From Oscillospiraceae bacterium (GTDB taxonomy: Bacteria; Bacillota; Clostridia; Oscillospirales; Oscillospiraceae), in the NCBI GenBank assembly GCA_017458335.1, contig JAFTFT010000005.1, forward strand, positions 248,001-312,000: a DNA stretch of 64,000 bases, read 5' to 3'. Positions 1 to 64,000 of the stretch are shown piece by piece. The first letter of the stretch is position 1, and each line of letters begins with the position of its first letter. Under the pieces are notes generated by a model. It saw nothing but the letters and a program-made list of their open reading frames with translations. It ran no database searches and had not been told where the DNA came from. The position numbers and the translations under genes were made by a program.

Positions 1-488
1 ATCGGGGCTTCCGCGTCGCGGTCAGAGGAGCGGATGACGAGGATCTGAGGTGCTTTGGCGACCGGAAGGCGGTCCAGAATCAGAATCCCCACGGTCAGGG
101 CGATGCTCAGGATCAGGGCGATCTTCGCGAGTCCTACACCGCAGATAATGCCGACGGTGATGGACCAGAAGAGGAACATGAGATCCATCGGGTCCTTGAC
201 GGCTGTGCGGAAGCGTACGATGGAGAGCGCGCCCACCATACCCAGCGACACGACGATACTGGACTGGATGGTCAGAATAACCGCCGCGGTGATCAGGGTG
301 ATCCCGGCGAGCGAGATGTTGAAGGTCTTGGAATAGAAGGTCTTTCTGGCCAGCAGCCGATAGACAAGAAAGATATAAAGCGCGAACAGGCTTGAAGTCA
401 GCATGACCGCCACGGCCGCGCTTGTCCCGATGTCATAGCTGGAAAAACCGTCCAGAAATGATTTCTTAAAAACGTCCGAAACAGACAT
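1..488 (-). CDS. DUF4956 family membrane protein (partial, C-terminus outside window)
   Basis: Reads leftward from ATG at 488 and leaves the window, so about 162 residues are visible. Four hydrophobic segments are seen at roughly residues 22-46, 56-76, 103-120 and 121-138. Between the second and third lies the motif GALSIVRFRTAVKDPMDL (residues 86-103), the hallmark of DUF4956 proteins. The start lies 14 bases past the stop of the VTC-domain gene and both read the same way, so they form an operon. DUF4956 and VTC-domain genes are commonly neighbours, and a role alongside polyphosphate or surface-polymer synthesis is inferred from that pairing only. The biochemical function is unknown. Confidence 0.85.
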   Translation of the reverse strand, partial: MSVSDVFKKSFLDGFSSYDIGTSAAVAVMLTSSLFALYIFLVYRLLARKTFYSKTFNISLAGITLITAAVILTIQSSIVVSLGMVGALSIVRFRTAVKDPMDLMFLFWSITVGIICGVGLAKIALILSIALTVGILILDRLPVAKAPQILVIRSSDRDAEAP

Positions 489-502
489 CATAAACCGTCA
501 TC

Positions 503-1204
503 CTATCTCAAAGAGTATTTTCTGCAGAGGTAATATTTGGAGAAACTGGTCTGCCGCAGCTGCCCGAGATTCAGACTGCGGTAGATGAAATCAGGCAGAA
601 ACCCGTCATACTTGACTTCCATCAGGTGTGTGCCCAGAGGCAGAACGGGCCTGACGGGAAGCTGCGGCGAAAAGAAGCCCTCCGGATCGCAGGAAGCGGA
701 GGCGATATCCGTGTCAAAGGTGACGCGCACGTTCCCGTCTGAGTAAATGAAAGGTTCCCGTACATAGTCCACGATCACCACGGGATGCATCAGCTCCGTC
801 TGACGCAGCAGGTCCAGCTTCCGCAGCAGGGGAGGCATTGGTTCCGCCTCCGGAAGCGGAAGGCTCCGGAGCAGGCTTCCGGCCTGTTCCCGGGTGAGCG
901 GACAGGCGGTCTTGAGCGTCATTCCATGCTCTTTCCGCTTGCACTCCAGCGTGATGCGGGAAGCAGAGGCGTTGTAAATCCGGATTCGGAATTTCTCCCG
1001 GGGTTCTGTTCCGTTTTCGTTTTCATAGAAGCAACGGTTGTGGTAATCATCGAAATACAGACTGCGTATTTCGTAATCCCCCCGGGGACCGGTGTGAGGG
1101 TCCGGCGCCATGAAGCAGGAAATCCGGCTTCTCAGGAGCGGAATCTGCGCTGCACTGACAAGGTACTTGAATTCATGCCGATACTGCGGCGCATCCGTGC
1201 TCAT
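503..1204 (-). CDS. VTC-domain protein, probable polyphosphate polymerase
   Basis: 233 residues, the size of stand-alone bacterial VTC domains. The basic residues expected to line the phosphate tunnel are visible: RHEFKYL near residue 9, KFRIRIYN near 71, LECKRKEHG near 86, VVIVDYVREPF near 141, and a conserved glutamate in LMEVKYDGF near 194. In the eukaryotic VTC complex this fold makes polyphosphate from ATP; bacterial homologues are assumed to act similarly at the inner membrane face. The ATG at 1204 follows an AGGAGG by 11 bases. It is the first gene of a pair with the DUF4956 protein. Polymerase activity is inferred from family membership. Confidence 0.85.
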   Translation of the reverse strand: MSTDAPQYRHEFKYLVSAAQIPLLRSRISCFMAPDPHTGPRGDYEIRSLYFDDYHNRCFYENENGTEPREKFRIRIYNASASRITLECKRKEHGMTLKTACPLTREQAGSLLRSLPLPEAEPMPPLLRKLDLLRQTELMHPVVIVDYVREPFIYSDGNVRVTFDTDIASASCDPEGFFSPQLPVRPVLPLGTHLMEVKYDGFLPDFIYRSLNLGQLRQTSFSKYYLCRKYSLR

Positions 1205-1292
1205 GCGGTCATGGGCCTCCTCTCATACCGAAATAGCAATAACAGGGGAAACGCGGAACTGCCCGGGACAGGGTATCCTGGGACGGCCGGGC

Positions 1293-1517
1293 TTATTCGC
1301 CGATATCACCCCGTACGACTTTGCCGATGTTCCAAAGATGCGCGGCCATCCGGGCGGCCTCCTCGCGCTCTTCGGCAGTACAGAATTCCATGGCGGCGGT
1401 CTGGGCGCCGCAGTCCATGCACATCACATACCAGCACCAGTTGTTTTCTTCCTCCAGCAGGCCGGCACCGCCGCAAAAGGGGCAGTCCTGCAGCTCAAGC
1501 TTCGCGTGTAAATCCAA
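1293..1517 (-). CDS. Small zinc-ribbon protein resembling Lar-family restriction alleviation proteins
   Basis: About 74 residues if started at TTG 1517, which has AAGGAA seven bases upstream. An open frame continues to an ATG at 1592 but the extra 25 residues look non-conserved. Two Cys-X2-Cys knuckles (CPFCGG and CMDCG) flank a tryptophan-rich stretch, and the C-terminal part contains AHLWNIGKVVRG, an arrangement typical of the Lar-like family. Such proteins are often phage- or plasmid-linked, but no mobile genes are seen here. It sits alone between VTC and hup. Function is uncertain; restriction alleviation is only the family name. Confidence 0.6.
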   Translation of the reverse strand: MDLHAKLELQDCPFCGGAGLLEEENNWCWYVMCMDCGAQTAAMEFCTAEEREEAARMAAHLWNIGKVVRGDIGE

Positions 1518-1684
1518 AGCGCTGTTCCTTCTTCCGTGAGATTTGATTCCGTGTGCCGCTGATCCCTGCGGTACAAAAGTGTTTGAAATCATACTGCTAT
1601 CATACCAGAGATTCGGAAAATCTTCAATATCATTCCATGTAAAAGATGAAGAAGCAACACGTGGGCTTTCTTTTGGAAAAGCTA

Positions 1685-1713
1685 TTGCAAAACGGGAGAG
1701 GACCTGTTATAAT
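1685..1713 (+). promoter_or_regulatory. Probable sigma-A promoter of hup
   Basis: TTGCAA at 1685-1690 and a perfect TATAAT at 1708-1713, separated by 17 bases, about 40 bases before the HU start codon. Confidence 0.7.
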
Positions 1714-1751
1714 GCATCACCGTGAAACCAATTTGAAAAGGAGCTATTGCT

Positions 1752-2027
1752 ATGAATAAGACCGAACTCGTCAAGAAAGTCGCCGCTGAGAACGCACTCA
1801 GCCAGAAGCAGGCTGCCGCTGTTGTCGACAGCGTCCTGAATGCGGTTGTTGATACCGTCGCCGCCGGCGAGCCCGTTGCTCTGCTGGGATTCGGCACCTT
1901 CTCCGTGAAGCATCGCGACGCCCGCCAGGGCCGCAACCCCGCCACCGGCGAGGCCATGGAGTTTGCTGCCAGTGACACCCCTGTCTTCAAGGCAGGCAAG
2001 GCGTTCAAGGAAAAGGTCAACGGATAA
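1752..2027 (+). CDS. hup: HU family DNA-binding protein
   Basis: 91 residues, the standard HU length. The N-terminus MNKTELVKKVA, the LLGFGTFSV turn and the DNA-intercalating arm RQGRNPATGEAMEF (around residues 58-71, with the proline at the tip) are canonical. HU bends and compacts DNA as a dimer. It is monocistronic, with its own promoter at 1685-1713 and an intrinsic terminator at 2051-2077. The start is preceded by AAGGAG. Confidence 0.97.
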   Translation: MNKTELVKKVAAENALSQKQAAAVVDSVLNAVVDTVAAGEPVALLGFGTFSVKHRDARQGRNPATGEAMEFAASDTPVFKAGKAFKEKVNG

Positions 2028-2050
2028 TCCGGGACCAATCATACGCAAGG

Positions 2051-2077
2051 AAAGAGCTGCCTTCGGGCAGCTCTTTT
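2051..2077 (+). terminator. Intrinsic terminator of hup
   Basis: Stem AAAGAGCTGC / GCAGCTCTTT around the tetraloop-like CTTCGG, ending in a T-run, 24 bases after the hup stop. Confidence 0.9.
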
Positions 2078-2146
2078 GCATGGAAGAAAAATGTTTGGGC
2101 ATTTAGACCCGAGTGTACAAAAATACGGCGGAAAGGGCGGAATGGC

Positions 2147-2176
2147 TTGCTTTTTTCCACTGACAAGAGGTATAAT
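2147..2176 (+). promoter_or_regulatory. Probable sigma-A promoter of the secreted coiled-coil gene
   Basis: TTGCTT at 2147-2152 and TATAAT at 2171-2176 with 18-base spacing, about 70 bases before the TTG start at 2248. Confidence 0.65.
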
Positions 2177-2247
2177 ACAGTTTGGATCGAATGCAGGGTC
2201 TATGCAGCGATGATTTTATCGGGAATCTTTGGAAGGGAGGCGGCTGC

Positions 2248-3669
2248 TTGAACCGGTTCGGAACAAAAATATGCAGCATCATTCTTTGTACGGCAATGCT
2301 CGGCACGACGATGCTCGGCGCGGGGTTGCCGTCTGCTTCCGCGGACGGCCTGCTCGGAGGGCTGAGTCTCTCGGAACGGCTGCAGAGCCGCCGGGCGGAG
2401 AGAAGCTCCCTGTCAGACCGTCTCGGTGACGCGGCGGACCGCCTGGCACAAGGCCGCGAAGAACGGCAGGACGGGGCCGAAGCGCTTCTGGAAGCCGCCG
2501 GAAACGCGGCGGAGGAGTTTCGGGAGAGTCATCCGGAACTCGCCGCGGGCGCGGATGAAGCGAGAGAGAGTCTGCGTGAAGCGGCGGACGGCCTGCGGGA
2601 GAATCTGGAGCAGCGCGCCCAGGGAATCGGCGGCGCGGAAGGAAGCGGAGCATCCGGGGCAGGTGACGCACAGGCCATGACAGCCGGAACGCAGAGTGAA
2701 ACCGGAGAGACACCGACCGCGGAGCGATTCGTCCTGGATGTGACGAAACGGATCGATGAGCGGCGGGCAGAGCGCGAGGCGCAGATGAGTCAGCTGCAGG
2801 ACGGTCTGGAGAACGTCATTGTGCAGATCGATGCCAGCCGCGCAGAGGCGGAAGAACGCGTTACCGCAGTCCGGGATGAGCTGGAGAGCGGAATCGCCCA
2901 AAGAACGGCTTCGCCTTCTCTTCTGACAGAGGGAAACATAGACGGGCAGAGCGGAACAGAGCCGGACGGCGGCTCGAGCGTGCTGGACAATCTTCGCGAG
3001 CGAATCGCCGAAGTCCGGCAGCAGCTGGAGGAAAACCGCGATAACTGGACCCAGCCGGAGGAAAAACTGGAAGAGCTCAGAACCCGCGTGGAAGAAATCC
3101 GTGCCCAGCTGGAGGAAGCCGCGAACAGCGAAGGCGGCGGAAACAGCCGGGTGGAAGAACTGAGGCAGCAGATCCGGGAAATGGAAGAGAAGATTCAGCA
3201 GGCGAAGGAAGAGTCCGCGGAGAAAAGAACGGCCCTCTGGAGACTGAAGAACTGGATCGCGCATCCGGAAGCGATGCTGATCTTCCGCGTGCTGCAGAGA
3301 CTCTCAACTCCGAAAGAACATAAGACGGTGGAACGGGCACAGAGAGATACCTCGGCGACCGGTGCGGCAAATTACCAGCCCGCGGCCAGCCCCGCAGTTT
3401 CACCGTCGCCGTCGCCGTCTCCGACTCCCGAACCTCCGGCGAAGAAAATCCCGCTCTTCCAGGAAAAAGAAGAGGAGATTGAGGAGGAAGAGATCCCGCT
3501 GGCCCTTCCGGAACCTGTGCCCATGAAGGTGACGCCCTGGTATGTGAAGCCGGAGTTCATCATCGCGATGTGCACGGTGGCGGCCCTGGGGGGCATCTCG
3601 GTGGCTGCGGCGCTCAGAGCGGGAACTGCGTCCGCGCACAGGAAGAAGGAAAGCGGGCAGACCGCGTAA
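2248..3669 (+). CDS. Secreted, C-terminally membrane-anchored coiled-coil protein, unrecognised
   Basis: 473 residues from TTG 2248, chosen because GGAGG lies seven bases upstream and the signal peptide then starts at once (MNRFGTKICSIILCTAML..., probable cleavage after SASA). Residues of roughly 40-370 are rich in Glu, Arg, Ala and Gln with long helical runs such as REELRTRVEEIRAQLEE-type repeats, so an extended coiled coil is expected. A Pro/Ser linker (PSPSPSPTPEP) and a run of acidic residues follow. A single hydrophobic segment near the end (EFIIAMCTVAALGGISVAAAL) and a short basic tail suggest a C-terminal anchor. There is no Cys lipobox and no LPXTG. I do not recognise the family; a cell-envelope spacer or scaffold role is a guess. 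Confidence 0.75.
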   Translation: MNRFGTKICSIILCTAMLGTTMLGAGLPSASADGLLGGLSLSERLQSRRAERSSLSDRLGDAADRLAQGREERQDGAEALLEAAGNAAEEFRESHPELAAGADEARESLREAADGLRENLEQRAQGIGGAEGSGASGAGDAQAMTAGTQSETGETPTAERFVLDVTKRIDERRAEREAQMSQLQDGLENVIVQIDASRAEAEERVTAVRDELESGIAQRTASPSLLTEGNIDGQSGTEPDGGSSVLDNLRERIAEVRQQLEENRDNWTQPEEKLEELRTRVEEIRAQLEEAANSEGGGNSRVEELRQQIREMEEKIQQAKEESAEKRTALWRLKNWIAHPEAMLIFRVLQRLSTPKEHKTVERAQRDTSATGAANYQPAASPAVSPSPSPSPTPEPPAKKIPLFQEKEEEIEEEEIPLALPEPVPMKVTPWYVKPEFIIAMCTVAALGGISVAAALRAGTASAHRKKESGQTA

Positions 3670-3695
3670 GCAGGAAAAACAAATAAGGAAAATCA

Positions 3696-3728
3696 CAGGC
3701 TGCGTCAGAAACTCTGACGCAGCCTGTT
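3696..3728 (+). terminator. Probable terminator between the coiled-coil gene and fbp
   Basis: Stem AGGCTGCGTCAGA / TCTGACGCAGCCT with a four-base loop followed by GTTAC. It lies between two convergent genes and may serve both. Confidence 0.75.
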
Positions 3729-3789
3729 ACTCTGCGGAAAAGGGCCATATGGCGGATCGGGCGGTATGCTTCGGCGCGGGAGACGCCGG

Positions 3790-5787
3790 TCAGTGCCCCT
3801 TGTGATCTTCCGTGACGGCGCCGTCCCGGTAGGCTCCCACCAGCGCGCGCAGATCGTCGATCTGCATCTGCAGCTCACGGCCGATGTCGGTATCGGCAAT
3901 GCGCTGGCGGAGTTCCTGGCGCTCAAAGACTTCCGTCGAATGGGCGATGCCGTAGTTGTCCCGGATCGCCTTCTCCCGGCCGACAAAGGGCTGGTGGGCG
4001 ACGATACGGTAGGACTGGGAAGTGCTGATGAGCGTGTAGCCGGCAATGCCGGAGGTAGGCTGATAGGCCTTGCAGAAGCCGCCGTCGATGACCAGAAGCT
4101 TTCCGCCGCCCTTGATGGGGCTCTCTCCCTTGCGGACCTTGACGGGAACGTGACCGTTGATGATGTGACAATGGGGCCCTTCCAGGCCGAATTCCTTCAG
4201 GATGAAATCGCAGATCGCCGGATCCTGATAGAGGGTGTAGTAGGCGTTCTTCGGCTCGGTCCAGGCGCTTTCGTCCTTAATCAGACGGCGTTCGAAGGTG
4301 GTCATGCGGTCCCGTCCGAAGATGGGACTGTTGCGGCCGGCCCACAGAAACCACAGGAGGTCCATCCCGAGCTTTCGCTCCGGAGAACCGGATTTGTAAT
4401 AATACGCCTGACGCGCGGCGGTGTCCGCGAAGTCAAGGAAGTCCTTTCCGGCGCGTTCTGTCCCGTCAAGCTTGAAACTCATCATCTCTCCGTCGACAGT
4501 CAGGGGGATGCAGCCGTGAAACAGCAGATTCCCGTTGTGAATCTTGTACAGGCTGCCCTTGGAATAGAGGAAACGGACGTGATTCTGCAGCTTCTCGCTG
4601 CGCTCAAAGGACCTGGTAAGCTGGTCGATGACCGCGGCTTCCTCCGCCGTCAGCTCATAGGGATTTGCCGGATCCACGGTCGGAAAATCGGTATCCTCCA
4701 GCGGATAGACCGTGCCGTCAATGGTGATGCAGCGGTTACCGTAATCGATCTTATCCAGCAGAAGGCGGTCCTCCATGCCGTACTCCGGATGACGGAGAAT
4801 CTTCTGTCCTTCCAGCTTGAAAAGGATGACCGTGATGGCCTTGTGCATGCGGGCGGAGAGAAGCTTGTCCTTCTCGGAATAATGCGCGGCGTCCGCCTCC
4901 GTGAGCTTCACGGCAAAGCGGGATACGTCGCAGTCTTTGTAGATCTCGTTGGCAAAGACCGAGAGGGGACGCAGCGAGATGCCGTAGCCCGTCTCCAGAA
5001 CCTCAAGATTGTTGTAGTGGATGGAGTTGGAGAGTACGGTGGCCACCAGAGTGCGGCTGCCGGAGGCGGCGCCCATCCACAGAATGTCATGGTTGCCCCA
5101 TTGGATATCCACGCTGTGGTAGTTCAGAAGAGAGTCCATGATGATATCCGCGCGGGGACCGCGGTCAAAGATGTCGCCGACGATGTGCATATGGTCCACG
5201 GCCAGCCGCTTGATTACCGCGCAGAGCGACGAGATGAAGTCCGGCGCCTGGCCGATTTCGACGATGGTGGAGATGATGTTCTTGTAGTATTCCTGCTTGT
5301 CGAATTCATCGCTGTGGGTGTGCAGCAGTTCCTCAATGATGTATGCGTAGTCCGCGGGCAGGGCCTTGCGGACCTTGGAGCGGGAGTAGCGCGAGCTTAC
5401 GCTGCGGCAGAGCTCGATGAGACGATAGAGAGTGATGCGGTACCACTCATCCAGGTCGTCGATCTCGGGCTTGAGCTGCTCCAGCTTCTCCTCGGGATAG
5501 ATGATCAGGGTGGCGAGCTGGTCCAGCTCCGAGCGGGGAACGCTGTCCTTGAAGAGCATGTCCAGCCGCTCCCGGATGACGCCGGAGCAGGAGTTGAGAA
5601 TATGGAGAAAGGCCTCGTGTTCTCCGTGTACGTCGGAGATGAAGTGCTCGCAGCCTTTCGGAAGATTCAGGATTGCCTGCAGGTTGATGATCTCGGTTCC
5701 GGCGGCGCGGAGCGTGGGATACTGCCGGGAGAGCATTCTCAGATAGCGCAGCTCCTCTGCGGTATAGGATTTATGTTGTTTCATCAT
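3790..5787 (-). CDS. fbp: Fructose-1,6-bisphosphatase, class III
   Basis: 665 residues, the length of the Bacillus/Clostridium class III enzyme (FBPase_2 family). It hydrolyses fructose 1,6-bisphosphate to fructose 6-phosphate for gluconeogenesis. The metallophosphoesterase signature is complete: FISDVHGEHEAF near residue 48, GDIFDRG near 202, GNHD near 230, and the late INGHVPVK histidine near 543. The start is the ATG pair MMKQ; GGAGAG lies upstream. It is separated from the thyA operon by a hairpin, so probably transcribed alone. Confidence 0.96.
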   Translation of the reverse strand: MMKQHKSYTAEELRYLRMLSRQYPTLRAAGTEIINLQAILNLPKGCEHFISDVHGEHEAFLHILNSCSGVIRERLDMLFKDSVPRSELDQLATLIIYPEEKLEQLKPEIDDLDEWYRITLYRLIELCRSVSSRYSRSKVRKALPADYAYIIEELLHTHSDEFDKQEYYKNIISTIVEIGQAPDFISSLCAVIKRLAVDHMHIVGDIFDRGPRADIIMDSLLNYHSVDIQWGNHDILWMGAASGSRTLVATVLSNSIHYNNLEVLETGYGISLRPLSVFANEIYKDCDVSRFAVKLTEADAAHYSEKDKLLSARMHKAITVILFKLEGQKILRHPEYGMEDRLLLDKIDYGNRCITIDGTVYPLEDTDFPTVDPANPYELTAEEAAVIDQLTRSFERSEKLQNHVRFLYSKGSLYKIHNGNLLFHGCIPLTVDGEMMSFKLDGTERAGKDFLDFADTAARQAYYYKSGSPERKLGMDLLWFLWAGRNSPIFGRDRMTTFERRLIKDESAWTEPKNAYYTLYQDPAICDFILKEFGLEGPHCHIINGHVPVKVRKGESPIKGGGKLLVIDGGFCKAYQPTSGIAGYTLISTSQSYRIVAHQPFVGREKAIRDNYGIAHSTEVFERQELRQRIADTDIGRELQMQIDDLRALVGAYRDGAVTEDHKGH

Positions 5788-5850
5788 GTGGACTCTCCTT
5801 GTTCTCGGTCGAATGGCGCGTTACGGCAATTGGCGAACGGGGACAGAATC

Positions 5851-5880
5851 AAAAGCTGCCGCGGCACGGAAGGCCGCGGC
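5851..5880 (-). terminator. Terminator of the thyA-folA operon
   Basis: On the minus strand, GCCGCGGC repeated as an inverted pair around a seven-base loop, then AGCTTTTG. It begins only eight bases after the stop of the last gene. Confidence 0.7.
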
Positions 5881-5887
5881 GTCGGGA

Positions 5888-6736
5888 TCAGGTGAGCGAT
5901 TCAAAACCGCCGGTGCTCTTTTTCGTTCTCTTGGGCGCTTCACCTTTCTGCAGGTTTTTGACCATCACCCAGCAGCAGTACAGAAGCGAGGCGGCCAGAC
6001 CGATGAAGATGATCTGCATCCCCAGATAGCGCTCGCCCGCGAGGCAGGTGATGCAGAGCATGGAGGCCAGCATGCAGCTGAAAAAGGTGCGCTTCCACTT
6101 CGGGCGTCCGAAGACATATCCGCCCAGGCGGAAAAAGGCAAACATGGAAGCGCCGACGGCGACCATCTCGGGCCCATAGGACCAGATGACGCTGTTGATG
6201 GTGTTGACCTTATAGCAGATCACCATCCACGCCGCCAGAAACAGCATCGGAATGAAGCTCAGCACGCACAGAATCCAGATGTTCAGCTGGGGATCCCGGT
6301 TTGCGGCGGTCATCCACAACAGATAGCATATACCGGAAAGCACCGCAAGAATCGCAATGAGGTGATAGTCGGCGCTGTTCCGGTCCGTGTCGACCTGCAT
6401 AAAGAGCAGAGCCCCGCCCGCGCAGAGCAACAGCCCCGCGACAATGCGGGCGGCCAGATACAGCCTGCCCGTATTCGAGAACGCGGCGGGAAACGCATCC
6501 GGCAGGTAGAGGTGCTGGTTTTCATAGCGCTTGATAAAAAACAGAAAAACCAGAGCGGCCGCGACAACGTAAAGAATCAGCCCGATGTGGAACGCACTGG
6601 GGTCGGGAAGCCCCAGCTCGTTAAATGCCAGCTGCAGCTGCAGCCAGCGTAGAAACACGCCGAAGGCGCCCGCGCCGGCGATGTAGCAGGCAAGCTCCAG
6701 AGACTTTTTCCCGCTGCGAAAATCTTCCATTTCCAT
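5888..6736 (-). CDS. Polytopic membrane protein of unknown function
   Basis: 282 residues with about eight hydrophobic segments (for example near residues 14-34, 50-68, 92-110, 124-143, 152-172, 185-205, 222-238 and 244-260). The tail is basic and hydrophilic (KRTKKSTGG). No enzyme motif is evident and I do not recognise the family. The ATG at 6736 has AGGAGG ten bases upstream, overlapping the end of folA. It is the third gene of the thyA-folA transcript, but nothing in the sequence links it to folate metabolism. Confidence 0.75.
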   Translation of the reverse strand: MEMEDFRSGKKSLELACYIAGAGAFGVFLRWLQLQLAFNELGLPDPSAFHIGLILYVVAAALVFLFFIKRYENQHLYLPDAFPAAFSNTGRLYLAARIVAGLLLCAGGALLFMQVDTDRNSADYHLIAILAVLSGICYLLWMTAANRDPQLNIWILCVLSFIPMLFLAAWMVICYKVNTINSVIWSYGPEMVAVGASMFAFFRLGGYVFGRPKWKRTFFSCMLASMLCITCLAGERYLGMQIIFIGLAASLLYCCWVMVKNLQKGEAPKRTKKSTGGFESLT

Positions 6737-6741
6737 TTGAG

Positions 6742-7236
6742 TCAGTCCTCCTTCTTGGGAATCCGTACATAGGTGGCAAAGCGGTAGGGGACTCCGTCCT
6801 CCTCCTGCCAGGGGCCGCAGCTGAGGCAGCGCCAGTCTCCTGACGCGTCCAGGTTCGGGAAAAACCGGTCCGACTGCGGACAGAGATCAATCTGTGTGAG
6901 GTGAACGGTGTCTACATAGGGCATCATCTGCAGGTACACGCTTGCCCCGCCGATCACAAGACAGCGCGGATACGCCTTTGCCGCCTCGGCGGCCTCTGCT
7001 TCGCTGTGAACCACTTCGGCGCCCTCAATCTCCGCCGCCTGGCGGGTGAGGACGATGTTGTGCCGGCCCTTCAGCGGCCTGCCGCCGGGAAAGTCGCCCA
7101 GCGTCCGGCGCCCGACCAGCACGGCCGCGCCGTCCGTCAGCTCGCGGAAGTGTCTGCGGTCGGCTTTCAAAACGACCTGCTGGGTGCCCTCGCTGCCGAT
7201 GCCCCAGTCGGAAAACACCGCTACGATCGCTTCCAT
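6742..7236 (-). CDS. folA: Dihydrofolate reductase
   Basis: 164 residues, standard for DHFR. Visible landmarks are EAIVAVFSDWGIG at the N-terminus (substrate-loop Trp), VLVGRRTLGDFPGGRPLKGR (NADPH-binding, residues about 40-58), and LVIGGASVYLQMMPYVDTVHLT (residues about 92-114). It regenerates tetrahydrofolate from the dihydrofolate produced by ThyA, encoded three bases upstream. The start ATG follows the thyA stop with a Shine-Dalgarno lying inside thyA, suggesting translational coupling. The N-terminal Met-20-loop region differs from E. coli (SDWGIG in place of RVIGMENA-type), which is usual among Firmicutes. Confidence 0.93.
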   Translation of the reverse strand: MEAIVAVFSDWGIGSEGTQQVVLKADRRHFRELTDGAAVLVGRRTLGDFPGGRPLKGRHNIVLTRQAAEIEGAEVVHSEAEAAEAAKAYPRCLVIGGASVYLQMMPYVDTVHLTQIDLCPQSDRFFPNLDASGDWRCLSCGPWQEEDGVPYRFATYVRIPKKED

Positions 7237-7239
7237 GGC

Positions 7240-8070
7240 TTACACCGCCACCGGGATTTTGCCGGTGAAGTCGGAATATTCATAATTCTCCATGCGGAAG
7301 CTGTCACGGGTAAAGGCATAGAAGTCCGTAACCTCGGGATCGAGGAAGAACTGCGGCGCCGGTTTCGGCTCGTTTCGGATGATCTCCTCGATGGCAGGGA
7401 CATGGCGGTCGTAGATGTGTGCGTCGGCGATCACGTGGACGAACTCGCCCGGCTCAAAACCGGAGACCTGGGCGATCATCATGGTCAGCACGGCATACTG
7501 CACGACGTTCCAGTTGTTCGCGGCGAGCATGTCCTGCGAGCGCTGGTTCAGGATCGCGTTCAGCCGGTTTCCGGTGACGTTGAAGGTCATGGAGTAGGCG
7601 CAGGGATAGAGCGCCATCTCCGACAGGTCCGCAAAGGTGTAGATATTGGTCATGATCCGACGGGAGGCGGGATTGTGCTTCAGGTCCCAGAGCACTTTGT
7701 CCACCTGGTCCATGTCGCCCTCGGGATAGTGATGCTTGACGCCCAGCTGATAGCCGTAGGCCTTGCCGATGGAGCCGTTCTCGTCCGCCCAGGCGTCCCA
7801 GACGCGGGTGCGCAGATCATGGACATTGTTGCTCTTCGCCTGCCAGATCCAGAGCAGCTCGTCGATGGCGGACTTCCAATAGGTACGGCGAAGGGTCAGA
7901 ATCGGGAATTCTTCCGAGAGGTCGTAGCGGTTGACAATCCCGAACTTCTTGACCGTATGGGCGGGAGTGCCGTCCTCCCAGCGCGGGCGAACCTCGCGGT
8001 CGGTGTCCCAGATGCCGTGGTCGAGAATGTCGCGGCAGTTCTGAATGAAGATTTCGTCTGCTCTGCTCAT
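7240..8070 (-). CDS. thyA: Thymidylate synthase
   Basis: 276 residues from ATG 8070, chosen because CAGGGAGG precedes it; an upstream in-frame ATG at 8160 adds 30 non-conserved residues. It methylates dUMP to dTMP using methylene-tetrahydrofolate. The catalytic cysteine is in ALYPCAYSMTFNV, then RSQDMLAANNWNVVQYAVL (the RS-x-D phosphate/dUMP motif) and HVIADAHIYDRHV (His and Tyr contacts to the nucleotide). The residue after the catalytic Cys is Ala where many ThyA proteins have His. It is first gene of the thyA-folA operon. Confidence 0.95.
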   Translation of the reverse strand: MSRADEIFIQNCRDILDHGIWDTDREVRPRWEDGTPAHTVKKFGIVNRYDLSEEFPILTLRRTYWKSAIDELLWIWQAKSNNVHDLRTRVWDAWADENGSIGKAYGYQLGVKHHYPEGDMDQVDKVLWDLKHNPASRRIMTNIYTFADLSEMALYPCAYSMTFNVTGNRLNAILNQRSQDMLAANNWNVVQYAVLTMMIAQVSGFEPGEFVHVIADAHIYDRHVPAIEEIIRNEPKPAPQFFLDPEVTDFYAFTRDSFRMENYEYSDFTGKIPVAV

Positions 8071-8168
8071 GATTTTCCTCCCTGTATGACAGGCTGTCTG
8101 CGGCGCGGCAGCCTGCACGGCGTTCTTTAATGCCCGGTACAACCGCTGCCGCAGTTTCACAAATCAAT

Positions 8169-8197
8169 ATTATAACACAGCTTCCGCTTCCCATCAA
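8169..8197 (-). promoter_or_regulatory. Probable promoter of the thyA operon
   Basis: On the minus strand, TTGATG (8192-8197) and a perfect TATAAT (8169-8174) with a 17-base spacer. Confidence 0.65.
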
Positions 8198-8314
8198 TGC
8201 CGAATTTGGGAGAAAACAGAATTTTATACCGGCGGAAAGCCGGAAACAGACGCTCTTTCCGCGAATTTGAAAAACGATTACGCTTTGAAACGGGCAGAAA
8301 CAAAAAAAGAAAAA

Positions 8315-8371
8315 GCACTATATTTTGTGGTCAAATTGGTTACAATGAGATAAAATATCAATATCTTGTGA
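8315..8371 (+). promoter_or_regulatory. Candidate pair of NrdR boxes
   Basis: GCACTATATTTTGTGG at 8315-8330 matches about 13 of 16 positions of the NrdR consensus ACACWATATATWGTGT. A weaker copy (about 11 of 16) lies at 8356-8371. Their starts are 41 bases apart, close to four helical turns, as expected for cooperative NrdR binding. They lie immediately upstream of the nrdG-nrdD promoter. Confidence 0.55.
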
Positions 8372-8379
8372 TTTTGGAC

Positions 8380-8408
8380 TTGACAACTACAAGATACGGC
8401 ATTATCAT
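8380..8408 (+). promoter_or_regulatory. Probable promoter of nrdG-nrdD
   Basis: Perfect TTGACA at 8380-8385 and TATCAT at 8403-8408, spacer 17 bases, about 37 bases before the nrdG start. Confidence 0.7.
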
Positions 8409-8444
8409 GTGCAAGGAAGATGACGAAGGGGAGGAGTGGAGATC

Positions 8445-9143
8445 GTGTACCTTGCAGGGATGCAGAAGCTCTCGCTCCTGGACTTTCCGGGGGTCGTGGC
8501 CTGTACGCTGTTTACACCCGGATGCAACTTCCGCTGCCCCTGGTGCCACAACGCGAGTTTGGTTCTGCCGGAGCAGTTTCCGGCGGAGCTTCCGGATCCG
8601 GAAGAAGTCCTTGCCTTCCTGAAGAAGCGGCAGGGCATTCTGGACGGCGTGTGCATCACCGGGGGAGAACCGCTTCTGCATGCGGAGATCCCGGACTTTA
8701 TCCGGAGGCTGAAGGAGCTGGGCTATCGGGTCAAGCTTGACACCAACGGAAGTTTTCCCGAACGCCTCAGAGCTCTGGCGGAGGAAAAGCTGGTCGACTA
8801 TGTGGCGATGGACATCAAGAACGGCCCGTCCCATTATGCCGAGACCATCGGGCTTCCGCAGTACCGGATGGAAGCGGTGGAGGAATCGAAGAATTATCTG
8901 CTGACAGAACCGGTTCCGTATGAGTTCCGCACGACCGTGGTGCGGGGCCTGCATACGGAAGAGAGCCTGCTGGAGGCGGCGGAGTGGATCCGCGGCGCGA
9001 AGGCCTGGTATCTGCAGCAGTTCCGTGATTCCGGTGCGCTGATCCACGGCGACGGACTCAGCGCGTTTTCCGAGGAGGAGATGCAGCAGCTCCTCCGTGC
9101 GGTACAGGAAAAGCTGCCCGCGGCAAAGCTCCGCGGATTATAA
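8445..9143 (+). CDS. nrdG: Anaerobic ribonucleotide reductase activating radical-SAM protein (NrdG2 type)
   Basis: About 232 residues from GTG 8445, which is ten bases after GGAGG; another GTG at 8436 sits too close to the same Shine-Dalgarno. The opening LAGMQKLSLLDFPG and the radical-SAM triad CNFRCPWC identify the NrdG2 subgroup. The SAM-binding GGEP motif (ITGGEPLL) and DTNGSFP strand follow. It uses a 4Fe-4S cluster and S-adenosylmethionine to put the glycyl radical on NrdD, encoded 34 bases downstream in the same operon. The gene precedes nrdD, the reverse of the E. coli order. Confidence 0.93.
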   Translation: MYLAGMQKLSLLDFPGVVACTLFTPGCNFRCPWCHNASLVLPEQFPAELPDPEEVLAFLKKRQGILDGVCITGGEPLLHAEIPDFIRRLKELGYRVKLDTNGSFPERLRALAEEKLVDYVAMDIKNGPSHYAETIGLPQYRMEAVEESKNYLLTEPVPYEFRTTVVRGLHTEESLLEAAEWIRGAKAWYLQQFRDSGALIHGDGLSAFSEEEMQQLLRAVQEKLPAAKLRGL

Positions 9144-9177
9144 TCGTTCATTGTGAGGATCATCAGGAGGAAGAGAC

Positions 9178-11553
9178 ATGTATAACGTAGTCAAGCGGGA
9201 CGGACAGATCGTCAGCTTCGATATCAGCAAGATTGTATCCGCCATCAAGAAGGCGTTTGAGGCCACGGACACCGATTACACCGAGAGCGTGATCGATTTT
9301 CTGGCCCTGAAGGTGACGGCGGATTTCCAGCCGAAGATCAAGGACGGCCTGATCACGGTGGAGGATATTCAGGACAGCGCGGAAGCGGTGCTGTCGCGCG
9401 CGGGCTACGAAGCGGTGGGCAAGGCCTATATTCTTTACCGCAAACAGCGCGAGAAAATGCGCAACCTCAAGAACACCTACCTCGACTACAAGGAGACCGT
9501 CAACAAGTACCTGAACGTCTCTGACTGGCGCGTGAAGGAAAACTCCACCGTTACCTATTCCGTCGGCGGCCTGATCCTCTCCAACTCCGGCGCGGTCACG
9601 GCCAACTACTGGCTGAGCGAGGTCTATGACCAGGAGATCGCGGATGCGCACCGCAACTGCGACCTGCACCTGCACGACCTGAGCATGCTGACCGGCTATT
9701 GCGCGGGCTGGAGCCTGAAGCAGCTGATCACCGAAGGCCTCGGCATTCCCGGCAAGATCAACTCCGCTCCCGCAAGCCATCTCTCCACTCTCTGCAACCA
9801 GATGGTGAACTTCCTCGGTATCATGCAGAACGAGTGGGCCGGCGCACAGGCCTTCTCCTCCTTTGACACCTACCTCGCGCCCTTTGTGAAGGTGGACAAG
9901 CTGAAATACTCCGATGTCAAGCAGTGCATCCAGAGCTTCATCTTCGGCGTCAACACGCCGTCACGCTGGGGTTCTCAGGCGCCGTTTACGAACATCACGC
10001 TGGACTGGACCGTTCCGGCGGACCTGAAGGATCTGCCCGCCATCGTCGGCGGAAAGGAAATGGACTTCACCTACGGCGACTGCAAGCCGGAGATGGATCT
10101 GGTGAACAAGGCCTTTATCGAGCTGATGATCGAGGGCGACCGCAACGGCCGCGGCTTCCAGTATCCGATCCCGACCTACTCCATCACCCGCGACTTCGAC
10201 TGGTCCCCCACGGAGAACAACAAGCTACTCTTCGAGATGACGGCCAAGTACGGCACGCCTTACTTCTCCAACTACATCAACTCCGATATGGAGCCCTCCG
10301 ATGTGCGGTCGATGTGCTGCCGTCTGCGTCTGGACCTGCGTGAGCTGCGCAAAAAGTCCGGCGGTTTCTTCGGCTCCGGAGAGAGCACCGGCTCCATCGG
10401 CGTCGTGACGTTGAACATGCCGCGTCTGGCCTATCTTGCCACCGATGAGAAGGACTTCTATGCCCGCCTGGACAAGCTGATGGATATCGCGGCCCGCTCT
10501 CTGAAGATCAAGCGCGACGTCATCACAAAGCTCCTCGACGAGGGCCTCTACCCCTACACCAAACACTATCTGGGTACCTTCAACAACCACTTCTCTACCA
10601 TCGGCCTTGTCGGCATGAACGAAGCGGGTCTGAACGCCAAGTGGATCCGCGCGGACATGACCGACCCGAAGTGCCAGAAGTTCTCCCGCGAAGTTCTCGA
10701 CCACATGCGTGAGCGCCTCAGCGACTATCAGGAACAGTATGGCGACCTGTACAACCTCGAAGCCACCCCGGCGGAATCCACCGCCTACCGTCTGGCCAAG
10801 CACGACGTCGAGACCTATCCCGACATCATCACCGCCGCGGAACCGGGCGGAACCCCGTATTATACCAACAGCTCCCATCTGCCGGTGGGCTATACGGAGG
10901 ATGTCTTCGCCGCGCTGGACGTGCAGGATGAGCTGCAGACCCGCTATACCTCCGGCACCGTCTTCCACGCCTTCCTGGGCGAGAAGCTGCCCGACTGGCA
11001 GGCCGCGGCAAGCCTGGTCCGCAAGATCGCCGAGAATTACCGCCTCCCGTACTACACGCTTTCTCCGACCTACTCCGTCTGCAAGACGCACGGCTACCTG
11101 ACCGGCGAGCACTTCACCTGCCCGATCTGCGGGGAAAAGGCCGAGGTCTACAGCCGCATTACCGGCTACTATCGCCCGGTGCAGAACTGGAACGCCGGCA
11201 AGACCCAGGAGTTCAAGGAGCGCCGCGAATATGTGATTGCAAACTCCCTCCTGAAGCATGTGGGACCCGTTCCGCTGGAGAGCACGACGGAAGAGAACGC
11301 GCAGCAGGATGCGCCGAAGGCAGAGCAGACGGGCGACCCGATCCTCTTCGTTTCCGCGACCTGCCCCAACTGCAAAATCGCCATGAGTTTCATGGACAAG
11401 ATGGGCTTCTCCTATCGGAAGGTCCTGGCCACGGAAGAGCCGGAGCTGGCCAAATCCTACGGCGTGCGGCAGGCGCCCACGCTGGTGCTTCCGGACGGCA
11501 GCAAGTATGCCGGCGCCGGCGCCATCAAGACATACGTCAGCAAAACAGCCTGA
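9178..11553 (+). CDS. nrdD: Anaerobic ribonucleoside-triphosphate reductase with fused C-terminal glutaredoxin-like domain
   Basis: 791 residues. An ATP-cone starts at VVKRDGQIVSFD (residues 4-15). The catalytic barrel follows. Near residue 641 is a zinc site that reads C-x2-H and then C-x2-C (VCKTHGYL, CPICG), so one of the usual four cysteines is His. The glycyl-radical loop is RITGYYRPVQNW (about 660-671). After residue about 715 comes an extra thioredoxin-fold domain with a CPNC redox motif and a cis-proline (QAPTLVLPDG). The enzyme makes dNTPs without oxygen. The fused domain plus trxB immediately downstream suggests electrons from thioredoxin reductase rather than formate; that is inference. 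Confidence 0.95.
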   Translation: MYNVVKRDGQIVSFDISKIVSAIKKAFEATDTDYTESVIDFLALKVTADFQPKIKDGLITVEDIQDSAEAVLSRAGYEAVGKAYILYRKQREKMRNLKNTYLDYKETVNKYLNVSDWRVKENSTVTYSVGGLILSNSGAVTANYWLSEVYDQEIADAHRNCDLHLHDLSMLTGYCAGWSLKQLITEGLGIPGKINSAPASHLSTLCNQMVNFLGIMQNEWAGAQAFSSFDTYLAPFVKVDKLKYSDVKQCIQSFIFGVNTPSRWGSQAPFTNITLDWTVPADLKDLPAIVGGKEMDFTYGDCKPEMDLVNKAFIELMIEGDRNGRGFQYPIPTYSITRDFDWSPTENNKLLFEMTAKYGTPYFSNYINSDMEPSDVRSMCCRLRLDLRELRKKSGGFFGSGESTGSIGVVTLNMPRLAYLATDEKDFYARLDKLMDIAARSLKIKRDVITKLLDEGLYPYTKHYLGTFNNHFSTIGLVGMNEAGLNAKWIRADMTDPKCQKFSREVLDHMRERLSDYQEQYGDLYNLEATPAESTAYRLAKHDVETYPDIITAAEPGGTPYYTNSSHLPVGYTEDVFAALDVQDELQTRYTSGTVFHAFLGEKLPDWQAAASLVRKIAENYRLPYYTLSPTYSVCKTHGYLTGEHFTCPICGEKAEVYSRITGYYRPVQNWNAGKTQEFKERREYVIANSLLKHVGPVPLESTTEENAQQDAPKAEQTGDPILFVSATCPNCKIAMSFMDKMGFSYRKVLATEEPELAKSYGVRQAPTLVLPDGSKYAGAGAIKTYVSKTA

Positions 11554-11591
11554 AAAGACGGAAGCGAAATCCCGGTAACTGAATGAAACAT

Positions 11592-11627
11592 CGAACAGCG
11601 TATGGAATAACCGCCATACGCTGTTCG
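11592..11627 (+). repeat. Perfect 14-bp inverted repeat between nrdD and trxB
   Basis: CGAACAGCGTATGG and its exact complement are separated by eight bases. There is no T-run after the stem, so it is more likely an RNA processing or stability element, or a leaky terminator, than a strong intrinsic terminator. Confidence 0.6.
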
Positions 11628-11656
11628 TGAATGGGAAGAGGATACAGGAGGAAGAC

Positions 11657-12559
11657 ATGTACGATATCATCATCATCGGCGGGGGACCGGCGGGACTGAC
11701 CGCCGCGGTATATGCCCGGCGCGCGGGCAAATCCGTTCTGGTCCTGGAAAAGGACGCCCTGGGCGGGCAGATCACCTGGTCTCCCAGGGTGGAGAACTAT
11801 CCGGCAATCCCGTCTGTCAGCGGCATGGATCTGGGAAACCTCATGGCGGAACAGGCGATGGAGCAGGGCGCAGAGGTCGAGATCGACGAGGTCGTAGAGA
11901 TCCGCGACTGTGTTGACCATAAGCTGGTGTGCTGCGCCTTCGGGACAGAATATGAGGGCAAGGCCGTAATTCTGGCCACCGGGGCGAAGCCGCGTACGCT
12001 GGGAATCCCGCGGGAGGAAGAACTCGTCGGGTGCGGCGTCGGCTACTGCGCCGTGTGTGACGGAGCCTTCTTCAAGGACCAGATCGTCGCGGTGAACGGC
12101 GGCGGGAACAGCGCCCTTCAGGATGCGCTTCTGCTCAGCGAGACTTGCAGCCGGGTCTATCTGATCCACCGGAGAGACCGTTTCCGCGGAGAAGAAAAGC
12201 TTGTCGAAGCGCTGCGGAGCAAGAAGAACGTGGAATTCGTCCTCAATGCTGCCGTCACGGAGCTGCTGGGCGAAGAGGAACTGAAGGGCATCGTGGTCGA
12301 GCAGGACGGAGAGCGGAGATGGATCGAGCTCAGCGGGCTTTTCGTTGCCATCGGACATGAGCCGGACAACAAGGCCTTCCGGAATGTGGTGAAGCTGGAC
12401 GCGGGCGGTTATGTCAGCGCGGGAGAGGACTGCATGACCGGTACGGCGGGCGTCTTTGTCGCCGGAGATTGCCGCGGCAAGAAAATCCGCCAGGTCACCA
12501 CCGCCGTGGCCGACGGGGCTGTGGCGGCGCTGGCGGCCTGTGCCTGGCTGGAGGGCTGA
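11657..12559 (+). CDS. trxB: Thioredoxin reductase (FAD/NADPH)
   Basis: 300 residues from ATG 11657, preceded by CAGGAGG; an upstream ATG at 11627 adds ten unlikely residues. The FAD-binding GGGPAGLTAAVYARRAG is at the N-terminus, the redox pair is in YCAVCDGAFF (near residues 133-142), the NADPH-binding GGGNSALQDALLL follows, and the C-terminal FAD motif is FVAGDCRGKKIRQVTTAV. It passes electrons from NADPH to thioredoxin-fold disulfides. Its position 100 bases after NrdD with its own CPNC domain suggests that domain as a substrate. Confidence 0.94.
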   Translation: MYDIIIIGGGPAGLTAAVYARRAGKSVLVLEKDALGGQITWSPRVENYPAIPSVSGMDLGNLMAEQAMEQGAEVEIDEVVEIRDCVDHKLVCCAFGTEYEGKAVILATGAKPRTLGIPREEELVGCGVGYCAVCDGAFFKDQIVAVNGGGNSALQDALLLSETCSRVYLIHRRDRFRGEEKLVEALRSKKNVEFVLNAAVTELLGEEELKGIVVEQDGERRWIELSGLFVAIGHEPDNKAFRNVVKLDAGGYVSAGEDCMTGTAGVFVAGDCRGKKIRQVTTAVADGAVAALAACAWLEG

Positions 12560-12587
12560 GGCATCAAAACTATTTCACAGATTCCTC

Positions 12588-12616
12588 TTGACAGACGGAA
12601 GCTTTAGCACTATAAT
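12588..12616 (+). promoter_or_regulatory. Probable promoter of the T-box leader and trpB2
   Basis: TTGACA at 12588-12593 and TATAAT at 12611-12616 with exactly 17 bases between: a consensus sigma-A promoter. Confidence 0.85.
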
Positions 12617-12622
12617 ACGTTA

Positions 12623-12890
12623 AACCGTTGAAGAAGAGTGAGTAAGCGGTGCGAGTGCTTCTTCAGAGAGCTGCCGGGTGGTGCAAGGCAGTGAAGCGCG
12701 CATGGCTGAATGGACTTCCGAGGGCAAGCAGAAACGGCACTGCCGGAGTATGGGAGACGGGCCGACCTTCCGTCACAGAGGTCAGCATATGACAGTATGC
12801 GTAAGTGGGTGCGCGTCGCGTACCAAGCCGGGTGGCACCGCAGGATAGTTCGTCCTGTCCCAGCAAAGCTCTGGGGCAGGGCTTTTTTCT
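12623..12890 (+). ncRNA. T-box leader (tRNA-Trp specific)
   Basis: The roughly 320-base gap between trxB and trpB2 is filled by a T-box element. The specifier region contains GAATGGACT, giving UGG (12711-12713), the tryptophan codon. The conserved T-box sequence AGCCGGGTGGCACCGC is at 12826-12841; its UGGC bulge would pair with a tRNA ending GCCA, fitting the G discriminator of bacterial tRNA-Trp. The terminator arm follows: GTCCTGTCCCAG / CTGGGGCAGGGC (12852-12882) and TTTTTT. Uncharged tRNA-Trp should stabilise the antiterminator and switch on the downstream gene. Confidence 0.93.
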
Positions 12891-12940
12891 GCCCCGAAAT
12901 ACAGGGTGCCCGTCACCCACATCAGAAAGGAGCCTTCCCC

Positions 12941-14314
12941 ATGGCAGAAAAAAAGATCCCCTACAAAATCTATCTCGAAGAAAGCGAGATGCCGCAGAGC
13001 TGGTACAACGTCCGGGCGGATATGAAGAACAAGCCCGCTCCGCTGCTCAATCCCGGTACGCACCAGCCCATGACAGCCGAGGAACTGAGCGGCGTGTTCT
13101 GCGAGGAACTGGTCAAACAGGAGCTGGATAACGAAAACGCCTATATCGAGATCCCGCAGGAAATTCGCGAATTTTATAAGATGTACCGTCCGTCTCCGCT
13201 GGTGCGGGCCTATTGCCTGGAAGAAAAACTGCAGACACCGGCGAAGATCTACTACAAGTTTGAAGGAAACAACACAAGCGGCAGTCATAAGCTCAACTCC
13301 GCCATCGCCCAGGCCTATTATGCCAAGAAGCAGGGCCTGAAGGGCGTTACCACGGAGACCGGCGCCGGCCAGTGGGGCACAGCGCTTTCCATGGCCTGCA
13401 GTTACTTCGGGCTGGACTGCAAGGTGTACATGGTCAAGGTGAGCTATGAACAGAAGCCTTTCCGCCGTGAAGTGATGCGCACCTACGGCGCATCGGTGGT
13501 GCCTTCTCCGTCAGAGACCACCCAGGTCGGGCGGAAGATCCTGGCGGCGCACCCGGGTACCACGGGCTCGCTCGGCTGCGCCATCTCCGAAGCGGTGGAA
13601 GTGGCGGTGTCGAATCCCGGCTACCGCTACGTCCTTGGCAGTGTGCTCAACCAGGTGCTTCTGCACCAGTCTGTGATCGGCCTGGAGACCAAGGCCGCGC
13701 TGGACAAGTACGGCATCAGACCGGACATGATCATCGGCTGCGCCGGCGGCGGATCCAACCTGGGCGGACTGATCGCGCCCTTTGTGGGCGAGAAGCTGCG
13801 CGGGGAAGCGGATTATGAGATCGTTGCGGTGGAACCGGCCTCCTGCCCGAGCTTCACACGGGGCGTGTATGCCTATGACTTCTGCGACACCGGAATGGTC
13901 TGCCCGCTGGCAAAGATGTACACCCTGGGCAGCGACTTCATTCCCGCGCCGAACCATGCGGGCGGCCTGCGTTATCACGGCATGAGCCCGGTGCTTTCCC
14001 AGCTCTACGACGACGGCCTGATGAAGGCGGTTTCCGTCCCTCAGACGGCGGTCTTCGAAGCGGCGGAAGAATTCGCAAGGGTGGAAGGCATCCTGCCTGC
14101 TCCGGAGAGTTCCCATGCGATCCGCGTCGCCATCGACGAGGCGAAGCGCTGCAGGGAGACCGGCGAGGAGAAGACCATTGTCTTCGGCCTCACCGGAACC
14201 GGATACTTCGACATGGTGGCCTATGAGAAGTTCCACGACGGGAAGATGGACGATTATATCCCCACCGATGAGGAACTGGCCGCCTACCGCGCAAAGCTGC
14301 CCAAGGTCGACTGA
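12941..14314 (+). CDS. trpB: TrpB2-type tryptophan synthase beta-like protein
   Basis: 457 residues from ATG 12941 (AGAAAGGAG upstream). The length and the N-terminus, including MPQSWYNVRADM, fit the TrpB2 subgroup (TIGR01415), longer than TrpB1 (about 400). The PLP lysine is in NNTSGSHKLNSA, and the phosphate-binding loop is CAGGGSNLGG. It condenses indole with L-serine, or O-phosphoserine in some homologues, to tryptophan. No trpA or other trp gene is adjacent, so it probably salvages indole or acts alone. The T-box leader ties expression to tryptophan starvation. Confidence 0.93.
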   Translation: MAEKKIPYKIYLEESEMPQSWYNVRADMKNKPAPLLNPGTHQPMTAEELSGVFCEELVKQELDNENAYIEIPQEIREFYKMYRPSPLVRAYCLEEKLQTPAKIYYKFEGNNTSGSHKLNSAIAQAYYAKKQGLKGVTTETGAGQWGTALSMACSYFGLDCKVYMVKVSYEQKPFRREVMRTYGASVVPSPSETTQVGRKILAAHPGTTGSLGCAISEAVEVAVSNPGYRYVLGSVLNQVLLHQSVIGLETKAALDKYGIRPDMIIGCAGGGSNLGGLIAPFVGEKLRGEADYEIVAVEPASCPSFTRGVYAYDFCDTGMVCPLAKMYTLGSDFIPAPNHAGGLRYHGMSPVLSQLYDDGLMKAVSVPQTAVFEAAEEFARVEGILPAPESSHAIRVAIDEAKRCRETGEEKTIVFGLTGTGYFDMVAYEKFHDGKMDDYIPTDEELAAYRAKLPKVD

Positions 14315-14354
14315 CTCTGAACCAGAGGTCAACCGAAATACGCGATAACGCCAA

Positions 14355-14387
14355 AGCGGCGGGGAGCGATCCCCGCCGCTTCCTCTT
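14355..14387 (+). terminator. Terminator of trpB2
   Basis: AGCGGCGGGGA / TCCCCGCCGCT stem with a short loop, then TCCTCTT, about 40 bases after the stop codon. Confidence 0.7.
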
Positions 14388-14479
14388 ACGGCCGGAAGAT
14401 GAAATACCAAAACGATATTCCGACGATATCCCGCACGTATCATACGCACCTCCGGTGCGAAAAAACCGCCGGATTCGTC

Positions 14480-14508
14480 TTGACAAAGCGGGCACCAAAG
14501 CGTAAGAT
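14480..14508 (+). promoter_or_regulatory. Probable promoter of glnN
   Basis: TTGACA at 14480-14485 and TAAGAT at 14503-14508, spacer 17. Confidence 0.75.
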
Positions 14509-14516
14509 ACGCGCAT

Positions 14517-14569
14517 ATTGGGAGACGGAGACAGCGCGAAGATGCTTTAGCAGGCCGATGTTTCCCAAT
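14517..14569 (+). promoter_or_regulatory. Structured 5' leader of glnN, unidentified
   Basis: The transcript should begin near 14515. Its first 53 bases are closed by ATTGGGA (14517-14523) pairing with TCCCAAT (14563-14569), enclosing a purine-rich interior with a small GATGCTTTAGCA-like loop. It ends 28 bases before the glnN start and has no T-run, so it is not a plain terminator. I cannot match it to a known riboswitch; it may be an RNA-stability element or protein-binding site. Confidence 0.4.
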
Positions 14570-14596
14570 TAGAAAAACACGTTTGGAGGAATGATC

Positions 14597-16687
<2,091 letters not shown>

Positions 16688-16708
16688 GAATCAGAATAAT
16701 TCAGTTTA

Positions 16709-16740
16709 GCCCCCGCTGCGGAACTTGGCGCAGCGGGGGC
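16709..16740 (+). terminator. Probable terminator of glnN
   Basis: Perfect 12-bp stem GCCCCCGCTGCG / CGCAGCGGGGGC with an eight-base loop, 21 bases after the stop; the T-run is absent, so efficiency is uncertain. Confidence 0.6.
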
Positions 16741-16830
16741 GTACTGCTGCCTGAGGAGAGAAAAGAACGCCGCCCGGATGCCGGAGATAGTCAGCCGGTT
16801 AAGCCCTCGTGAAATGAAAACAGATTATTC

Positions 16831-16859
16831 TTGCCCAAACAGGAGAAAACCTTTATAAT
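16831..16859 (+). promoter_or_regulatory. Probable promoter of the PP2C phosphatase gene
   Basis: TTGCCC at 16831-16836 and TATAAT at 16854-16859, spacer 17. Confidence 0.65.
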
Positions 16860-16942
16860 AAAACGTCAGAAACCGGTATCATGGGTTGCGAGGAGCGCGG
16901 GCTGAAAAACTCTGCCTGCGGGAGTGCCTGAGGAGAACAGAC

Positions 16943-18604
16943 ATGAGATTGAACAATAAAATCAGTAAGAGCATTGCGTTTCGCAGCATCCTGATCATTG
17001 TGACGCTGCTGATTGTCTATTCGGCGGTCTCAGGCATCATGGGATACCGCGCCACCAGCCAGTCGCTCTATGACCAGTATACCGAGGACGCGTTTCAGGT
17101 TGCAAACGCGGCTGCATTTGTCATCGACGGAGATTCGCTTGATGAAATGATAGAGGGCGGCGAGGACAGCCCTCTTTACCGCGAGACCTGGCTGCGGCTG
17201 GATCAGCTCTGCAATGCTTTTGATGCGACTTTTGTCTATGTGATTCGGCCGAATCTGCCGGATTACGATAAGATTACCTTTCTCTTTTCCACCGTCCGCT
17301 GGGAGAGCGAGTATACGCCCTATGAACTCGGCTATGTCAGAACCACGACCAATGACGAGTATAAGCTGAAATACCGGAATCTGTATGAGGGAAACTCGGA
17401 TCATGAGCTCCTGCTGCTGAACGACGCAAGCTATAAACGCTCTTCTCACCACATCACCGCCATGGTTCCGGTGAAGGACACGGATCAGCGCACCCAGGCG
17501 ATCATCTGTGTACAGCGGCAGATGGACGAAATCCGTCAGATTCAGATGAGTTATGTGTCCCATATACTCAGAAGACTGCTGATGTTTGCCGCCGTGGAAA
17601 TCATCGGGATTGAGCTTTTTCTGAGCGAACAGCTCATCAAGCCGGTCACGAAGATCACGGAAGAGGCGAGCCGCTTTGCGCGGGAGAATGAAACGGCGGA
17701 GAAGAAGCTGGGCGACAGTATCCGCGGGCAGGATGAAATCGGCGTTCTCGCCCGGTCCATCGACCGGATGGAAGAACAGATCACAGACTATGTGCAGCAC
17801 CTTACCGCGGTCACGGCGGAAAAGGAACGGATCAGCACGGAGCTGAATGTAGCCCGGCAAATCCAGGCTGATATGCTGCCCAGCGTGTTCCCCGCTTTCC
17901 CGGACCATGATGACTTTGACATTTTTGCGAGCATGACTCCGGCGAAGGAGGTCGGCGGCGACTTCTATGACTTCTTCCTTGTGGACGACGACCATCTTGC
18001 CATGGTGATGGCCGATGTTTCGGGAAAGGGTGTGCCCGCGGCACTCTTCATGGTCATCACCAAGACCCTGATCAAAAACCGCGCCCAGATGGGCGACAGC
18101 CCTGCCGATATTCTCTATCATGTCAACAATCAGCTCTGTGACGGAAATGAGAGCGACATGTTTGTCACAGTATGGCTGGCGATCCTCGAGCTCTCCACCG
18201 GAAAGGGCATCGCCGCCAATGCCGGGCATGAACACCCGGTTCTCTGCCGAAAGGACGGCAGGTACGAACTGGTCGTATATCGGCACTCGATGGCGGTGGC
18301 GGCGATGTCGGATATCCCGTTTAAGGAGCACGGTTTTGAGCTTCATCCCGGGGACAGGCTGTTTGTTTATACCGACGGCGTCCCCGAGGCAACGAACATC
18401 AATAATGAGCTTTTCGGTACGGACCGAATGCTGGAAGCGCTGAACCGGAATCCCGAAGCGGCTCCGGAGGAGCAGCTGAAGGCGGTCAGGCAGAGCGTAG
18501 ACGACTTTGTCGGTGAAGCACCACAGTTCGATGACATGACCATGCTCGGCTTCTGCTATTACGGCCCGCAGAGACAGGAGGAGACCGACACGACCGGCGC
18601 ATAA
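16943..18604 (+). CDS. Membrane-bound HAMP/PP2C (SpoIIE-type) serine phosphatase
   Basis: 553 residues from ATG 16943 (TGAGGAG upstream). Order of parts: transmembrane helix near residues 13-35, an extracellular sensing region to about 200, a second helix near 210-228, a HAMP linker (PVTKITEEASRFA to MEEQITDYV), then a PP2C_SIGMA domain from about 310. Metal-binding aspartates sit in GGDFYDFF and MADVSGKGVPA, and near the end in FVYTDGVPEA and FDDMTML. Such RsbU/SpoIIE-like phosphatases usually act on anti-sigma-factor antagonists. No partner gene is adjacent, so its target is unknown. Confidence 0.9.
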   Translation: MRLNNKISKSIAFRSILIIVTLLIVYSAVSGIMGYRATSQSLYDQYTEDAFQVANAAAFVIDGDSLDEMIEGGEDSPLYRETWLRLDQLCNAFDATFVYVIRPNLPDYDKITFLFSTVRWESEYTPYELGYVRTTTNDEYKLKYRNLYEGNSDHELLLLNDASYKRSSHHITAMVPVKDTDQRTQAIICVQRQMDEIRQIQMSYVSHILRRLLMFAAVEIIGIELFLSEQLIKPVTKITEEASRFARENETAEKKLGDSIRGQDEIGVLARSIDRMEEQITDYVQHLTAVTAEKERISTELNVARQIQADMLPSVFPAFPDHDDFDIFASMTPAKEVGGDFYDFFLVDDDHLAMVMADVSGKGVPAALFMVITKTLIKNRAQMGDSPADILYHVNNQLCDGNESDMFVTVWLAILELSTGKGIAANAGHEHPVLCRKDGRYELVVYRHSMAVAAMSDIPFKEHGFELHPGDRLFVYTDGVPEATNINNELFGTDRMLEALNRNPEAAPEEQLKAVRQSVDDFVGEAPQFDDMTMLGFCYYGPQRQEETDTTGA

Positions 18605-18654
18605 GCCCGGACGGACCGCCGGCGCTGATGATGCGGAACAGATCGAATGAACGA

Positions 18655-18685
18655 GAAACCGGCAGGCGCTCGGCCTGCCGGTTTC
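18655..18685 (+). terminator. Probable terminator of the PP2C gene
   Basis: Perfect 13-bp inverted repeat GAAACCGGCAGGC / GCCTGCCGGTTTC with a five-base loop between the phosphatase and the ATP synthase operon; only a short T tract follows. Confidence 0.65.
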
Positions 18686-18792
18686 ACATTCAGGGAACAG
18701 GAATGAGGCGCAGACAGAGACTGCGTAAGTTTCCATCCGCTTCAATTGGGCAACAAATCAGGAAAAATGTTGAACAGAGAATGGAAAAGCTC

Positions 18793-18821
18793 TTTTCAAA
18801 AGACAAAAAATGGTGTATGAT
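18793..18821 (+). promoter_or_regulatory. Possible promoter of the ATP synthase operon
   Basis: TTTTCA at 18793-18798 and TATGAT at 18816-18821, spacer 17, ending 35 bases before atpB. The -35 box is weak. Confidence 0.45.
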
Positions 18822-18855
18822 AAAGCACAATGTGACCCTAAAAGGAGGTGAGTGA

Positions 18856-19536
18856 ATGGAAGAAACCACCCATGCATTATTTTCAATCGGACCACTGGAA
18901 GTTACCGGAGCCGTAACGACAATGTGGGCCATCATTCTTGTTCTTACTGTTCTCAGCTGGCTGGCCACGCGCAATATGAAGGAAGTGCCGGGAAAGTTGC
19001 AGAACATCGCGGAGATGGCGGTAGGAAGCCTGCAGAACTACTTTAACGGCACGTTGGGGACCAGGCTTTGCAAAAAGTATTTCCCGGTGTTCGCGACCTT
19101 CTTCATCTTCATCATCGTCAGCAACTACTCCGGCCTGCTTCCAGGCGCCGGACACCTGAAGGCATTCCATGTGCCGACGGCCAGTCTTTCCGTGACGGCG
19201 GGACTCGCGATTGTTGCGTTCTTCACGACTCATTTTGTCGGGGTGAAGGAGAGAGGCTTCGGGAAATACCTGATCGGAGTCCTCACTTCGATGACGATCC
19301 CGCTGTTTTTCCTGGCGATCATCGAGCAGTTTATCCGTCCGCTGTCGCTGGCACTGCGACTTTACGGCAACCTGTATGGTGAGGAATCGGTCACAGAATA
19401 TCTGTACCGGCTGTTCCCAATCGGTCTGCCGCTGGTGATGAACATCCTGAGCCTGCTGTTCTGCTTTATTCAGGCGCTGGTATTCACCATGCTGATCTCG
19501 ATCTACACGGTCGAGGGAATCGGCGAAGAAGAATAA
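18856..19536 (+). CDS. atpB: ATP synthase Fo subunit a
   Basis: 226 residues. AAAGGAGGTGA gives an ideal Shine-Dalgarno. Hydrophobic segments are spread over the length; the essential arginine of the ion path is in LSLALRLYGNLYGEE, and the C-terminal helix contains FIQALVFTMLISIYT. It forms the two ion half-channels against the c-ring. It is the first gene of the operon a-c-b-(b'/delta/alpha)-gamma-beta-epsilon. No atpI gene precedes it. Confidence 0.95.
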   Translation: MEETTHALFSIGPLEVTGAVTTMWAIILVLTVLSWLATRNMKEVPGKLQNIAEMAVGSLQNYFNGTLGTRLCKKYFPVFATFFIFIIVSNYSGLLPGAGHLKAFHVPTASLSVTAGLAIVAFFTTHFVGVKERGFGKYLIGVLTSMTIPLFFLAIIEQFIRPLSLALRLYGNLYGEESVTEYLYRLFPIGLPLVMNILSLLFCFIQALVFTMLISIYTVEGIGEEE

Positions 19537-19572
19537 TCGATACGATCTACAGAATTTAGGAGGAAAACTATT

Positions 19573-19803
19573 ATGGCATCTTCTGGACTCATTGCACTTG
19601 CCGCAGCGATTGCGATCGCCGTCAGCACCATCGGCCCCGGCATCGGACAGGGCCTCGCCGCTTCCAAGGCCATGGAAGCCATCGCACGCCAGCCTGAATC
19701 CGCCGGAACCATCCGTTCCACACTGATCCTCTCCATGGGCATTATGGAATCGCTGACCATCTACGGTCTGCTGATCGCGTTCATGCTGCTGAATAATATG
19801 TAA
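19573..19803 (+). CDS. atpE: ATP synthase Fo subunit c
   Basis: 76 residues, two helices joined by the polar loop ARQPE. The ion-binding carboxylate is Glu59 in IMESLTIY. Compared with the Na+-translocating c subunit of Ilyobacter tartaricus, Gln26 (IGQG), Glu59, Ser60 and Tyr64 line up with Gln32, Glu65, Ser66 and Tyr70, with the same 33-residue gap between Gln and Glu; the Thr67 position is Leu. This suggests Na+ rather than H+ coupling, though a protein test is needed to decide. AGGAGG precedes the start. Confidence 0.95.
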
Positions 19804-19829
19804 GTTTACCGACAGAAAGGAAACAGTCC

Positions 19830-20252
19830 ATGAGTATCAATCCATCAGAACTGATATGGACCGTCATCAACTTCTTTCTGTTGCTGTTTTTGCTGAAGCA
19901 TTTTCTGTACACCCCGGTGCTGCGCTTCATGGAGGACCGTCAGGCCCGCATGGATGCCAAGCTCAATGAGGAAAAGCAGGCGCAGGCCAAGGTCGAGGAA
20001 AATGACGCACGGCTTCTGAGCGAAAAGGCGAAGAGCCGTGAGGAAGCAAAACGCATTCTGGCCCAGTCCGGTGACGAGCTGGAGAAGCGCCATGCCGAGG
20101 CCATGAGCCAGGCCCGCGCCGCCTCCAGCCAGGTGCTGAAAGACGGCGAGGCTGCCCTGAGCGAGCAGCGTGAGAAAACCGCCGAGGCACTGCGCACGGC
20201 CACACCGGAGCTGGCAGAGCTGCTGGCAAAGCGGCTGCTCAACGAGGAGTAA
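19830..20252 (+). CDS. atpF: ATP synthase Fo subunit b (short)
   Basis: 140 residues, some 20 shorter than usual. One N-terminal membrane helix (IWTVINFFLLLFLLKHFLYTPV, residues about 8-29) is followed by a charged, Ala-rich coiled coil to the end. It forms the peripheral stalk. The next gene begins with a second b-like stalk, so the stalk is probably a heterodimer of this protein and the N-terminal arm of the fusion protein. Confidence 0.9.
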   Translation: MSINPSELIWTVINFFLLLFLLKHFLYTPVLRFMEDRQARMDAKLNEEKQAQAKVEENDARLLSEKAKSREEAKRILAQSGDELEKRHAEAMSQARAASSQVLKDGEAALSEQREKTAEALRTATPELAELLAKRLLNEE

Positions 20253-20294
20253 GCAGAATGCGAAATTACAGCAGAGAGGAGGGATGACCGGAAT

Positions 20295-22568
20295 ATGGGA
20301 ACATTTCACTATACCTTATTATATGGCCTGATTAACTTCGCCATCCTGGCAGTCGCCCTGTATTTTGTCGGCAAGAAGATCATTCCGAAAATGTTCGGCG
20401 GACGCCGTACCGGAATCGTCGACCAGATCAAGGCGGCTGATGACGCGGAGGAAAAGGCGAAAGAACTGCTCGCCGGGATTGAAACTGCCAATCAGAAGGG
20501 CGAGGAGGAATGCGCCGGCATCCTGAGTGCGGCGCGCGAATCCGCGGCTGCAGAAAAAGAACGTGCGGAAGCCATGAGCCGCAAGACTCTGGATGAGCTG
20601 AACGCAGACAACGAAAAGTCCCTGCAGTATCAGACAAAGTCCGCGCGTACCGCCCTGACCCGCGACACCATGGAAGAGGTGATCACGCAGGCGGCGGTTC
20701 TGCTGGCGGATGAAAAGTATGCCGATGCCCGGGCCAGGATGACGGAACGCCTGATCGACCGGGCGGAGAAAAAGCTCCGGATCACCCGCGGCGATTTGAT
20801 GGCCTTTCAGGAGAAGGGCTTCATCCCGGTGGAGATGCACGGCGTGACAGAGACGCCGGAGAAGGACATCGTCAGAGTCAAGGCGGCGATCCTGAATGCC
20901 CTGCGTGAGGCGGGGGAGACGGCGACGGAAGACCAGATCCGGATTACGACCGGTGCGGATGAGAGCCTGATCGGCGGCGCCTACCTGAAAGTCGGCGACA
21001 CCGTCTATGACAGCACCCTCAAGGGCATGCTGCAGCGTGTAAGGGATTCGGTCAGTGTCCTGGAACACGACGACGAAGCGCTTATTGACGCGCTGAAGGA
21101 AGAGCTGGCCAAGGCAGACAATGAGACGGCGGTCTACCAGAAGGGAACCGTCATCAGCGTCTCCGACGGCATCTGCCGCATCGCCGGCGTGTCGGATGCC
21201 ATGGCGGGCGAGCTGATTGAATTCAACCGGGATCTGCGCGGCATGGTGATGGACCTGGAGAAGGACAACATCGGCGTCGTGCTGCTGGGCGACTATTCCG
21301 GCCTGCAGGAGGGCGATGAGGTCCGCCGCAGCGGACGCATCATCGAAGTCCCGGTGGGCGAGGAGATGATCGGCCGCGTGGTCGACTCCCTCGGCAATCC
21401 CATCGACGGCGGCGGTGAAATCCACACCACCGAGACCCGGCCGATTGAGAGCCCGGCCCCCGGCGTGATTTCGCGCCGTCCGGTGTCGGTTCCGATGCAG
21501 ACCGGTATCAAGGCCATCGACGCCCTGGTTCCCATCGGACGCGGCCAGCGTGAGCTGATCATCGGCGACCGGCAGACCGGCAAGACGGCGATCGCCATCG
21601 ACACCATCATCAACCAGAAGGGCAAGGACATGATCTGCATCTATGTCGCCATCGGCCAGAAGGAGTCGACAGTGGCAGGCTGTGTGCAGAAGCTGCGCGA
21701 GCACGACGCAATGGACTATACCATCGTGGTCTGCGCCAGCGCGTCCGAGTCCGCTCCGATGCTCTACATCGCGCCTTATGCGGGCGCGGCCATGGGCGAA
21801 TATTTCATGCACAAGGGCAAGGATGTCCTCATCATCTATGACGATCTCTCCAAGCAGGCGGTTGCCTACCGTGAGATCTCCCTGCTGCTGCACCGTCCGC
21901 CCGGACGTGAGGCCTATCCCGGCGACGTCTTCTATCTGCACTCCAGACTGCTGGAGCGTGCGGCAAGACTCAGCGAGGAAGCCGGCGGCGGCAGCATGAC
22001 CGCCCTGCCCATCATCGAGACGCAGGCGGGCGATATCTCTGCCTATATCCCGACGAACGTTATCTCCATCACCGATGGACAGATCTTCCTGGAGACGGAT
22101 CTCTTTAACTCCGGCGTCCGTCCGGCCGTCAACGTCGGTCTCTCGGTCTCCCGTGTCGGCGGCTCAGCCCAGCTGGGCGCCATGAAGCAGGTGGCCGGAC
22201 GTCTGAGAATGGATCTGGCCCAGTACAGAGAGCTGGCTGCGTTTGCGCAGTTCGGTTCCGACCTGGACAAGGCGACCCGTTCCACCCTGCACCGCGGCGA
22301 CCGCATGACGGAGCTTCTCAAGCAGGGCCAGTATGCCCCGATGGAGGCTTCGGATCAGGTCATCTCCATCTATGCGGTGAGCGAAGGCTATGCCGACGGC
22401 GTTGAGCTGAAAGACATTGCCCGGTACGAAAAGGGCCTGCTGCCCTATGTGAACAGCCGCTATCCGGATCTGAAGAAGCACATCATGAGCGGCAAGAAGC
22501 TGGGAGAGGATCAGCTCAAAAAACTGAAGAAGCTCATAACGGAGTACACCGAGAGCTTTGAAGCGTAA
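20295..22568 (+). CDS. atpA: ATP synthase fusion: b'-like stalk + delta C-terminal domain + complete alpha subunit
   Basis: 757 codons without interruption; normal alpha is about 500. Residues 5-26 are a membrane helix ([19 protein letters not shown]), and 30-163 a charged stalk like subunit b. Residues about 176-252 match the C-terminal half of delta, including [27 protein letters not shown]. From about 260 a short helix leads into alpha ([15 protein letters not shown] near 284), with the P-loop GDRQTGKT at 424-431 and arginine finger Arg620 in [10 protein letters not shown]. The N-terminal helical domain of delta is missing, and no separate atpH exists in the operon. The only in-frame ATG near the junction (codon 245, 21027) lacks a well-placed Shine-Dalgarno. 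Mycobacteria have a b-delta fusion; fusion on to alpha as well is not one I know. Confidence 0.93.
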
Positions 22569-22580
22569 GGAGGCTGAAGC

Positions 22581-23450
22581 ATGGCAAACCTGAGAGCCAT
22601 CCGTACGCGCATCAAGAGCGTTGAGAACACCCGCCAGATCACCAAGTCCATGAAGATGGTCGCGGCGGCCAAACTGCGCAAGACCCAGTCCGCGTTTGCC
22701 AGCCTGCGCGCCTATGCCGGGGAGAGCGGCAAGCTGCTGGCAGAGGCGTCGGCCGGACAGACGGGAATTGAGAATCCCTATCTGACGCCGCACGCGGAAT
22801 GCCGGAGAATCTGTTACGTGCTGATCGTCGGCAACCGCGGCCTCTGCGGCACCTACAACCAGAGCCTTCTGCGCTACTGCGAAAACCTCATCAAGGACAG
22901 TGACAAAGAAAACTACGTCATCGTCTGCGGACGCTGGGGCAAGGATCTGATAGCCGCGGCCGGACTGGAAGTCCGGGAGAACTATGAGATCGGCGATACC
23001 CCGACCCATGAGGAAGCGCTGACCCTGGCCGAAAGGCTCAAGGAACTCTACCGGGAAGGGAGCGTCGACGAGATCCGTCTGGTGTATCAGCATTACCGTT
23101 CCGTTCTGTCGCAGGTGCCGGAACAGGCACAGCTGCTTCCTCTGCAGAAACAGGAGGAGACGGGCAGTGCGGACAGAAGCACGATCTTTGAACCGGACCG
23201 TGATAGCCTGCTTAACACGCTGCTGGACATGTACATCGGCAATACCGTCCATGCCGTTCTGCTGGAGGCCCGGACCGGCGAGCATTCCGCCCGCATGACC
23301 GCGATGACCGCGGCGGCGGACAACACGGAAGAGCTCATCAACGATCTGACCCTGGAACTCAACCACGCACGCCAGGCAGCCATTACCACCGAAATCTCCG
23401 AAATCGCAGGCGGTGCGGAAGCACTTCGGAACAACACTGCCGGAGGATAA
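22581..23450 (+). CDS. atpG: ATP synthase F1 subunit gamma
   Basis: 289 residues, normal length. N-terminal helix LRAIRTRIKSVENTRQITKSMKMVAAAKL and C-terminal helix MTAMTAAADNTEELINDLTLELNHARQAAIT form the rotating central coiled coil. VLIVGNRGLCGTYNQSLL is the conserved Rossmann-like core. It begins 12 bases after alpha with GGAGG. It transmits rotation from the c-ring to the catalytic head. Confidence 0.96.
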   Translation: MANLRAIRTRIKSVENTRQITKSMKMVAAAKLRKTQSAFASLRAYAGESGKLLAEASAGQTGIENPYLTPHAECRRICYVLIVGNRGLCGTYNQSLLRYCENLIKDSDKENYVIVCGRWGKDLIAAAGLEVRENYEIGDTPTHEEALTLAERLKELYREGSVDEIRLVYQHYRSVLSQVPEQAQLLPLQKQEETGSADRSTIFEPDRDSLLNTLLDMYIGNTVHAVLLEARTGEHSARMTAMTAAADNTEELINDLTLELNHARQAAITTEISEIAGGAEALRNNTAGG

Positions 23451-24839
<1,389 letters not shown>

Positions 24840-24854
24840 GCGGAGGAAGAGGCA

Positions 24855-25115
24855 ATGGCAAAGTCTTTTCATCTGCGGATCATGACCGCGGAGGGCACGC
24901 TGCTGGAAGGGGAGGCGGACTACTGCCACATCCCGACGACGGCGGGCTCTGTCGGCGTTCTGGCCGACCACGCCCCGATGCTCTGCGCGATGCCGGAGGG
25001 CGAGACGCTCTGCCGGATGGAGGACGGAACGGAGAAGACCGTCCGGCACTCCTCCGGCGTGGCCGATGTCCGCGACAACCGGGTCACCATTCTGGCCGAC
25101 CGCGCGGAACTGTAA
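24855..25115 (+). CDS. atpC: ATP synthase F1 subunit epsilon, beta-sandwich only
   Basis: 86 residues against the usual 130-140. The beta-sandwich is complete (FHLRIMTAEGTLLEG, ADYCHIPTTAGSVGVLADHAPM, SSGVADVRDNRVTILADRAEL), then the protein stops before the two C-terminal helices. Those helices inhibit ATP hydrolysis and bind ATP in other bacteria, so that control should be absent. Short epsilons are known, for example in Chlorobium. A strong terminator follows at once, so this is a natural end and not a frameshift at the window level. Confidence 0.9.
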   Translation: MAKSFHLRIMTAEGTLLEGEADYCHIPTTAGSVGVLADHAPMLCAMPEGETLCRMEDGTEKTVRHSSGVADVRDNRVTILADRAEL

Positions 25116-25127
25116 ACAGAACAATCC

Positions 25128-25159
25128 AAAAAAACGCAGCTCACAGAGCTGCGTTTTTT
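25128..25159 (+). terminator. Terminator of the ATP synthase operon
   Basis: AAAAAACGCAGCT / AGCTGCGTTTTTT with a short loop; T-runs on both strands make it bidirectional, also serving the convergent lacI-type gene. Confidence 0.92.
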
Positions 25160-25200
25160 GTTGGGCTTCATTTTTCGCGGGAGAATCCTTGAAGAGACCG

Positions 25201-26250
25201 TTACCGGCCGCGGAAGTCGCTGTGAAACGGGTCATAGACGCTGCTGTCGCCGACAGCGGCGGGACCGTCCTTTGTCGTGCCGCCCGGAACATAGGTCACC
25301 GGAAGACGGAAGATGCTCTCATGGGTGGAGGATTCAGAAGAGAGGAGAAGATCCACCGCGGTCTCCGCCATCCGGCGAAGAGGCTGGACAATGGTGGAGC
25401 AGACATAAAAACCCGTCGCAAAATTGATAATCCCGTCATAGCCGATGATCTGGACATCGTCTGGGACCCGGACACCGTTCCTTTCCAGATAATTGATGAC
25501 GCGTCTGGCAAGACCGTCGGTGTTACAGAAGATGCCGTCAAAATCGAAACGGCTGTCATGAAGATGTTCCATCAGGAAGCGGTAGATCGGAGCTTCGGTC
25601 TCTTCATCATTGACGTAGAGAAGCTCATATTCCGTCCCGGTGCGGCGGCAGGCCTCTTCAAAGCCGGGGCCGCGCCGGTCCGCTTCGCTCTGAATCTCGG
25701 GGCCGATGCGCAGGAAGAGAAGTCTGCGGCAGCCGAGCTCCAGCAGCTTTTCTGCCGCCATCTGTCCGCCGCGGAAGTTATCGGAGGACACGCAGGGAAT
25801 ATCCGGGTGAAACTGCCGATCGATGGTGACAACCGGAACGTCAGCTTCGACAACAAGATCCGGACGGTAGGTCAGGGCAATGATACCGTCGACCTTGTTC
25901 TGCTCAATCAGACGAAAACACTTTAGCTCAGCGTCCGGATCAAAGTTCGTGATCATGACGTTGGTGAGATAACCGCGGCGCATCAGCGAAGCGGTCAGCT
26001 CATCGATCAGCGACGCAAAGAAGGGATGCCGAAGAGACGGCATCAGCAGCCCGACACAGAAGGTCTTGTTTGTTTTCAGGCCGCGGGCATAGTTGTTCAC
26101 GCGGTAATTGAGCTTTTCCGCGGCGGCTTCCACGCGCTCGCGGTATTCTTCACCGACCGGGAAACCGTTGAACACCCGGGAGACGGTGCCGAGCGCCACG
26201 CCCGCTTCCCGGGCGACATCTTTCATAGTTGGCTGTAAACTGCGACTCAT
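25201..26250 (-). CDS. LacI-family regulator of the sucrose/alpha-glucoside locus
   Basis: 349 residues. The N-terminal helix-turn-helix reads MKDVAREAGVALGTVSRVFNG, followed by the hinge RVNNYARGLKT, and a periplasmic-binding-protein-like ligand domain (residues about 60-335). It is transcribed divergently from the ABC importer. Two near-palindromic sites with a central ACGTTT lie in the shared promoter region and another at the GH32 promoter, so it likely represses import and hydrolysis until sugar binds. It may respond to sucrose or a fructoside; the effector is not evident from the sequence. Confidence 0.92.
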   Translation of the reverse strand: MSRSLQPTMKDVAREAGVALGTVSRVFNGFPVGEEYRERVEAAAEKLNYRVNNYARGLKTNKTFCVGLLMPSLRHPFFASLIDELTASLMRRGYLTNVMITNFDPDAELKCFRLIEQNKVDGIIALTYRPDLVVEADVPVVTIDRQFHPDIPCVSSDNFRGGQMAAEKLLELGCRRLLFLRIGPEIQSEADRRGPGFEEACRRTGTEYELLYVNDEETEAPIYRFLMEHLHDSRFDFDGIFCNTDGLARRVINYLERNGVRVPDDVQIIGYDGIINFATGFYVCSTIVQPLRRMAETAVDLLLSSESSTHESIFRLPVTYVPGGTTKDGPAAVGDSSVYDPFHSDFRGR

Positions 26251-26295
26251 CGAAGCGGATTCCTCTCATCTTTCTGTCTGAGACAGTATATAGAT

Positions 26296-26301
26296 ATTAT
26301 A
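26296..26301 (-). promoter_or_regulatory. -10 box of the LacI regulator gene
   Basis: TATAAT on the minus strand, 46 bases before the start codon; no good -35 box was seen. Confidence 0.4.
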
Positions 26302-26404
26302 ACAAGCAAACAGAGAGAAGAAAAGACCGATTTGTGAGATGAGCTTTCGTCATTTTGCAACAAAAATGTGAAGGATATTTATGCAAGTTGCGAGAATTTC
26401 CGAG

Positions 26405-26418
26405 CGATAACGTTTTCG
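26405..26418 (+). promoter_or_regulatory. LacI-type operator O1, upstream of the ABC importer
   Basis: CGATAACGTTTTCG, palindromic around the central CG with a single mismatch. It lies just upstream of the -35 box at 26432. Confidence 0.6.
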
Positions 26419-26431
26419 GAAAAGGGAGGAA

Positions 26432-26460
26432 TTGACACGGATAATCCCGTATGTTAATAT
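26432..26460 (+). promoter_or_regulatory. Promoter of the ABC importer operon
   Basis: Consensus TTGACA (26432-26437), 17-base spacer, TAATAT (26455-26460). Flanked by operators O1 and O2, a standard arrangement for LacI-type looping or blocking. Confidence 0.85.
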
Positions 26461-26474
26461 ATTGTTCACAGCGA

Positions 26475-26486
26475 TGTAACGTTTCA
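26475..26486 (+). promoter_or_regulatory. LacI-type operator O2, downstream of the promoter
   Basis: TGTAACGTTTCA differs at one base from the perfect palindrome TGAAACGTTTCA, the form known for ScrR-like sucrose repressors. Confidence 0.65.
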
Positions 26487-26565
26487 TGATACGCTTTTCC
26501 GAACGGAATCGGGTGCGCCATGGCCGTTATGAAAAAGTAAAATGAAATCAGAAAGGAAGCAGAAC

Positions 26566-27813
26566 ATGAAAAAAACAATTGCGTTGCTCCTCGCGCTGGT
26601 CATGGTTTTCGCCTTGGTCGGTACCTCCGCTTTTGCGGCCCCGGTTGAAGTGACCATCTTCAACTCCAAGATGGAGATCCAGAGCCAGCTGGAAGAACTG
26701 GCGAACGAGTGGAATGCAGACCATGATGATGTCAACATCACGGTCTACTATTCCTCCGACACCGTCGCGGCGCACATGGCCTCCCGCTATGCCGCCAAGA
26801 ATCCGTACGTCATCTCCATGGTCGACGCGAAGGACATCTACTCCCTCGGACCCGAGCATGCCCTTGACATGAGCGATCAGGACTGGGTCAAGGACACCAC
26901 CCAGGCCATCACGGTTGACGGCAAGGTCCTCGGCTTCCCGGTCTGCGTCGAAGCCCGCGGCATCCTCTACAACGCCAGCGCCATCGAGGCTGCCACAGGT
27001 GAAGCCTTCGATCCCGCCGCCATCAAGACGACCGAAGATTTCCAGGCCCTGATCGATGCTCTGATTGCCGGCGGCATGGCGACGCCCTGCGGCCTGCAGA
27101 AAGAGGACTGGTCTCTTGCCGCGCATTTCTTTGCCTCTGTCTATGAGATGCACGATGATCCCGATGCCTTCATCGCCGGCATCAAGGACGGTTCCGTGAA
27201 CCTGGCGGACGATGCTGTTTTCAATGCCCTGATGGACACCTTTGATGTCATGAAGGCCAACAACTGGATGAAGGACGCCCCGCTCTCCGCTGTCCGTGAG
27301 GACACCGAGATGTACCTCGCCCTCGGCGAGATCGCGTTCAAGTACGGCGGCAACTGGGACTGGTCCGACATCAAGGAGTTTGAACCCGATGAGAACCTCG
27401 GCATGATGCCGGTTCCCAGCGCCCTGGAAGGCTACAACGACAAACTCGTCGGCGGCGGCTCCAAGTACTTCTTCATCGACAACTCCGTCTCCGCTGAGCA
27501 GCAGGAAGCTGCCAAGCAGTTCCTCAACTGGCTGGTCTATGACGAAGCCGGACAGGACTTCCTGGTCAATACCTGCGCGCTTGTTCCCGCCTTCTCCAAC
27601 ATCACCCTGCCGGTTTCCGATCCTCTCGGCGCCTCCGTCAAGAGCTATGCGGATACCGGAGCCATGGTCGGCAACTACAACTACCTGCCGGATGACCACT
27701 ATGCCAAGGTCGGTATCTCCTTCCAGAAGTATCTGGGCGATCAGATTGACCGCGCGGGCTTTGCCGATGAAGTGACCGCATACTGGGCCACGGCCGAGGT
27801 CGGCGCCCACTGA
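26566..27813 (+). CDS. Carbohydrate ABC transporter solute-binding protein
   Basis: 415 residues from ATG 26566 (AAAGGAAG upstream). The N-terminal signal peptide ends at a type I site (TSAFA before APVEV) with no lipobox cysteine, unusual for a monoderm. The rest is a family 1 extracellular solute-binding fold (VTIFNSKMEIQSQLEELANEWN, AVREDTEMYLALGEIAFKYGGNWDW, FLNWLVYDEAGQDFLVNT). It binds an oligosaccharide and hands it to the two permeases downstream. A strong hairpin after the stop probably keeps its mRNA more abundant than that of the permeases. Confidence 0.92.
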   Translation: MKKTIALLLALVMVFALVGTSAFAAPVEVTIFNSKMEIQSQLEELANEWNADHDDVNITVYYSSDTVAAHMASRYAAKNPYVISMVDAKDIYSLGPEHALDMSDQDWVKDTTQAITVDGKVLGFPVCVEARGILYNASAIEAATGEAFDPAAIKTTEDFQALIDALIAGGMATPCGLQKEDWSLAAHFFASVYEMHDDPDAFIAGIKDGSVNLADDAVFNALMDTFDVMKANNWMKDAPLSAVREDTEMYLALGEIAFKYGGNWDWSDIKEFEPDENLGMMPVPSALEGYNDKLVGGGSKYFFIDNSVSAEQQEAAKQFLNWLVYDEAGQDFLVNTCALVPAFSNITLPVSDPLGASVKSYADTGAMVGNYNYLPDDHYAKVGISFQKYLGDQIDRAGFADEVTAYWATAEVGAH

Positions 27814-27828
27814 TCCACAGCGATACGG

Positions 27829-27863
27829 AAACCCCGGGTATCAGAACCCCGATACCCGGGTTT
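27829..27863 (+). promoter_or_regulatory. Intercistronic hairpin after the solute-binding protein gene
   Basis: AAACCCCGGGTATC / GATACCCGGGTTT stem with an eight-base loop lying between binding-protein and permease genes; likely mRNA stabiliser or partial terminator. Confidence 0.65.
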
Positions 27864-27893
27864 CACTACAACTGCAGATAGGAAGGTATTCTG

Positions 27894-28769
27894 ATGAAAC
27901 AAAATACCCTGAGCTATAAAGTCAAGCAATATCTGATGTTCGGCGGGGTTGGCACGGCGCTGTTCCTCTGTGTGGTGATTGCTCCGTTCCTTTACGGCCT
28001 GTATCTCACCCTCACCAGCTGGGACGGCGTCAGCAAAGCAAAGCCCTTTGTCGGATTTCAGAACTTTGCGGCCGCCTTTCAGGACACCACCTACTGGCAG
28101 GCCATGGGCCGCACCCTTATTTATTCGGTGTTTGCCGTTATTCTCATTAACATTGTCGCCTTTGCGCTGGCCTATCTGGTCACCAGCGGCGTGAAGGGAC
28201 AGAATTTCTTCCGCGCCGGTTTCTTCGTGCCGAACCTGATCGGCGGTATCGTCCTCGGTTATGTGTGGCAGTTTGTTTTTAACCGTGCCTTTGTCGCCAT
28301 CGGCAAAGCGCTCGGCGGTTCCTCCGTCTCACTTCTGGCTACCCCAAACGGCGCCATGTTCGCATTGATTCTGGTCTCGGTCTGGCAGTATGCAGGCTAC
28401 ATGATGCTGATCTATGTGGCGGGCTTCATGAGCGTCTCCAAGGACGTACAGGAAGCCTCTCTGATCGACGGCTGCACCCCGGCCCAGGCCATGAAGAACG
28501 TCACGATCCCCCTGATGCGCTCCAGCTTCGTGCAGTGCATCTTCCTGAGCATTACCCGCTGCTTCGTCGTGTACGACGTGAACCTCTCCCTGACCAAGGG
28601 CGAGCCGTTCGGCTCCTCGGTCATGGCGGCCATGCACGTGTACAATCAGGCCTTTACGTACAGAAACTTCGGCCTCGGACAGGCTGAAGCCGTGATCCTG
28701 TTCCTGGTTTGCGCCATTGTCGGCGTGACGCAGGTTCTGGTTGGTAAGAGAGGGGAGGTTGAAGCGTAA
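27894..28769 (+). CDS. Sugar ABC transporter permease (MalF-type)
   Basis: 291 residues, six membrane helices. The inner-membrane ATPase-coupling loop is EASLIDGCTPAQAMKNVTIPLM. N-terminal helix at about residues 18-40. The TAA stop overlaps the next gene's ATG by one base. It forms half of the membrane channel. No ATPase gene is in the operon, so a shared MsmK-like ATPase from elsewhere is expected. Confidence 0.93.
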   Translation: MKQNTLSYKVKQYLMFGGVGTALFLCVVIAPFLYGLYLTLTSWDGVSKAKPFVGFQNFAAAFQDTTYWQAMGRTLIYSVFAVILINIVAFALAYLVTSGVKGQNFFRAGFFVPNLIGGIVLGYVWQFVFNRAFVAIGKALGGSSVSLLATPNGAMFALILVSVWQYAGYMMLIYVAGFMSVSKDVQEASLIDGCTPAQAMKNVTIPLMRSSFVQCIFLSITRCFVVYDVNLSLTKGEPFGSSVMAAMHVYNQAFTYRNFGLGQAEAVILFLVCAIVGVTQVLVGKRGEVEA

Positions 28770-29635
28770 TGACAGAGAACGAAAGAGCTGCCCGCAACAA
28801 GAAGATCGCCCATGTCATCATGTGGATTGTCCTCCTGCTTCTGTTTATCTGCTTCATTTTCCCGTTTATCCTGGTGGTCATCAACGTTTTCAAGAGCAAG
28901 GTTGACATCGTCGCAAATCCGCTGTCCCTGATCGGAACAAGGAAAGGCTTTACGCTGGATAACTTCCCTGCGGCGATGGAGAAGATGCAGTTCTGGAAGG
29001 TCTTCGGAAACTCACTGATCATCACGGTAACCGCGACGATCCTGACGATTCTGGTGTCCTCCATGACCGCTTTCGTCATTGTCCGCAACGGCAGATGGAA
29101 GTTCTGCACCCTGATTTTCTCGCTGATGATCGCGTCGATGGTCATTCCGTTCCAGGTCCTGATGCTCCCGCTGGTGTCCATTTACGGCGGCATGCTGAAC
29201 GTGCTGAACCACCGGATCACCCTGATCCTGATGCATGTCGGCTTCTCGGTGTCGATGGCGGTCTTCATGTTCCACGGGGCGATCAAGACGAACATCCCGC
29301 TGGCCCTGGAAGAAGCCGCGACGATCGACGGGTGCAGCCGGTGGCAGACCTGGTGGAAGGTCGTCTTCCCCCTGCTCAAGCCCACCATCGCGACCGTCGG
29401 TATCATCAACGCGATGGCTTACTGGAACGACTACCTGCTGCCGAGCCTGGTGCTGACCGAGAAGCCCCTTTACACCATCCCCATTGCGACACAGGCCTTC
29501 TACGGAACCTATTCCACCGATATCGGCCTCGTTATGGCGGCGCTGCTGCTGGCGATGCTGCCGATCCTGATCCTGTATGTGTTCCTGCAGCGCTACATCG
29601 TCGAAGGCGTTGCCTCCGGCGCGGTAAAGGGCTGA
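28769..29635 (+). CDS. Sugar ABC transporter permease (MalG-type)
   Basis: 288 residues, six membrane helices; the coupling loop is EEAATIDGCSRWQTWWKVVFPLLKP. Overlaps the preceding permease stop by one base, which means translational coupling. The end YIVEGVASGAVKG is typical of the family. It completes the channel with the MalF-type partner. Confidence 0.94.
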   Translation: MTENERAARNKKIAHVIMWIVLLLLFICFIFPFILVVINVFKSKVDIVANPLSLIGTRKGFTLDNFPAAMEKMQFWKVFGNSLIITVTATILTILVSSMTAFVIVRNGRWKFCTLIFSLMIASMVIPFQVLMLPLVSIYGGMLNVLNHRITLILMHVGFSVSMAVFMFHGAIKTNIPLALEEAATIDGCSRWQTWWKVVFPLLKPTIATVGIINAMAYWNDYLLPSLVLTEKPLYTIPIATQAFYGTYSTDIGLVMAALLLAMLPILILYVFLQRYIVEGVASGAVKG

Positions 29636-29680
29636 TCCGAAAGACGGACCGCACAGATTCAGATTACTTTTCAAGCAAGC

Positions 29681-29710
29681 GATTTCCCCGCCCGGCCGGG
29701 CGGGGAAATC
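29681..29710 (+). terminator. Hairpin after the permease genes
   Basis: A perfect 30-base palindrome, GATTTCCCCGCCCGG and its complement, followed by TTCTGTG. It could terminate or attenuate before the YesL-like gene. Confidence 0.7.
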
Positions 29711-29774
29711 TTCTGTGACCCGGCAGAAGCCGGGCTGTGTACATCTACAGACCGGAAGGAAAGGACGGTATGCC

Positions 29775-30404
29775 GTGAGACGAATCTTTGATATGGAGAA
29801 TCCGTTCTGGCAGGGACTGAGCGTGATCGCGGACATGATGCTCCTGAACCTGCTGACGCTGCTGTGCTGCGTACCGGTCATTACGGCGGGCGCCGCGCTG
29901 ACGGCTATGAACGACATGGTCATCCGGATCGTACGCCAGGAAGAGAACGGTATCCTGAAAGGCTACGGACGGGCCTTCCGGCAGAATCTGAAAAACGGCA
30001 TTCTTTTCGGCCTGATCCTTTTGGCCGCGGCTGGCCTGCTCTACTTCGACTATCTCTGCGCACTGACTTATGCGCCGATCTTCCGCTACGGGATCGCGGC
30101 GCTGGCAATTCTGCTGCTGGCTCTGACGATCTATACATTCGCCCTGATGGCGCGGTATGACAACCCGCTTCGTGTCACGCTGAAAAACGCGGTGATACTG
30201 GCGGTGGGATATTTCCCCCAGACCCTCGGGATGATCTGTTTTACGACGGCTTTCTGGCTGTTGTGCATCCGCTTCTGGCGGTACGGAACGCCGGTTCTGT
30301 TCCTGTTTGGGTTCTCACTGCCCTGCTATGTCTGTGTCCTGCTGATGCGGAAGATGTTTGCCCAACTGGAAGAAGAGAAGGATGACGGAGGAAAGAACGA
30401 ATGA
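29775..30404 (+). CDS. YesL-like (DUF624) membrane protein
   Basis: About 209 residues from GTG 29775, with AAAGGA upstream; the frame is open further but without a better start. VRRIFDMENPFWQGLS followed by several membrane helices and a conserved LLCCVPVITAGAALTAMND is typical of YesL. Such proteins accompany sugar ABC transporters in Firmicutes; their role is unknown, perhaps transport assembly. It overlaps the next gene by four bases (ATGA). Confidence 0.85.
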   Translation: MRRIFDMENPFWQGLSVIADMMLLNLLTLLCCVPVITAGAALTAMNDMVIRIVRQEENGILKGYGRAFRQNLKNGILFGLILLAAAGLLYFDYLCALTYAPIFRYGIAALAILLLALTIYTFALMARYDNPLRVTLKNAVILAVGYFPQTLGMICFTTAFWLLCIRFWRYGTPVLFLFGFSLPCYVCVLLMRKMFAQLEEEKDDGGKNE

Positions 30405-32026
30405 AACAGATGAACATTCCCTGGTGGAAGCAGGCGGTGATTTACCAGGTCTATCCGCGGAGCTTCTGTGACTCGAACGGCGACGGAATCGGGGACCTCC
30501 CCGGGATCCTCACAAAGCTGGATTATCTTCAGGAACTCGGGATCGGCGCGATCTGGCTCTCCCCGGTCTTCTGCTCGCCACAGGACGACAACGGATACGA
30601 CATCTCGGACTATCAGGACATCGACCCCATCTTCGGAACGCTGGAGGATATGGACCGCCTGATCGCCGAGGCGGGGAAGCGCGGTATCCGGATCATTCTG
30701 GACCTCGTGCTGAACCATTCCTCGGACGAGCACCGCTGGTTTATCGAGGCGAAAAAGAGCAGGGACAATCCGTATCATGACTACTACATCTGGCGCGACG
30801 GCGACGGCGTGACACCCCCGAACGAGCTGAAGTCCGGCTTCGGCGGGGCGGCCTGGGAGTGGGTGCCCGAGCTGGGGCAGTATTATTTCCACCAGTTTTC
30901 GGTCAAACAGCCGGATCTAAACTGGGACAACCCGAAGCTCCGCGCGGAGCTCTACCGCATGATCAACTGGTGGGCCGACCGGGGCATCGGCGGCTTCCGC
31001 CTGGACGTCGTGGACCATTTGGGAAAAGACCCGGACCACGGCATCATGAAATGCGCGCCCACGCTGCACCCCTATGTCCGCGAGATGAGCCGGGCCGCGT
31101 TTCAGAGACCCGGCCTGGTCACGGTCGGAGAGGCCTGGAGCGCGGACGTGGAAGGGGCAAAGCTCTACAGCAACCCGGACGGGTCCGAGCTCTCCATGGT
31201 TTTCCAGTTTGAGCATATGAAGATCGACCAGATCCCGGGCAAAGAGAAATGGGACATGGTCCCGATTGACTTCGTAGAACTGAAAAAGATCTTCACCCGC
31301 TGGCAGAAGGGCCTGTACGGGCAGGGCTGGAACAGCCTCTTCTGGGAAAATCACGACCTGCCGCGCAGCGTCTCCCGCTTTGCCGACGACGGCATATACC
31401 GGATAGAATCGGCAAAGATGCTGGCGATCCTCCTGCACGGGATGCAGGGTACCCCCTATGTCTATCAGGGGGAAGAGCTCGGCATGACCAATTATGACTT
31501 CCGGGCGGAAGAATGCCGGGATATCGAGATCCTGAACATGGTGCGCGAACGCCGGGCACAGGGTTACTCCGAAGAATGGATCCGCGACGCCATCCGGAGA
31601 AAAGGCCGTGACAACGCCCGGACGCCCATGCAGTGGAGCACGGCGCCCAACGCCGGCTTCACGACGGGCGAACCCTGGCTTGTGGTGAACCCAAATTACC
31701 GCGAGATCAACGCTGAGGACCAGATTGGACGGGATGATTCGGTTTTCGCGTGCTACCGGACGCTGATCCGGCTGAGAAAAGAACTCCCCGTACTGACGAA
31801 CGGAACGTATGAGCCGCTGCTGGAGGAGAACAGGCAGCTCTTCGCCTACCGGCGGGACGACGGAGAACACCGGCTGCTGGTCGTATGCAACTTCTTCGGC
31901 GAAGCGGTGCCGGATCCTCTTACGGAAGAAGAGAAAGGCGGCCGGCTGCTGCTCAGCAGTTATAATGCCCCGGGGGATGATCCCGCGATCCTGCGGCCCT
32001 ACGAGGCGCGGATGCTGCTCTTCTGA
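30401..32026 (+). CDS. GH13 alpha-glucosidase (oligo-1,6-glucosidase/sucrase type)
   Basis: 541 residues, no signal peptide, so cytoplasmic. WWKQAVIYQVYPRSFCDSNGDGIGDL starts the barrel. The nucleophile Asp is in GGFRLDVVDHL, the acid/base Glu in VTVGEAWS and the third Asp in FWENHDLPR. These are GH13 subfamily 31 features. It releases glucose from short alpha-glucosides, possibly also sucrose or its isomers. Starts four bases inside the YesL-like gene. Confidence 0.94.
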   Translation: MKQMNIPWWKQAVIYQVYPRSFCDSNGDGIGDLPGILTKLDYLQELGIGAIWLSPVFCSPQDDNGYDISDYQDIDPIFGTLEDMDRLIAEAGKRGIRIILDLVLNHSSDEHRWFIEAKKSRDNPYHDYYIWRDGDGVTPPNELKSGFGGAAWEWVPELGQYYFHQFSVKQPDLNWDNPKLRAELYRMINWWADRGIGGFRLDVVDHLGKDPDHGIMKCAPTLHPYVREMSRAAFQRPGLVTVGEAWSADVEGAKLYSNPDGSELSMVFQFEHMKIDQIPGKEKWDMVPIDFVELKKIFTRWQKGLYGQGWNSLFWENHDLPRSVSRFADDGIYRIESAKMLAILLHGMQGTPYVYQGEELGMTNYDFRAEECRDIEILNMVRERRAQGYSEEWIRDAIRRKGRDNARTPMQWSTAPNAGFTTGEPWLVVNPNYREINAEDQIGRDDSVFACYRTLIRLRKELPVLTNGTYEPLLEENRQLFAYRRDDGEHRLLVVCNFFGEAVPDPLTEEEKGGRLLLSSYNAPGDDPAILRPYEARMLLF

Positions 32027-32055
32027 GCGACAGCCTGCCATCGCTGAAGCGCCAC

Positions 32056-32090
32056 GAAAAAGAAAAACCGGAGACCGAAACGGTCTCCGG
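32056..32090 (-). terminator. Terminator of the GH32 gene
   Basis: Stem CCGGAGACC / GGTCTCCGG with a five-base loop. On the minus strand it is followed by TTTTTCTTTTT, so it ends the leftward GH32 transcript; the plus strand lacks the T-run. Confidence 0.85.
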
Positions 32091-32193
32091 AAATAAAGTG
32101 AAGTCATGCAGGGGGCAGGGGACAAGCCCGGCACGGCGGAAGCAGCATCCGGGCGAATGCTTTGCGGGAAGAACGAAGCTGCAGGCAGACCGC

Positions 32194-33675
32194 TCAGCCA
32201 CCCAGCTGGTAGCTGAGCACATTGATCCGGACGGCCCCGTCGGCGAAGAAGCTGATCCCTTCGGCACTGAGATCGGTGCTGACCGTGGCGGAGAGCACCT
32301 GCTCCCCGTCGTTCACAAACACCTCGGCGCTGAAGCGGTCCAGAATGAGGCGCAGCTTCAGGCGCCCGCCGTCGTGGCGGACCTTGGCCCGGCGCTGATG
32401 GATGATGGCCCGGCGGGAACCGGAGAACTTCCGGTCGATCTTCAGGACGGACTCATGCGGCCGGAAGCTGACCGTGGTGTGGTAGAGCTCGTTCTGGGCA
32501 AAGCGGATGGCGAAACGGTTGAACAGCGGCCCTTCCGGCTCGATCTCGAGCTCCAGGTCGACGGTGCGCCCGTGAACACCCGGAAGCCGGATTTCGGAAT
32601 TCTCGATCCGTACCTGCTCGTGACGAACCGCCTCCCCGCGCAGCGCTTCCAGTTCGCGGACCGGCGTCTGATAAAGGATGCCGTTTCGGACGGAGAGCTC
32701 TCTGGGCAGGCTCATCTGGCCGAACCAGGGGACCCATCTGGTGTGCAGGTTGCAGGTGTCCCAGTTCTGCATCCAGCCGATCATGACGCGTCTTCCGTCA
32801 GGCGTGAGGACCGTCTGCGGCGCGTAGAAGTCGATGCCGTAGTCCACGGCGTGGTCGGATTCCTCGGTGAAAACGCCGGTATCGTCGTCGCAGTGGCCCA
32901 GCAGGTAAAAGGTGCCGTTTCCGTTGTGGTATTCAAAGCCCTTCGGCAGCATGTCCTGGGCGCTGGCCAGCAGAACATCGTAACCGTCGAGACGGAAGAA
33001 ATCTGGGCACTCCCACATGAGGCCGATGCGGTTATGATTCTCCGCCAGAGGGCCGACGAGGCTCCAATGAATGGCATCCACGCTGCGGTACTGCAGAATC
33101 TGCCCGCCCTCGCCGAGGCGGTTGTTGGCGATCAGGGCGCGGAACGTGCCGTCGGGGAGCTTCAAAATCTTTGGATCGCGGAAATCAAAGCGGCTGCCGC
33201 CTGTGGGTAGATCCGCTTCCGTCAGAATGGGGTTCCCGGTATATTTCTCATAGTTCAGCCCGTCACCGAAGGCGAGACACTGGGTCTGGACTTCACGGAC
33301 CTGCCCGTCGGGTGTGGTCTCATGGCGGACACCGGTATACATGAGCAGCTGCCGTCCGTCGGAGAGCTCGACCGCGCTGCCGGAGAAGCATCCGTCCTTG
33401 TCATAGGGCATATCGGGCGCCAGCGCGCAGGGGAGGAACTCCCAATGCAGCAGATCGCGGCTCACGGCATGGCCCCAGTGCATCGGGCCCCAGTGAGAGT
33501 CATAGGGGTGATACTGATAGAACATATGGTACTGCCCCTGATACCAGGAAAAGCCGTTCGGGTCGTTCATCCAGCCGATCCAGGGCGTGAGATGGAAGAG
33601 CGGGCGATCCCTGTCGGGGATGGCGCTGCCGTGGCGCTTTTCAAAGATTCTTGCTTCCTGTAATGCCTGACTCAT
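32194..33675 (-). CDS. scrB: GH32 sucrose hydrolase / beta-fructofuranosidase
   Basis: 493 residues from ATG 33675 (AGAGGA nine bases upstream). All three GH32 landmarks are present: WMNDPNGF (nucleophile Asp), FRDPKI (transition-state Asp) and ECPDFF (acid/base Glu). No signal peptide: intracellular. As import is by an ABC system, the substrate is more likely free sucrose than sucrose 6-phosphate. The gene is divergent from the amylosucrase-fructokinase operon. An operator overlaps its promoter. Confidence 0.94.
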   Translation of the reverse strand: MSQALQEARIFEKRHGSAIPDRDRPLFHLTPWIGWMNDPNGFSWYQGQYHMFYQYHPYDSHWGPMHWGHAVSRDLLHWEFLPCALAPDMPYDKDGCFSGSAVELSDGRQLLMYTGVRHETTPDGQVREVQTQCLAFGDGLNYEKYTGNPILTEADLPTGGSRFDFRDPKILKLPDGTFRALIANNRLGEGGQILQYRSVDAIHWSLVGPLAENHNRIGLMWECPDFFRLDGYDVLLASAQDMLPKGFEYHNGNGTFYLLGHCDDDTGVFTEESDHAVDYGIDFYAPQTVLTPDGRRVMIGWMQNWDTCNLHTRWVPWFGQMSLPRELSVRNGILYQTPVRELEALRGEAVRHEQVRIENSEIRLPGVHGRTVDLELEIEPEGPLFNRFAIRFAQNELYHTTVSFRPHESVLKIDRKFSGSRRAIIHQRRAKVRHDGGRLKLRLILDRFSAEVFVNDGEQVLSATVSTDLSAEGISFFADGAVRINVLSYQLGG

Positions 33676-33729
33676 GGCGATCATTCCTCTCACATTCAGA
33701 CGGTACTCCGCCGCGTGCGGCGGGCTTCA

Positions 33730-33743
33730 TGAAACGTATCATA
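33730..33743 (-). promoter_or_regulatory. Operator O3 overlapping the scrB -10 box
   Basis: TGAAACGTATCA (33730-33741) is one base off TGAAACGTTTCA. The minus-strand TATGAT (33738-33743) overlaps it, so bound repressor would block RNA polymerase. It is the third site of the same type in the locus. Confidence 0.6.
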
Positions 33744-33780
33744 TCACAGAATATGACTTTCGCATAGAGCATTTTTTAAT

Positions 33781-33809
33781 TTGACAGCAAAGATTCGACA
33801 GAATACAAT
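33781..33809 (+). promoter_or_regulatory. Promoter of the amylosucrase-fructokinase operon
   Basis: TTGACA at 33781-33786 and TACAAT at 33804-33809, spacer 17. Operator O3 lies 40 bases upstream. Confidence 0.8.
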
Positions 33810-33859
33810 GGATGAGAATTGATACTGCTTAACGGTGCTGCATGCTGCGTGAAGGTCAT

Positions 33860-33880
33860 CTCTCCGCCGGAGGCGGAGAG
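33860..33880 (+). repeat. Leader hairpin before the amylosucrase-like gene
   Basis: CTCTCCGCC / GGCGGAGAG with a three-base loop, about 55 bases before the start codon; no T-run. Possibly a stability element. Confidence 0.45.
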
Positions 33881-33936
33881 ACGTACGGGAAATGCATTTC
33901 GTTAAGGAGAATATTTCAGTCAACAGAGGGTCAATC

Positions 33937-35811
33937 ATGAACAGAGAAAAGTGGAAAACGGAGTTTCGTACCCGCTTCGAAGCCTGCGAGGAGGAGCTGC
34001 GGGCACGCTATATGGACCTTTACCACGGCGATGAAGCTGCCTGGGACTATTTCACGGGGATGCTCTACCGTGCCTGGCAGGAGCGCTCCACGGCGCTGAA
34101 GAAGCTGGACCGGCAGCGCCTGAAGAACCCCGACTGGTACCGGGGGCACAATCTCCTGGGCATGCTGATGTATGTGAACGCCTTTGCCGGCAGCCTGAAC
34201 GGAGTACGCGACAGGCTGGATTATCTGGAAGACTGCGGCGTGAACTACCTGCATCTGATGCCGATCTTGGAGAGCCCAAAGGGGCGCAGCGACGGTGGCT
34301 ACGCGGTGGCAAACTTCCGGAAGATCGAGCCGGAACTGGGCACGATGGAGGATCTGGAAGCGCTGGCGGCGGACTGCCACGCGAGGGGCATTTCCCTCTG
34401 CCTGGATTTCGTGATGAACCACACCAGCGAGGATCACGAGTGGGCGAGAAAGGCCCGGGCCGGAGACGCGGAGTGCCAGGCGCGGTATTTCTTCTATGAC
34501 GACTGGACCATTCCGGAGGAGTTTGAGAAGACGGTGCCGCAGGTATTTCCAACCACGGCCCCCGGCAACTTCAGCTGGTGCGAAGAAGCCCATAAGGTTG
34601 TGATGACGACCTTCTATCCCTATCAGTGGGACCTGAACTATGCCAATCCGATCGTCTTCAACGACATGACGGAGAACATGCTCTATCTCTGCAACCAGGG
34701 CGTGGACATCATCCGCCTGGACGCGGTGCCTTATATCTGGAAGGAGCTCGGCACAAACTGCCGCAATCTCCCGCAGGTCCATTCCCTGGTGCGGATGATG
34801 CACATGGCGTCGGATATCGTCTGCCCGGGCACGCTGCTGCTGGGCGAGGTGGTTATGGAGCCCTCCAAGGTCGTCCCGTATTTCGGCACGGTGGAGAAGC
34901 CCGAATGCCACATGCTCTATAACGTCACCACCATGGCCAGCACCTGGCATACCGTGGCGACCAAAGATGTGCGCCTGCTGCAGTACCAGCTGAGCCAGGT
35001 CTTTGCGCTTCCGAAGGAGTATACCTTCCTCAACTATCTGCGCTGCCACGACGATATCGGCTGGGGCCTCGACTACGGCTTCCTGAACCGCTTCGGCATG
35101 GGCGAGGTGCCGCACAAGAAGTTCCTGAACGACTGTCTGACCGGACGCCTGCCCGGGAGTCCGAGCAGGGGAGAGCTCTACAACGACGATCCAAGACTGG
35201 GCGATGCGCGGCTCTGCGGCACGACTGCCTCGCTCTGCGGTGTGGAGGCGGCGCGCTATGAGAAGGATGAGGAAAAGCTCGCCTGGGCGCTGCGGCTGGA
35301 TATCAGCCTGCATGCCTACATGTTCACGCTCAGCGGAATTCCCGTGCTCTACAGCGGCGACGAGATCGCGCAGGAGAACGACTACAGCTACCACAATGAT
35401 CCGGACAAGGCGGCCGACAGCCGGTACCTGCACCGGGGCAATATGAACTGGGAGGCGGCGAAGCTCCGCCACGATCCGGCCACCCCGGAGGGGCAGATCT
35501 TTACCGCGCTGCGTGCGCTGGAGACCCTGCGCGATGCCCACCGCGTTTTTGACAGCCGGGCTGATGTCTGGCTGCTCCGGACCGGGGACAACGCTGTCCT
35601 CGGCATCGGGCGCTACCATCAGGGGGAGAAGCTGCTGGCGCTCTTCAACTTCGCCGAAACGGAGCGGCGGGTCTCGATCGACGAACTGGGCGAGTACCGG
35701 GATCTGCTGAGCGGGCAGGCCGTGGACAAATGGAACCTCACGCTCCTGCCGGGCGGCTTCCTGTGGCTGCTCTGCGATTTCGGCGAAGAGAACGGAAAAC
35801 AAGGATCATAA
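33937..35811 (+). CDS. Amylosucrase-like GH13 (subfamily 4) enzyme
   Basis: 624 residues from ATG 33937. It aligns along its length by eye with Neisseria polysaccharea amylosucrase: an all-helical N-terminal domain, then LNYLHLMP-type strands, SDGGYAVANFRKIEPELGTM, QWDLNYANP, nucleophile Asp in DIIRLDAVPYIWK, Glu in LLLGEVVMEPSKV and Asp in LNYLRCHDDIGWG. Amylosucrase transfers glucose from sucrose to a growing alpha-1,4-glucan, releasing fructose; the adjacent fructokinase would use it. No signal peptide. A purely hydrolytic or phosphorolytic relative cannot be ruled out. Confidence 0.87.
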   Translation: MNREKWKTEFRTRFEACEEELRARYMDLYHGDEAAWDYFTGMLYRAWQERSTALKKLDRQRLKNPDWYRGHNLLGMLMYVNAFAGSLNGVRDRLDYLEDCGVNYLHLMPILESPKGRSDGGYAVANFRKIEPELGTMEDLEALAADCHARGISLCLDFVMNHTSEDHEWARKARAGDAECQARYFFYDDWTIPEEFEKTVPQVFPTTAPGNFSWCEEAHKVVMTTFYPYQWDLNYANPIVFNDMTENMLYLCNQGVDIIRLDAVPYIWKELGTNCRNLPQVHSLVRMMHMASDIVCPGTLLLGEVVMEPSKVVPYFGTVEKPECHMLYNVTTMASTWHTVATKDVRLLQYQLSQVFALPKEYTFLNYLRCHDDIGWGLDYGFLNRFGMGEVPHKKFLNDCLTGRLPGSPSRGELYNDDPRLGDARLCGTTASLCGVEAARYEKDEEKLAWALRLDISLHAYMFTLSGIPVLYSGDEIAQENDYSYHNDPDKAADSRYLHRGNMNWEAAKLRHDPATPEGQIFTALRALETLRDAHRVFDSRADVWLLRTGDNAVLGIGRYHQGEKLLALFNFAETERRVSIDELGEYRDLLSGQAVDKWNLTLLPGGFLWLLCDFGEENGKQGS

Positions 35812-35829
35812 GAGAGGATGGAAACGACG

Positions 35830-36792
35830 ATGAAGAACTATGATGTTGTGGCACTGGGCGAGCTGCTGGTCGACTTTACCCGGAACGGAGAGAGCGGCCA
35901 GGGAAATCCTCTGTTTGAGGCCAATCCCGGCGGAGCACCGGCGAATGTCCTGGCCATGCTGCAGAAGCTGGGAAAAAAGACCGCCTTCATCGGCAAGGTG
36001 GGACAGGACGGCTTCGGAAACCTTCTCGCGGAAACGGTGCAGAAGGCGGGCGTTGATGTCAGCGGCCTGAAACGGGATCCGGAGATTCCGACGACCCTGG
36101 CCATCGTGAATACCTTCCCCAACGGCGACCGGGACTTCAGCTTCTATCGGAAGCCGGGTGCGGACCTGCTGCTGACGGCGGACGAACTGGACGAGGATCT
36201 GCTGAAAAACTGCCGGATCTTCCACTTCGGCACGCTGTCCCTGACGGATGAGCCCTGCCGCAGCGCCACAATTCGGGCGCTGGAGCTGGCCCGCGGGGCG
36301 GGAGCGCTGATCTCCTTCGATCCGAACTGGCGCCCGCCGCTCTGGCCGAGCGAAGAAGCGGCGAAGGAGCAGATCTCCTGGGGCCTCGGCCAGTGCGACA
36401 TCCTGAAGATTGCGGATAACGAGATCCTGTTCATGACCGGCGAAGAGGACTTTGACAGGGCCGCCGCGGTGCTGAAGGAGCGTTATCCGAACATCCGCCT
36501 CCTGAACGTGACCGCGGGCGGGGACGGAAGCCACTCCTACTACGGCGGGTATCAGGTCTTTGAGCCGGCCTGCAGCTTAGGCGGCGTGATCGAGACCACC
36601 GGAGCGGGAGACACCTTCTGCGCCTGCGTGCTGAACTATGTCCTGGAGCACGGGCTGGATGATCTGCGCGAAGAGAACCTGCATGAGATGCTGCGCTTTG
36701 CCAATACCGCGGCCTACATCGTCACCACCCGCAAGGGCGCGATCCGCTCGATGCCGGAGCCGGCGGAAGTCGCGGCGATCCTGAACCGCTGA
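35830..36792 (+). CDS. scrK: Fructokinase, PfkB family
   Basis: 320 residues from ATG 35830; an ATG at 35818 is also possible but touches its Shine-Dalgarno. NPGGAPANVLAMLQKLG is the sugar-binding N-terminal motif, and TTGAGDTFCACVLNYVL carries the catalytic Asp. It phosphorylates fructose, released by the GH32 and amylosucrase-like enzymes. It follows the amylosucrase-like gene by 18 bases, so one transcript; a strong terminator ends it at 36941. Confidence 0.92.
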   Translation: MKNYDVVALGELLVDFTRNGESGQGNPLFEANPGGAPANVLAMLQKLGKKTAFIGKVGQDGFGNLLAETVQKAGVDVSGLKRDPEIPTTLAIVNTFPNGDRDFSFYRKPGADLLLTADELDEDLLKNCRIFHFGTLSLTDEPCRSATIRALELARGAGALISFDPNWRPPLWPSEEAAKEQISWGLGQCDILKIADNEILFMTGEEDFDRAAAVLKERYPNIRLLNVTAGGDGSHSYYGGYQVFEPACSLGGVIETTGAGDTFCACVLNYVLEHGLDDLREENLHEMLRFANTAAYIVTTRKGAIRSMPEPAEVAAILNR

Positions 36793-36897
36793 GCGGGAAA
36801 ACCGGGACCGACCGTACGGTATAGGTATTGGCCCGGCCGGTGCAGCAGAAGCCAAACCGGTATTGTAAGAACCGGACTCAAGACGTGATGTGAAACC

Positions 36898-36941
36898 AAA
36901 AAGAGATCCCAACCCGTTGATTCGGAAGGGATCTCTTTTTT
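36898..36941 (+). terminator. Terminator of the amylosucrase-fructokinase operon
   Basis: AAAAGAGATCCC / GGGATCTCTTTTTT arms; the stem has T-runs on both strands so it also ends the convergent glycerophosphodiesterase gene. Confidence 0.88.
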
Positions 36942-36984
36942 CACGCAATTTTAAACGATGTGCTTTTTTACAATCAGGACCGGT

Positions 36985-37725
36985 TCAGGCCTTCTTCGCG
37001 GCCAGCCACGCCATCGGAACGCTGGGGAAGTTCGTGATAATTCCCTCCACGTCCCAGGCGTAGAGCTTTTCAAGGCCCGCCATGTCGTTCACGGTCCAGA
37101 CGTTGATCTTGACGCCGTGAGCCTTGCAGTCGGCGACGTTCTCATTGTTCAGCGCGGCGATCGGCGGGTGGTAGCAGTGGAAGCCTGCGGCCTCGCAGTA
37201 TGCCCCGGGATAAACCTTGACGCCGCTCTCGTGCTCGACCAGCGCGCCGAGCTCAACCTCCGGCGGAAGGATGCCCTTCATCCGGGTCAGACTGAAATGG
37301 TTGAAAGAGGAGAACAGGACTTTCTTCTCGAGGCCGTACTTTACGACCATATCCCAGGTTTTCTGCTCAATCCCGGGATAATAGGTGTTGTCGGTCTTGA
37401 TTTCGATGTTGGTGAACAGATCCTGCCCGGCGGCCCATTCACAGTATTCCTCGAAGGCGGGAACCTTCTCGGGTGCATAGCGGTCTTTCCACAGGTTGGC
37501 GGCATTGAGCGTCCTCAGCTTCGCATAGCTCATGTCGCAGATCCGGCCGGTGCCGTCGGTGGTGCGGTCGACGCGCTCGTCATGGTGGACGACGAGGACG
37601 CCGTCCTTTGTCATATGGACATCCAGCTCGATTCCGTCCGTACCGACCTGGGCGGCTTTCCGGAAGGAGAGCATGGTGTTCTCCGGATAGGCACCGCTGT
37701 ACCCGCGGTGTGCCATTACTTTCAT
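36985..37725 (-). CDS. Glycerophosphodiester phosphodiesterase
   Basis: 246 residues, no signal peptide, so intracellular. The catalytic motifs are AHRGYSGAYPENTMLSF (residues 5-21), DGIELDVHMTKDGVLVVHHDE (metal-binding Glu/Asp and general-acid His) and the late VNVWTVND-like KINVWTVND. It hydrolyses glycerophosphodiesters to an alcohol and glycerol 3-phosphate. It lies 116 bases after TRAP1 dctM on the same strand, with a strong hairpin between. Confidence 0.93.
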   Translation of the reverse strand: MKVMAHRGYSGAYPENTMLSFRKAAQVGTDGIELDVHMTKDGVLVVHHDERVDRTTDGTGRICDMSYAKLRTLNAANLWKDRYAPEKVPAFEEYCEWAAGQDLFTNIEIKTDNTYYPGIEQKTWDMVVKYGLEKKVLFSSFNHFSLTRMKGILPPEVELGALVEHESGVKVYPGAYCEAAGFHCYHPPIAALNNENVADCKAHGVKINVWTVNDMAGLEKLYAWDVEGIITNFPSVPMAWLAAKKA

Positions 37726-37776
37726 TCTGGTGAATCTCCTTTATCTAATGAATACAGGGAAGCATCGTCTGTTTCC

Positions 37777-37811
37777 GGAATCTCTCCCCGCCTTCGGCGG
37801 GGAGAGATTCC
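37777..37811 (-). promoter_or_regulatory. Hairpin between TRAP1 dctM and the phosphodiesterase gene
   Basis: Perfect 15-bp stem GGAATCTCTCCCCGC / GCGGGGAGAGATTCC around a UUCG-type loop. No T-run on either side, so attenuation or mRNA stability rather than full termination. Confidence 0.65.
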
Positions 37812-37841
37812 TGGCAAATCATATTTACCGCTTGGATGGAA

Positions 37842-39128
37842 TCAGTAAATCAGGTTCGGCAGCAGCAGGGAGATGCCGGGGATATAGGTGATCAGGAGCA
37901 GCGCGATAATCAGCGCGAGAATGAAAGGCTGAACCTCGCGGATGAATTCGGACATCTTGCTCCCGGTGATCGACACACAGGTGAACATCATGGAACCGAA
38001 GGGGGGCGTCAGACCGCCGATCATGATGTTGACGTTCACCACGATGCCGAAGTGCACCAGATCGATCCCGGCCGCCTTGACCAGCGGCACCATCAGCGGG
38101 GCCAGGATGATCAGCGCGGCGCCGCCTTCCAGGAACATGCCCATGATCAGCAGCGCGACGTTCAGGATCAGCAGGATCAGGTACTTGTTGGAAGCAATGC
38201 CGCTGACAGACTTCAGAAGCGTATTCGGAATATTCTCCCAGGTGAGGTAATAGCCGAAGAGGTTCGCGGCCACGATGATCAGCATGACCGTGCAGGTACC
38301 GGAGATGGTCTCACGGAAGACGGGGATGAAGTGCTCCTTCTTCAGGCCGCGATAGACAAACTTGCCGATGATGAAGCAGTAGAGAATGCCGACACCGCCG
38401 GCTTCGGTCGGGGTGAAGAGACCCATGCGCATGCCCATGATGATGCCGAGGGGGAAGAACAGCGCCCAGAAGGAATCCAGAGCCTGCTTGGCAATGACCT
38501 TGGCACTGGCGCGGGTGTCACGGCTCGGTGCATAGCCGCGCTTTTTGGCAATGATATGGACGGCCACCATGAGGGCCAGCGCCATGACAAAACCCGGAAT
38601 ATAGCCGGCGGCAAAGAGTTTTCCGACGGAGGCGCCGGCGATCAGACCGTAGACGATCAGGTTGATTCCGGGAGGAATAATCGGCGTGATGCAGGAGGAA
38701 GCGGCCGTGATGGCGGCGGAGAAGCCTGTGCCGTAACCGCGCTTTTCCATCTCGGGGACCAGCATCTTGCATTCCATGGCGGCGTCGGCGTTGGCCGAGC
38801 CGGAGCAGCCGCCCATCAGCATGCTGAGCAGGACGTTGATCTGGGCGAGGCCGCCGGGGCGGTGACCGGTCAGTGCGTCGGCAAAGGCCATCAGCTTGTC
38901 GCTCATGCCGGCGTAGTTCATGATGGAGCCGGCCATGATGAAGAAGGGAATGGCCAGGAAGGGGAAGGACTGGGTCGAAGTGATGAACTTCTGCAGCAGC
39001 AGATAGACCTTGGAGGTCGTGTCCACAAAGCCGAAGTAGTACAGCGTGCCCGCCATCAGCGCATAGGCGATGGGGATTCCGGTGAAGTAAAGAATCAGCG
39101 CGATAATAATCGGGAGGTACATGGTCAT
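37842..39128 (-). CDS. dctM: TRAP1 transporter large permease (DctM)
   Basis: 428 residues, about 12 hydrophobic segments. MTMYLPIIIALILYFTGIPIAYALM opens the protein; SGSANADAAMECKMLVPEMEKRGY and ASSCITPIIPPGINLIVYG are conserved DctM sequences, as is NVNIMIGGLTPPFGSMMFT near the end. It is the membrane transport unit driven by an ion gradient. Begins one base after the dctQ stop. Confidence 0.95.
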   Translation of the reverse strand: MTMYLPIIIALILYFTGIPIAYALMAGTLYYFGFVDTTSKVYLLLQKFITSTQSFPFLAIPFFIMAGSIMNYAGMSDKLMAFADALTGHRPGGLAQINVLLSMLMGGCSGSANADAAMECKMLVPEMEKRGYGTGFSAAITAASSCITPIIPPGINLIVYGLIAGASVGKLFAAGYIPGFVMALALMVAVHIIAKKRGYAPSRDTRASAKVIAKQALDSFWALFFPLGIIMGMRMGLFTPTEAGGVGILYCFIIGKFVYRGLKKEHFIPVFRETISGTCTVMLIIVAANLFGYYLTWENIPNTLLKSVSGIASNKYLILLILNVALLIMGMFLEGGAALIILAPLMVPLVKAAGIDLVHFGIVVNVNIMIGGLTPPFGSMMFTCVSITGSKMSEFIREVQPFILALIIALLLITYIPGISLLLPNLIY

Positions 39129-39129
39129 G

Positions 39130-39642
39130 TTACTCTGTGACCTCCTTTTCCTTTCCGCGAATCAGATCGCGGATATCCGTCCCACAGTGGATCAGAGAAT
39201 AGACGGTCATCAGACCGAAGCCCAGCAGCAGGGCGAAATAGAGATAGTTGACGGAAATTTTCAGGATCGGCATGGTCTTGACCTTGGAAGAGCGCATGAA
39301 CAGGACGCTCAGATAGGTGACATAGCCGTTGAGGACAAGGATGACAAGATCCGTGAGCAGATGGACGACTTCCTTGGCCTTCTCGGGCAGACGGTCCACC
39401 AGCAGGTCGACGCCGACATGCTGACGGGTCCGCAGGCACCAGGCGGCTCCCACGAAAACCGTATACACGAAGCAGCTGGTGGCGACCTCTTCCACCCAGG
39501 CAATCGGCGCATTGAAGAAATAACGGGAGAAGACGTTGATGATGACCAGAACCATGGTGATCGCGAACATAAAGCCGGCGAACCATGCGTCAAGGTTCTT
39601 CAGAATGCGCTTTCCCAGACTGTCTTTCAAAGTGTGACGCAC
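39130..39642 (-). CDS. dctQ: TRAP1 transporter small permease (DctQ)
   Basis: 170 residues, four hydrophobic helices; VNVFSRYFFNAPIAWVEEVAT and WCLRTRQHVGVDLLVDRLP are typical DctQ signatures. Start is uncertain: GTG 39642 touches its Shine-Dalgarno; TTG 39630 is better spaced. It scaffolds DctM. Follows dctP after a hairpin. Confidence 0.92.
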   Translation of the reverse strand: MRHTLKDSLGKRILKNLDAWFAGFMFAITMVLVIINVFSRYFFNAPIAWVEEVATSCFVYTVFVGAAWCLRTRQHVGVDLLVDRLPEKAKEVVHLLTDLVILVLNGYVTYLSVLFMRSSKVKTMPILKISVNYLYFALLLGFGLMTVYSLIHCGTDIRDLIRGKEKEVTE

Positions 39643-39720
39643 CTTCTTTCAGAACGATTCAGACAGAATGATATACATGCTTTTACAGCTTTTCTGCGGT
39701 ACAGTTATGCTTAGAATCGG

Positions 39721-39756
39721 CAGACGCCTGCCGCAGGGGCTGCGGCAGGGCGTCTG
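39721..39756 (-). promoter_or_regulatory. Intercistronic hairpin between TRAP1 dctP and dctQ
   Basis: Stem CAGACGCCTGCCGCA / TGCGGCAGGGCGTCTG (one bulge) with a short loop and no T-run on the minus strand. Confidence 0.65.
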
Positions 39757-39805
39757 AAAGGGATATACTATGTTCAGATTGCGAAAAGAATCTCAGCAGA
39801 CAATC

Positions 39806-40840
39806 TCAGGCTGCGTTGGCCGCGTCGTACTCGGCAACCAGTTCCTGAAGCTGGCCGATGAAGCCTTCGGTGACACCGTCTTCGGCGACCATGCGGTCAT
39901 ACTCCGGCTGCATGACAGCGCGGAAGGCCTCGACATCGACATCGTTGAAGTGGCAGCCCTGCTCCTTCTCGAGCATCTCCATGGTGCTCTGGAAGTTGTC
40001 ATCGGTGAACTGGGTCAGCTCGGCCGCGCCGTAGGTGAACTCTTCCTGGATGATGTCGCGGTACTCTTCGGGGATGGAGTTCCAGACATCGATGTTGATG
40101 TAGGCGCCGCAGGTTCCGATCAGGTGGTTGGTGAAGGACATCTGCTTGGCAACCTCGGCCGAGCCGTTGGTGGAGTAGGCGTTCATGTTGCCTTCCAGAC
40201 CGTCGACAACACCCTGCTGTACGGCGGAGATGGTCTCACCGAAGGGCATGGCGACCGGGGTGGCGCCCATGGCGGTCAGGCAGTTGATGTACATGGAGCT
40301 GTTGGGAACGCGGATCTTCATGCCCTTCATGTCATCGGGGGTGACGATCTCCTTGTTGGTCTGCATGCAGCGCAGGCCGACGTTGAAGTCGAGGGCGAGA
40401 ACGTGGATGCCGTAGTTGTCCTCAATGTCCTGGCAGAGCGCCTTGACCACGTCGGACTGGCAGACATAGGAGTACTCCTGAAGGTTGGCATAGAGCATCG
40501 GAGCGATCAGAGCTTCGAAGTTGATGTTGTAGTCGGCGAGGTAGGAGGGATCTTCGCAGGCGATCCAGTTGGAGCCGTCCACGACCTGCTGCAGGTTGTC
40601 CTTGTAGACAGCCAGCTGGCTGGAGCCGTAGGTCTGAATCTCGACCGCGCCGTTGGTGCGCTCGAGGATGCGGGCCGCGACCTGCTCCATCTCGACGGTG
40701 AGCTGCTCGGTGGGGGCAAAGACGTGGCTGAGCTTGAGGGTGATGTGATAATCATCATCGGCGGCGAAAGCGGTGGTGCCGACGCTGCAGAGAGCGACGA
40801 CCATCACGAGGGTGAGGAGAAGCGCGAGGAGTTTTTTCAT
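39806..40840 (-). CDS. dctP: TRAP1 solute-binding protein (DctP)
   Basis: 344 residues from ATG 40840 (AAAGGA upstream). Signal peptide MKKLLALLLTLVMVVALCSV ends at TTAFA before ADDDYHI: the Cys lies inside the hydrophobic core and does not form a lipobox. The DctP fold shows KIRVPNSSMYINCLTAMGATPVAMPFGE and VQQGVVDGLEGN, where a conserved Arg contacts a carboxylate in characterised family members. It captures an organic-acid-like ligand for DctQM. Divergent from a LacI-type regulator. Confidence 0.94.
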   Translation of the reverse strand: MKKLLALLLTLVMVVALCSVGTTAFAADDDYHITLKLSHVFAPTEQLTVEMEQVAARILERTNGAVEIQTYGSSQLAVYKDNLQQVVDGSNWIACEDPSYLADYNINFEALIAPMLYANLQEYSYVCQSDVVKALCQDIEDNYGIHVLALDFNVGLRCMQTNKEIVTPDDMKGMKIRVPNSSMYINCLTAMGATPVAMPFGETISAVQQGVVDGLEGNMNAYSTNGSAEVAKQMSFTNHLIGTCGAYINIDVWNSIPEEYRDIIQEEFTYGAAELTQFTDDNFQSTMEMLEKEQGCHFNDVDVEAFRAVMQPEYDRMVAEDGVTEGFIGQLQELVAEYDAANAA

Positions 40841-41119
40841 GTGATTCGTCCTTTCCTGCTTCAGCTTAATATTTTGCTGAAGACTGATAAAAATTTTGCG
40901 AAATAGCCGCAAACGGTTACTCAAAAGTTAACACAGATCAAATTTGAAGTCAATATTAACGACCGATTTTCGGCTTTTTCCACAGTTTCAGCCCCTCTTT
41001 TTTGGATAAAATGTCAGTTGAAAAATGCTTAATTAAATGATTTAATTTAAACACAATCTTAAACCAGTATTGTTCTTTTTTTGACGTGAACAATGCCGGA
41101 TGATAAGGATGAACCGACC
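40841..41119 (-). promoter_or_regulatory. Divergent control region TRAP1 / LacI regulator
   Basis: 279 bases without a gene. TTGACT on the minus strand at 40948-40953 is a likely -35 of the TRAP1 operon. Inverted repeats: TTTGCG-N7-CGCAAA (40895-40913), TCAAATTTGA (40938-40947) in the promoter spacer, and the perfect palindrome AATTAAATGATTTAATT (41031-41047) in front of the regulator gene. Any of these could be the operator. Confidence 0.45.
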
Positions 41120-42190
41120 ATGAGTAAGAAAGTCACACTGCGTGACATCGCGGACGCAACCGGGGTTACAACCGCCAGCGTCTCGATGATCCTGAACGGG
41201 AAGAATCTCTCCCGTTTTACACCCGAACTGGTCAGCCGTGTCCTGGATACGGCGAGGATGCTGCATTATACAGTTCCCTCGGCACGGAACAAAATCAGAC
41301 AGATCGCCGTGATCAGTCCGTCGGTCAACAATGCCTACCACACCACGATCATGATGGGCATCGACCGGGCCGCACTGGCCAGCGGCTACATTGCGCATAT
41401 CTACAACACCTACTGGAACCCGAACATCGAGCTGTCCATCCTGAATCTGCTGGAACAGCAGCGGGTATCCGGCATCATCTATCTCATGAATCCGCTTCAG
41501 GCGAAACGTGCCAGGGAGATCGACCGCCACATTCCGATTGTCGCGATCGGGGACATCGTCAACGAGCTGGGCATCGACACCGTGGACGTGAACAACTTCC
41601 AGGCGGGCCAGATGGTGGCCGAGTATCTGATCGGCCTGGGGCACCGCCACATCGCCTACCTCACAACGTCTCTGAACGCGCACCATATCTCCCGCGTTCG
41701 GCGCTGCGAGGGCCTGCAGGAGGCCTTTCGGCGTCTCTGCCCGGAAGGGAGCGTCTCGGTCTACTGCAAGGACAACAAATATGAGCAGGAGATCCAGTCG
41801 GTCACCATTGAGATGGATTCCGGCCGGGAACTGGCCTATGAATGCATCCAGAACTCGAAGATCACCGGAATCGTCGCCATCAACGACATGGTGGGTTACG
41901 GCGTACTGGACGGCCTGCTGGAGAAGGGCTATCGCGTTCCGGAGGATTACAGTCTCTGCGGTTTTGACAACGTCTTCCCCTCGGGCTTCCATCGCATGGA
42001 GCTCACCACCGTCGATCATTCGACCCAGGACCACGGGGCCAGCGCCTTCCATCTGCTCCGCGGGAGAATGGAGGAGCGCAGTGAAAAGCAGGCGGATTAC
42101 CCGATTACCCGCCTGGAATACCGCAGCCGTCTGATTGTCCGCGGCAGCACGGCCGCACCGAGGAAAGGAGCCCGGGATGGATCGGTATGA
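41120..42190 (+). CDS. LacI-family regulator, probable controller of TRAP1
   Basis: 356 residues from ATG 41120. VTLRDIADATGVTTASVSMILNG is the DNA-binding helix-turn-helix, then the ligand domain (residues about 58-335). It reads away from TRAP1 dctP across a shared control region, the classic layout of a local regulator. Its C-terminus overlaps the next gene by 14 bases. Ligand unknown. Confidence 0.92.
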   Translation: MSKKVTLRDIADATGVTTASVSMILNGKNLSRFTPELVSRVLDTARMLHYTVPSARNKIRQIAVISPSVNNAYHTTIMMGIDRAALASGYIAHIYNTYWNPNIELSILNLLEQQRVSGIIYLMNPLQAKRAREIDRHIPIVAIGDIVNELGIDTVDVNNFQAGQMVAEYLIGLGHRHIAYLTTSLNAHHISRVRRCEGLQEAFRRLCPEGSVSVYCKDNKYEQEIQSVTIEMDSGRELAYECIQNSKITGIVAINDMVGYGVLDGLLEKGYRVPEDYSLCGFDNVFPSGFHRMELTTVDHSTQDHGASAFHLLRGRMEERSEKQADYPITRLEYRSRLIVRGSTAAPRKGARDGSV

Positions 42191-42764
42191 CATCACCATG
42201 GAACACAACGAGGACAGCCTCATCGCGCTGTCGCACATGCAGTATGACCTGTTCTGCACCCGGAACTTCATCGCCCGCAGCCTCCTGAGCCTTGTGGCCA
42301 TCGCCGTCGGGGCGGTGTATTTCAGCCGCTTCTGGGGCATTGCCCTGGTGGCCTACGGCGCCTATCTCATGACCAGCACCTACAGTGCCTCCAACCACAC
42401 GGCGAAAAAGCTGACCGAGGCCATCAAGGCGTCGGGAAAAGGCTTTCCTTCCTCCCGCTACCGCTTCACCGACAAGGGGATCGAGATTACCTTCCATCCG
42501 GGAAAAGAAGATGAGGAGAAGCTGACCCCGGTGGGTTACGGTGAGATTCTGAAATTGGGCGAGGATCTGAACTTCTTGTACCTCTTCCCGACGCCGAACG
42601 GGGGATACTGCATCCCGAAAACGAAGCTGGGGGAGAAGCAGAAGGACTTTGTCAAGTTTGTGGAGTGGAAAACCGGAAAGAAATTCTACCGCCGGCGTCC
42701 GTCTCCGCTCCAGCGCATCCGCGACTGGCTCCGGGAGCGCAACAGCGAGCCGGAGCACCTCTGA
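42177..42764 (+). CDS. YcxB-like membrane protein
   Basis: 195 residues from ATG 42177, with AGGAAAGGAG six bases upstream and the start inside the 3' end of the LacI gene, so translationally coupled. Two close helices (residues about 34-66), then a soluble part with the YcxB-type pattern RFTDKGIEITF, YGEILKLGEDLNFLYLF and KKTKLG-like PKTKLGEKQKDF. Function unknown. Confidence 0.8.
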   Translation: MDRYDITMEHNEDSLIALSHMQYDLFCTRNFIARSLLSLVAIAVGAVYFSRFWGIALVAYGAYLMTSTYSASNHTAKKLTEAIKASGKGFPSSRYRFTDKGIEITFHPGKEDEEKLTPVGYGEILKLGEDLNFLYLFPTPNGGYCIPKTKLGEKQKDFVKFVEWKTGKKFYRRRPSPLQRIRDWLRERNSEPEHL

Positions 42765-42865
42765 ATGGACACTTTTGATATCGGGGTTTACTTCTTTCGT
42801 GATTCATGTGTGCTGCTTATAAGGTGATGTTCTGTGAGAACGGCTTGTGACATAACAGAGGCTTT

Positions 42866-42963
42866 GAAGTAAAACGAAGCAGTATTGAAGTATGTTTGAA
42901 GTAGCTTTGAAGTTCGTTAGAAGTAGCTTTGAAGTAAGAGTGAAGTACAATCGAAGAAAGCAG
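42866..42963 (+). repeat. Nine-unit array of GAAGTA with 11-bp period
   Basis: GAAG words begin at 42866, 42876, 42887, 42898, 42909, 42920, 42931, 42942 and 42953. After the first step (10) every step is exactly 11 bases. Most read GAAGTA, usually preceded by TTT, while the other five positions vary. It lies in the gap between the YcxB-like gene and the terminator, inside the expected 3' untranslated RNA. Too short and spacerless for CRISPR. Confidence 0.85.
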
Positions 42964-42998
42964 GGCGGACATGGATTTAACATATCCGCCCTGCTTTT
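42958..42998 (+). terminator. Terminator of the LacI-YcxB transcript (partly bidirectional)
   Basis: AAGCAGGGCGGA / TCCGCCCTGCTT arms with a 15-base loop, then TTTT; the minus strand also has TTTCTT after the stem, so it may end the TRAP2 operon as well. Confidence 0.85.
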
Positions 42999-43038
42999 CG
43001 TCAGGAAAGTTGGAGTACTGCTCCAGAAAAAGAAATCA

Positions 43039-44367
43039 TTAGAAATTGACCAGGTTGCCGCTTGCCGTGCCGTAGACCAGGTTCGGAACAATGGTGACCA
43101 GCCAGGGCACAAAGGTGATCAGGAGCAGCACAAGGAAGAGGCAGATGATGAACGGCCAGACTTCTTTGATAAAGGCGCTGATCTTGCAGCCGGTGATGCC
43201 GCAGGTCGTGAACATCATGGAACCGAAAGGAGGCGTAATGCCGCCGATCATGATGTTGACGATGCAGACCAGACCGAAATGGATGGTGTCGATGCCGAGG
43301 TTCTTCGCCACCGGCAGCAGCAGCGGGGTCGCGATCATCAGCGCGGCGCCGCCTTCGAGGAACATGCCCATGAACAGCAGCACGACATTGACCAGCATCA
43401 GGAACACATACTTGTTGGTGGTGAGGGTGGTAATGGAAGCCGCGACGATCTTGGGCAGGTTGATCATGCTCATGTAATAACCGAAGGTGCTGGCCGAGAC
43501 CATGATCAGCACGACGCTGGAGGTGCCGGCGATGGTGTCAAGCATGATGGGGATAAAGTGCTTCCTGAAGTGCAGCTGGCGGTACACAAACTTGCCGATG
43601 ATGAAGCAGTACAGCACCGCGACCGCGCCGCCTTCGGCCGGCGTAAACAGGCCGAAGCGCATACCGAGGATGATGCCGAAGGGAAAGAACAGGCCCCAGA
43701 AGGAGATGAACGCCTGCTTCAGCACTTCCTTGATCGGCGGGAACTTGTCGCGCGTGGTGGGATAGTTGCGCTTATGCGCGATGATGGCCACGACGATCAT
43801 CATCGAAATGCTCATCAGAATGCCGGGGACATAGCCTGCCGCGAAGATACGGCCGAGGGAGGCCTGGGCGATCAGCGAGTAGACGATCAGGTTGACTCCG
43901 GGAGGAATGACCGGGGTGGCCGCCGAGGAGGCCGCGGTAATGGCGGCGGAGAAGGCCTTGGAGTAGCCGCGCTTCTCCATCTCCGGGACCAGCATCTTCG
44001 ACTGCATGGCGCAGTCGGCGTTGGCCGAGCCGGAGCAGCCGCCCATCAGCATGCTCAGCAGCACGTTGACCTGGGCCAGGCCGCCCTTCATGTGGCCGGT
44101 GACGCATTCGCAGAAGTCCATCAGCTTATCGGCAATCCCGCCGTAGTTCATGACGGAGCCCGACATGACGAAGAAGGGGATCGCCAGCATGGAGAAGGAC
44201 CCGGTGGAGTTCATGACCTTCTGGAGAATGGTCCAGGGCTGAACCGTGGTGTTGATGAACAGGAAGTAGATGAAGGTGGAGCCGAAGAGCGCATAGACGA
44301 TCGGCATGCCGAGGAAGTAGAGGATGAAGACCAGGAAGATCGGAATCAGGTTGGTAAAGGTCAACAT
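43039..44367 (-). CDS. dctM: TRAP2 transporter large permease (DctM)
   Basis: 442 residues, polytopic. SGSANADCAMQSKMLVPEMEKRGYSKAF and ASSAATPVIPPGVNLIVYS are DctM signatures; the loop IMIGGITPPFGSMMFTTCGITG is near the end. Its ATG overlaps the dctQ stop by one base. Clearly paralogous to TRAP1 DctM but not identical. Confidence 0.95.
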   Translation of the reverse strand: MLTFTNLIPIFLVFILYFLGMPIVYALFGSTFIYFLFINTTVQPWTILQKVMNSTGSFSMLAIPFFVMSGSVMNYGGIADKLMDFCECVTGHMKGGLAQVNVLLSMLMGGCSGSANADCAMQSKMLVPEMEKRGYSKAFSAAITAASSAATPVIPPGVNLIVYSLIAQASLGRIFAAGYVPGILMSISMMIVVAIIAHKRNYPTTRDKFPPIKEVLKQAFISFWGLFFPFGIILGMRFGLFTPAEGGAVAVLYCFIIGKFVYRQLHFRKHFIPIMLDTIAGTSSVVLIMVSASTFGYYMSMINLPKIVAASITTLTTNKYVFLMLVNVVLLFMGMFLEGGAALMIATPLLLPVAKNLGIDTIHFGLVCIVNIMIGGITPPFGSMMFTTCGITGCKISAFIKEVWPFIICLFLVLLLITFVPWLVTIVPNLVYGTASGNLVNF

Positions 44368-44960
44368 CAGTACGCGCCTCCTTCCTCGACGATTTTTTCA
44401 GACTCTTCCTGCGGCTTGGCCTTGATCAGATGCAGGCGGTCGCGCAGGAAGAAGTAGATTGCATAAATCAGTGAGAGGCCGAAGCCGAGCGGCACGGCGA
44501 TGCCGGTGTACCATTTGGGAATCCGGAGCGTATCGGTCAGGGTCAGCTTGATCTGGCCGACATACTTCCACGCGCCGTCGACCTGCTGGAAGATAATGCC
44601 GCGCTTCCAGATCAGGTTGCAGACATACTGCGCGCTGATATAGGTCAGCAGAATCAGAATCAGGATCTGGATGATATCCATGACAAACTCAATGACCTCC
44701 CTGGACTTGCCATGGATAAGATTGACGACAATGTCGACACCGAGGTGCGCATGCCTCCGGTGCGCGTAGGCGCTGCCCATGAAGACGGTCCAGATGAAGA
44801 GGCCGGTCACCACTTCATCGGTCCACTTGATGGGGCTGTTCAGAAAATAGCGGAAGATGACGTTGGCATTGACGAGAATCACGCAGATGGTCAGCGTAAC
44901 GCCGCAGATGACCGCGTCGAGGTTGGTCACAATCCGCTTGAAAAGGGATTTCTTTTTCAT
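44367..44960 (-). CDS. dctQ: TRAP2 transporter small permease (DctQ)
   Basis: 197 residues from ATG 44960 (a TTG two codons earlier is the other option). Four helices; NANVIFRYFLNSPIKWTDEVVTGLF and RRHAHLGVDIVVNLI are DctQ signatures. An insertion between the third and fourth helix (about residues 115-145) makes it longer than TRAP1 DctQ. One-base overlap with dctM. Confidence 0.92.
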   Translation of the reverse strand: MKKKSLFKRIVTNLDAVICGVTLTICVILVNANVIFRYFLNSPIKWTDEVVTGLFIWTVFMGSAYAHRRHAHLGVDIVVNLIHGKSREVIEFVMDIIQILILILLTYISAQYVCNLIWKRGIIFQQVDGAWKYVGQIKLTLTDTLRIPKWYTGIAVPLGFGLSLIYAIYFFLRDRLHLIKAKPQEESEKIVEEGGAY

Positions 44961-45017
44961 AGGCAATCACATAATCTGCTTTCTTTACAGAATAAAACAG
45001 GGGCTGATACCCGACAT

Positions 45018-45043
45018 GGACTGCCCGGAAAACCGGGCAGTCC
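45018..45043 (-). promoter_or_regulatory. Intercistronic hairpin between TRAP2 dctP and dctQ
   Basis: GGACTGCCCGG / CCGGGCAGTCC stem with a four-A loop, in the 134-base gap after the dctP stop. Confidence 0.65.
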
Positions 45044-45094
45044 AGTCGTTTGCGTCTTGAAAATAATTGGGGAATGATAGGATTCGGGTGAGAA

Positions 45095-46129
45095 TCAGGC
45101 GGCCTTCTCAGCGCGGAACGCGGTGAGGGCGTCGACCAGCTGCTGGTGCAGGTCGGGGTTGGCGCCGTACTCTTCAACGATCCAGTCATAGACCGGTGCG
45201 CAGGCCTCGGTGAAGGCGTCGATGTCGACTTCGTTCCAGGTCACGCCGTCTTCGTTCTTCATCTTCTCGATCTGAACCTGCTCGTCATCGGCGCAGGAGG
45301 TCTGCTCCCACATACCGAACTCGAGGGCGCACTCGTCGAGAATGTCACGCCACTTCTCGGGGATGGACTCATACACATCCTCAGCCATGAACAGCCAGCG
45401 GGTTGCGATGAAGTGGTTGGTCAGAGCGACCTTCTTGACCAGCTCGTAGGGAGCGCCGGCACCGGCGAGGGTGGAGGTGGAGCCTTCAAAGCCGTCGACA
45501 ACACCGGAGGAGATGGAGGAAAGGCACTCGGTGAAGCTCATGGGAACCGGAGTGGCGCCCAGGCACTCGATGGTCTTGATGAACAGCGGGGCGGTGGTGG
45601 AGCGGAGCTTGACACCGTTGAGGTCTTCGGGCTTATAGATGTCCTTGTTGGTGACGACGGAGCGATAGCCGAAGGAGTAGTGGGTGTCGAGAACGTGGAT
45701 GTTCTCTTCCGCCAGACGATCGGTGATGTCCTTCACGATCTCAGAGCCCATGATGTAGTTGTACTCTTCGTCGTTGGTGAAGAGCATCGGGCCGGCCAGA
45801 ACGGCGCAGTCACCGACATACTCGGCGAACAGGGAGGGCTCTTCCAGGCCGATCCAGTTGTCGCCGTTGTAGGCGTGAACCAGGGAGTCGGCATAGCAGT
45901 CCAGCTCGTTCAGACCGTGATAGGTCACGGTGATGTGGCCTTCGGTCCGCTCGGTGACGGCTTCGGCGAAGAGTTCGGCCGCCTTGTAGTTCCACTCAGC
46001 AGGGTTGAAGACGTTGGAGTAGGTCAGGTCAATGTGGAAATCATCCGCGTCGTCCGCGTAAGCCGTTCCGACCGCTGCGAGCGAGAAGATCATGGCCATG
46101 ACCATCAGCATTGCGAGGAGTTTTTTCAT
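45095..46129 (-). CDS. dctP: TRAP2 solute-binding protein (DctP)
   Basis: 344 residues. Signal peptide MKKLLAMLMVMAMIFSLAAV ends at GTAYA before DDADD; no lipobox. DctP landmarks are GVKLRSTTAPLFIKTIECLGATPVPMSF and SSISSGVVDGFEGS. Only distantly like TRAP1 DctP, so a different ligand is likely. The promoter upstream has an inverted repeat on its -35 box. Confidence 0.93.
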   Translation of the reverse strand: MKKLLAMLMVMAMIFSLAAVGTAYADDADDFHIDLTYSNVFNPAEWNYKAAELFAEAVTERTEGHITVTYHGLNELDCYADSLVHAYNGDNWIGLEEPSLFAEYVGDCAVLAGPMLFTNDEEYNYIMGSEIVKDITDRLAEENIHVLDTHYSFGYRSVVTNKDIYKPEDLNGVKLRSTTAPLFIKTIECLGATPVPMSFTECLSSISSGVVDGFEGSTSTLAGAGAPYELVKKVALTNHFIATRWLFMAEDVYESIPEKWRDILDECALEFGMWEQTSCADDEQVQIEKMKNEDGVTWNEVDIDAFTEACAPVYDWIVEEYGANPDLHQQLVDALTAFRAEKAA

Positions 46130-46167
46130 GTTGTTGCCATCCTTTTCATTTAATTTGGTTATATATT

Positions 46168-46180
46168 CGTGCAGTGCACG
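46168..46180. repeat. Perfect 13-bp palindrome upstream of TRAP2 dctP
   Basis: CGTGCA-G-TGCACG in the long 5' leader of dctP (about 40 bases before the start). Possible operator or RNA hairpin. The remaining 5' leader to 46368 shows no gene. Confidence 0.4.
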
Positions 46181-46368
46181 GTAACCACATCATCAGTCCC
46201 GGAAGCGGTTTTCTTCCGATCCGGGAAAGCGGCCGTTTACATAACAAAAGCCGCCATAAAAGGGTGATCAGCCGCAGAAACACGGCTGACGGAAGAAGAT
46301 CACAGCAATATACGGGGCTCATCCATAATGGATCAGATAAATATTAACATCCTGTGAATACCGGTTAA

Positions 46369-46414
46369 AATATACGCGCAAAAGACGAAAATGTCAACCT
46401 GTCAGATAGGTTGA
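46369..46414 (-). promoter_or_regulatory. TRAP2 promoter with overlapping operator
   Basis: Minus strand TTGACA (46392-46397), 17-base spacer, TATATT (46369-46374). A perfect inverted repeat TCAACCT-N7-AGGTTGA (46394-46414) covers the -35 box, and the spacer contains TTGCGCG (46375-46381 region), the motif also found at the deoR and TIM-barrel gene promoters. The start codon is about 230 bases away, so the leader is long. Confidence 0.6.
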
Positions 46415-46548
46415 ACGGACGCTTTTGACTGATTGCACAAATTGGAGAACGGAATTTTGTGAGGTTTGCGGTATTGACGAAGAATACTTGCGAACTTCTT
46501 TTCAGCCCTGCTGATGAAAATGAAAGAGGCTGGGGCGGGGAATAAAAG

Positions 46549-46590
46549 CCAAACTCGGGAAGCCCGAAATCAATCCGGCTTCCCGAGCGA
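46549..46590 (-). terminator. Terminator of the TIM-barrel/dehydrogenase operon
   Basis: CTCGGGAAGCC / GGCTTCCCGAG stem; on the minus strand a T-rich tail (GTTTGGCTTTTATT) follows. It separates this operon from TRAP2. Confidence 0.75.
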
Positions 46591-46647
46591 AAATGCGGCC
46601 TGGTAATGTACCTTTTCATATACTCCTGTAGACGGACATGAAGTTGC

Positions 46648-48093
46648 TTACAGCCCCGCGTCGAGGGCTTCCGCCCGGTTGATGATCATCTGCACGAAAT
46701 CATCGGTCCAGACGCCGCTGAAATGCAGAAGATCGATGATGGAGAAGCGGTTTCGCATCAGGTGGCAGTTTGTGATGGCCCAGGTGGCCGTTTTCGCGTC
46801 CACCGGATAGTTCAGAACACTGTACCGGCAGGGAGCCTCTGCGTTGTGCATGCATCTGGAGATGTAGGCGGGATCTTTGACCCAGGGAGAGACCGTCGCC
46901 TTAAACTCGTCAAAATGATCCAGAAACTGCCGGAAGCTGTCGCGGTTATCATGCCAGCGGCGAAGTTTCTTCTGATAGTCCGACCAGCACTCGTCCGCGG
47001 CGGAGTGGGTGCCATCCAGCCAGTCAAAGGCTGCCCGGACCCGCGGTTCCATCTCTTCAGGACTGGGGTAGCACGCGCCGAGGTCTACCGCCTTCGGGTC
47101 AAACTCATGCAGAAAGTAATCCCACAGAAGGCAGGAGATGATGCCGGAGACCGCCACCTGGGTTCCGTGATAGCAGATTCCGGTCTTTCGCACGCCGGAG
47201 GCCATGTCAATGAGATGACTCATGACGTGCTCGGAACCGGAAGCCGGGGAGCTCTCGTCGGCCAGCCCCATGGAGAGGCCGCTGAGCGTCAGAACATTGG
47301 CGAGATCGCCGATAACCTCCGGGTCGCAGGCGGCGAGCCTGGCGGAGTTCTCCAGGAGCCTCTCGCACTGTGTCCGGATCATGTCGGACGGCGCGGTATG
47401 GAAGTTCCCGCCCATCCCGAGCATATAGCCCAGGTACCAGTCCACCGGCGCGGTCCAGGTGGCGATCAGATCCCCGTAGCCGCTGACGTTCATCTCGGGC
47501 GGGGCGGCGGTAACGATGTCGAGATCAATGATCAGTACCGTCGGATAGCGGGAGTGTACCGTGCGCTTGACTCCGCTGATGAGCATGACGGAGGAGTTGT
47601 CGGAAAACGCGTTCACCGAGAGCGCGGTCTGGACGATGACCAGCGGAAGGGGATTGGCCTTATCCGCGTAGAACGTGCCGTACTTGCAAAGGTCACAGAT
47701 GGTGCCGGAGCCGACCCCGACGACGCAGTCCTTGCCGGGGAGCCGCTCCTGAATCTTTGCGGCGTTTTCCGGCGTGCAGTGCACGATGCCCTCCGGCTCA
47801 CGGATGACGAGCCATTCCACGTCAAAATCCGCCTCAAGCTGTGCCAGAATCTTCTCCTTGACGGCGTCATTTTTCGTATCGGTGATGACGGTGGGGCCCG
47901 TGACCAAAAGGATCTTCTTCCCGGCGGTCAGGGATCGCACCGCATCATTCAGCCCCGCCACGGCGCCGTGATCGATCAGGATGGCCTTCATGTCGATATC
48001 GTGCAGCTTTTCCGGATGCTCCTGCTGCAGCATGATCTCATGCAGCTCATCCAGCTTAGTTGCATTGGCTTCTATCAGTCGTTGATCTAACAT
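46648..48093 (-). CDS. AraM/sn-glycerol-1-phosphate-dehydrogenase-like enzyme 1
   Basis: 481 residues from ATG 48093 (nine bases after AGGAG; ATG 48099 also possible), longer than the usual 390-410. GVGSGTICDLCKYGTFYADK is the NAD(P)-binding loop, and likely metal ligands are the Asp in SGYGDLIA and His residues in GSEHVMSHLIDM and CYHGTQVAV. The family oxidises or reduces glycerol phosphate-type polyols (iron-containing dehydrogenase fold, Ni2+/Zn2+ in AraM). Residues about 360-440 are an additional C-terminal region of unknown role. Second gene after the TIM-barrel protein. Confidence 0.83.
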   Translation of the reverse strand: MLDQRLIEANATKLDELHEIMLQQEHPEKLHDIDMKAILIDHGAVAGLNDAVRSLTAGKKILLVTGPTVITDTKNDAVKEKILAQLEADFDVEWLVIREPEGIVHCTPENAAKIQERLPGKDCVVGVGSGTICDLCKYGTFYADKANPLPLVIVQTALSVNAFSDNSSVMLISGVKRTVHSRYPTVLIIDLDIVTAAPPEMNVSGYGDLIATWTAPVDWYLGYMLGMGGNFHTAPSDMIRTQCERLLENSARLAACDPEVIGDLANVLTLSGLSMGLADESSPASGSEHVMSHLIDMASGVRKTGICYHGTQVAVSGIISCLLWDYFLHEFDPKAVDLGACYPSPEEMEPRVRAAFDWLDGTHSAADECWSDYQKKLRRWHDNRDSFRQFLDHFDEFKATVSPWVKDPAYISRCMHNAEAPCRYSVLNYPVDAKTATWAITNCHLMRNRFSIIDLLHFSGVWTDDFVQMIINRAEALDAGL

Positions 48094-48127
48094 AAGCATT
48101 CTCTCCTTACAGAAAGCGCCGCGGGCT

Positions 48128-48802
48128 TTATTTTTTCGCCATATAGTCCGCCACGGCGATCAGGTTCTCACGGAAGCTTCCCTCCGGCAGAAACTTCTTC
48201 TCGAACAGAGCGGAACCCATCGTAAAGGTCCAGGGACCGATATCGAACATGGTGTCGATCCGGGCAAAGCTGTTGATGCTGCCCGCGATGCAGATCCTGG
48301 CCGGAACCGCGGCGCAGAACTCATAGGCCAGCTTTTCTCCGTCCACCACATGGCGATAGGCGAGAATGTCAAAGCCCGTGACGCCCTTTTCCATCAGATC
48401 CTTCGCGTTCTGAATGATCTCTGCGTTGCTCCCTTCCAGGATGCTCGGGCTGCCGGAGACCTTCCCGACAAAGGGGAGATAGTCCATGCCGTTGTCCTTC
48501 AGCAGCTTGGCTACGCTGTCGTAATAGATGGTGCCCATCAGGTAGTCAAAGCCGCAGTCGATGGCGGTCTGCGCGCCGTCCAGGCAGCTTTCCTCGTCAT
48601 AGGTGACGACCTCAAGGAAGGTGGTCTTTCCGGCTGCCTTCATGGCCGCGGTCAGCGCTTTCATCTGGTCCTTCGGCAGGCCTACGTTCTTGAAGCCCCA
48701 GAGTTTGACGGCTTCAATGTCTTTGCATTCCTCGAATACTTCCGCGGCATTGGGCACCGTGACGTCATGGTGGGTCAGCATAACGATAATGTCGGGTCTC
48801 AT
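48128..48802 (-). CDS. TIM-barrel protein of unknown function
   Basis: 224 residues from ATG 48802 (CAGGAGG upstream). The pattern of beta strands and helices, with GSI near residue 186 (CIAGSINSFARIDTMFDIG) at the place of a phosphate-binding loop, suggests a HisA/TrpF/KDPG-aldolase-like barrel. The first strand reads DIIVMLTHHDVTVPNA. I cannot name a family. It is first gene of the operon with AraM-like enzyme 1 and has a DeoR-type motif 38-54 bases upstream, so it may be an aldolase or isomerase acting on the dehydrogenase product. Confidence 0.75.
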   Translation of the reverse strand: MRPDIIVMLTHHDVTVPNAAEVFEECKDIEAVKLWGFKNVGLPKDQMKALTAAMKAAGKTTFLEVVTYDEESCLDGAQTAIDCGFDYLMGTIYYDSVAKLLKDNGMDYLPFVGKVSGSPSILEGSNAEIIQNAKDLMEKGVTGFDILAYRHVVDGEKLAYEFCAAVPARICIAGSINSFARIDTMFDIGPWTFTMGSALFEKKFLPEGSFRENLIAVADYMAKK

Positions 48803-48839
48803 TGTTATTCCTCCTGTTTCGATAAATTTAAGTATTGAA

Positions 48840-48856
48840 TTGCGCGTTTCGCGCAA
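48840..48856. promoter_or_regulatory. Candidate DeoR operator A (perfect palindrome)
   Basis: TTGCGCG-TTT-CGCGCAA, a perfect inverted repeat, between the TIM-barrel start and the divergent deoR gene. Confidence 0.6.
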
Positions 48857-48943
48857 AATGGAAACCGATTAGGCCGAAATATAACCATATGTCATGACAA
48901 AAATGCGCAAAAATAATACTAAACACACTTTTTTCACTGTACA

Positions 48944-48964
48944 AATTGCGCGTTTTGGTATAAA
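48944..48964 (+). promoter_or_regulatory. Candidate DeoR operator C and -10 box of deoR
   Basis: AATTGCGCGTTTTGG (48944-48957) directly precedes TATAAA (48959-48964). Related half-sites lie at 48902-48911 and 48969-48977. Binding here would autoregulate deoR. Confidence 0.5.
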
Positions 48965-49003
48965 ATCATGCGTGTTTGAACTTGTAAAAGGGAAGTGAGC
49001 GCC

Positions 49004-49759
49004 ATGAAAACAGCCCGCCGGGAACAGAGAATCATCGGCCTGCTTGAGAGCCGGGGGGAGATATCGGTCGGCGAACTCAGCGAGATTCTGGATATCTCCG
49101 TCTCGACGCTGCGCAAGCAGCTTGCGGTGATGCAGCAGAACGGACTTCTGATCCGCACCTACGGCGGGGTCATGTCCGTCAACCGGGTACCGGACGAGAG
49201 TTTCGAGAGCAAGCTCCGCAAGAACGTGGCGGAAAAGCGCAAGATCGCGGAACGGGCCAGAGCCCTGGTGCCGAACGGCGCATCCATCGCGCTGGGCAGC
49301 GGGACCACGGTCTATGATCTCTGCAACCTCCTGGACGACCTGGACAGAGGGGTGATCTATTCCAACTCCATGCAGGCCTCGGACTATCTCGCCCGGGTCA
49401 ACAGCCTGGAAGTTCACATCTGCAGCGGCATCGTCCGGAGCCTGACCGGCTCCATCATCGGAAACGAGGTTGCCGAATACTTCCGGGGTCTGAAGCAGGT
49501 GGACTACGCCTTTATCGGCTGTGATGCGATCAACGCCGGCGGCGATGTGATGAGCGACAACGTCTCTGTCGCAACGGCGGAGCAGAACATTCTCTTCAGC
49601 GCGAAGCACCGTTATATCCTTTGTGACTCCTCCAAAATCGGCCAGTCGGCGGTGGCGCACATCACGAACCTGAAAAACTGTGACGGTCTGATCACCGGCT
49701 ACACCGGGAGCGAGATTACGGAGCGGTACAAAACGCTGACGGAAGTCCTCTACGTCTGA
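49004..49759 (+). CDS. DeoR-family transcriptional regulator
   Basis: 251 residues from ATG 49004 (ten bases after AAGGGA; GTG 48995 is too close). RREQRIIGLLESRGEISVGELSEILDISVSTLRKQL is the N-terminal winged helix, then the sugar-phosphate-sensing domain with NGASIALGSGTTVYDLCNLL (phosphate-binding) and DYAFIGCDAIN. DeoR proteins usually sense a phosphorylated pathway intermediate. It is divergent from the TIM-barrel/AraM-like operon, and its tail overlaps the convergent small gene by ten bases. Confidence 0.94.
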   Translation: MKTARREQRIIGLLESRGEISVGELSEILDISVSTLRKQLAVMQQNGLLIRTYGGVMSVNRVPDESFESKLRKNVAEKRKIAERARALVPNGASIALGSGTTVYDLCNLLDDLDRGVIYSNSMQASDYLARVNSLEVHICSGIVRSLTGSIIGNEVAEYFRGLKQVDYAFIGCDAINAGGDVMSDNVSVATAEQNILFSAKHRYILCDSSKIGQSAVAHITNLKNCDGLITGYTGSEITERYKTLTEVLYV

Positions 49760-50127
49760 CCCGGTCCCAGGGCCTCCAGAAGAACCTCATATTCCCGCGC
49801 CTCCCCCTCCGAGAGATCGGAGGGGTTTATGTTTCGCAGAAGCTCACCTGCGGCCGCTTCTTCTCCGTGCTCATATAGCACACCTGCCCGGATGAAGCGC
49901 AATGATTCGGGCTTATACTTTTCCATCCAGGCCCGGGAGAGGATCAGGCGTTCCGCCGCCTCGAAGCGCCCCGAAGCCGCGAGCCGCTGGGCGGGGACGC
50001 CGGAGAGCAGCAGCGCCAGCAGCAGCAGCGTGACCCCCGCGACGATCCGCCACCAGGACATTTTCCCGAGCGGCCGCCAGGTCCGCTGTGCGCGGATCTG
50101 CCGGTAGACAGCGGTTCGGTTGTTCAT
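49750..50127 (-). CDS. Small single-pass membrane protein at the end of the TRAP3 operon
   Basis: 125 residues. One helix (WWRIVAGVTLLLLALLLSG, residues about 25-43), then a soluble helical region, ERAAAGELLRNINPSDLSEGEA-like, resembling a TPR. Starts three bases after the dctM stop, so co-transcribed; its stop lies inside the convergent deoR gene. I do not recognise the family; perhaps an accessory subunit of the TRAP3 transporter. Confidence 0.7.
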   Translation of the reverse strand: MNNRTAVYRQIRAQRTWRPLGKMSWWRIVAGVTLLLLALLLSGVPAQRLAASGRFEAAERLILSRAWMEKYKPESLRFIRAGVLYEHGEEAAAGELLRNINPSDLSEGEAREYEVLLEALGPGQT

Positions 50128-50130
50128 GGC

Positions 50131-51420
50131 TCACATGGGTCCGAGGAGCAGGTCGGGCAGCCAGGTGCAGAAGCCGGGGATGAAGGTGACCATCAGGATC
50201 ACGATCAGGTCGACCAGGATCATGACCATCATCCACGGGATCAGCTTGGTGACGCCGGTCTTGACAACCGTGACCGTCACGAAGAGGTAGGAGCCCACCG
50301 GCGGGGTCAGACCGCCGACGATGGTGCAAAGCGTAAAGAACAGGCCGAACTGGACCATGTTCATTCCAAGCTTCTGAAGCAGGGGATAAACCAGCGGCAG
50401 AACCACGGGCATGACGGCCACCGGCTCCATGAAACAGCCGATCAGCAGCACAAACGCCCCGACGAGGAGCATGATCACGGTGGCGTTGCCGGAAGACACG
50501 CTCATCAGCCACTCCTGAAAGATCTTGCCGAAGCCCTCGACGGTGAAGATGTAGGCAAACATCGTGGAAGCGGCATAGAGGGAGAGAATCTGGCCGGTTC
50601 CCTGCGCGGCCGAGAAGAGAACGTCCCGGATCTTCTTCAGGCTCAGGTCCTTGTAGAAAACCAGCCCGACGATCAGGCCGTAGACGCAGGCGACGGCGCC
50701 CGCCTCGGTGGGGGTGCAGAACCCGGCGGTGATGCCCACGATGATGATCAGCGGCATCAGCAGGGCCCAGAAGCATTCGTACAGGGCACGGAGGACCTTC
50801 TTGATCTCGAACTTCCCGCCGTAGTCGATGTTGTGCTTCTTGGCATAGAAGTGGCAGATGATCATCAGGATGATGCCGATGACAAAGCCCGGGGTATAGC
50901 CCGCCAGGAACATCCGCGTGATGGACAGCCCCGTGATGGCGGCGAACATGATCATGACATTGCCCGGCGGAATGATCGGCGCGGTGGAGGCGGCACCGGC
51001 GATCATGGCGCCGGTGAATTCTTTCTTATACCCGATTTTCTCCATATCCGGCGCGGTGATGGAACCGATGGCTGCCACGGCCGCCGTACCGGAGCCGGAG
51101 ACCGCGCCGAAGACCATGTTGGCGGCGACGCAGACGATGCCGACACCGCCGCGCAGCCAGCTGAACAGCGCCGAGCAGAACTGGATGATGCGCTTGGAGA
51201 GGCCGCCCTGGTTCATGATCGCGCCGGAGATCATGAAGAAGGGGATCGCCATCAGGGTAAAGGAGTTGATGCCGCTGATGAAGCCGCGGCAGTTCATGTA
51301 CATCGGCAGGCTGCCGTTGCCGAGCAGCACGGCAAGGAAACCCGCGCCGAGGAGGGAAAAGGTGATGGGCACGCCGAGGAACATCAGGGCGAGCAGCGAG
51401 ATACAGGCGATAATCAGCAT
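50131..51420 (-). CDS. dctM: TRAP3 transporter large permease (DctM)
   Basis: 429 residues. NMVFGAVSGSGTAAVAAIGSI and AASTAPIIPPGNVMIMFAAITG place it in the DctM family; the end has VGGLTPPVGSYLFVTVTVV. Its sequence differs more from TRAP1 and TRAP2 DctM than they do from each other. Adjacent to dctQ without a gap. Confidence 0.95.
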   Translation of the reverse strand: MLIIACISLLALMFLGVPITFSLLGAGFLAVLLGNGSLPMYMNCRGFISGINSFTLMAIPFFMISGAIMNQGGLSKRIIQFCSALFSWLRGGVGIVCVAANMVFGAVSGSGTAAVAAIGSITAPDMEKIGYKKEFTGAMIAGAASTAPIIPPGNVMIMFAAITGLSITRMFLAGYTPGFVIGIILMIICHFYAKKHNIDYGGKFEIKKVLRALYECFWALLMPLIIIVGITAGFCTPTEAGAVACVYGLIVGLVFYKDLSLKKIRDVLFSAAQGTGQILSLYAASTMFAYIFTVEGFGKIFQEWLMSVSSGNATVIMLLVGAFVLLIGCFMEPVAVMPVVLPLVYPLLQKLGMNMVQFGLFFTLCTIVGGLTPPVGSYLFVTVTVVKTGVTKLIPWMMVMILVDLIVILMVTFIPGFCTWLPDLLLGPM

Positions 51421-51990
51421 TTACGCGTCCACCTTCCCTTCTTCCAGTTCTTTTTCGTGTTCGTTGATCTGTTCATATTCGCTTTTTTCCTCGGTGCCGT
51501 TCCACAGGGCGACGACCCTGCCCGGCGTGATGCGCAGATAGCCCAGCACCATGGCGATGGAGCCCACCACATAGGCGTCATACAGCACCCACTGGGGCCA
51601 TTTGGTGCCGGTGAGCTTCATCGGCGCATAGATTTTGACCATCTGAAACGCGGCGGGAAGCAGCAGCAGCAGGAAGGCGCAGGCGAGGCCTCGGGTGAGG
51701 GCGTAGAGGACGGCCTTGACCTTTGGGTTTTTCACCAGCTCCTGCAGCAGGTCCAGGGTGACGTGGTCGTCCGCCCGAGCCGTCAGCGAGGCGCCGACGC
51801 AGGTGACCCAGACGGCGCAGAGGATGACGATCTCCTCCGCCGCGCGGAAGGAGTGGTGGAAGGCATAGCGTCCGACGGTGTTGACAAAGCAGACCGCGAT
51901 CATGGCCGCCAGCAGCAACGCGCAGAAGTACTTGGTGATCAGCTCCACCGCATCGTCGATCCTGCGGTAAACCTCTAATACTTTTTTCAT
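51421..51990 (-). CDS. dctQ: TRAP3 transporter small permease (DctQ)
   Basis: 189 residues, four helices; VNTVGRYAFHHSFRAAEEIVILCAVWVT is the DctQ pattern. The C-terminus is highly charged (EEKSEYEQINEHEKELEEGK). Abuts dctM directly. Confidence 0.92.
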   Translation of the reverse strand: MKKVLEVYRRIDDAVELITKYFCALLLAAMIAVCFVNTVGRYAFHHSFRAAEEIVILCAVWVTCVGASLTARADDHVTLDLLQELVKNPKVKAVLYALTRGLACAFLLLLLPAAFQMVKIYAPMKLTGTKWPQWVLYDAYVVGSIAMVLGYLRITPGRVVALWNGTEEKSEYEQINEHEKELEEGKVDA

Positions 51991-52058
51991 AACTCGCTCT
52001 CTTTCTGCTTCGATTCTGTGATGCGTTCAACAGAAACGGGACAGGGCGGCGCCATGAA

Positions 52059-52092
52059 TTTCCGGAGAGCCCGGAAAGGGGCTCTCCGGAAA
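52059..52092 (-). promoter_or_regulatory. Intercistronic hairpin between TRAP3 dctP and dctQ
   Basis: TTTCCGGAGAGCCC / GGGCTCTCCGGAAA stem with a five- to six-base loop, the third such element in the same position of a TRAP operon. Confidence 0.65.
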
Positions 52093-52123
52093 AGGGACGC
52101 CGGATTGATTTCAGACGGAAGCC

Positions 52124-53170
52124 TTACTTGGTGTTGTTCGCGACGTAGTCAAGCGCCTCGGCGAAGACGTCTTCAACGCCCCATTCGGCGATCTTGCCGT
52201 CACGGTACGGGGCATCGGCGGACTTGAAGCCCTCGAAGGCTTCTGCGCTCGGGGTGATGACCTCGACGCCGGCGGCCTTGATGTCGTCCAGCAGCGCGGC
52301 GTTCACGGTCTCGCGGTCATAGCACTGCTCCACGCACTTCTCCTTGAACACGCTGATGAGGATCTCCTGCAGGTCGGCGGGCAGCTTCTCGAGGTTTGCC
52401 TTGTTGATCATCAGGAGGTTCAGCGAGGCGATGTGATAGGTCTCGGTGTACCAGTGGAAGCCCTCCTGCTGGCCGCGGGCAAGGATGGAGGCCGGGTCGG
52501 ACTCAAAGCCCTCGATGGTCCCGTTGGCAAGGCCGGTGATGACCTGGGAGGAGCTCATCGCCGTGGGGGCGCAGCCCCAGCCTTCGACGGTGGACATGTA
52601 GACCTCGGACTGCGGCACACGGATGCGCAGGCCCTTGCAGTCATCCACGGTATTGACCGGGAACTTCTCCGCGGTGCAGAGGCAGCGGATGCCCTGGCTC
52701 ATGGCGCCCAGGCAGTACAGGCCGATGCCGGCCTCTTCCAGCTGCTTGTTGGTCAGGTCGGGAAGAATCTCACCCAGGGCGTTCATCTGGGGATAGTTGT
52801 CCACAACATACGGAAGCTCGGACCAGCCAATGGCGTCGATGCTGCCGACCGTGCCCCAGACGGAGGGGCCGGAGAGGCTCATGTCGACGGTGCCCGCGAA
52901 GACCTGCGGGATCAGCTCTTCCTCGCTGCCCATGACACCGGCCGGAACGCAGTCGATCTTCAGGCGGCCGCCGGACTTCTCTTCCACTTCGGCGATGGCC
53001 TTGTTGATCCACAGGGACTCATGGCCGCCGGAAGCCTCATCCGCGAAGATGTGATAGAAGTTCAGGGTGTAGACGTCATCCTTTTCCGAGATCGCATAGG
53101 ATGGGGCGGCCAGAGCCACGAGCAGAACCAGCGCGATGGCGAAGGCCAGAAGTTTTTTCATGCTTTTCAT
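52124..53170 (-). CDS. dctP: TRAP3 solute-binding protein (DctP)
   Basis: 348 residues; ATG 53170 is six bases from AAGGAGG. Signal peptide MKSMKKLLAFAIALVLLVALA ends at APSYA before ISEKD; no lipobox. DctP motifs: GLRIRVPQSEVYMSTVEGWGCAPTAMS and ITGLANGTIEGFESD. Ligand unknown. Divergent from AraM-like enzyme 2, with a DeoR-type motif in the shared region. Confidence 0.93.
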   Translation of the reverse strand: MKSMKKLLAFAIALVLLVALAAPSYAISEKDDVYTLNFYHIFADEASGGHESLWINKAIAEVEEKSGGRLKIDCVPAGVMGSEEELIPQVFAGTVDMSLSGPSVWGTVGSIDAIGWSELPYVVDNYPQMNALGEILPDLTNKQLEEAGIGLYCLGAMSQGIRCLCTAEKFPVNTVDDCKGLRIRVPQSEVYMSTVEGWGCAPTAMSSSQVITGLANGTIEGFESDPASILARGQQEGFHWYTETYHIASLNLLMINKANLEKLPADLQEILISVFKEKCVEQCYDRETVNAALLDDIKAAGVEVITPSAEAFEGFKSADAPYRDGKIAEWGVEDVFAEALDYVANNTK

Positions 53171-53282
53171 TGGGATCCTCCTTAAAGTATGATTTGCGTG
53201 TTTTTTTGCTCCGCCTGCCGATGGAGTTCATCGGGGAAAAGGAACGAAGCCTCGGCAAGTTGAACAAATAACAGCTAAAATA

Positions 53283-53311
53283 ATTCTATATTTCAAGGGG
53301 GTTACTGTCAA
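53283..53311 (-). promoter_or_regulatory. Promoter of the TRAP3 operon
   Basis: Minus strand TTGACA (53306-53311), 17-base spacer, TAGAAT (53283-53288). Confidence 0.8.
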
Positions 53312-53357
53312 TATAACCAAAAAACGAGAAAAAGACCAGAAAGTTCGTCTGAAACCG

Positions 53358-53381
53358 AAAATGCGCGAAACACGCGTTTTC
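53358..53381. promoter_or_regulatory. Candidate DeoR operator E
   Basis: An imperfect inverted repeat with GCGCGAAA and ACGCGTTT half-sites between the TRAP3 and AraM-like 2 promoters. The 430-base divergent gap otherwise holds the two promoters and no gene. Confidence 0.5.
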
Positions 53382-53502
53382 AGGAAAGAAAGCGACCTTT
53401 GTTTTATGCAGTTTCCCTAAAAAACATACAGAAAATTTGAGTTTTTATCCTCATGCGAGAATTTTTGAAGAATGATGAAAGTTCTGCATGGATTCTTTTC
53501 TG

Positions 53503-53531
53503 TTGACATTTTGGTGAAGTTGAAGTATCTT
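53503..53531 (+). promoter_or_regulatory. Promoter of AraM-like gene 2
   Basis: TTGACA (53503-53508) and TATCTT (53526-53531) with a 17-base spacer, about 70 bases before the start codon. Confidence 0.7.
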
Positions 53532-53600
53532 TTCTACAGATATTCCGCTTTTTCACATATAGACCTGTCTAAAAGTCACAAAAAGGAGAAAGTTTGCCCT

Positions 53601-54839
53601 ATGATTATGAACTGCGCACAGTACACCGGCCCCTGCCGCTGCGGCCGGACCCACACCCTGGAGACGAAGAAGGTCGTCGTCGACTACGGCGCCCTGGACC
53701 ATTTTGAGGAGTATATGGAAGAGCTCGGCCTCACCGGCCGGCGGGCGGTGGTCTATGATACCGTCATCTACAAGCTGACCGAAGGCAAGCACGTCAAGGC
53801 CGACCAGGAGATCGTCCTCGAGTCCAAGGGCCTCTTCTCCGAAAAGGGCCTGATTGAGAACATGATGAAGCAGCTCGACCACCCCGATGTGATCGTGGCC
53901 TTCGGCGCCGGCACCATCATGGACTTCGGCCGCTACCCCGCCTACCAGTTGGGGATTCCCTTCGTCGCGGTCCCGACGCTCGCCAGCTCTGACGGCTTTA
54001 CGGCGAACATCTGCTCCATCGTCATCGACGGCCAGAAGAAGTCCATTCCCATGAAGGCACCGGAACTGGTGGTTGCCGACCTCGACATCATCAAGGGCGC
54101 CCCTGCCCGTCTGGTGGCCAGCGGCATCAACGACATCCTGGCCAAGTACATCTCCCTGGTCGACTGGCGCATCGCGAAGATCGTGGACGGCGAGTACTAC
54201 TGCCCCATGGTCGCGGACCTGGCCGAGCACGCGCTGAAGCTGATGCAGGACGCGGCCGACAAGTACGCCGCCACCGGCGTTGCCGACCACGAGGCCATGA
54301 CCATGGCCCAGATGGAGAGCGGCCTTACGATGCAGCTGCTGGATCACTCCCGCGCCGCCTCCGGGGCGGAGCATCTGATGGCCCACCTGGTGGAGATGAA
54401 GCCGCCGCGCTTTGAGAAGGCCGAGGGCATCCACGGCGAGTGCGTGGGCGTCGGCACCTTCCGCTGCTGCCAGCTCTACCACGAGCTGGCGGAGAAGACC
54501 CCGAAGGCCAAACCCTTCGAGCCGCTCACCCGCGACTGGGTGCTGGAGAAGTTCGGCGAGCGCCTCTGCGACGGCATCATGAAGGAGAACGAGAACGACG
54601 TCCTCGGCACCTTTGATCCGCAGAACATCGTCGACCACTGGGATGAGATTAAGGAGCTGATCGCGACGATCCCGCCGGTGGAGAAGATGGAGAAGCTCTA
54701 CAAGGACTGCGGCTGCAAGTACCTGCCGGAGCACATCGGCATCGACCCGTCCCTGAAGGACGAGATGCTGCCCATCTCCGCCGCCATCCGCAACCGTCTG
54801 ACCCTGGTGCGCATGCTGCGCGTGCTGGATTTTGAATAA
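53601..54839 (+). CDS. AraM/sn-glycerol-1-phosphate-dehydrogenase-like enzyme 2
   Basis: 412 residues from ATG 53601 (AGGAG twelve bases upstream), the usual family length. N-terminal CRCGRTHTLETKKVVVDYGAL is a common motif in clostridial members; GAGTIMDFGRYPAYQLGIPFVAVPT is the cofactor loop, and metal ligands probably include Asp in GINDILA and His in GAEHLMAHLVEM and GIHGECVGVGTF. The enzyme likely interconverts a dihydroxyacetone phosphate-like ketone and a glycerol-1-phosphate-like polyol. Distinct from enzyme 1, so the two are not a recent duplication. Confidence 0.88.
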   Translation: MIMNCAQYTGPCRCGRTHTLETKKVVVDYGALDHFEEYMEELGLTGRRAVVYDTVIYKLTEGKHVKADQEIVLESKGLFSEKGLIENMMKQLDHPDVIVAFGAGTIMDFGRYPAYQLGIPFVAVPTLASSDGFTANICSIVIDGQKKSIPMKAPELVVADLDIIKGAPARLVASGINDILAKYISLVDWRIAKIVDGEYYCPMVADLAEHALKLMQDAADKYAATGVADHEAMTMAQMESGLTMQLLDHSRAASGAEHLMAHLVEMKPPRFEKAEGIHGECVGVGTFRCCQLYHELAEKTPKAKPFEPLTRDWVLEKFGERLCDGIMKENENDVLGTFDPQNIVDHWDEIKELIATIPPVEKMEKLYKDCGCKYLPEHIGIDPSLKDEMLPISAAIRNRLTLVRMLRVLDFE

Positions 54840-54943
54840 GCCGGCCCGGCCGTTCCGGCCCGGGCTTCGGCCGGGCGCCGGATCAAACGCTGAACCAATC
54901 ATCAAAAGTATAATCAAAATATAATCAATCGAACCGAATATGC

Positions 54944-54974
54944 TTCCCCCGCTGACCGCGGGGGAATGCGTTTT
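54944..54974 (+). terminator. Probable terminator of AraM-like gene 2
   Basis: TTCCCCCGC / GCGGGGGAA stem, four-base loop, then TGCGTTTT; about 100 bases after the stop, within a GC-rich stretch with no other gene. Confidence 0.6.
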
Positions 54975-54994
54975 CCCGGGAAAGGGGAATGAAT

Positions 54995-55747
54995 ATGCAT
55001 CTGCCCGACGCACTGACGATCCGGGACATGTTTCTTGGAAATCTCGATCTGCAGCAGAATATCGACTTCTGCCTGCGGCTTCTGCTCGCCTGTATCTGCG
55101 GCGCCTCCATCGGCGTCGAGCGCAGCAAGCACTTCAAGGAAGCCGGCGTGCGCACGCACGTGATTGTCTGCATGGGCGCGGCCCTCGCGATGATCGTGTC
55201 GAAATACGGCTTTGTGGACCTGACGCTTACCGACGGCACGCCGTTTCCCGGCACGCGCGGCGCGGACCCCGCCCGTGTGGCGGCCCAGGTGGTCAGCGGC
55301 ATCAGCTTTCTGGGCGCCGGCGTCATCTTCAAGCGCGAGGGTCTGGTCCGGGGGCTCACGACGGCGGCGGGCATCTGGGTCACGGCGGCCATCGGTCTCG
55401 CGGTCGGCTCGGGCATGCTGGTGATCGGTCTCTTTGCCGCGCTGGTGGTCTGCATCCTGCAGATCCTGATGCACAAGTTTATCTTCGGACCGGACGCCTA
55501 TGCCACGAACCAGCTCCACTTCACCGTGAAGAACGGCTATGAGTTCAACCACGCTCTGACCAAACAGCTCGAGGAGTGGGACGGCACCGTGCTCGAGAGC
55601 GCCTTCTCCCGCAACCAGGAGGACGGCACCACGGACTATGACCTGACGGTCCGCCGCCGGAAGGAGATCAGCTATTCCGAGATGAAGGAGTTCATCGCCA
55701 AGCACGAGGAGATCATTTCCGCCACCAACAGCTCGGCCAAGAAGTAA
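54995..55747 (+). CDS. MgtC/SapB family membrane protein
   Basis: 250 residues from ATG 54995 (AAAGGGGA six bases upstream). Helices near residues 24-44, 50-68, 98-118 and 130-160. RLLLACICGASIGVERSKHFKEAGVRTHVIVCMGAAL and GISFLGAGVIFKREGLVRGLTTAAGIWVTAAIG are the family core, and a soluble ACT-like tail follows. MgtC-like proteins are linked to growth at low magnesium and to ATP synthase or envelope homeostasis; the exact function is unknown. Confidence 0.92.
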   Translation: MHLPDALTIRDMFLGNLDLQQNIDFCLRLLLACICGASIGVERSKHFKEAGVRTHVIVCMGAALAMIVSKYGFVDLTLTDGTPFPGTRGADPARVAAQVVSGISFLGAGVIFKREGLVRGLTTAAGIWVTAAIGLAVGSGMLVIGLFAALVVCILQILMHKFIFGPDAYATNQLHFTVKNGYEFNHALTKQLEEWDGTVLESAFSRNQEDGTTDYDLTVRRRKEISYSEMKEFIAKHEEIISATNSSAKK

Positions 55748-55763
55748 GCCTGGCCCGCGTCAG

Positions 55764-55806
55764 AAGAGCGAAACTTCCCGAAACGGGACGGTTTCGCTCT
55801 TTTCTT
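55764..55806 (+). terminator. Terminator of the MgtC-like gene
   Basis: AAGAGCGAAAC / GTTTCGCTCTT arms with an inner CCCG/CGGG pairing, followed by TTCTTTC. Confidence 0.85.
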
Positions 55807-55881
55807 TCGGGAAAGACTGTGGTAGAATAGCCGGCGGAACACGGACGACAGCAATGTAAGGAACATCGGAGGGAACAGCTT

Positions 55882-56802
55882 ATGCAGGACATGCTGGAAT
55901 TTTTACGCAGCGAGGGCATCGATGAACGCCTGATCGGGGAGATCGAGTCCTTCCGCCGGGAACACCCCGCGACGGGGGATGAGCGCCGCATCCCGAAGCC
56001 CCACTTTTTCTATTACGGGAAGGAGATCTGGCTCAAGGCCCTGACCGCGCTGCTGGCGGGGGAGAACCTTCTTCTCGTCGGGCCGAAGGCGACGGGGAAA
56101 AACGTCCTGGCCGAGAACCTCTCCGCGGTGTTCGCGCGGCCTCAGTGGGACGTCTCCTTCTACCTGAACACGGACGCGGCCTCCCTCATCGGCACCGACA
56201 CCTTCCGCGGCGGCGAGGTCGTCCTGCGCGAGGGCCCCATCACCCAGTGTGCCAAAGCGGGCGGTTTCGGCGTCCTGGACGAGATCAACATGGCGAAGAA
56301 CGAGTCGCTTGCGGTGCTGCACGCGACGCTGGACTTCCGGCGGATTATCGACGTACCGGGCTACGACCGCATCAGTCTGCAGCCCGCGACCCGCTTCATC
56401 GCCACGATGAACTACGGCTACGCCGGCACCCGCGAGCTGAACGAGGCCCTGGCCTCCCGCTTCATGGTGATCCAGATGCCCGTCATCACCGTGGAGAACC
56501 TGAAGAAGCTTCTCCTCAATCAGCATCCGACCCTGCAGGAGAAGTACGCCGACCAGCTGGCCCAGCTCTTCGGCGAGATCCGGGCCAAGTGCGAAAGCGC
56601 CGAGATCTCCACCAAGGCCCTGGACCTGCGCGGCCTGCTCGCGGCGGTGTCTCTGGTGGAAAACGGCCTCTGCCTCGGCGACGCCCTGGAGCTCGGGATT
56701 GTGAACAAGAGCTTTGACGACTTTGAGCGCCAGCTGGTCAATGACATCATCTCCGCCCGCATCGACGGGAGCGCGGGCCGAGGGGAAGTCTTCCTCTCAT
56801 GA
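55882..56802 (+). CDS. MoxR-type AAA+ ATPase
   Basis: 306 residues. Walker A is GPKATGKN (near residue 68), Walker B is GVLDEINMA (near 134), sensor 1 is FIATMNYGY and the arginine-rich SRFMVI follows. This is the NorQ/CbbQ-like branch. It pairs with a VWA-domain protein encoded with a four-base overlap. Such pairs remodel or insert metals into a partner enzyme; no candidate client is beside it. A TAGAAT at 55823-55828 may be its -10 box. Confidence 0.93.
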   Translation: MQDMLEFLRSEGIDERLIGEIESFRREHPATGDERRIPKPHFFYYGKEIWLKALTALLAGENLLLVGPKATGKNVLAENLSAVFARPQWDVSFYLNTDAASLIGTDTFRGGEVVLREGPITQCAKAGGFGVLDEINMAKNESLAVLHATLDFRRIIDVPGYDRISLQPATRFIATMNYGYAGTRELNEALASRFMVIQMPVITVENLKKLLLNQHPTLQEKYADQLAQLFGEIRAKCESAEISTKALDLRGLLAAVSLVENGLCLGDALELGIVNKSFDDFERQLVNDIISARIDGSAGRGEVFLS

Positions 56803-58517
56803 CGCAGGAGATTTCGGATCTTCAGAAAAAGCGCGCCTGGAACCTGATCTGGAATGCCGCCGCGGATTACGGATTTACTCCTGACTTCAAATTCTACAAC
56901 ACCGACGGTACCGCCGATGTCTACTGGAACAGCATCTTCGGCCTGGCCCATAAACACTATGACTACCCGCTGCTGAGCGGGCTCTTCCGCGGCCTGGAGC
57001 ATGAGGAAGAAGCGGGGGAGTACGAGGCCCTGCTCTGGCTCGGCCTGGAAAACGCCCTGGTGGCGAAGGAGAAGGCCTCGCGCCCGGCCCTCGCGGTGCT
57101 GCAGCGGCGATACGCGGAAAAATTCCTGAAAGAATTCGGCGGCGCCCATACCGAAGACGACCGCTTCTTTGACTTCCTGGCCGAAGCCCACTACCGGCGG
57201 CTCCTCGGCCTGCCGCAGCCGCTCTCCCGCTACGACCTCTCGCTCCTCGACGAGCTGGAGTTCTCCCCGGACCTGGACACCGAAGCCCTGGTGGCTGAGA
57301 TGCGGCGCCTGCTCCTGAAGTGGTTTCAGATCCGTGCGCAGGAGCGCGCAACGGAGCACCACCCCTGGAACCTCCCGTTCCTGAAGCACGCGGAGGAGCG
57401 CAAACGCGGAAAACAGAAGCTCCGCCCCTTCGGCCTCGGCCTTGCGGAACATCCCCACCCGGACGACGGCGGCAGCGAGATGCCCGAGGACCTGCTCGAG
57501 CGCAAGACCTCCCTGTCGGAGTCCGAGCTGCGCGAGTTCATGGCCGAAAAGTACGGCCGGTCCCTTCTCCGTCCCGAGCAGATTGCCGAGCTGGAGAAGC
57601 GCCTCTGCTCCGGCAACCACCGCGGCTGCCACCTGCATGTGACCAAGGGGGAAGCCGCCTCCGCCCACATCCGCAACGGTTTTGAGGCCCTGCACAAGGA
57701 GCGGGAAGCGGCCCAGATCGCCCGCAACCGCGCGGCCTTCCACGCCCACGAGGCCCAGAACCGCATCGCCATCTCCCGCCTGGTGGAGAAGATCCAGAAC
57801 TCCGTCCTGCTCTATCTCCAGCCCTATACCGTCCGCGGCAACGCGGGGGAGCTGGAGGCCGGACGCGTCTGGCGGGCGCTGGAGCTGGACGACGGCGACG
57901 TCTTCCGCCGGCGGGAAAATTCGAATGCCGGCGATGTCAGCGTGGACATTCTTCTCGACGCCTCCACCTCCCAGAAGGGGAGACTGGAGAGCATCTCCGG
58001 CCAGGCCTTCTGCATCGCCGAAGCCCTGACCCGCTGCGCCGTTCCCTGCCGGGTGATGGGCTTCTGCTCCATGACCGGCTATACCATCGTCCGGATCTTC
58101 CGCGACTATTCGGAGACCGGGAAGAACGAGCGCATCTTCGACTATGTCTCCAACGGCTGCAACCGCGACGGCCTCGCCGTGCGCACCGCGGCCGAGCTCA
58201 TGAAGGCCTCCGCCTGCGAGCACCGCCTTCTGATCGTCCTCTCGGACGTAAAGCCCCAGGACGTGGTGCGCATCCGGGACGAGGAGGAAGACAGCTTCAG
58301 CTCCTACGAAAAGGAGACCGGCATTCGGGACACGGCCTATGAGGTGCGCCGGGCCCGGGCCGAGGGCATCGCGGTGATCTGCGTCTTCACCGGCGAGGAC
58401 GAGGACCTGCCCGCCGCGAGAACGGTCTACGGCCGCGACTTCGCCCGCATCCGCTCCATCGACCAGCTGGCGGACACCGTCGGCCTCCTGATCCAGAACC
58501 AGATCAAAAATATCTGA
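56799..58517 (+). CDS. VWA-domain protein, MoxR partner (NorD/CobT-like)
   Basis: 572 residues. The C-terminal von Willebrand A domain (about residues 385-570) starts with SVDILLDASTSQKG, the DxSxS metal-ion site, with a Thr or Ser further on. The N-terminal 380 residues are helical and charged with no recognisable motif. Together with the AAA+ ATPase it should form a chaperone-like pair that works on a bound client protein. ATGA overlap with the ATPase gene means coupled translation. Confidence 0.88.
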   Translation: MTQEISDLQKKRAWNLIWNAAADYGFTPDFKFYNTDGTADVYWNSIFGLAHKHYDYPLLSGLFRGLEHEEEAGEYEALLWLGLENALVAKEKASRPALAVLQRRYAEKFLKEFGGAHTEDDRFFDFLAEAHYRRLLGLPQPLSRYDLSLLDELEFSPDLDTEALVAEMRRLLLKWFQIRAQERATEHHPWNLPFLKHAEERKRGKQKLRPFGLGLAEHPHPDDGGSEMPEDLLERKTSLSESELREFMAEKYGRSLLRPEQIAELEKRLCSGNHRGCHLHVTKGEAASAHIRNGFEALHKEREAAQIARNRAAFHAHEAQNRIAISRLVEKIQNSVLLYLQPYTVRGNAGELEAGRVWRALELDDGDVFRRRENSNAGDVSVDILLDASTSQKGRLESISGQAFCIAEALTRCAVPCRVMGFCSMTGYTIVRIFRDYSETGKNERIFDYVSNGCNRDGLAVRTAAELMKASACEHRLLIVLSDVKPQDVVRIRDEEEDSFSSYEKETGIRDTAYEVRRARAEGIAVICVFTGEDEDLPAARTVYGRDFARIRSIDQLADTVGLLIQNQIKNI

Positions 58518-58565
58518 ACGCCCGCTCGGAAGCTCGCTCCGCAAAACGCACATACTGTTCTTCCA

Positions 58566-58623
58566 CCCGCGCAGCGGGCGGGCAGAGCGGCGTTTATTTT
58601 TTTGCTTTCTGTAAGGATTGACC
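58566..58623 (+). repeat. 58-bp direct repeat, copy 1
   Basis: Contains the small hairpin CCGCGCAGCGG, a T-run and GTAAGGATTGACC. It matches 58649-58707 except for a few changes. The T-run after the hairpin could terminate the MoxR-VWA transcript. Confidence 0.8.
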
Positions 58624-58648
58624 GCCGATCCTCCCGCTGATCTACCCG

Positions 58649-58707
58649 CCCGCGCAGCGGGCGGGCAGAGCGGCGTTTAATTTTTTTGCCTTCTGTAAGG
58701 ATTGACC
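58649..58707 (+). repeat. 58-bp direct repeat, copy 2
   Basis: Near-identical to copy 1, start-to-start distance 83 bases. Its last bases TTGACC form the -35 box of the next promoter, while the same bases in copy 1 lack a -10 partner. Confidence 0.8.
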
Positions 58708-58730
58708 ATCACCCCCGTCTGTGCTACAAT
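58702..58730 (+). promoter_or_regulatory. Promoter of the VanY-like gene
   Basis: TTGACC (58702-58707) from repeat copy 2 and TACAAT (58725-58730), spacer 17. Confidence 0.75.
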
Positions 58731-58767
58731 AAACTATCACTTTGTTTTGACTAAGGAGGGGCGATCC

Positions 58768-59682
58768 ATGAGATACAGTCGTCCTGTTCGCCTGATTTTC
58801 GGGATTGTGATTCTGATTGCCTTCGGCTGGTACATGGCGCAGTGGATGACCAACAGCGTGATGAGCAATGACGTCGGCAGAACGGAGCAGAGCCCCGCCG
58901 CGGCCGCCCCGGCGGTACAGGCCGCCCCCGCAGCCGAGACGACGATCGAGGCGACCCCCGTCGAGGCCGCTCCGGTCGAGGCTTCGCCCGTGCCGTCACC
59001 GACGAGCGCGCCTACCCGCCCGGAGGAGCTCAAGGCCGCGGCGCTGGGTCTGCCCGCACCGCCGGCCATCAACATCCATGACTGGCAGTATGTCCTCGTA
59101 AACGGCGACCACCCCATCGAGCCGCTGTATTATCAGCCGGAGACCCTGGCCTATCTGAACATGGTCGGCGACGACACGGACATCCGGACGGACTATGACC
59201 CGAACCGCCAGATGGTGGACATCTCCATTGCCCAGCCGCTCATCGACATGGTCCAGGGCTGCAGGGCGGCCGGTCTCCCGGTGTATCTCTCCTCCGGCTT
59301 CCGGGACTACGGCTCCCAGCAGGCCAACTTCGACCGCGTCTGTGCCAACAACGGCATCTCCGACGGCAAGAACGCCGAGGGCAACTACATCACCATGCCC
59401 GCCGGCTGCAGCGAGCACCAGACCGGCCTCTGCATCGACATCACCGACGTCTATCATGAGATCAAGAACGATTCCATCGCCGAGGTCCCCACGGTCCAGT
59501 GGCTGGCGCAGCACTGCGCGGAATACGGCTTTATTCTCCGCTTCCCGACGGAGAAGCGGGGCATCACCCACGTGATGGGCGAGTCCTGGCATTTCCGCTA
59601 CGTGGGCCAGGAGGCGGCGCGCTACATGACGGACAACAACCTCTGCCTGGAGGAGTTCGTCGACCTGTACAGCGAGGTGTGA
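58768..59682 (+). CDS. VanY-type D-Ala-D-Ala carboxypeptidase, membrane anchored
   Basis: 304 residues from ATG 58768 (AAGGAGG upstream). One N-terminal helix (LIFGIVILIAFGWYMAQW), an Ala/Pro/Glu-rich linker to about residue 90, then the M15B peptidase domain. LSSGFRDYGSQQANF carries the substrate Arg; the zinc site is SEHQTGLCIDI (His, Asp) and the catalytic GESWHFRYVG has both Glu and His. It should trim the terminal D-Ala of peptidoglycan stems. Followed after 13 bases by a second VanY-like gene. Confidence 0.92.
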   Translation: MRYSRPVRLIFGIVILIAFGWYMAQWMTNSVMSNDVGRTEQSPAAAAPAVQAAPAAETTIEATPVEAAPVEASPVPSPTSAPTRPEELKAAALGLPAPPAINIHDWQYVLVNGDHPIEPLYYQPETLAYLNMVGDDTDIRTDYDPNRQMVDISIAQPLIDMVQGCRAAGLPVYLSSGFRDYGSQQANFDRVCANNGISDGKNAEGNYITMPAGCSEHQTGLCIDITDVYHEIKNDSIAEVPTVQWLAQHCAEYGFILRFPTEKRGITHVMGESWHFRYVGQEAARYMTDNNLCLEEFVDLYSEV

Positions 59683-59695
59683 GATCACTGCCGAT

Positions 59696-60526
59696 ATGAC
59701 CAAAATGAAGAGAGTTTTCCTGTCCTGCCTGACAGCGCTTCTTCTGCTGTCCCTGTGCCTGAGCCTGGCCGCCTGCGGCGTCCGCAAAACCTCGGACCTG
59801 ACGGAGGAGACCCCGGCCGCTCAGGCCGCCTCCGGCGCTGCCGACACTGCTCCGGCGGAGATCGTGGCCGAGCCGAACCCCACACCCACCCCGACGCCGA
59901 CCCCCACGCCGGACCCCAAGCCTGATATTGATATCAACAGCTTTGAGTTCCTTCTGGCCAACTCCTACAACTCCATCGGCATGGAGTACCGCCCGGAGTA
60001 TTCCAACTTCGAGGGCCAGGGCATCGACGCGCGGATCTATGACGCGGCGATGGCCTTCCTGACCGCGGCCCGGGAAGCGGGCTTTGAGTGCTGGATCAGC
60101 GCGGCCTTCCGCAATTCGGAATTCCTGAATACCTGGTTTCTGTCCTATTACAACCACGTCTACAACCGGGACCCGGTGGAGGCTGCGAATCACTTCCTGG
60201 CCCAGGGCCTTGACGAGCACCAGACCGGTCTCGCCATCGACTTTACGGACCAGGTCTGGCGCAGCGGCCTGTATGAGATCTGGGACGACCCCGAGATGGC
60301 CGATACCGCGCTCTACAAGTGGCTGGTGGAGCACTGCACGGAATACGGCTTCATCCTGCGCTACCCCGAGGGCAAGGAGCAGTTCTACGGCGTGGCCTGC
60401 CGCCACCCGGCCCACTTCCGTTATGTGGGCGTCGAGGCCGCGGAGTATATTACGGAGCATAACCTCTGCCTGGAGGAGTTTCTCCTGATGTATGAGGGGA
60501 ACACCGTCTTCCTGCCGAAGCCCTGA
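59696..60526 (+). CDS. VanY-like lipoprotein lacking the catalytic Glu
   Basis: 276 residues. Lipobox LAAC (LSLAACGV) after a hydrophobic signal, a Pro/Thr linker (TPTPTPTPTPDP), then an M15B-like domain. Zinc ligands remain in DEHQTGLAIDF and the last His in HPAHFRYVG. Compared with the preceding gene (GESWHFRYVG), the Glu is His and the Trp is Ala, so the general base is missing. It is probably non-catalytic, perhaps a peptidoglycan-binding or regulatory copy. The start may be at 59696 or 59705. Confidence 0.88.
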   Translation: MTKMKRVFLSCLTALLLLSLCLSLAACGVRKTSDLTEETPAAQAASGAADTAPAEIVAEPNPTPTPTPTPTPDPKPDIDINSFEFLLANSYNSIGMEYRPEYSNFEGQGIDARIYDAAMAFLTAAREAGFECWISAAFRNSEFLNTWFLSYYNHVYNRDPVEAANHFLAQGLDEHQTGLAIDFTDQVWRSGLYEIWDDPEMADTALYKWLVEHCTEYGFILRYPEGKEQFYGVACRHPAHFRYVGVEAAEYITEHNLCLEEFLLMYEGNTVFLPKP

Positions 60527-60529
60527 GAC

Positions 60530-60952
60530 ATGAGTATGAACGAATCTGCGAACAACAAAACGGCACAGAAGCCTGAAAAAGCACGCTACACCCGCGACCT
60601 GATCATCGCGGGCGTCCTGCTTCTCGCGGCCCTGGCGCTGTTTTTCCTGATGCGCTCCCGCCAGGCCCGCGATACCGGCACCGGCGCCCAGGCGGTCGTC
60701 ACCGTCGACGGGCAGGAGGTCGGCCGCTACCCCCTGCAAAAAAGCGGCACCTTCCCCCTCAACGGCGGCAGCAACATCCTCGTCGTCGAAAACGGCGAAG
60801 CCTGGGTCAGCGACGCCGACTGCCCCGACAAGGTCTGCATGGGCATGGGAAAGATCAGCCGCAACGGCGAGTTCATCGCCTGCCTGCCGAACCGTCTTCT
60901 GATCGTCGTCGAAGGCGCGGCGGAACAGTCGCCCGTGGACGGCATGACCTGA
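60530..60952 (+). CDS. NusG domain II-containing membrane protein
   Basis: 140 residues. One helix (LIIAGVLLLAALALFFLM, residues about 24-41), then a beta-rich domain: AVVTVDGQEVGRYPLQKSG, NILVVENGEAWVSDADCPDKVCMGMGKIS, with the typical two cysteines DADCPDKVC. Members usually sit beside Gx-transporter genes, as here. Function unknown. Confidence 0.85.
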   Translation: MSMNESANNKTAQKPEKARYTRDLIIAGVLLLAALALFFLMRSRQARDTGTGAQAVVTVDGQEVGRYPLQKSGTFPLNGGSNILVVENGEAWVSDADCPDKVCMGMGKISRNGEFIACLPNRLLIVVEGAAEQSPVDGMT

Positions 60953-60965
60953 GTCCGTGAAGCCC

Positions 60966-61460
60966 ATGAAGACAAAGAAGCTGACGGTCATGGCCCTGAC
61001 CACGGCCCTCGCGATGATTCTCTCCTTTGTGGAGAGCCAGATCCCCGCCTTCGTGGCGGTCCCCGGGGTGAAGATGGGCCTTGCGAACATCGCGGTGGTC
61101 TTCGCCCTGTACAAGCTGGGCTGGAAGGAGGCCGCGGCCGTCTCCCTGGTGCGTGTGGTTCTGGTCTCGCTCCTCTTCGGCAGCATCGCGAGCCTTTTCT
61201 ACAGCTTTGCCGGGGCGGTGCTGAGCCTCGCGGGCATGGGCCTTCTGAAGCGGAGCGGGAAGTTCACCGAGATCGTCGTGAGCGTGGCCGGCGGCATCCT
61301 GCACAACATCGGCCAGATCGCCATGGCAAGCCTCATCCTCGAGACCGACGCCCTGCGCTATTATCTGCCCTTCCTGCTCGTGAGCGGGACCGTCGCCGGC
61401 GTGGTCATCGGCGTGGTCTCGGCGATCATGGTCAAAAGGATCCGGATCGATACGGACTGA
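60966..61460 (+). CDS. Gx transporter family protein (heptaprenyl diphosphate synthase component I-like)
   Basis: 164 residues from ATG 60966; GTG 60957 is possible. Five or six helices; the conserved GVKMGLANIAVVFALYKLGWKEAA and GSIASLFYSFAGAVLSLAGMGLLKR are family hallmarks. Its role as component of heptaprenyl diphosphate synthase is doubtful; S-component-like transport has been proposed for the family. Close after the NusG-domain-II gene. Confidence 0.88.
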   Translation: MKTKKLTVMALTTALAMILSFVESQIPAFVAVPGVKMGLANIAVVFALYKLGWKEAAAVSLVRVVLVSLLFGSIASLFYSFAGAVLSLAGMGLLKRSGKFTEIVVSVAGGILHNIGQIAMASLILETDALRYYLPFLLVSGTVAGVVIGVVSAIMVKRIRIDTD

Positions 61461-61465
61461 AAAAA

Positions 61466-61497
61466 GCAGGTTCCCCCGCCACCGGCGGGGGAACTGC
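61466..61497 (+). terminator. Probable terminator of the VanY-NusG II-Gx operon
   Basis: GCAGGTTCCCCCGCC / GGCGGGGGAACTGC, long perfect stem with a short loop but no T-run. Confidence 0.6.
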
Positions 61498-61539
61498 TAT
61501 ACTTGGTTTCTTTTGTCTATACAATGCCCGGAGAATAAC

Positions 61540-61568
61540 TTGCGGTTTTCTCCGGTTTTCGTTATAAT
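61540..61568 (+). promoter_or_regulatory. Promoter of the oxidoreductase gene
   Basis: TTGCGG (61540-61545) and TATAAT (61563-61568), spacer 17. Confidence 0.7.
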
Positions 61569-61626
61569 GTTATCAGACATATCATGCGTTATCTTGAATT
61601 CAAAAATCTATTTAAGGAGAGAGAAC

Positions 61627-64000
61627 ATGGCAGAACTGAGACCGAAAATCGTCAAACTGTGTCACATCGTCGGGGGCCTCACCGGCGTCGTGAACAAAAT
61701 TGACGAGAACGCCCCCGAGTACTACAGCCTTGCGAGCATCGTGACCGACGACGAGGCGGACGTCGCCATCGCGGCCGGCCTGCGCAAGGTCCGCACCGCC
61801 GGCTATCTCGCGAAGAAGGTCGGCAAGCCCGTGGAAGAGGTGGAAAAGCTTGCCAAGCACCTGGCCTGGATCGGCGTTTTCCGCTGCACCTATGACGAAA
61901 ACCTCGGCGAGGACGTCTACTTCATGCAGATCTTCGCCCCCGGCATCATGGAGATGCTCGTCAACAACCAGGAGCTCCTGGATACCCACCCCGAGGTCGG
62001 CCGCGCCTTCGAGGAATACACCCGCATCCGCATGCAGACCATGTCGCCTCTGATCCCGAACGGCTACGGCCTGATGCGCGTCGTCCCGGTGGAGAGCGCC
62101 ATCAAGGACATTCCGAACGTGCACGACTATGAGAAGCTCAGCTATTACCTGAACAAGTACGACCGCTTCTGCGTCTCGCCCTGCTCCTGCCGCGCCTCCC
62201 GCAGCAGCATCAATGACGGCTGCGGCCACCTGGCCGAGGAGATGTGCATCCAGATGGGCAAGGGCGCCGAGCACTACATCCGCACCGGCCGCGCCCGTGA
62301 GATCACCCGCGAAGAGGCGCTCGAGATCATTCAGCGCGCCGAGGAAAACGGCCTCATGCACGATATCCCCAACATCGAGGAAGCCGGCGAAAGCGCCGCC
62401 ATCTGCAACTGCTGCGCCTGCGCCTGCTTCGGCCTGCGCGTCGGCCTGATGTTCGGCGCCCGTGACGCGATTCGTTCCAACTTCGTCGCCGAGGTCGACG
62501 AGGCGAAGTGCGTGGCCTGCGCCCAGTGCGTCGAGGTCTGTCCCGCCAACGCCCTGAAGCTGGGCCAGAAGCTCTGCACCACCGTGAACATCGCGCCCCA
62601 GAAGTATACGAAGCTCTCCGAGCATCTCGTCTCCAAGGACGCCTGGAACCCGAACTACCGCGAGAACCGCGAGGACGTTCTGCCCAGCGGTACCGCCCCC
62701 TGCAAGGTCGCCTGTCCCGCCCACATCCCCGTCCAGGGCTATCTCAAGCTCGCCGCCCAGGGCCGCTATGAGGACGCGCTGGATCTGATCCGGACCGAGA
62801 ACCCCCTGCCCGCCGTCTGCGGCCGCATCTGCAACCGGAAGTGCGAGAGCGAGTGCACCCGCGGCAGCGTCGACGAGGCCGTCGCCATTGATGAGGTCAA
62901 GCGCTTCATCGCCGACCACGACCTGAATCTGGAGACCCGCCGCATCCCGAAGATGGTCAACCAGATCGGCCGTCCCTATACCGAGAAGATCGCCGTCATC
63001 GGCTCCGGCCCGGCCGGACTGAGCTGTGCCTACTTCCTCGCGAAGAAGGGCTACCCCGTCACGGTCTTCGACCGCAACCCGGTTCCCGGCGGCATGCTGA
63101 CCCTCGGCATCCCGAACTTCCGCCTCGAGAAGGATGTCCTGAACGCCGAGATCGACATCATCCGCGAGATGGGCGTCGAGTTTAAGTGCGGCGTCGAGGT
63201 CGGAAAGGACGTCACCCTTCAGCAGCTGCGTGAGCAGGGCTACAAGGGCTTCTACCTCGCCATCGGCGCGCAGAAGTCCGCCCCCCTCGGCATCCCCGGC
63301 GAGGATCTGAAGGGCGTCTGGGGCGGCGTCGACTTCCTGCGGGAAGTGAACTTCGGCTCCAGGCCCGAGATCGGAAAGCGCTGCGCCGTTGTCGGCGCGG
63401 GCAACGTCGCCATGGACGTCTGCCGCACGGCCGTCCGCCTCGGCGCCGAGGAGACATACATCCTCTACCGCCGCTCCGAGGCCGAGATGCCCGCCGATCC
63501 GGAAGAAGTCGGCGAGGCAAAGGCCGAGGGTGTTTCGTTCCGCTTCCTGAACGCTCCGGTCGAGATCCTCGGTGAGGACGGAAAGGTCACCGGCATCAGG
63601 GTGGAGATCATGGAACTCGGCGAGCCGGATGAAAAGGGCCGCCGGAAACCCGTCGGCACCGGGAAGTTCGAGACCCTCGCGGTCGACTCCGTCATCGGCG
63701 CCATCGGCCAGCAGGTCGACTGGGGCAGCCTGGATGTGGGCGCGCTGAAGACCACGAAGAAGGGCACCGCCGAGGCCGACTCCCTCACGTATCAGACGGC
63801 CGAGCCGGACCTCTTTGTGGGCGGCGACGTCTATACCGGACCGAGCTTTGCCATCAACGCCATCGCCGCCGGCAAGGAGGCTGCCATCTCCCTGCACCGC
63901 TATGTCCATCCCGGCCAGACCCTCACCATGGGCCGTGACCGCCGCGTCTATACCGCCCTGGATAAGGATCATGTCCAGCTCGAGGTCGCGGGCTTCGACA
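61627..64000 (+). CDS. Iron-sulfur/FAD oxidoreductase (GltD-like), partial at right edge
   Basis: 791 residues visible, continuing outside the window. ATG 61627 follows AGGAGAGAG. Residues 1-270 are an N-terminal domain ending in Cys-rich clusters (CVSPCSCRAS, CNCCACACFG). A ferredoxin-type motif CVACAQCVEVCP follows near 297. From about 355 a GltD-like part begins: CPAHIPVQGYLKLAAQGRYEDAL, CGRICNRKCESECTRG, FAD-binding VIGSGPAGLSCAYFLAKKG near 458 and NAD(P)-binding VVGAGNVAMDVCR near 590. It should move electrons between NAD(P)H, FAD and iron-sulfur clusters. The physiological partner cannot be told from the window. Confidence 0.88.
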   Translation, partial: MAELRPKIVKLCHIVGGLTGVVNKIDENAPEYYSLASIVTDDEADVAIAAGLRKVRTAGYLAKKVGKPVEEVEKLAKHLAWIGVFRCTYDENLGEDVYFMQIFAPGIMEMLVNNQELLDTHPEVGRAFEEYTRIRMQTMSPLIPNGYGLMRVVPVESAIKDIPNVHDYEKLSYYLNKYDRFCVSPCSCRASRSSINDGCGHLAEEMCIQMGKGAEHYIRTGRAREITREEALEIIQRAEENGLMHDIPNIEEAGESAAICNCCACACFGLRVGLMFGARDAIRSNFVAEVDEAKCVACAQCVEVCPANALKLGQKLCTTVNIAPQKYTKLSEHLVSKDAWNPNYRENREDVLPSGTAPCKVACPAHIPVQGYLKLAAQGRYEDALDLIRTENPLPAVCGRICNRKCESECTRGSVDEAVAIDEVKRFIADHDLNLETRRIPKMVNQIGRPYTEKIAVIGSGPAGLSCAYFLAKKGYPVTVFDRNPVPGGMLTLGIPNFRLEKDVLNAEIDIIREMGVEFKCGVEVGKDVTLQQLREQGYKGFYLAIGAQKSAPLGIPGEDLKGVWGGVDFLREVNFGSRPEIGKRCAVVGAGNVAMDVCRTAVRLGAEETYILYRRSEAEMPADPEEVGEAKAEGVSFRFLNAPVEILGEDGKVTGIRVEIMELGEPDEKGRRKPVGTGKFETLAVDSVIGAIGQQVDWGSLDVGALKTTKKGTAEADSLTYQTAEPDLFVGGDVYTGPSFAINAIAAGKEAAISLHRYVHPGQTLTMGRDRRVYTALDKDHVQLEVAGFD

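Follow-up and report, generated by a model that had tools for sequence, protein, structure and literature searches.

A conserved b'-deltaC-alpha gene fusion in F-type ATPases of clostridial genomes and the peripheral stalks it may form

An Oscillospiraceae bacterium encodes, in one uninterrupted frame of its F-type ATPase operon, a b-type stalk segment (b'), the C-terminal domain of the delta subunit (deltaC) and a complete alpha subunit. We confirmed that this triple fusion is a genuine gene, conserved in one lineage, and its sequence leads us to favour, with somewhat better than even confidence, an enzyme with three b:b' peripheral stalks in which each alpha carries its own half stalk. The gene lies in a stretch of 64,000 nucleotides (hereafter the window; GenBank assembly GCA_017458335.1, contig JAFTFT010000005.1, positions 248,001 to 312,000 of the forward strand) and is divided as follows, in positions of the window and residues of the protein.

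20295..22568, + strand: b'-deltaC-alpha fusion gene, 757 aa (uninterrupted frame, ATG at 20295, stop ending at 22568)
20295..20774, + strand: b' segment, residues 1-160, an N-terminal membrane helix, judged from the sequence, and a stalk helix (PF00430 at 7-126; profile match 4-158)
20811..21050, + strand: delta/OSCP C-terminal domain, residues 173-252, without a preceding N-terminal domain (OSCP profile 114-171 of 172; profile match 173-248)
21051..21137, + strand: deltaC-alpha linker, residues 253-281 (D239-Q282 span, start scans and comparison with 9jc1_I)
21138..22568, + strand: alpha subunit, residues 282-757 (TIGR00962 at 263-755)
21564..21587, + strand: P-loop GDRQTGKT, residues 424-431 (from the sequence)

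A first-pass annotation had read this frame as b' stalk, delta C-domain and complete alpha in the order of the peripheral stalk, and this was borne out by Pfam, TIGR00962 and profile-profile comparison. Pfam placed ATP-synt_B at residues 7-126 (E 5.6e-13), OSCP at residues 196-252 (E 1.1e-7, covering only positions 114-171 of the 172 in the profile) and the alpha domains ATP-synt_ab_N, ATP-synt_ab and ATP-synt_ab_C at residues 283-347, 404-619 and 626-750. TIGR00962 matched residues 263-755 with 797 bits (cut-off 484) over profile positions 7-501 of 503, which identifies an F-type alpha of full length. Profile-profile comparison used 60 aligned triple fusions, namely the window gene and 59 of the 64 named ones described below; L085, L101, L111, L153 and L155 were left out as near-copies or sequences with an extended start. 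Positions 13-167 of 171 in the canonical b profile aligned to residues 4-158 (prob 98.8) and positions 1-73 of 77 in the delta C-domain profile to residues 173-248 (prob 99.2), so that the transition from b' to deltaC takes place within about 15 residues. The delta N-domain obtained a prob of 0.3 in the same comparison, in agreement with its reported absence. A whole delta N-domain between b' and deltaC is ruled out by length, the N-domain profile scoring nothing there and the b profile extending to residue 158. A short remnant of the end of that domain is possible, as judged from the alignments: residues 120-200, taken as a sub-alignment, matched whole delta from profile position 58 to 133 (prob 91.8), residues 110-285 did so from 58 to 179, short sub-alignments matched b weakly (prob 6-7), and the delta chain 5t4o_L, presumably that of E. 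coli, gave a weak match to residues 127-252 (E 0.0023).

The P-loop GDRQTGKT and the motif SVSRVGG, whose R we take to be the arginine finger, are both present in the window alpha. The annotation had called P-loop and arginine finger intact, which holds for the two motifs. Among the 60 aligned fusions S617-G622 of SVSRVG and the P-loop residues G424, D425, R426, G429 and K430 are invariant, Q427 and T428 are kept in at least 90%, and the last P-loop T is replaced by S in L042. The D239-Q282 span that leads from deltaC into alpha measures 43-48 residues in all 60, with a low conservation of the linker sequence itself (0.34), and no frameshift or stop is present at codons 245-275, where the annotation had placed a possible break.

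In the operon, the order of genes is a, c, b, fusion, gamma, beta, epsilon and atpH is missing, as had been noticed before. The genes around the fusion are these.

18856..19536, + strand: atpB, subunit a, 226 aa (PF00119, E 3e-44)
19573..19803, + strand: atpE, subunit c, 76 aa, carboxylate in MESLTIY (PF00137, E 5.5e-18)
19830..20252, + strand: atpF, separate b, 140 aa, C-terminus shorter than in canonical b (PF00430, E 1.8e-16)
22581..23450, + strand: atpG, gamma, 289 aa (PF00231, E 1.6e-85)
23454..24839, + strand: atpD, beta, 461 aa (TIGR01039, 807 bits)
24855..25115, + strand: atpC, epsilon, 86 aa, a length that covers the beta-sandwich domain and leaves no room for a C-terminal helical domain (PF02823 at 5-84)

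The neighbours on either side (14591-18604 and 25201-27813) encode a type III glutamine synthetase, a SpoIIE-type phosphatase domain, a LacI-type regulator and an extracellular solute-binding protein. We also searched the whole assembly, a 2.95 Mb draft that is 83.7% complete, in which the only OSCP match was the fusion itself, with its C-terminal part alone. PF00006 found four proteins there, alpha and beta of the window operon together with V-type subunits B and A, which belong to a second rotary ATPase of this genome (contig C25, 78529-80711); neither a separate F-type alpha nor an atpH/atpA pair, which the annotation had thought might exist elsewhere, was found in this 83.7%-complete assembly. 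It holds one gene for subunit a (atpB of the window) and two b domains, those of AtpF and of the fusion. Fusions of this kind, with deltaC and alpha in one frame and the delta N-domain missing from both chain and operon, are called deltaN-alpha below.

To define the spread of the fusion we scanned named genome contigs, a sampling dominated by metagenome-assembled genomes (MAGs), with the deltaC-linker-barrel alignment and kept the best 80 of 378 relatives. Complete triple fusions of 734-812 aa were encoded at 64 of these 80 loci. The other 16 comprise five genes that are shortened or cut by a contig end (L100, L106, L121, L147 and L151), one that is both cut and interrupted (L083), two split loci (L122 and L133) and eight canonical loci with separate delta and alpha. 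A separate upstream b was recognised at 62 of the 64 triple loci (the exceptions are L127 and L136), and the b' part passed the b model in 48 of the 64 fusions, those that remain being of similar length. Judged by their record titles, the hosts are mainly MAGs of Clostridia, many of them sampled from rumen or gut; one record without a MAG label, bacterium MS4 ('Amazonia massiliensis', L099), may represent a culturable host. Chloroflexota are represented by five MAGs (L124, L125, L129, L148 and L153), which formed one group nested in Bacillota in the 131-alpha tree described below, suggesting horizontal transfer.

Within the window's family, a profile running from b' through deltaC and linker to the start of the barrel was matched over its full span in 36 of 400 genomes from 12 genera, the window's own genome included and some of the others overlapping with the named loci. 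In four of the 36 the frame is shorter than the whole fusion (G057, G081 and G103, at contig ends, and G599); outside the 36, the match was partial in G596, G767 and G770 and split in G041. Five of the 36, all of one genus (g11), showed one in-frame TGA in the matched span, and their fusion frames are whole (745-748 aa). Recoding or a further split was rejected as an explanation, since in four of the five the TGA terminates the b gene next to it; at the fifth (L174) the b gene was not recognised and the fusion frame is likewise whole. At those four loci (L173, L175, L176 and L177) the TGA of b abuts the fusion in frame, so that read-through would yield a b-b'-deltaC-alpha chain. G105, a full-span match with two stops, turned out to be a b followed by a separate deltaC-alpha gene, and neither it nor G788, a full-span match with two stops from the phylum-wide scan, was counted as a fusion. 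Among the matches listed for 398 genomes of the phylum, the window's own was alone in spanning the profile without stops.

The presence of the fusion at 64 of the 80 loci and of the full-span profile match in 36 of the 400 genomes argues against an artefact. An assembly error, a frameshift or a decayed gene, which a draft genome at 83.7% completeness might suggest, has a negligible probability in our view given that the fusion is found in the MAG RUG14376 (756 aa, 94% identity across the protein) and at 63 other named loci, that the profile matched 35 other genomes of the family and that the gene is under coding constraint, with dN/dS values between the window and four relatives of 0 to 0.48 in the 15 of 16 segment comparisons that were computable, several of which have saturated dS.

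The relationships of the fused alphas were then analysed in two trees. From 153 alpha rows, 136 of them distinct, 131 entered the first tree (L001, L048, L073, L083 and L100, a copy of the window or cut or interrupted sequences, were omitted), and the second contained 68 rows, 64 from the first and four added. The triple fusions together with three split loci formed one clade in both, of 68 + 3 rows in the 131-alpha tree (SH-aLRT 99) and of 23 + 3 rows in the 68-alpha tree (100/99), where the sister branches are the canonical locus L126 (98/91) and then Paenibacillus (97/86). The two-part deltaC-alpha genes of the window's family fell on separate branches near complete delta-alpha fusions and canonical genes. 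Forcing the 45 fused alphas in the 68-row tree into one clade changed the log-likelihood by -688 units and was rejected (p-AU 1.7e-51), the 45 including complete delta-alpha fusions and the test alone not separating gains from losses. We read these trees as pointing to at least two independent origins of deltaN-alpha. At the split loci (L011, L122 and L133), inspected by eye, a b' with one or two deltaC-like domains precedes a separate deltaC-alpha gene. Because these loci are nested in the triple clade, a secondary split is likelier than an ancestral state and we consider them less likely to be ancestors of the fusion, although a topology in which the triple fusions form a clade without them was not rejected (p-AU 0.054). 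The separate b' and deltaC-alpha genes at these three loci also imply that the covalent attachment of b' is dispensable.

Several related arrangements were met in the course of the search. A single ORF of 667-697 aa joins complete delta (N and C domains) to alpha at L017, L052, L056, L062, L064 and L065, possibly a halfway stage toward deltaN-alpha. A tandem pair of delta C-domains is followed by alpha in a 675 aa protein at L028 (1111-3138; also in L053). At L055 and L072 a free delta C-domain gene of 72 aa precedes a separate alpha, with neither N-domain nor fusion; L072 and L073 are two sites in one genome, and L073 has its alpha in two pieces. Fusions of b to deltaC (226-272 aa) with a separate alpha occur at L050 in the window's family and at L180, L181 and L182 elsewhere in the phylum.

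F1 contains three alpha subunits, so every intact fused alpha contributes its own deltaC and b'. The first-pass annotation had pictured one stalk made covalent; this has to be replaced by a set of three b'-deltaC arms on each F1, probably with several peripheral stalks. Three copies of the fusion would assemble into alpha3beta3, three deltaC domains would cap F1, and as many b' helices would run down to the membrane, each with one AtpF. Since the delta N-domain is missing from the threefold axis, no known limit to one stalk remains and three b:b' stalks are predicted; since b' is covalently linked to alpha, it would be unable to dissociate from F1. The lengths of the two b proteins were as expected if b' alone reaches deltaC: out of 171 positions of the b profile, the match ended at a median of 166 in b' (n=48) and of 139 in the shorter AtpF-type ORFs of related loci (n=58; 135-150 aa), and AtpF seems to have given up its delta-contacting tip, which b' now appears to carry into deltaC. 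Against three stalks stands the presence of one a and one separate b gene, and limiting amounts of AtpF or a would result in fewer stalks.

An engineered enzyme bears on this prediction. According to Ueno et al. 2025 (PMC12229609), delta residues 105-178 were joined to alpha in a delta-deltaN-alpha Bacillus PS3 FoF1, with the delta N-domain deleted and the epsilon C-domain removed. As many as three stalks formed on this enzyme, every one accompanied by an a subunit, and its H+/ATP ratio was 5.8. Its stalks averaged about two biochemically and 1.26 by cryo-EM, with one stalk in 51% of the particles and none in 15%, and triple-stalk structures were also reported. The authors blame the loss of stalks on grid preparation. 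The stalks that were observed always retained an a subunit. They argue that the delta N-domain on the threefold axis restricts the enzyme to one stalk, state that all ATP synthases known until then have a single a subunit and express the need for an enzyme whose several stalks stay firmly attached. In our view a b'-deltaN-alpha enzyme is a natural candidate for this. The proposal of the annotation that the covalent bond replaces the grip of the N-domain agrees, by analogy, with this design logic. Comparison of residues 179-354 of the window fusion with the PDB gave chain 9jc1_I as best match (E 3.4e-30), the linker being aligned with a gap of 3 residues; 9JC1 was deposited for the engineered enzyme (PMC12229609).

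Least certain in this model is how many a subunits are present. We tentatively propose that the F-ATPases of this gut lineage have three covalent stalks and up to three a subunits round one c-ring, in which case the ions per turn would equal the number of c multiplied by that of a; this would be a low-gear enzyme, a laboratory design reached on more than one branch and with the stalk welded on. Like its engineered analogue, the natural enzyme may use many ions per ATP, which suits a small ion-motive force. Given three stalks and several a subunits, the c-ring would no longer be the sole determinant of the ion/ATP ratio, which bears on anaerobes living at small ion-motive force. RnfC is encoded in the genome with a score above its cut-off, and we suggest Rnf as one conceivable partner giving a modest ion-motive force. 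The 46 c subunit ORFs at triple loci carry EA..IY (39) or ES..IY (2) or were unmatched (5), the window having MESLTIY.

Eukaryotic V-ATPase has three EG stalks and one a subunit. Three stalks with a single a could likewise be formed here, giving a stiffer stator and an unchanged ion stoichiometry. The single a gene that was found and the possibility that the b' transmembrane helices reside in lipid without a speak for it; the observed stalks of the engineered enzyme, which always kept their a subunit (PMC12229609), speak against it, and we regard it as somewhat doubtful. Idle arms are an unlikely alternative, in which all three alphas are fused but a single b'-deltaC arm joins b and a, the remaining two being unused or packed against F1. 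Such an enzyme would work with one stalk, and the fusion would serve just to secure subunit stoichiometry or assembly. It would account for a single a and a single separate b gene, as in ordinary enzymes, and the one-stalk and stalkless particles of the engineered enzyme fit it as well (PMC12229609). However, two unpaired membrane-anchored b' per complex would presumably be costly, every segment of the fusion appears constrained by dN/dS, and the stalk loss attributed to grid preparation concerned a stalk that, unlike a covalent b', can leave in that way (PMC12229609).

The remaining alternative restores the ordinary stoichiometry: one full-length fusion per complex as a minor product, with the other alphas made by internal initiation or protease cleavage, hence one stalk and three alphas. 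We scored Shine-Dalgarno (SD) duplexes in 62 of the 64 triple fusions (the motif search was unsuccessful in L090 and L092, which were excluded). An in-frame ATG, GTG or TTG is present between the end of deltaC and the barrel in 61 of the 62, an ATG in 40, and a candidate start with an SD energy of -8 or better in 6, compared with 4.2% of 1179 in-frame NTG codons in the NBD. The test is weak because just 32 of the 62 presumed true starts reach -8. In the window the single in-frame ATG of this stretch lacks an SD sequence, with a duplex energy of +0.7 against -12.2 at the true start, and the best linker candidates in eight genes of the family reached -6.5 (L036 and L039). No conserved internal start was found in the relatives, the positions and codons of the candidates being scattered (the Met at alignment column 245 is present in 25% of the 60 rows), and a consensus scan of the + strand gave no promoter-like match within the gene. 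Internal initiation as a general answer to the stoichiometry is unsupported for want of a conserved start, notwithstanding the 6 SD-like candidates and the 40 genes with an ATG. Together with the constrained D239-Q282 span and the failure to find a separate F-type alpha in the assembly, this makes the minor-product explanation quite improbable, and we retain three b:b' stalks as the preferred reading.

The short epsilon of the window prompts a comparison among loci. At 68 triple-fusion loci epsilon measures 104 aa or less in 26 of the 29 complete cases, the other three being of 116, 126 and 137 aa, and it has 138 aa at another triple locus, L038. At non-triple loci, mostly two-part fusions, it has at least 134 aa in 25 of 25 complete cases; the canonical loci retrieved are too short to include it. 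A short epsilon is thus associated with the fusion and not required by it, as the long epsilons at some triple loci indicate, and the association is confounded by kinship.

When set beside known systems, a canonical F-ATPase such as that of L126 has the gene order b, delta, alpha of the window, in separate genes and with a two-domain delta. Eukaryotic V-ATPase resembles the predicted enzyme in having more than one peripheral stalk on its non-catalytic subunits and differs in its other stalk proteins, the lack of a fusion and its single a subunit. The b-delta protein of M. smegmatis (PMC8617483) also joins b to delta and pairs with a separate b-type partner (b'), but it contains a canonical, complete delta with an extra helical bundle, alpha is separate and there is one copy per enzyme, unlike in the window. 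Natural delta-deltaN-alpha fusions were noted in Acidaminococcus fermentans and in UniProt entries G4Q3K6 and A0A1I2C5T3, and a multi-stalk enzyme was proposed for them (PMC12229609). They share with the window deltaC and alpha in one chain and the lack of a delta N-domain; the description given in the excerpted text, on which alone they were compared, does not mention b in the chain. The engineered PS3 FoF1 (PMC12229609) corresponds to the window in deltaC joined in frame to the alpha N-terminus, the loss of the delta N-domain, a linker that agrees within 3 residues and an epsilon without its C-terminal domain. It differs in being made in the laboratory and in its separate, detachable b, whereas in the window the chain itself begins with a covalent b', and a distinct further b has its own gene. 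Our searches of open-licence PMC papers found no description of a b-delta-alpha gene fusion. Within that literature the annotation's belief in an undescribed three-part fusion holds for b' as the third part of the chain and fails for the deltaC-alpha half, since deltaN-alpha and the multi-stalk idea are already in print (PMC12229609).
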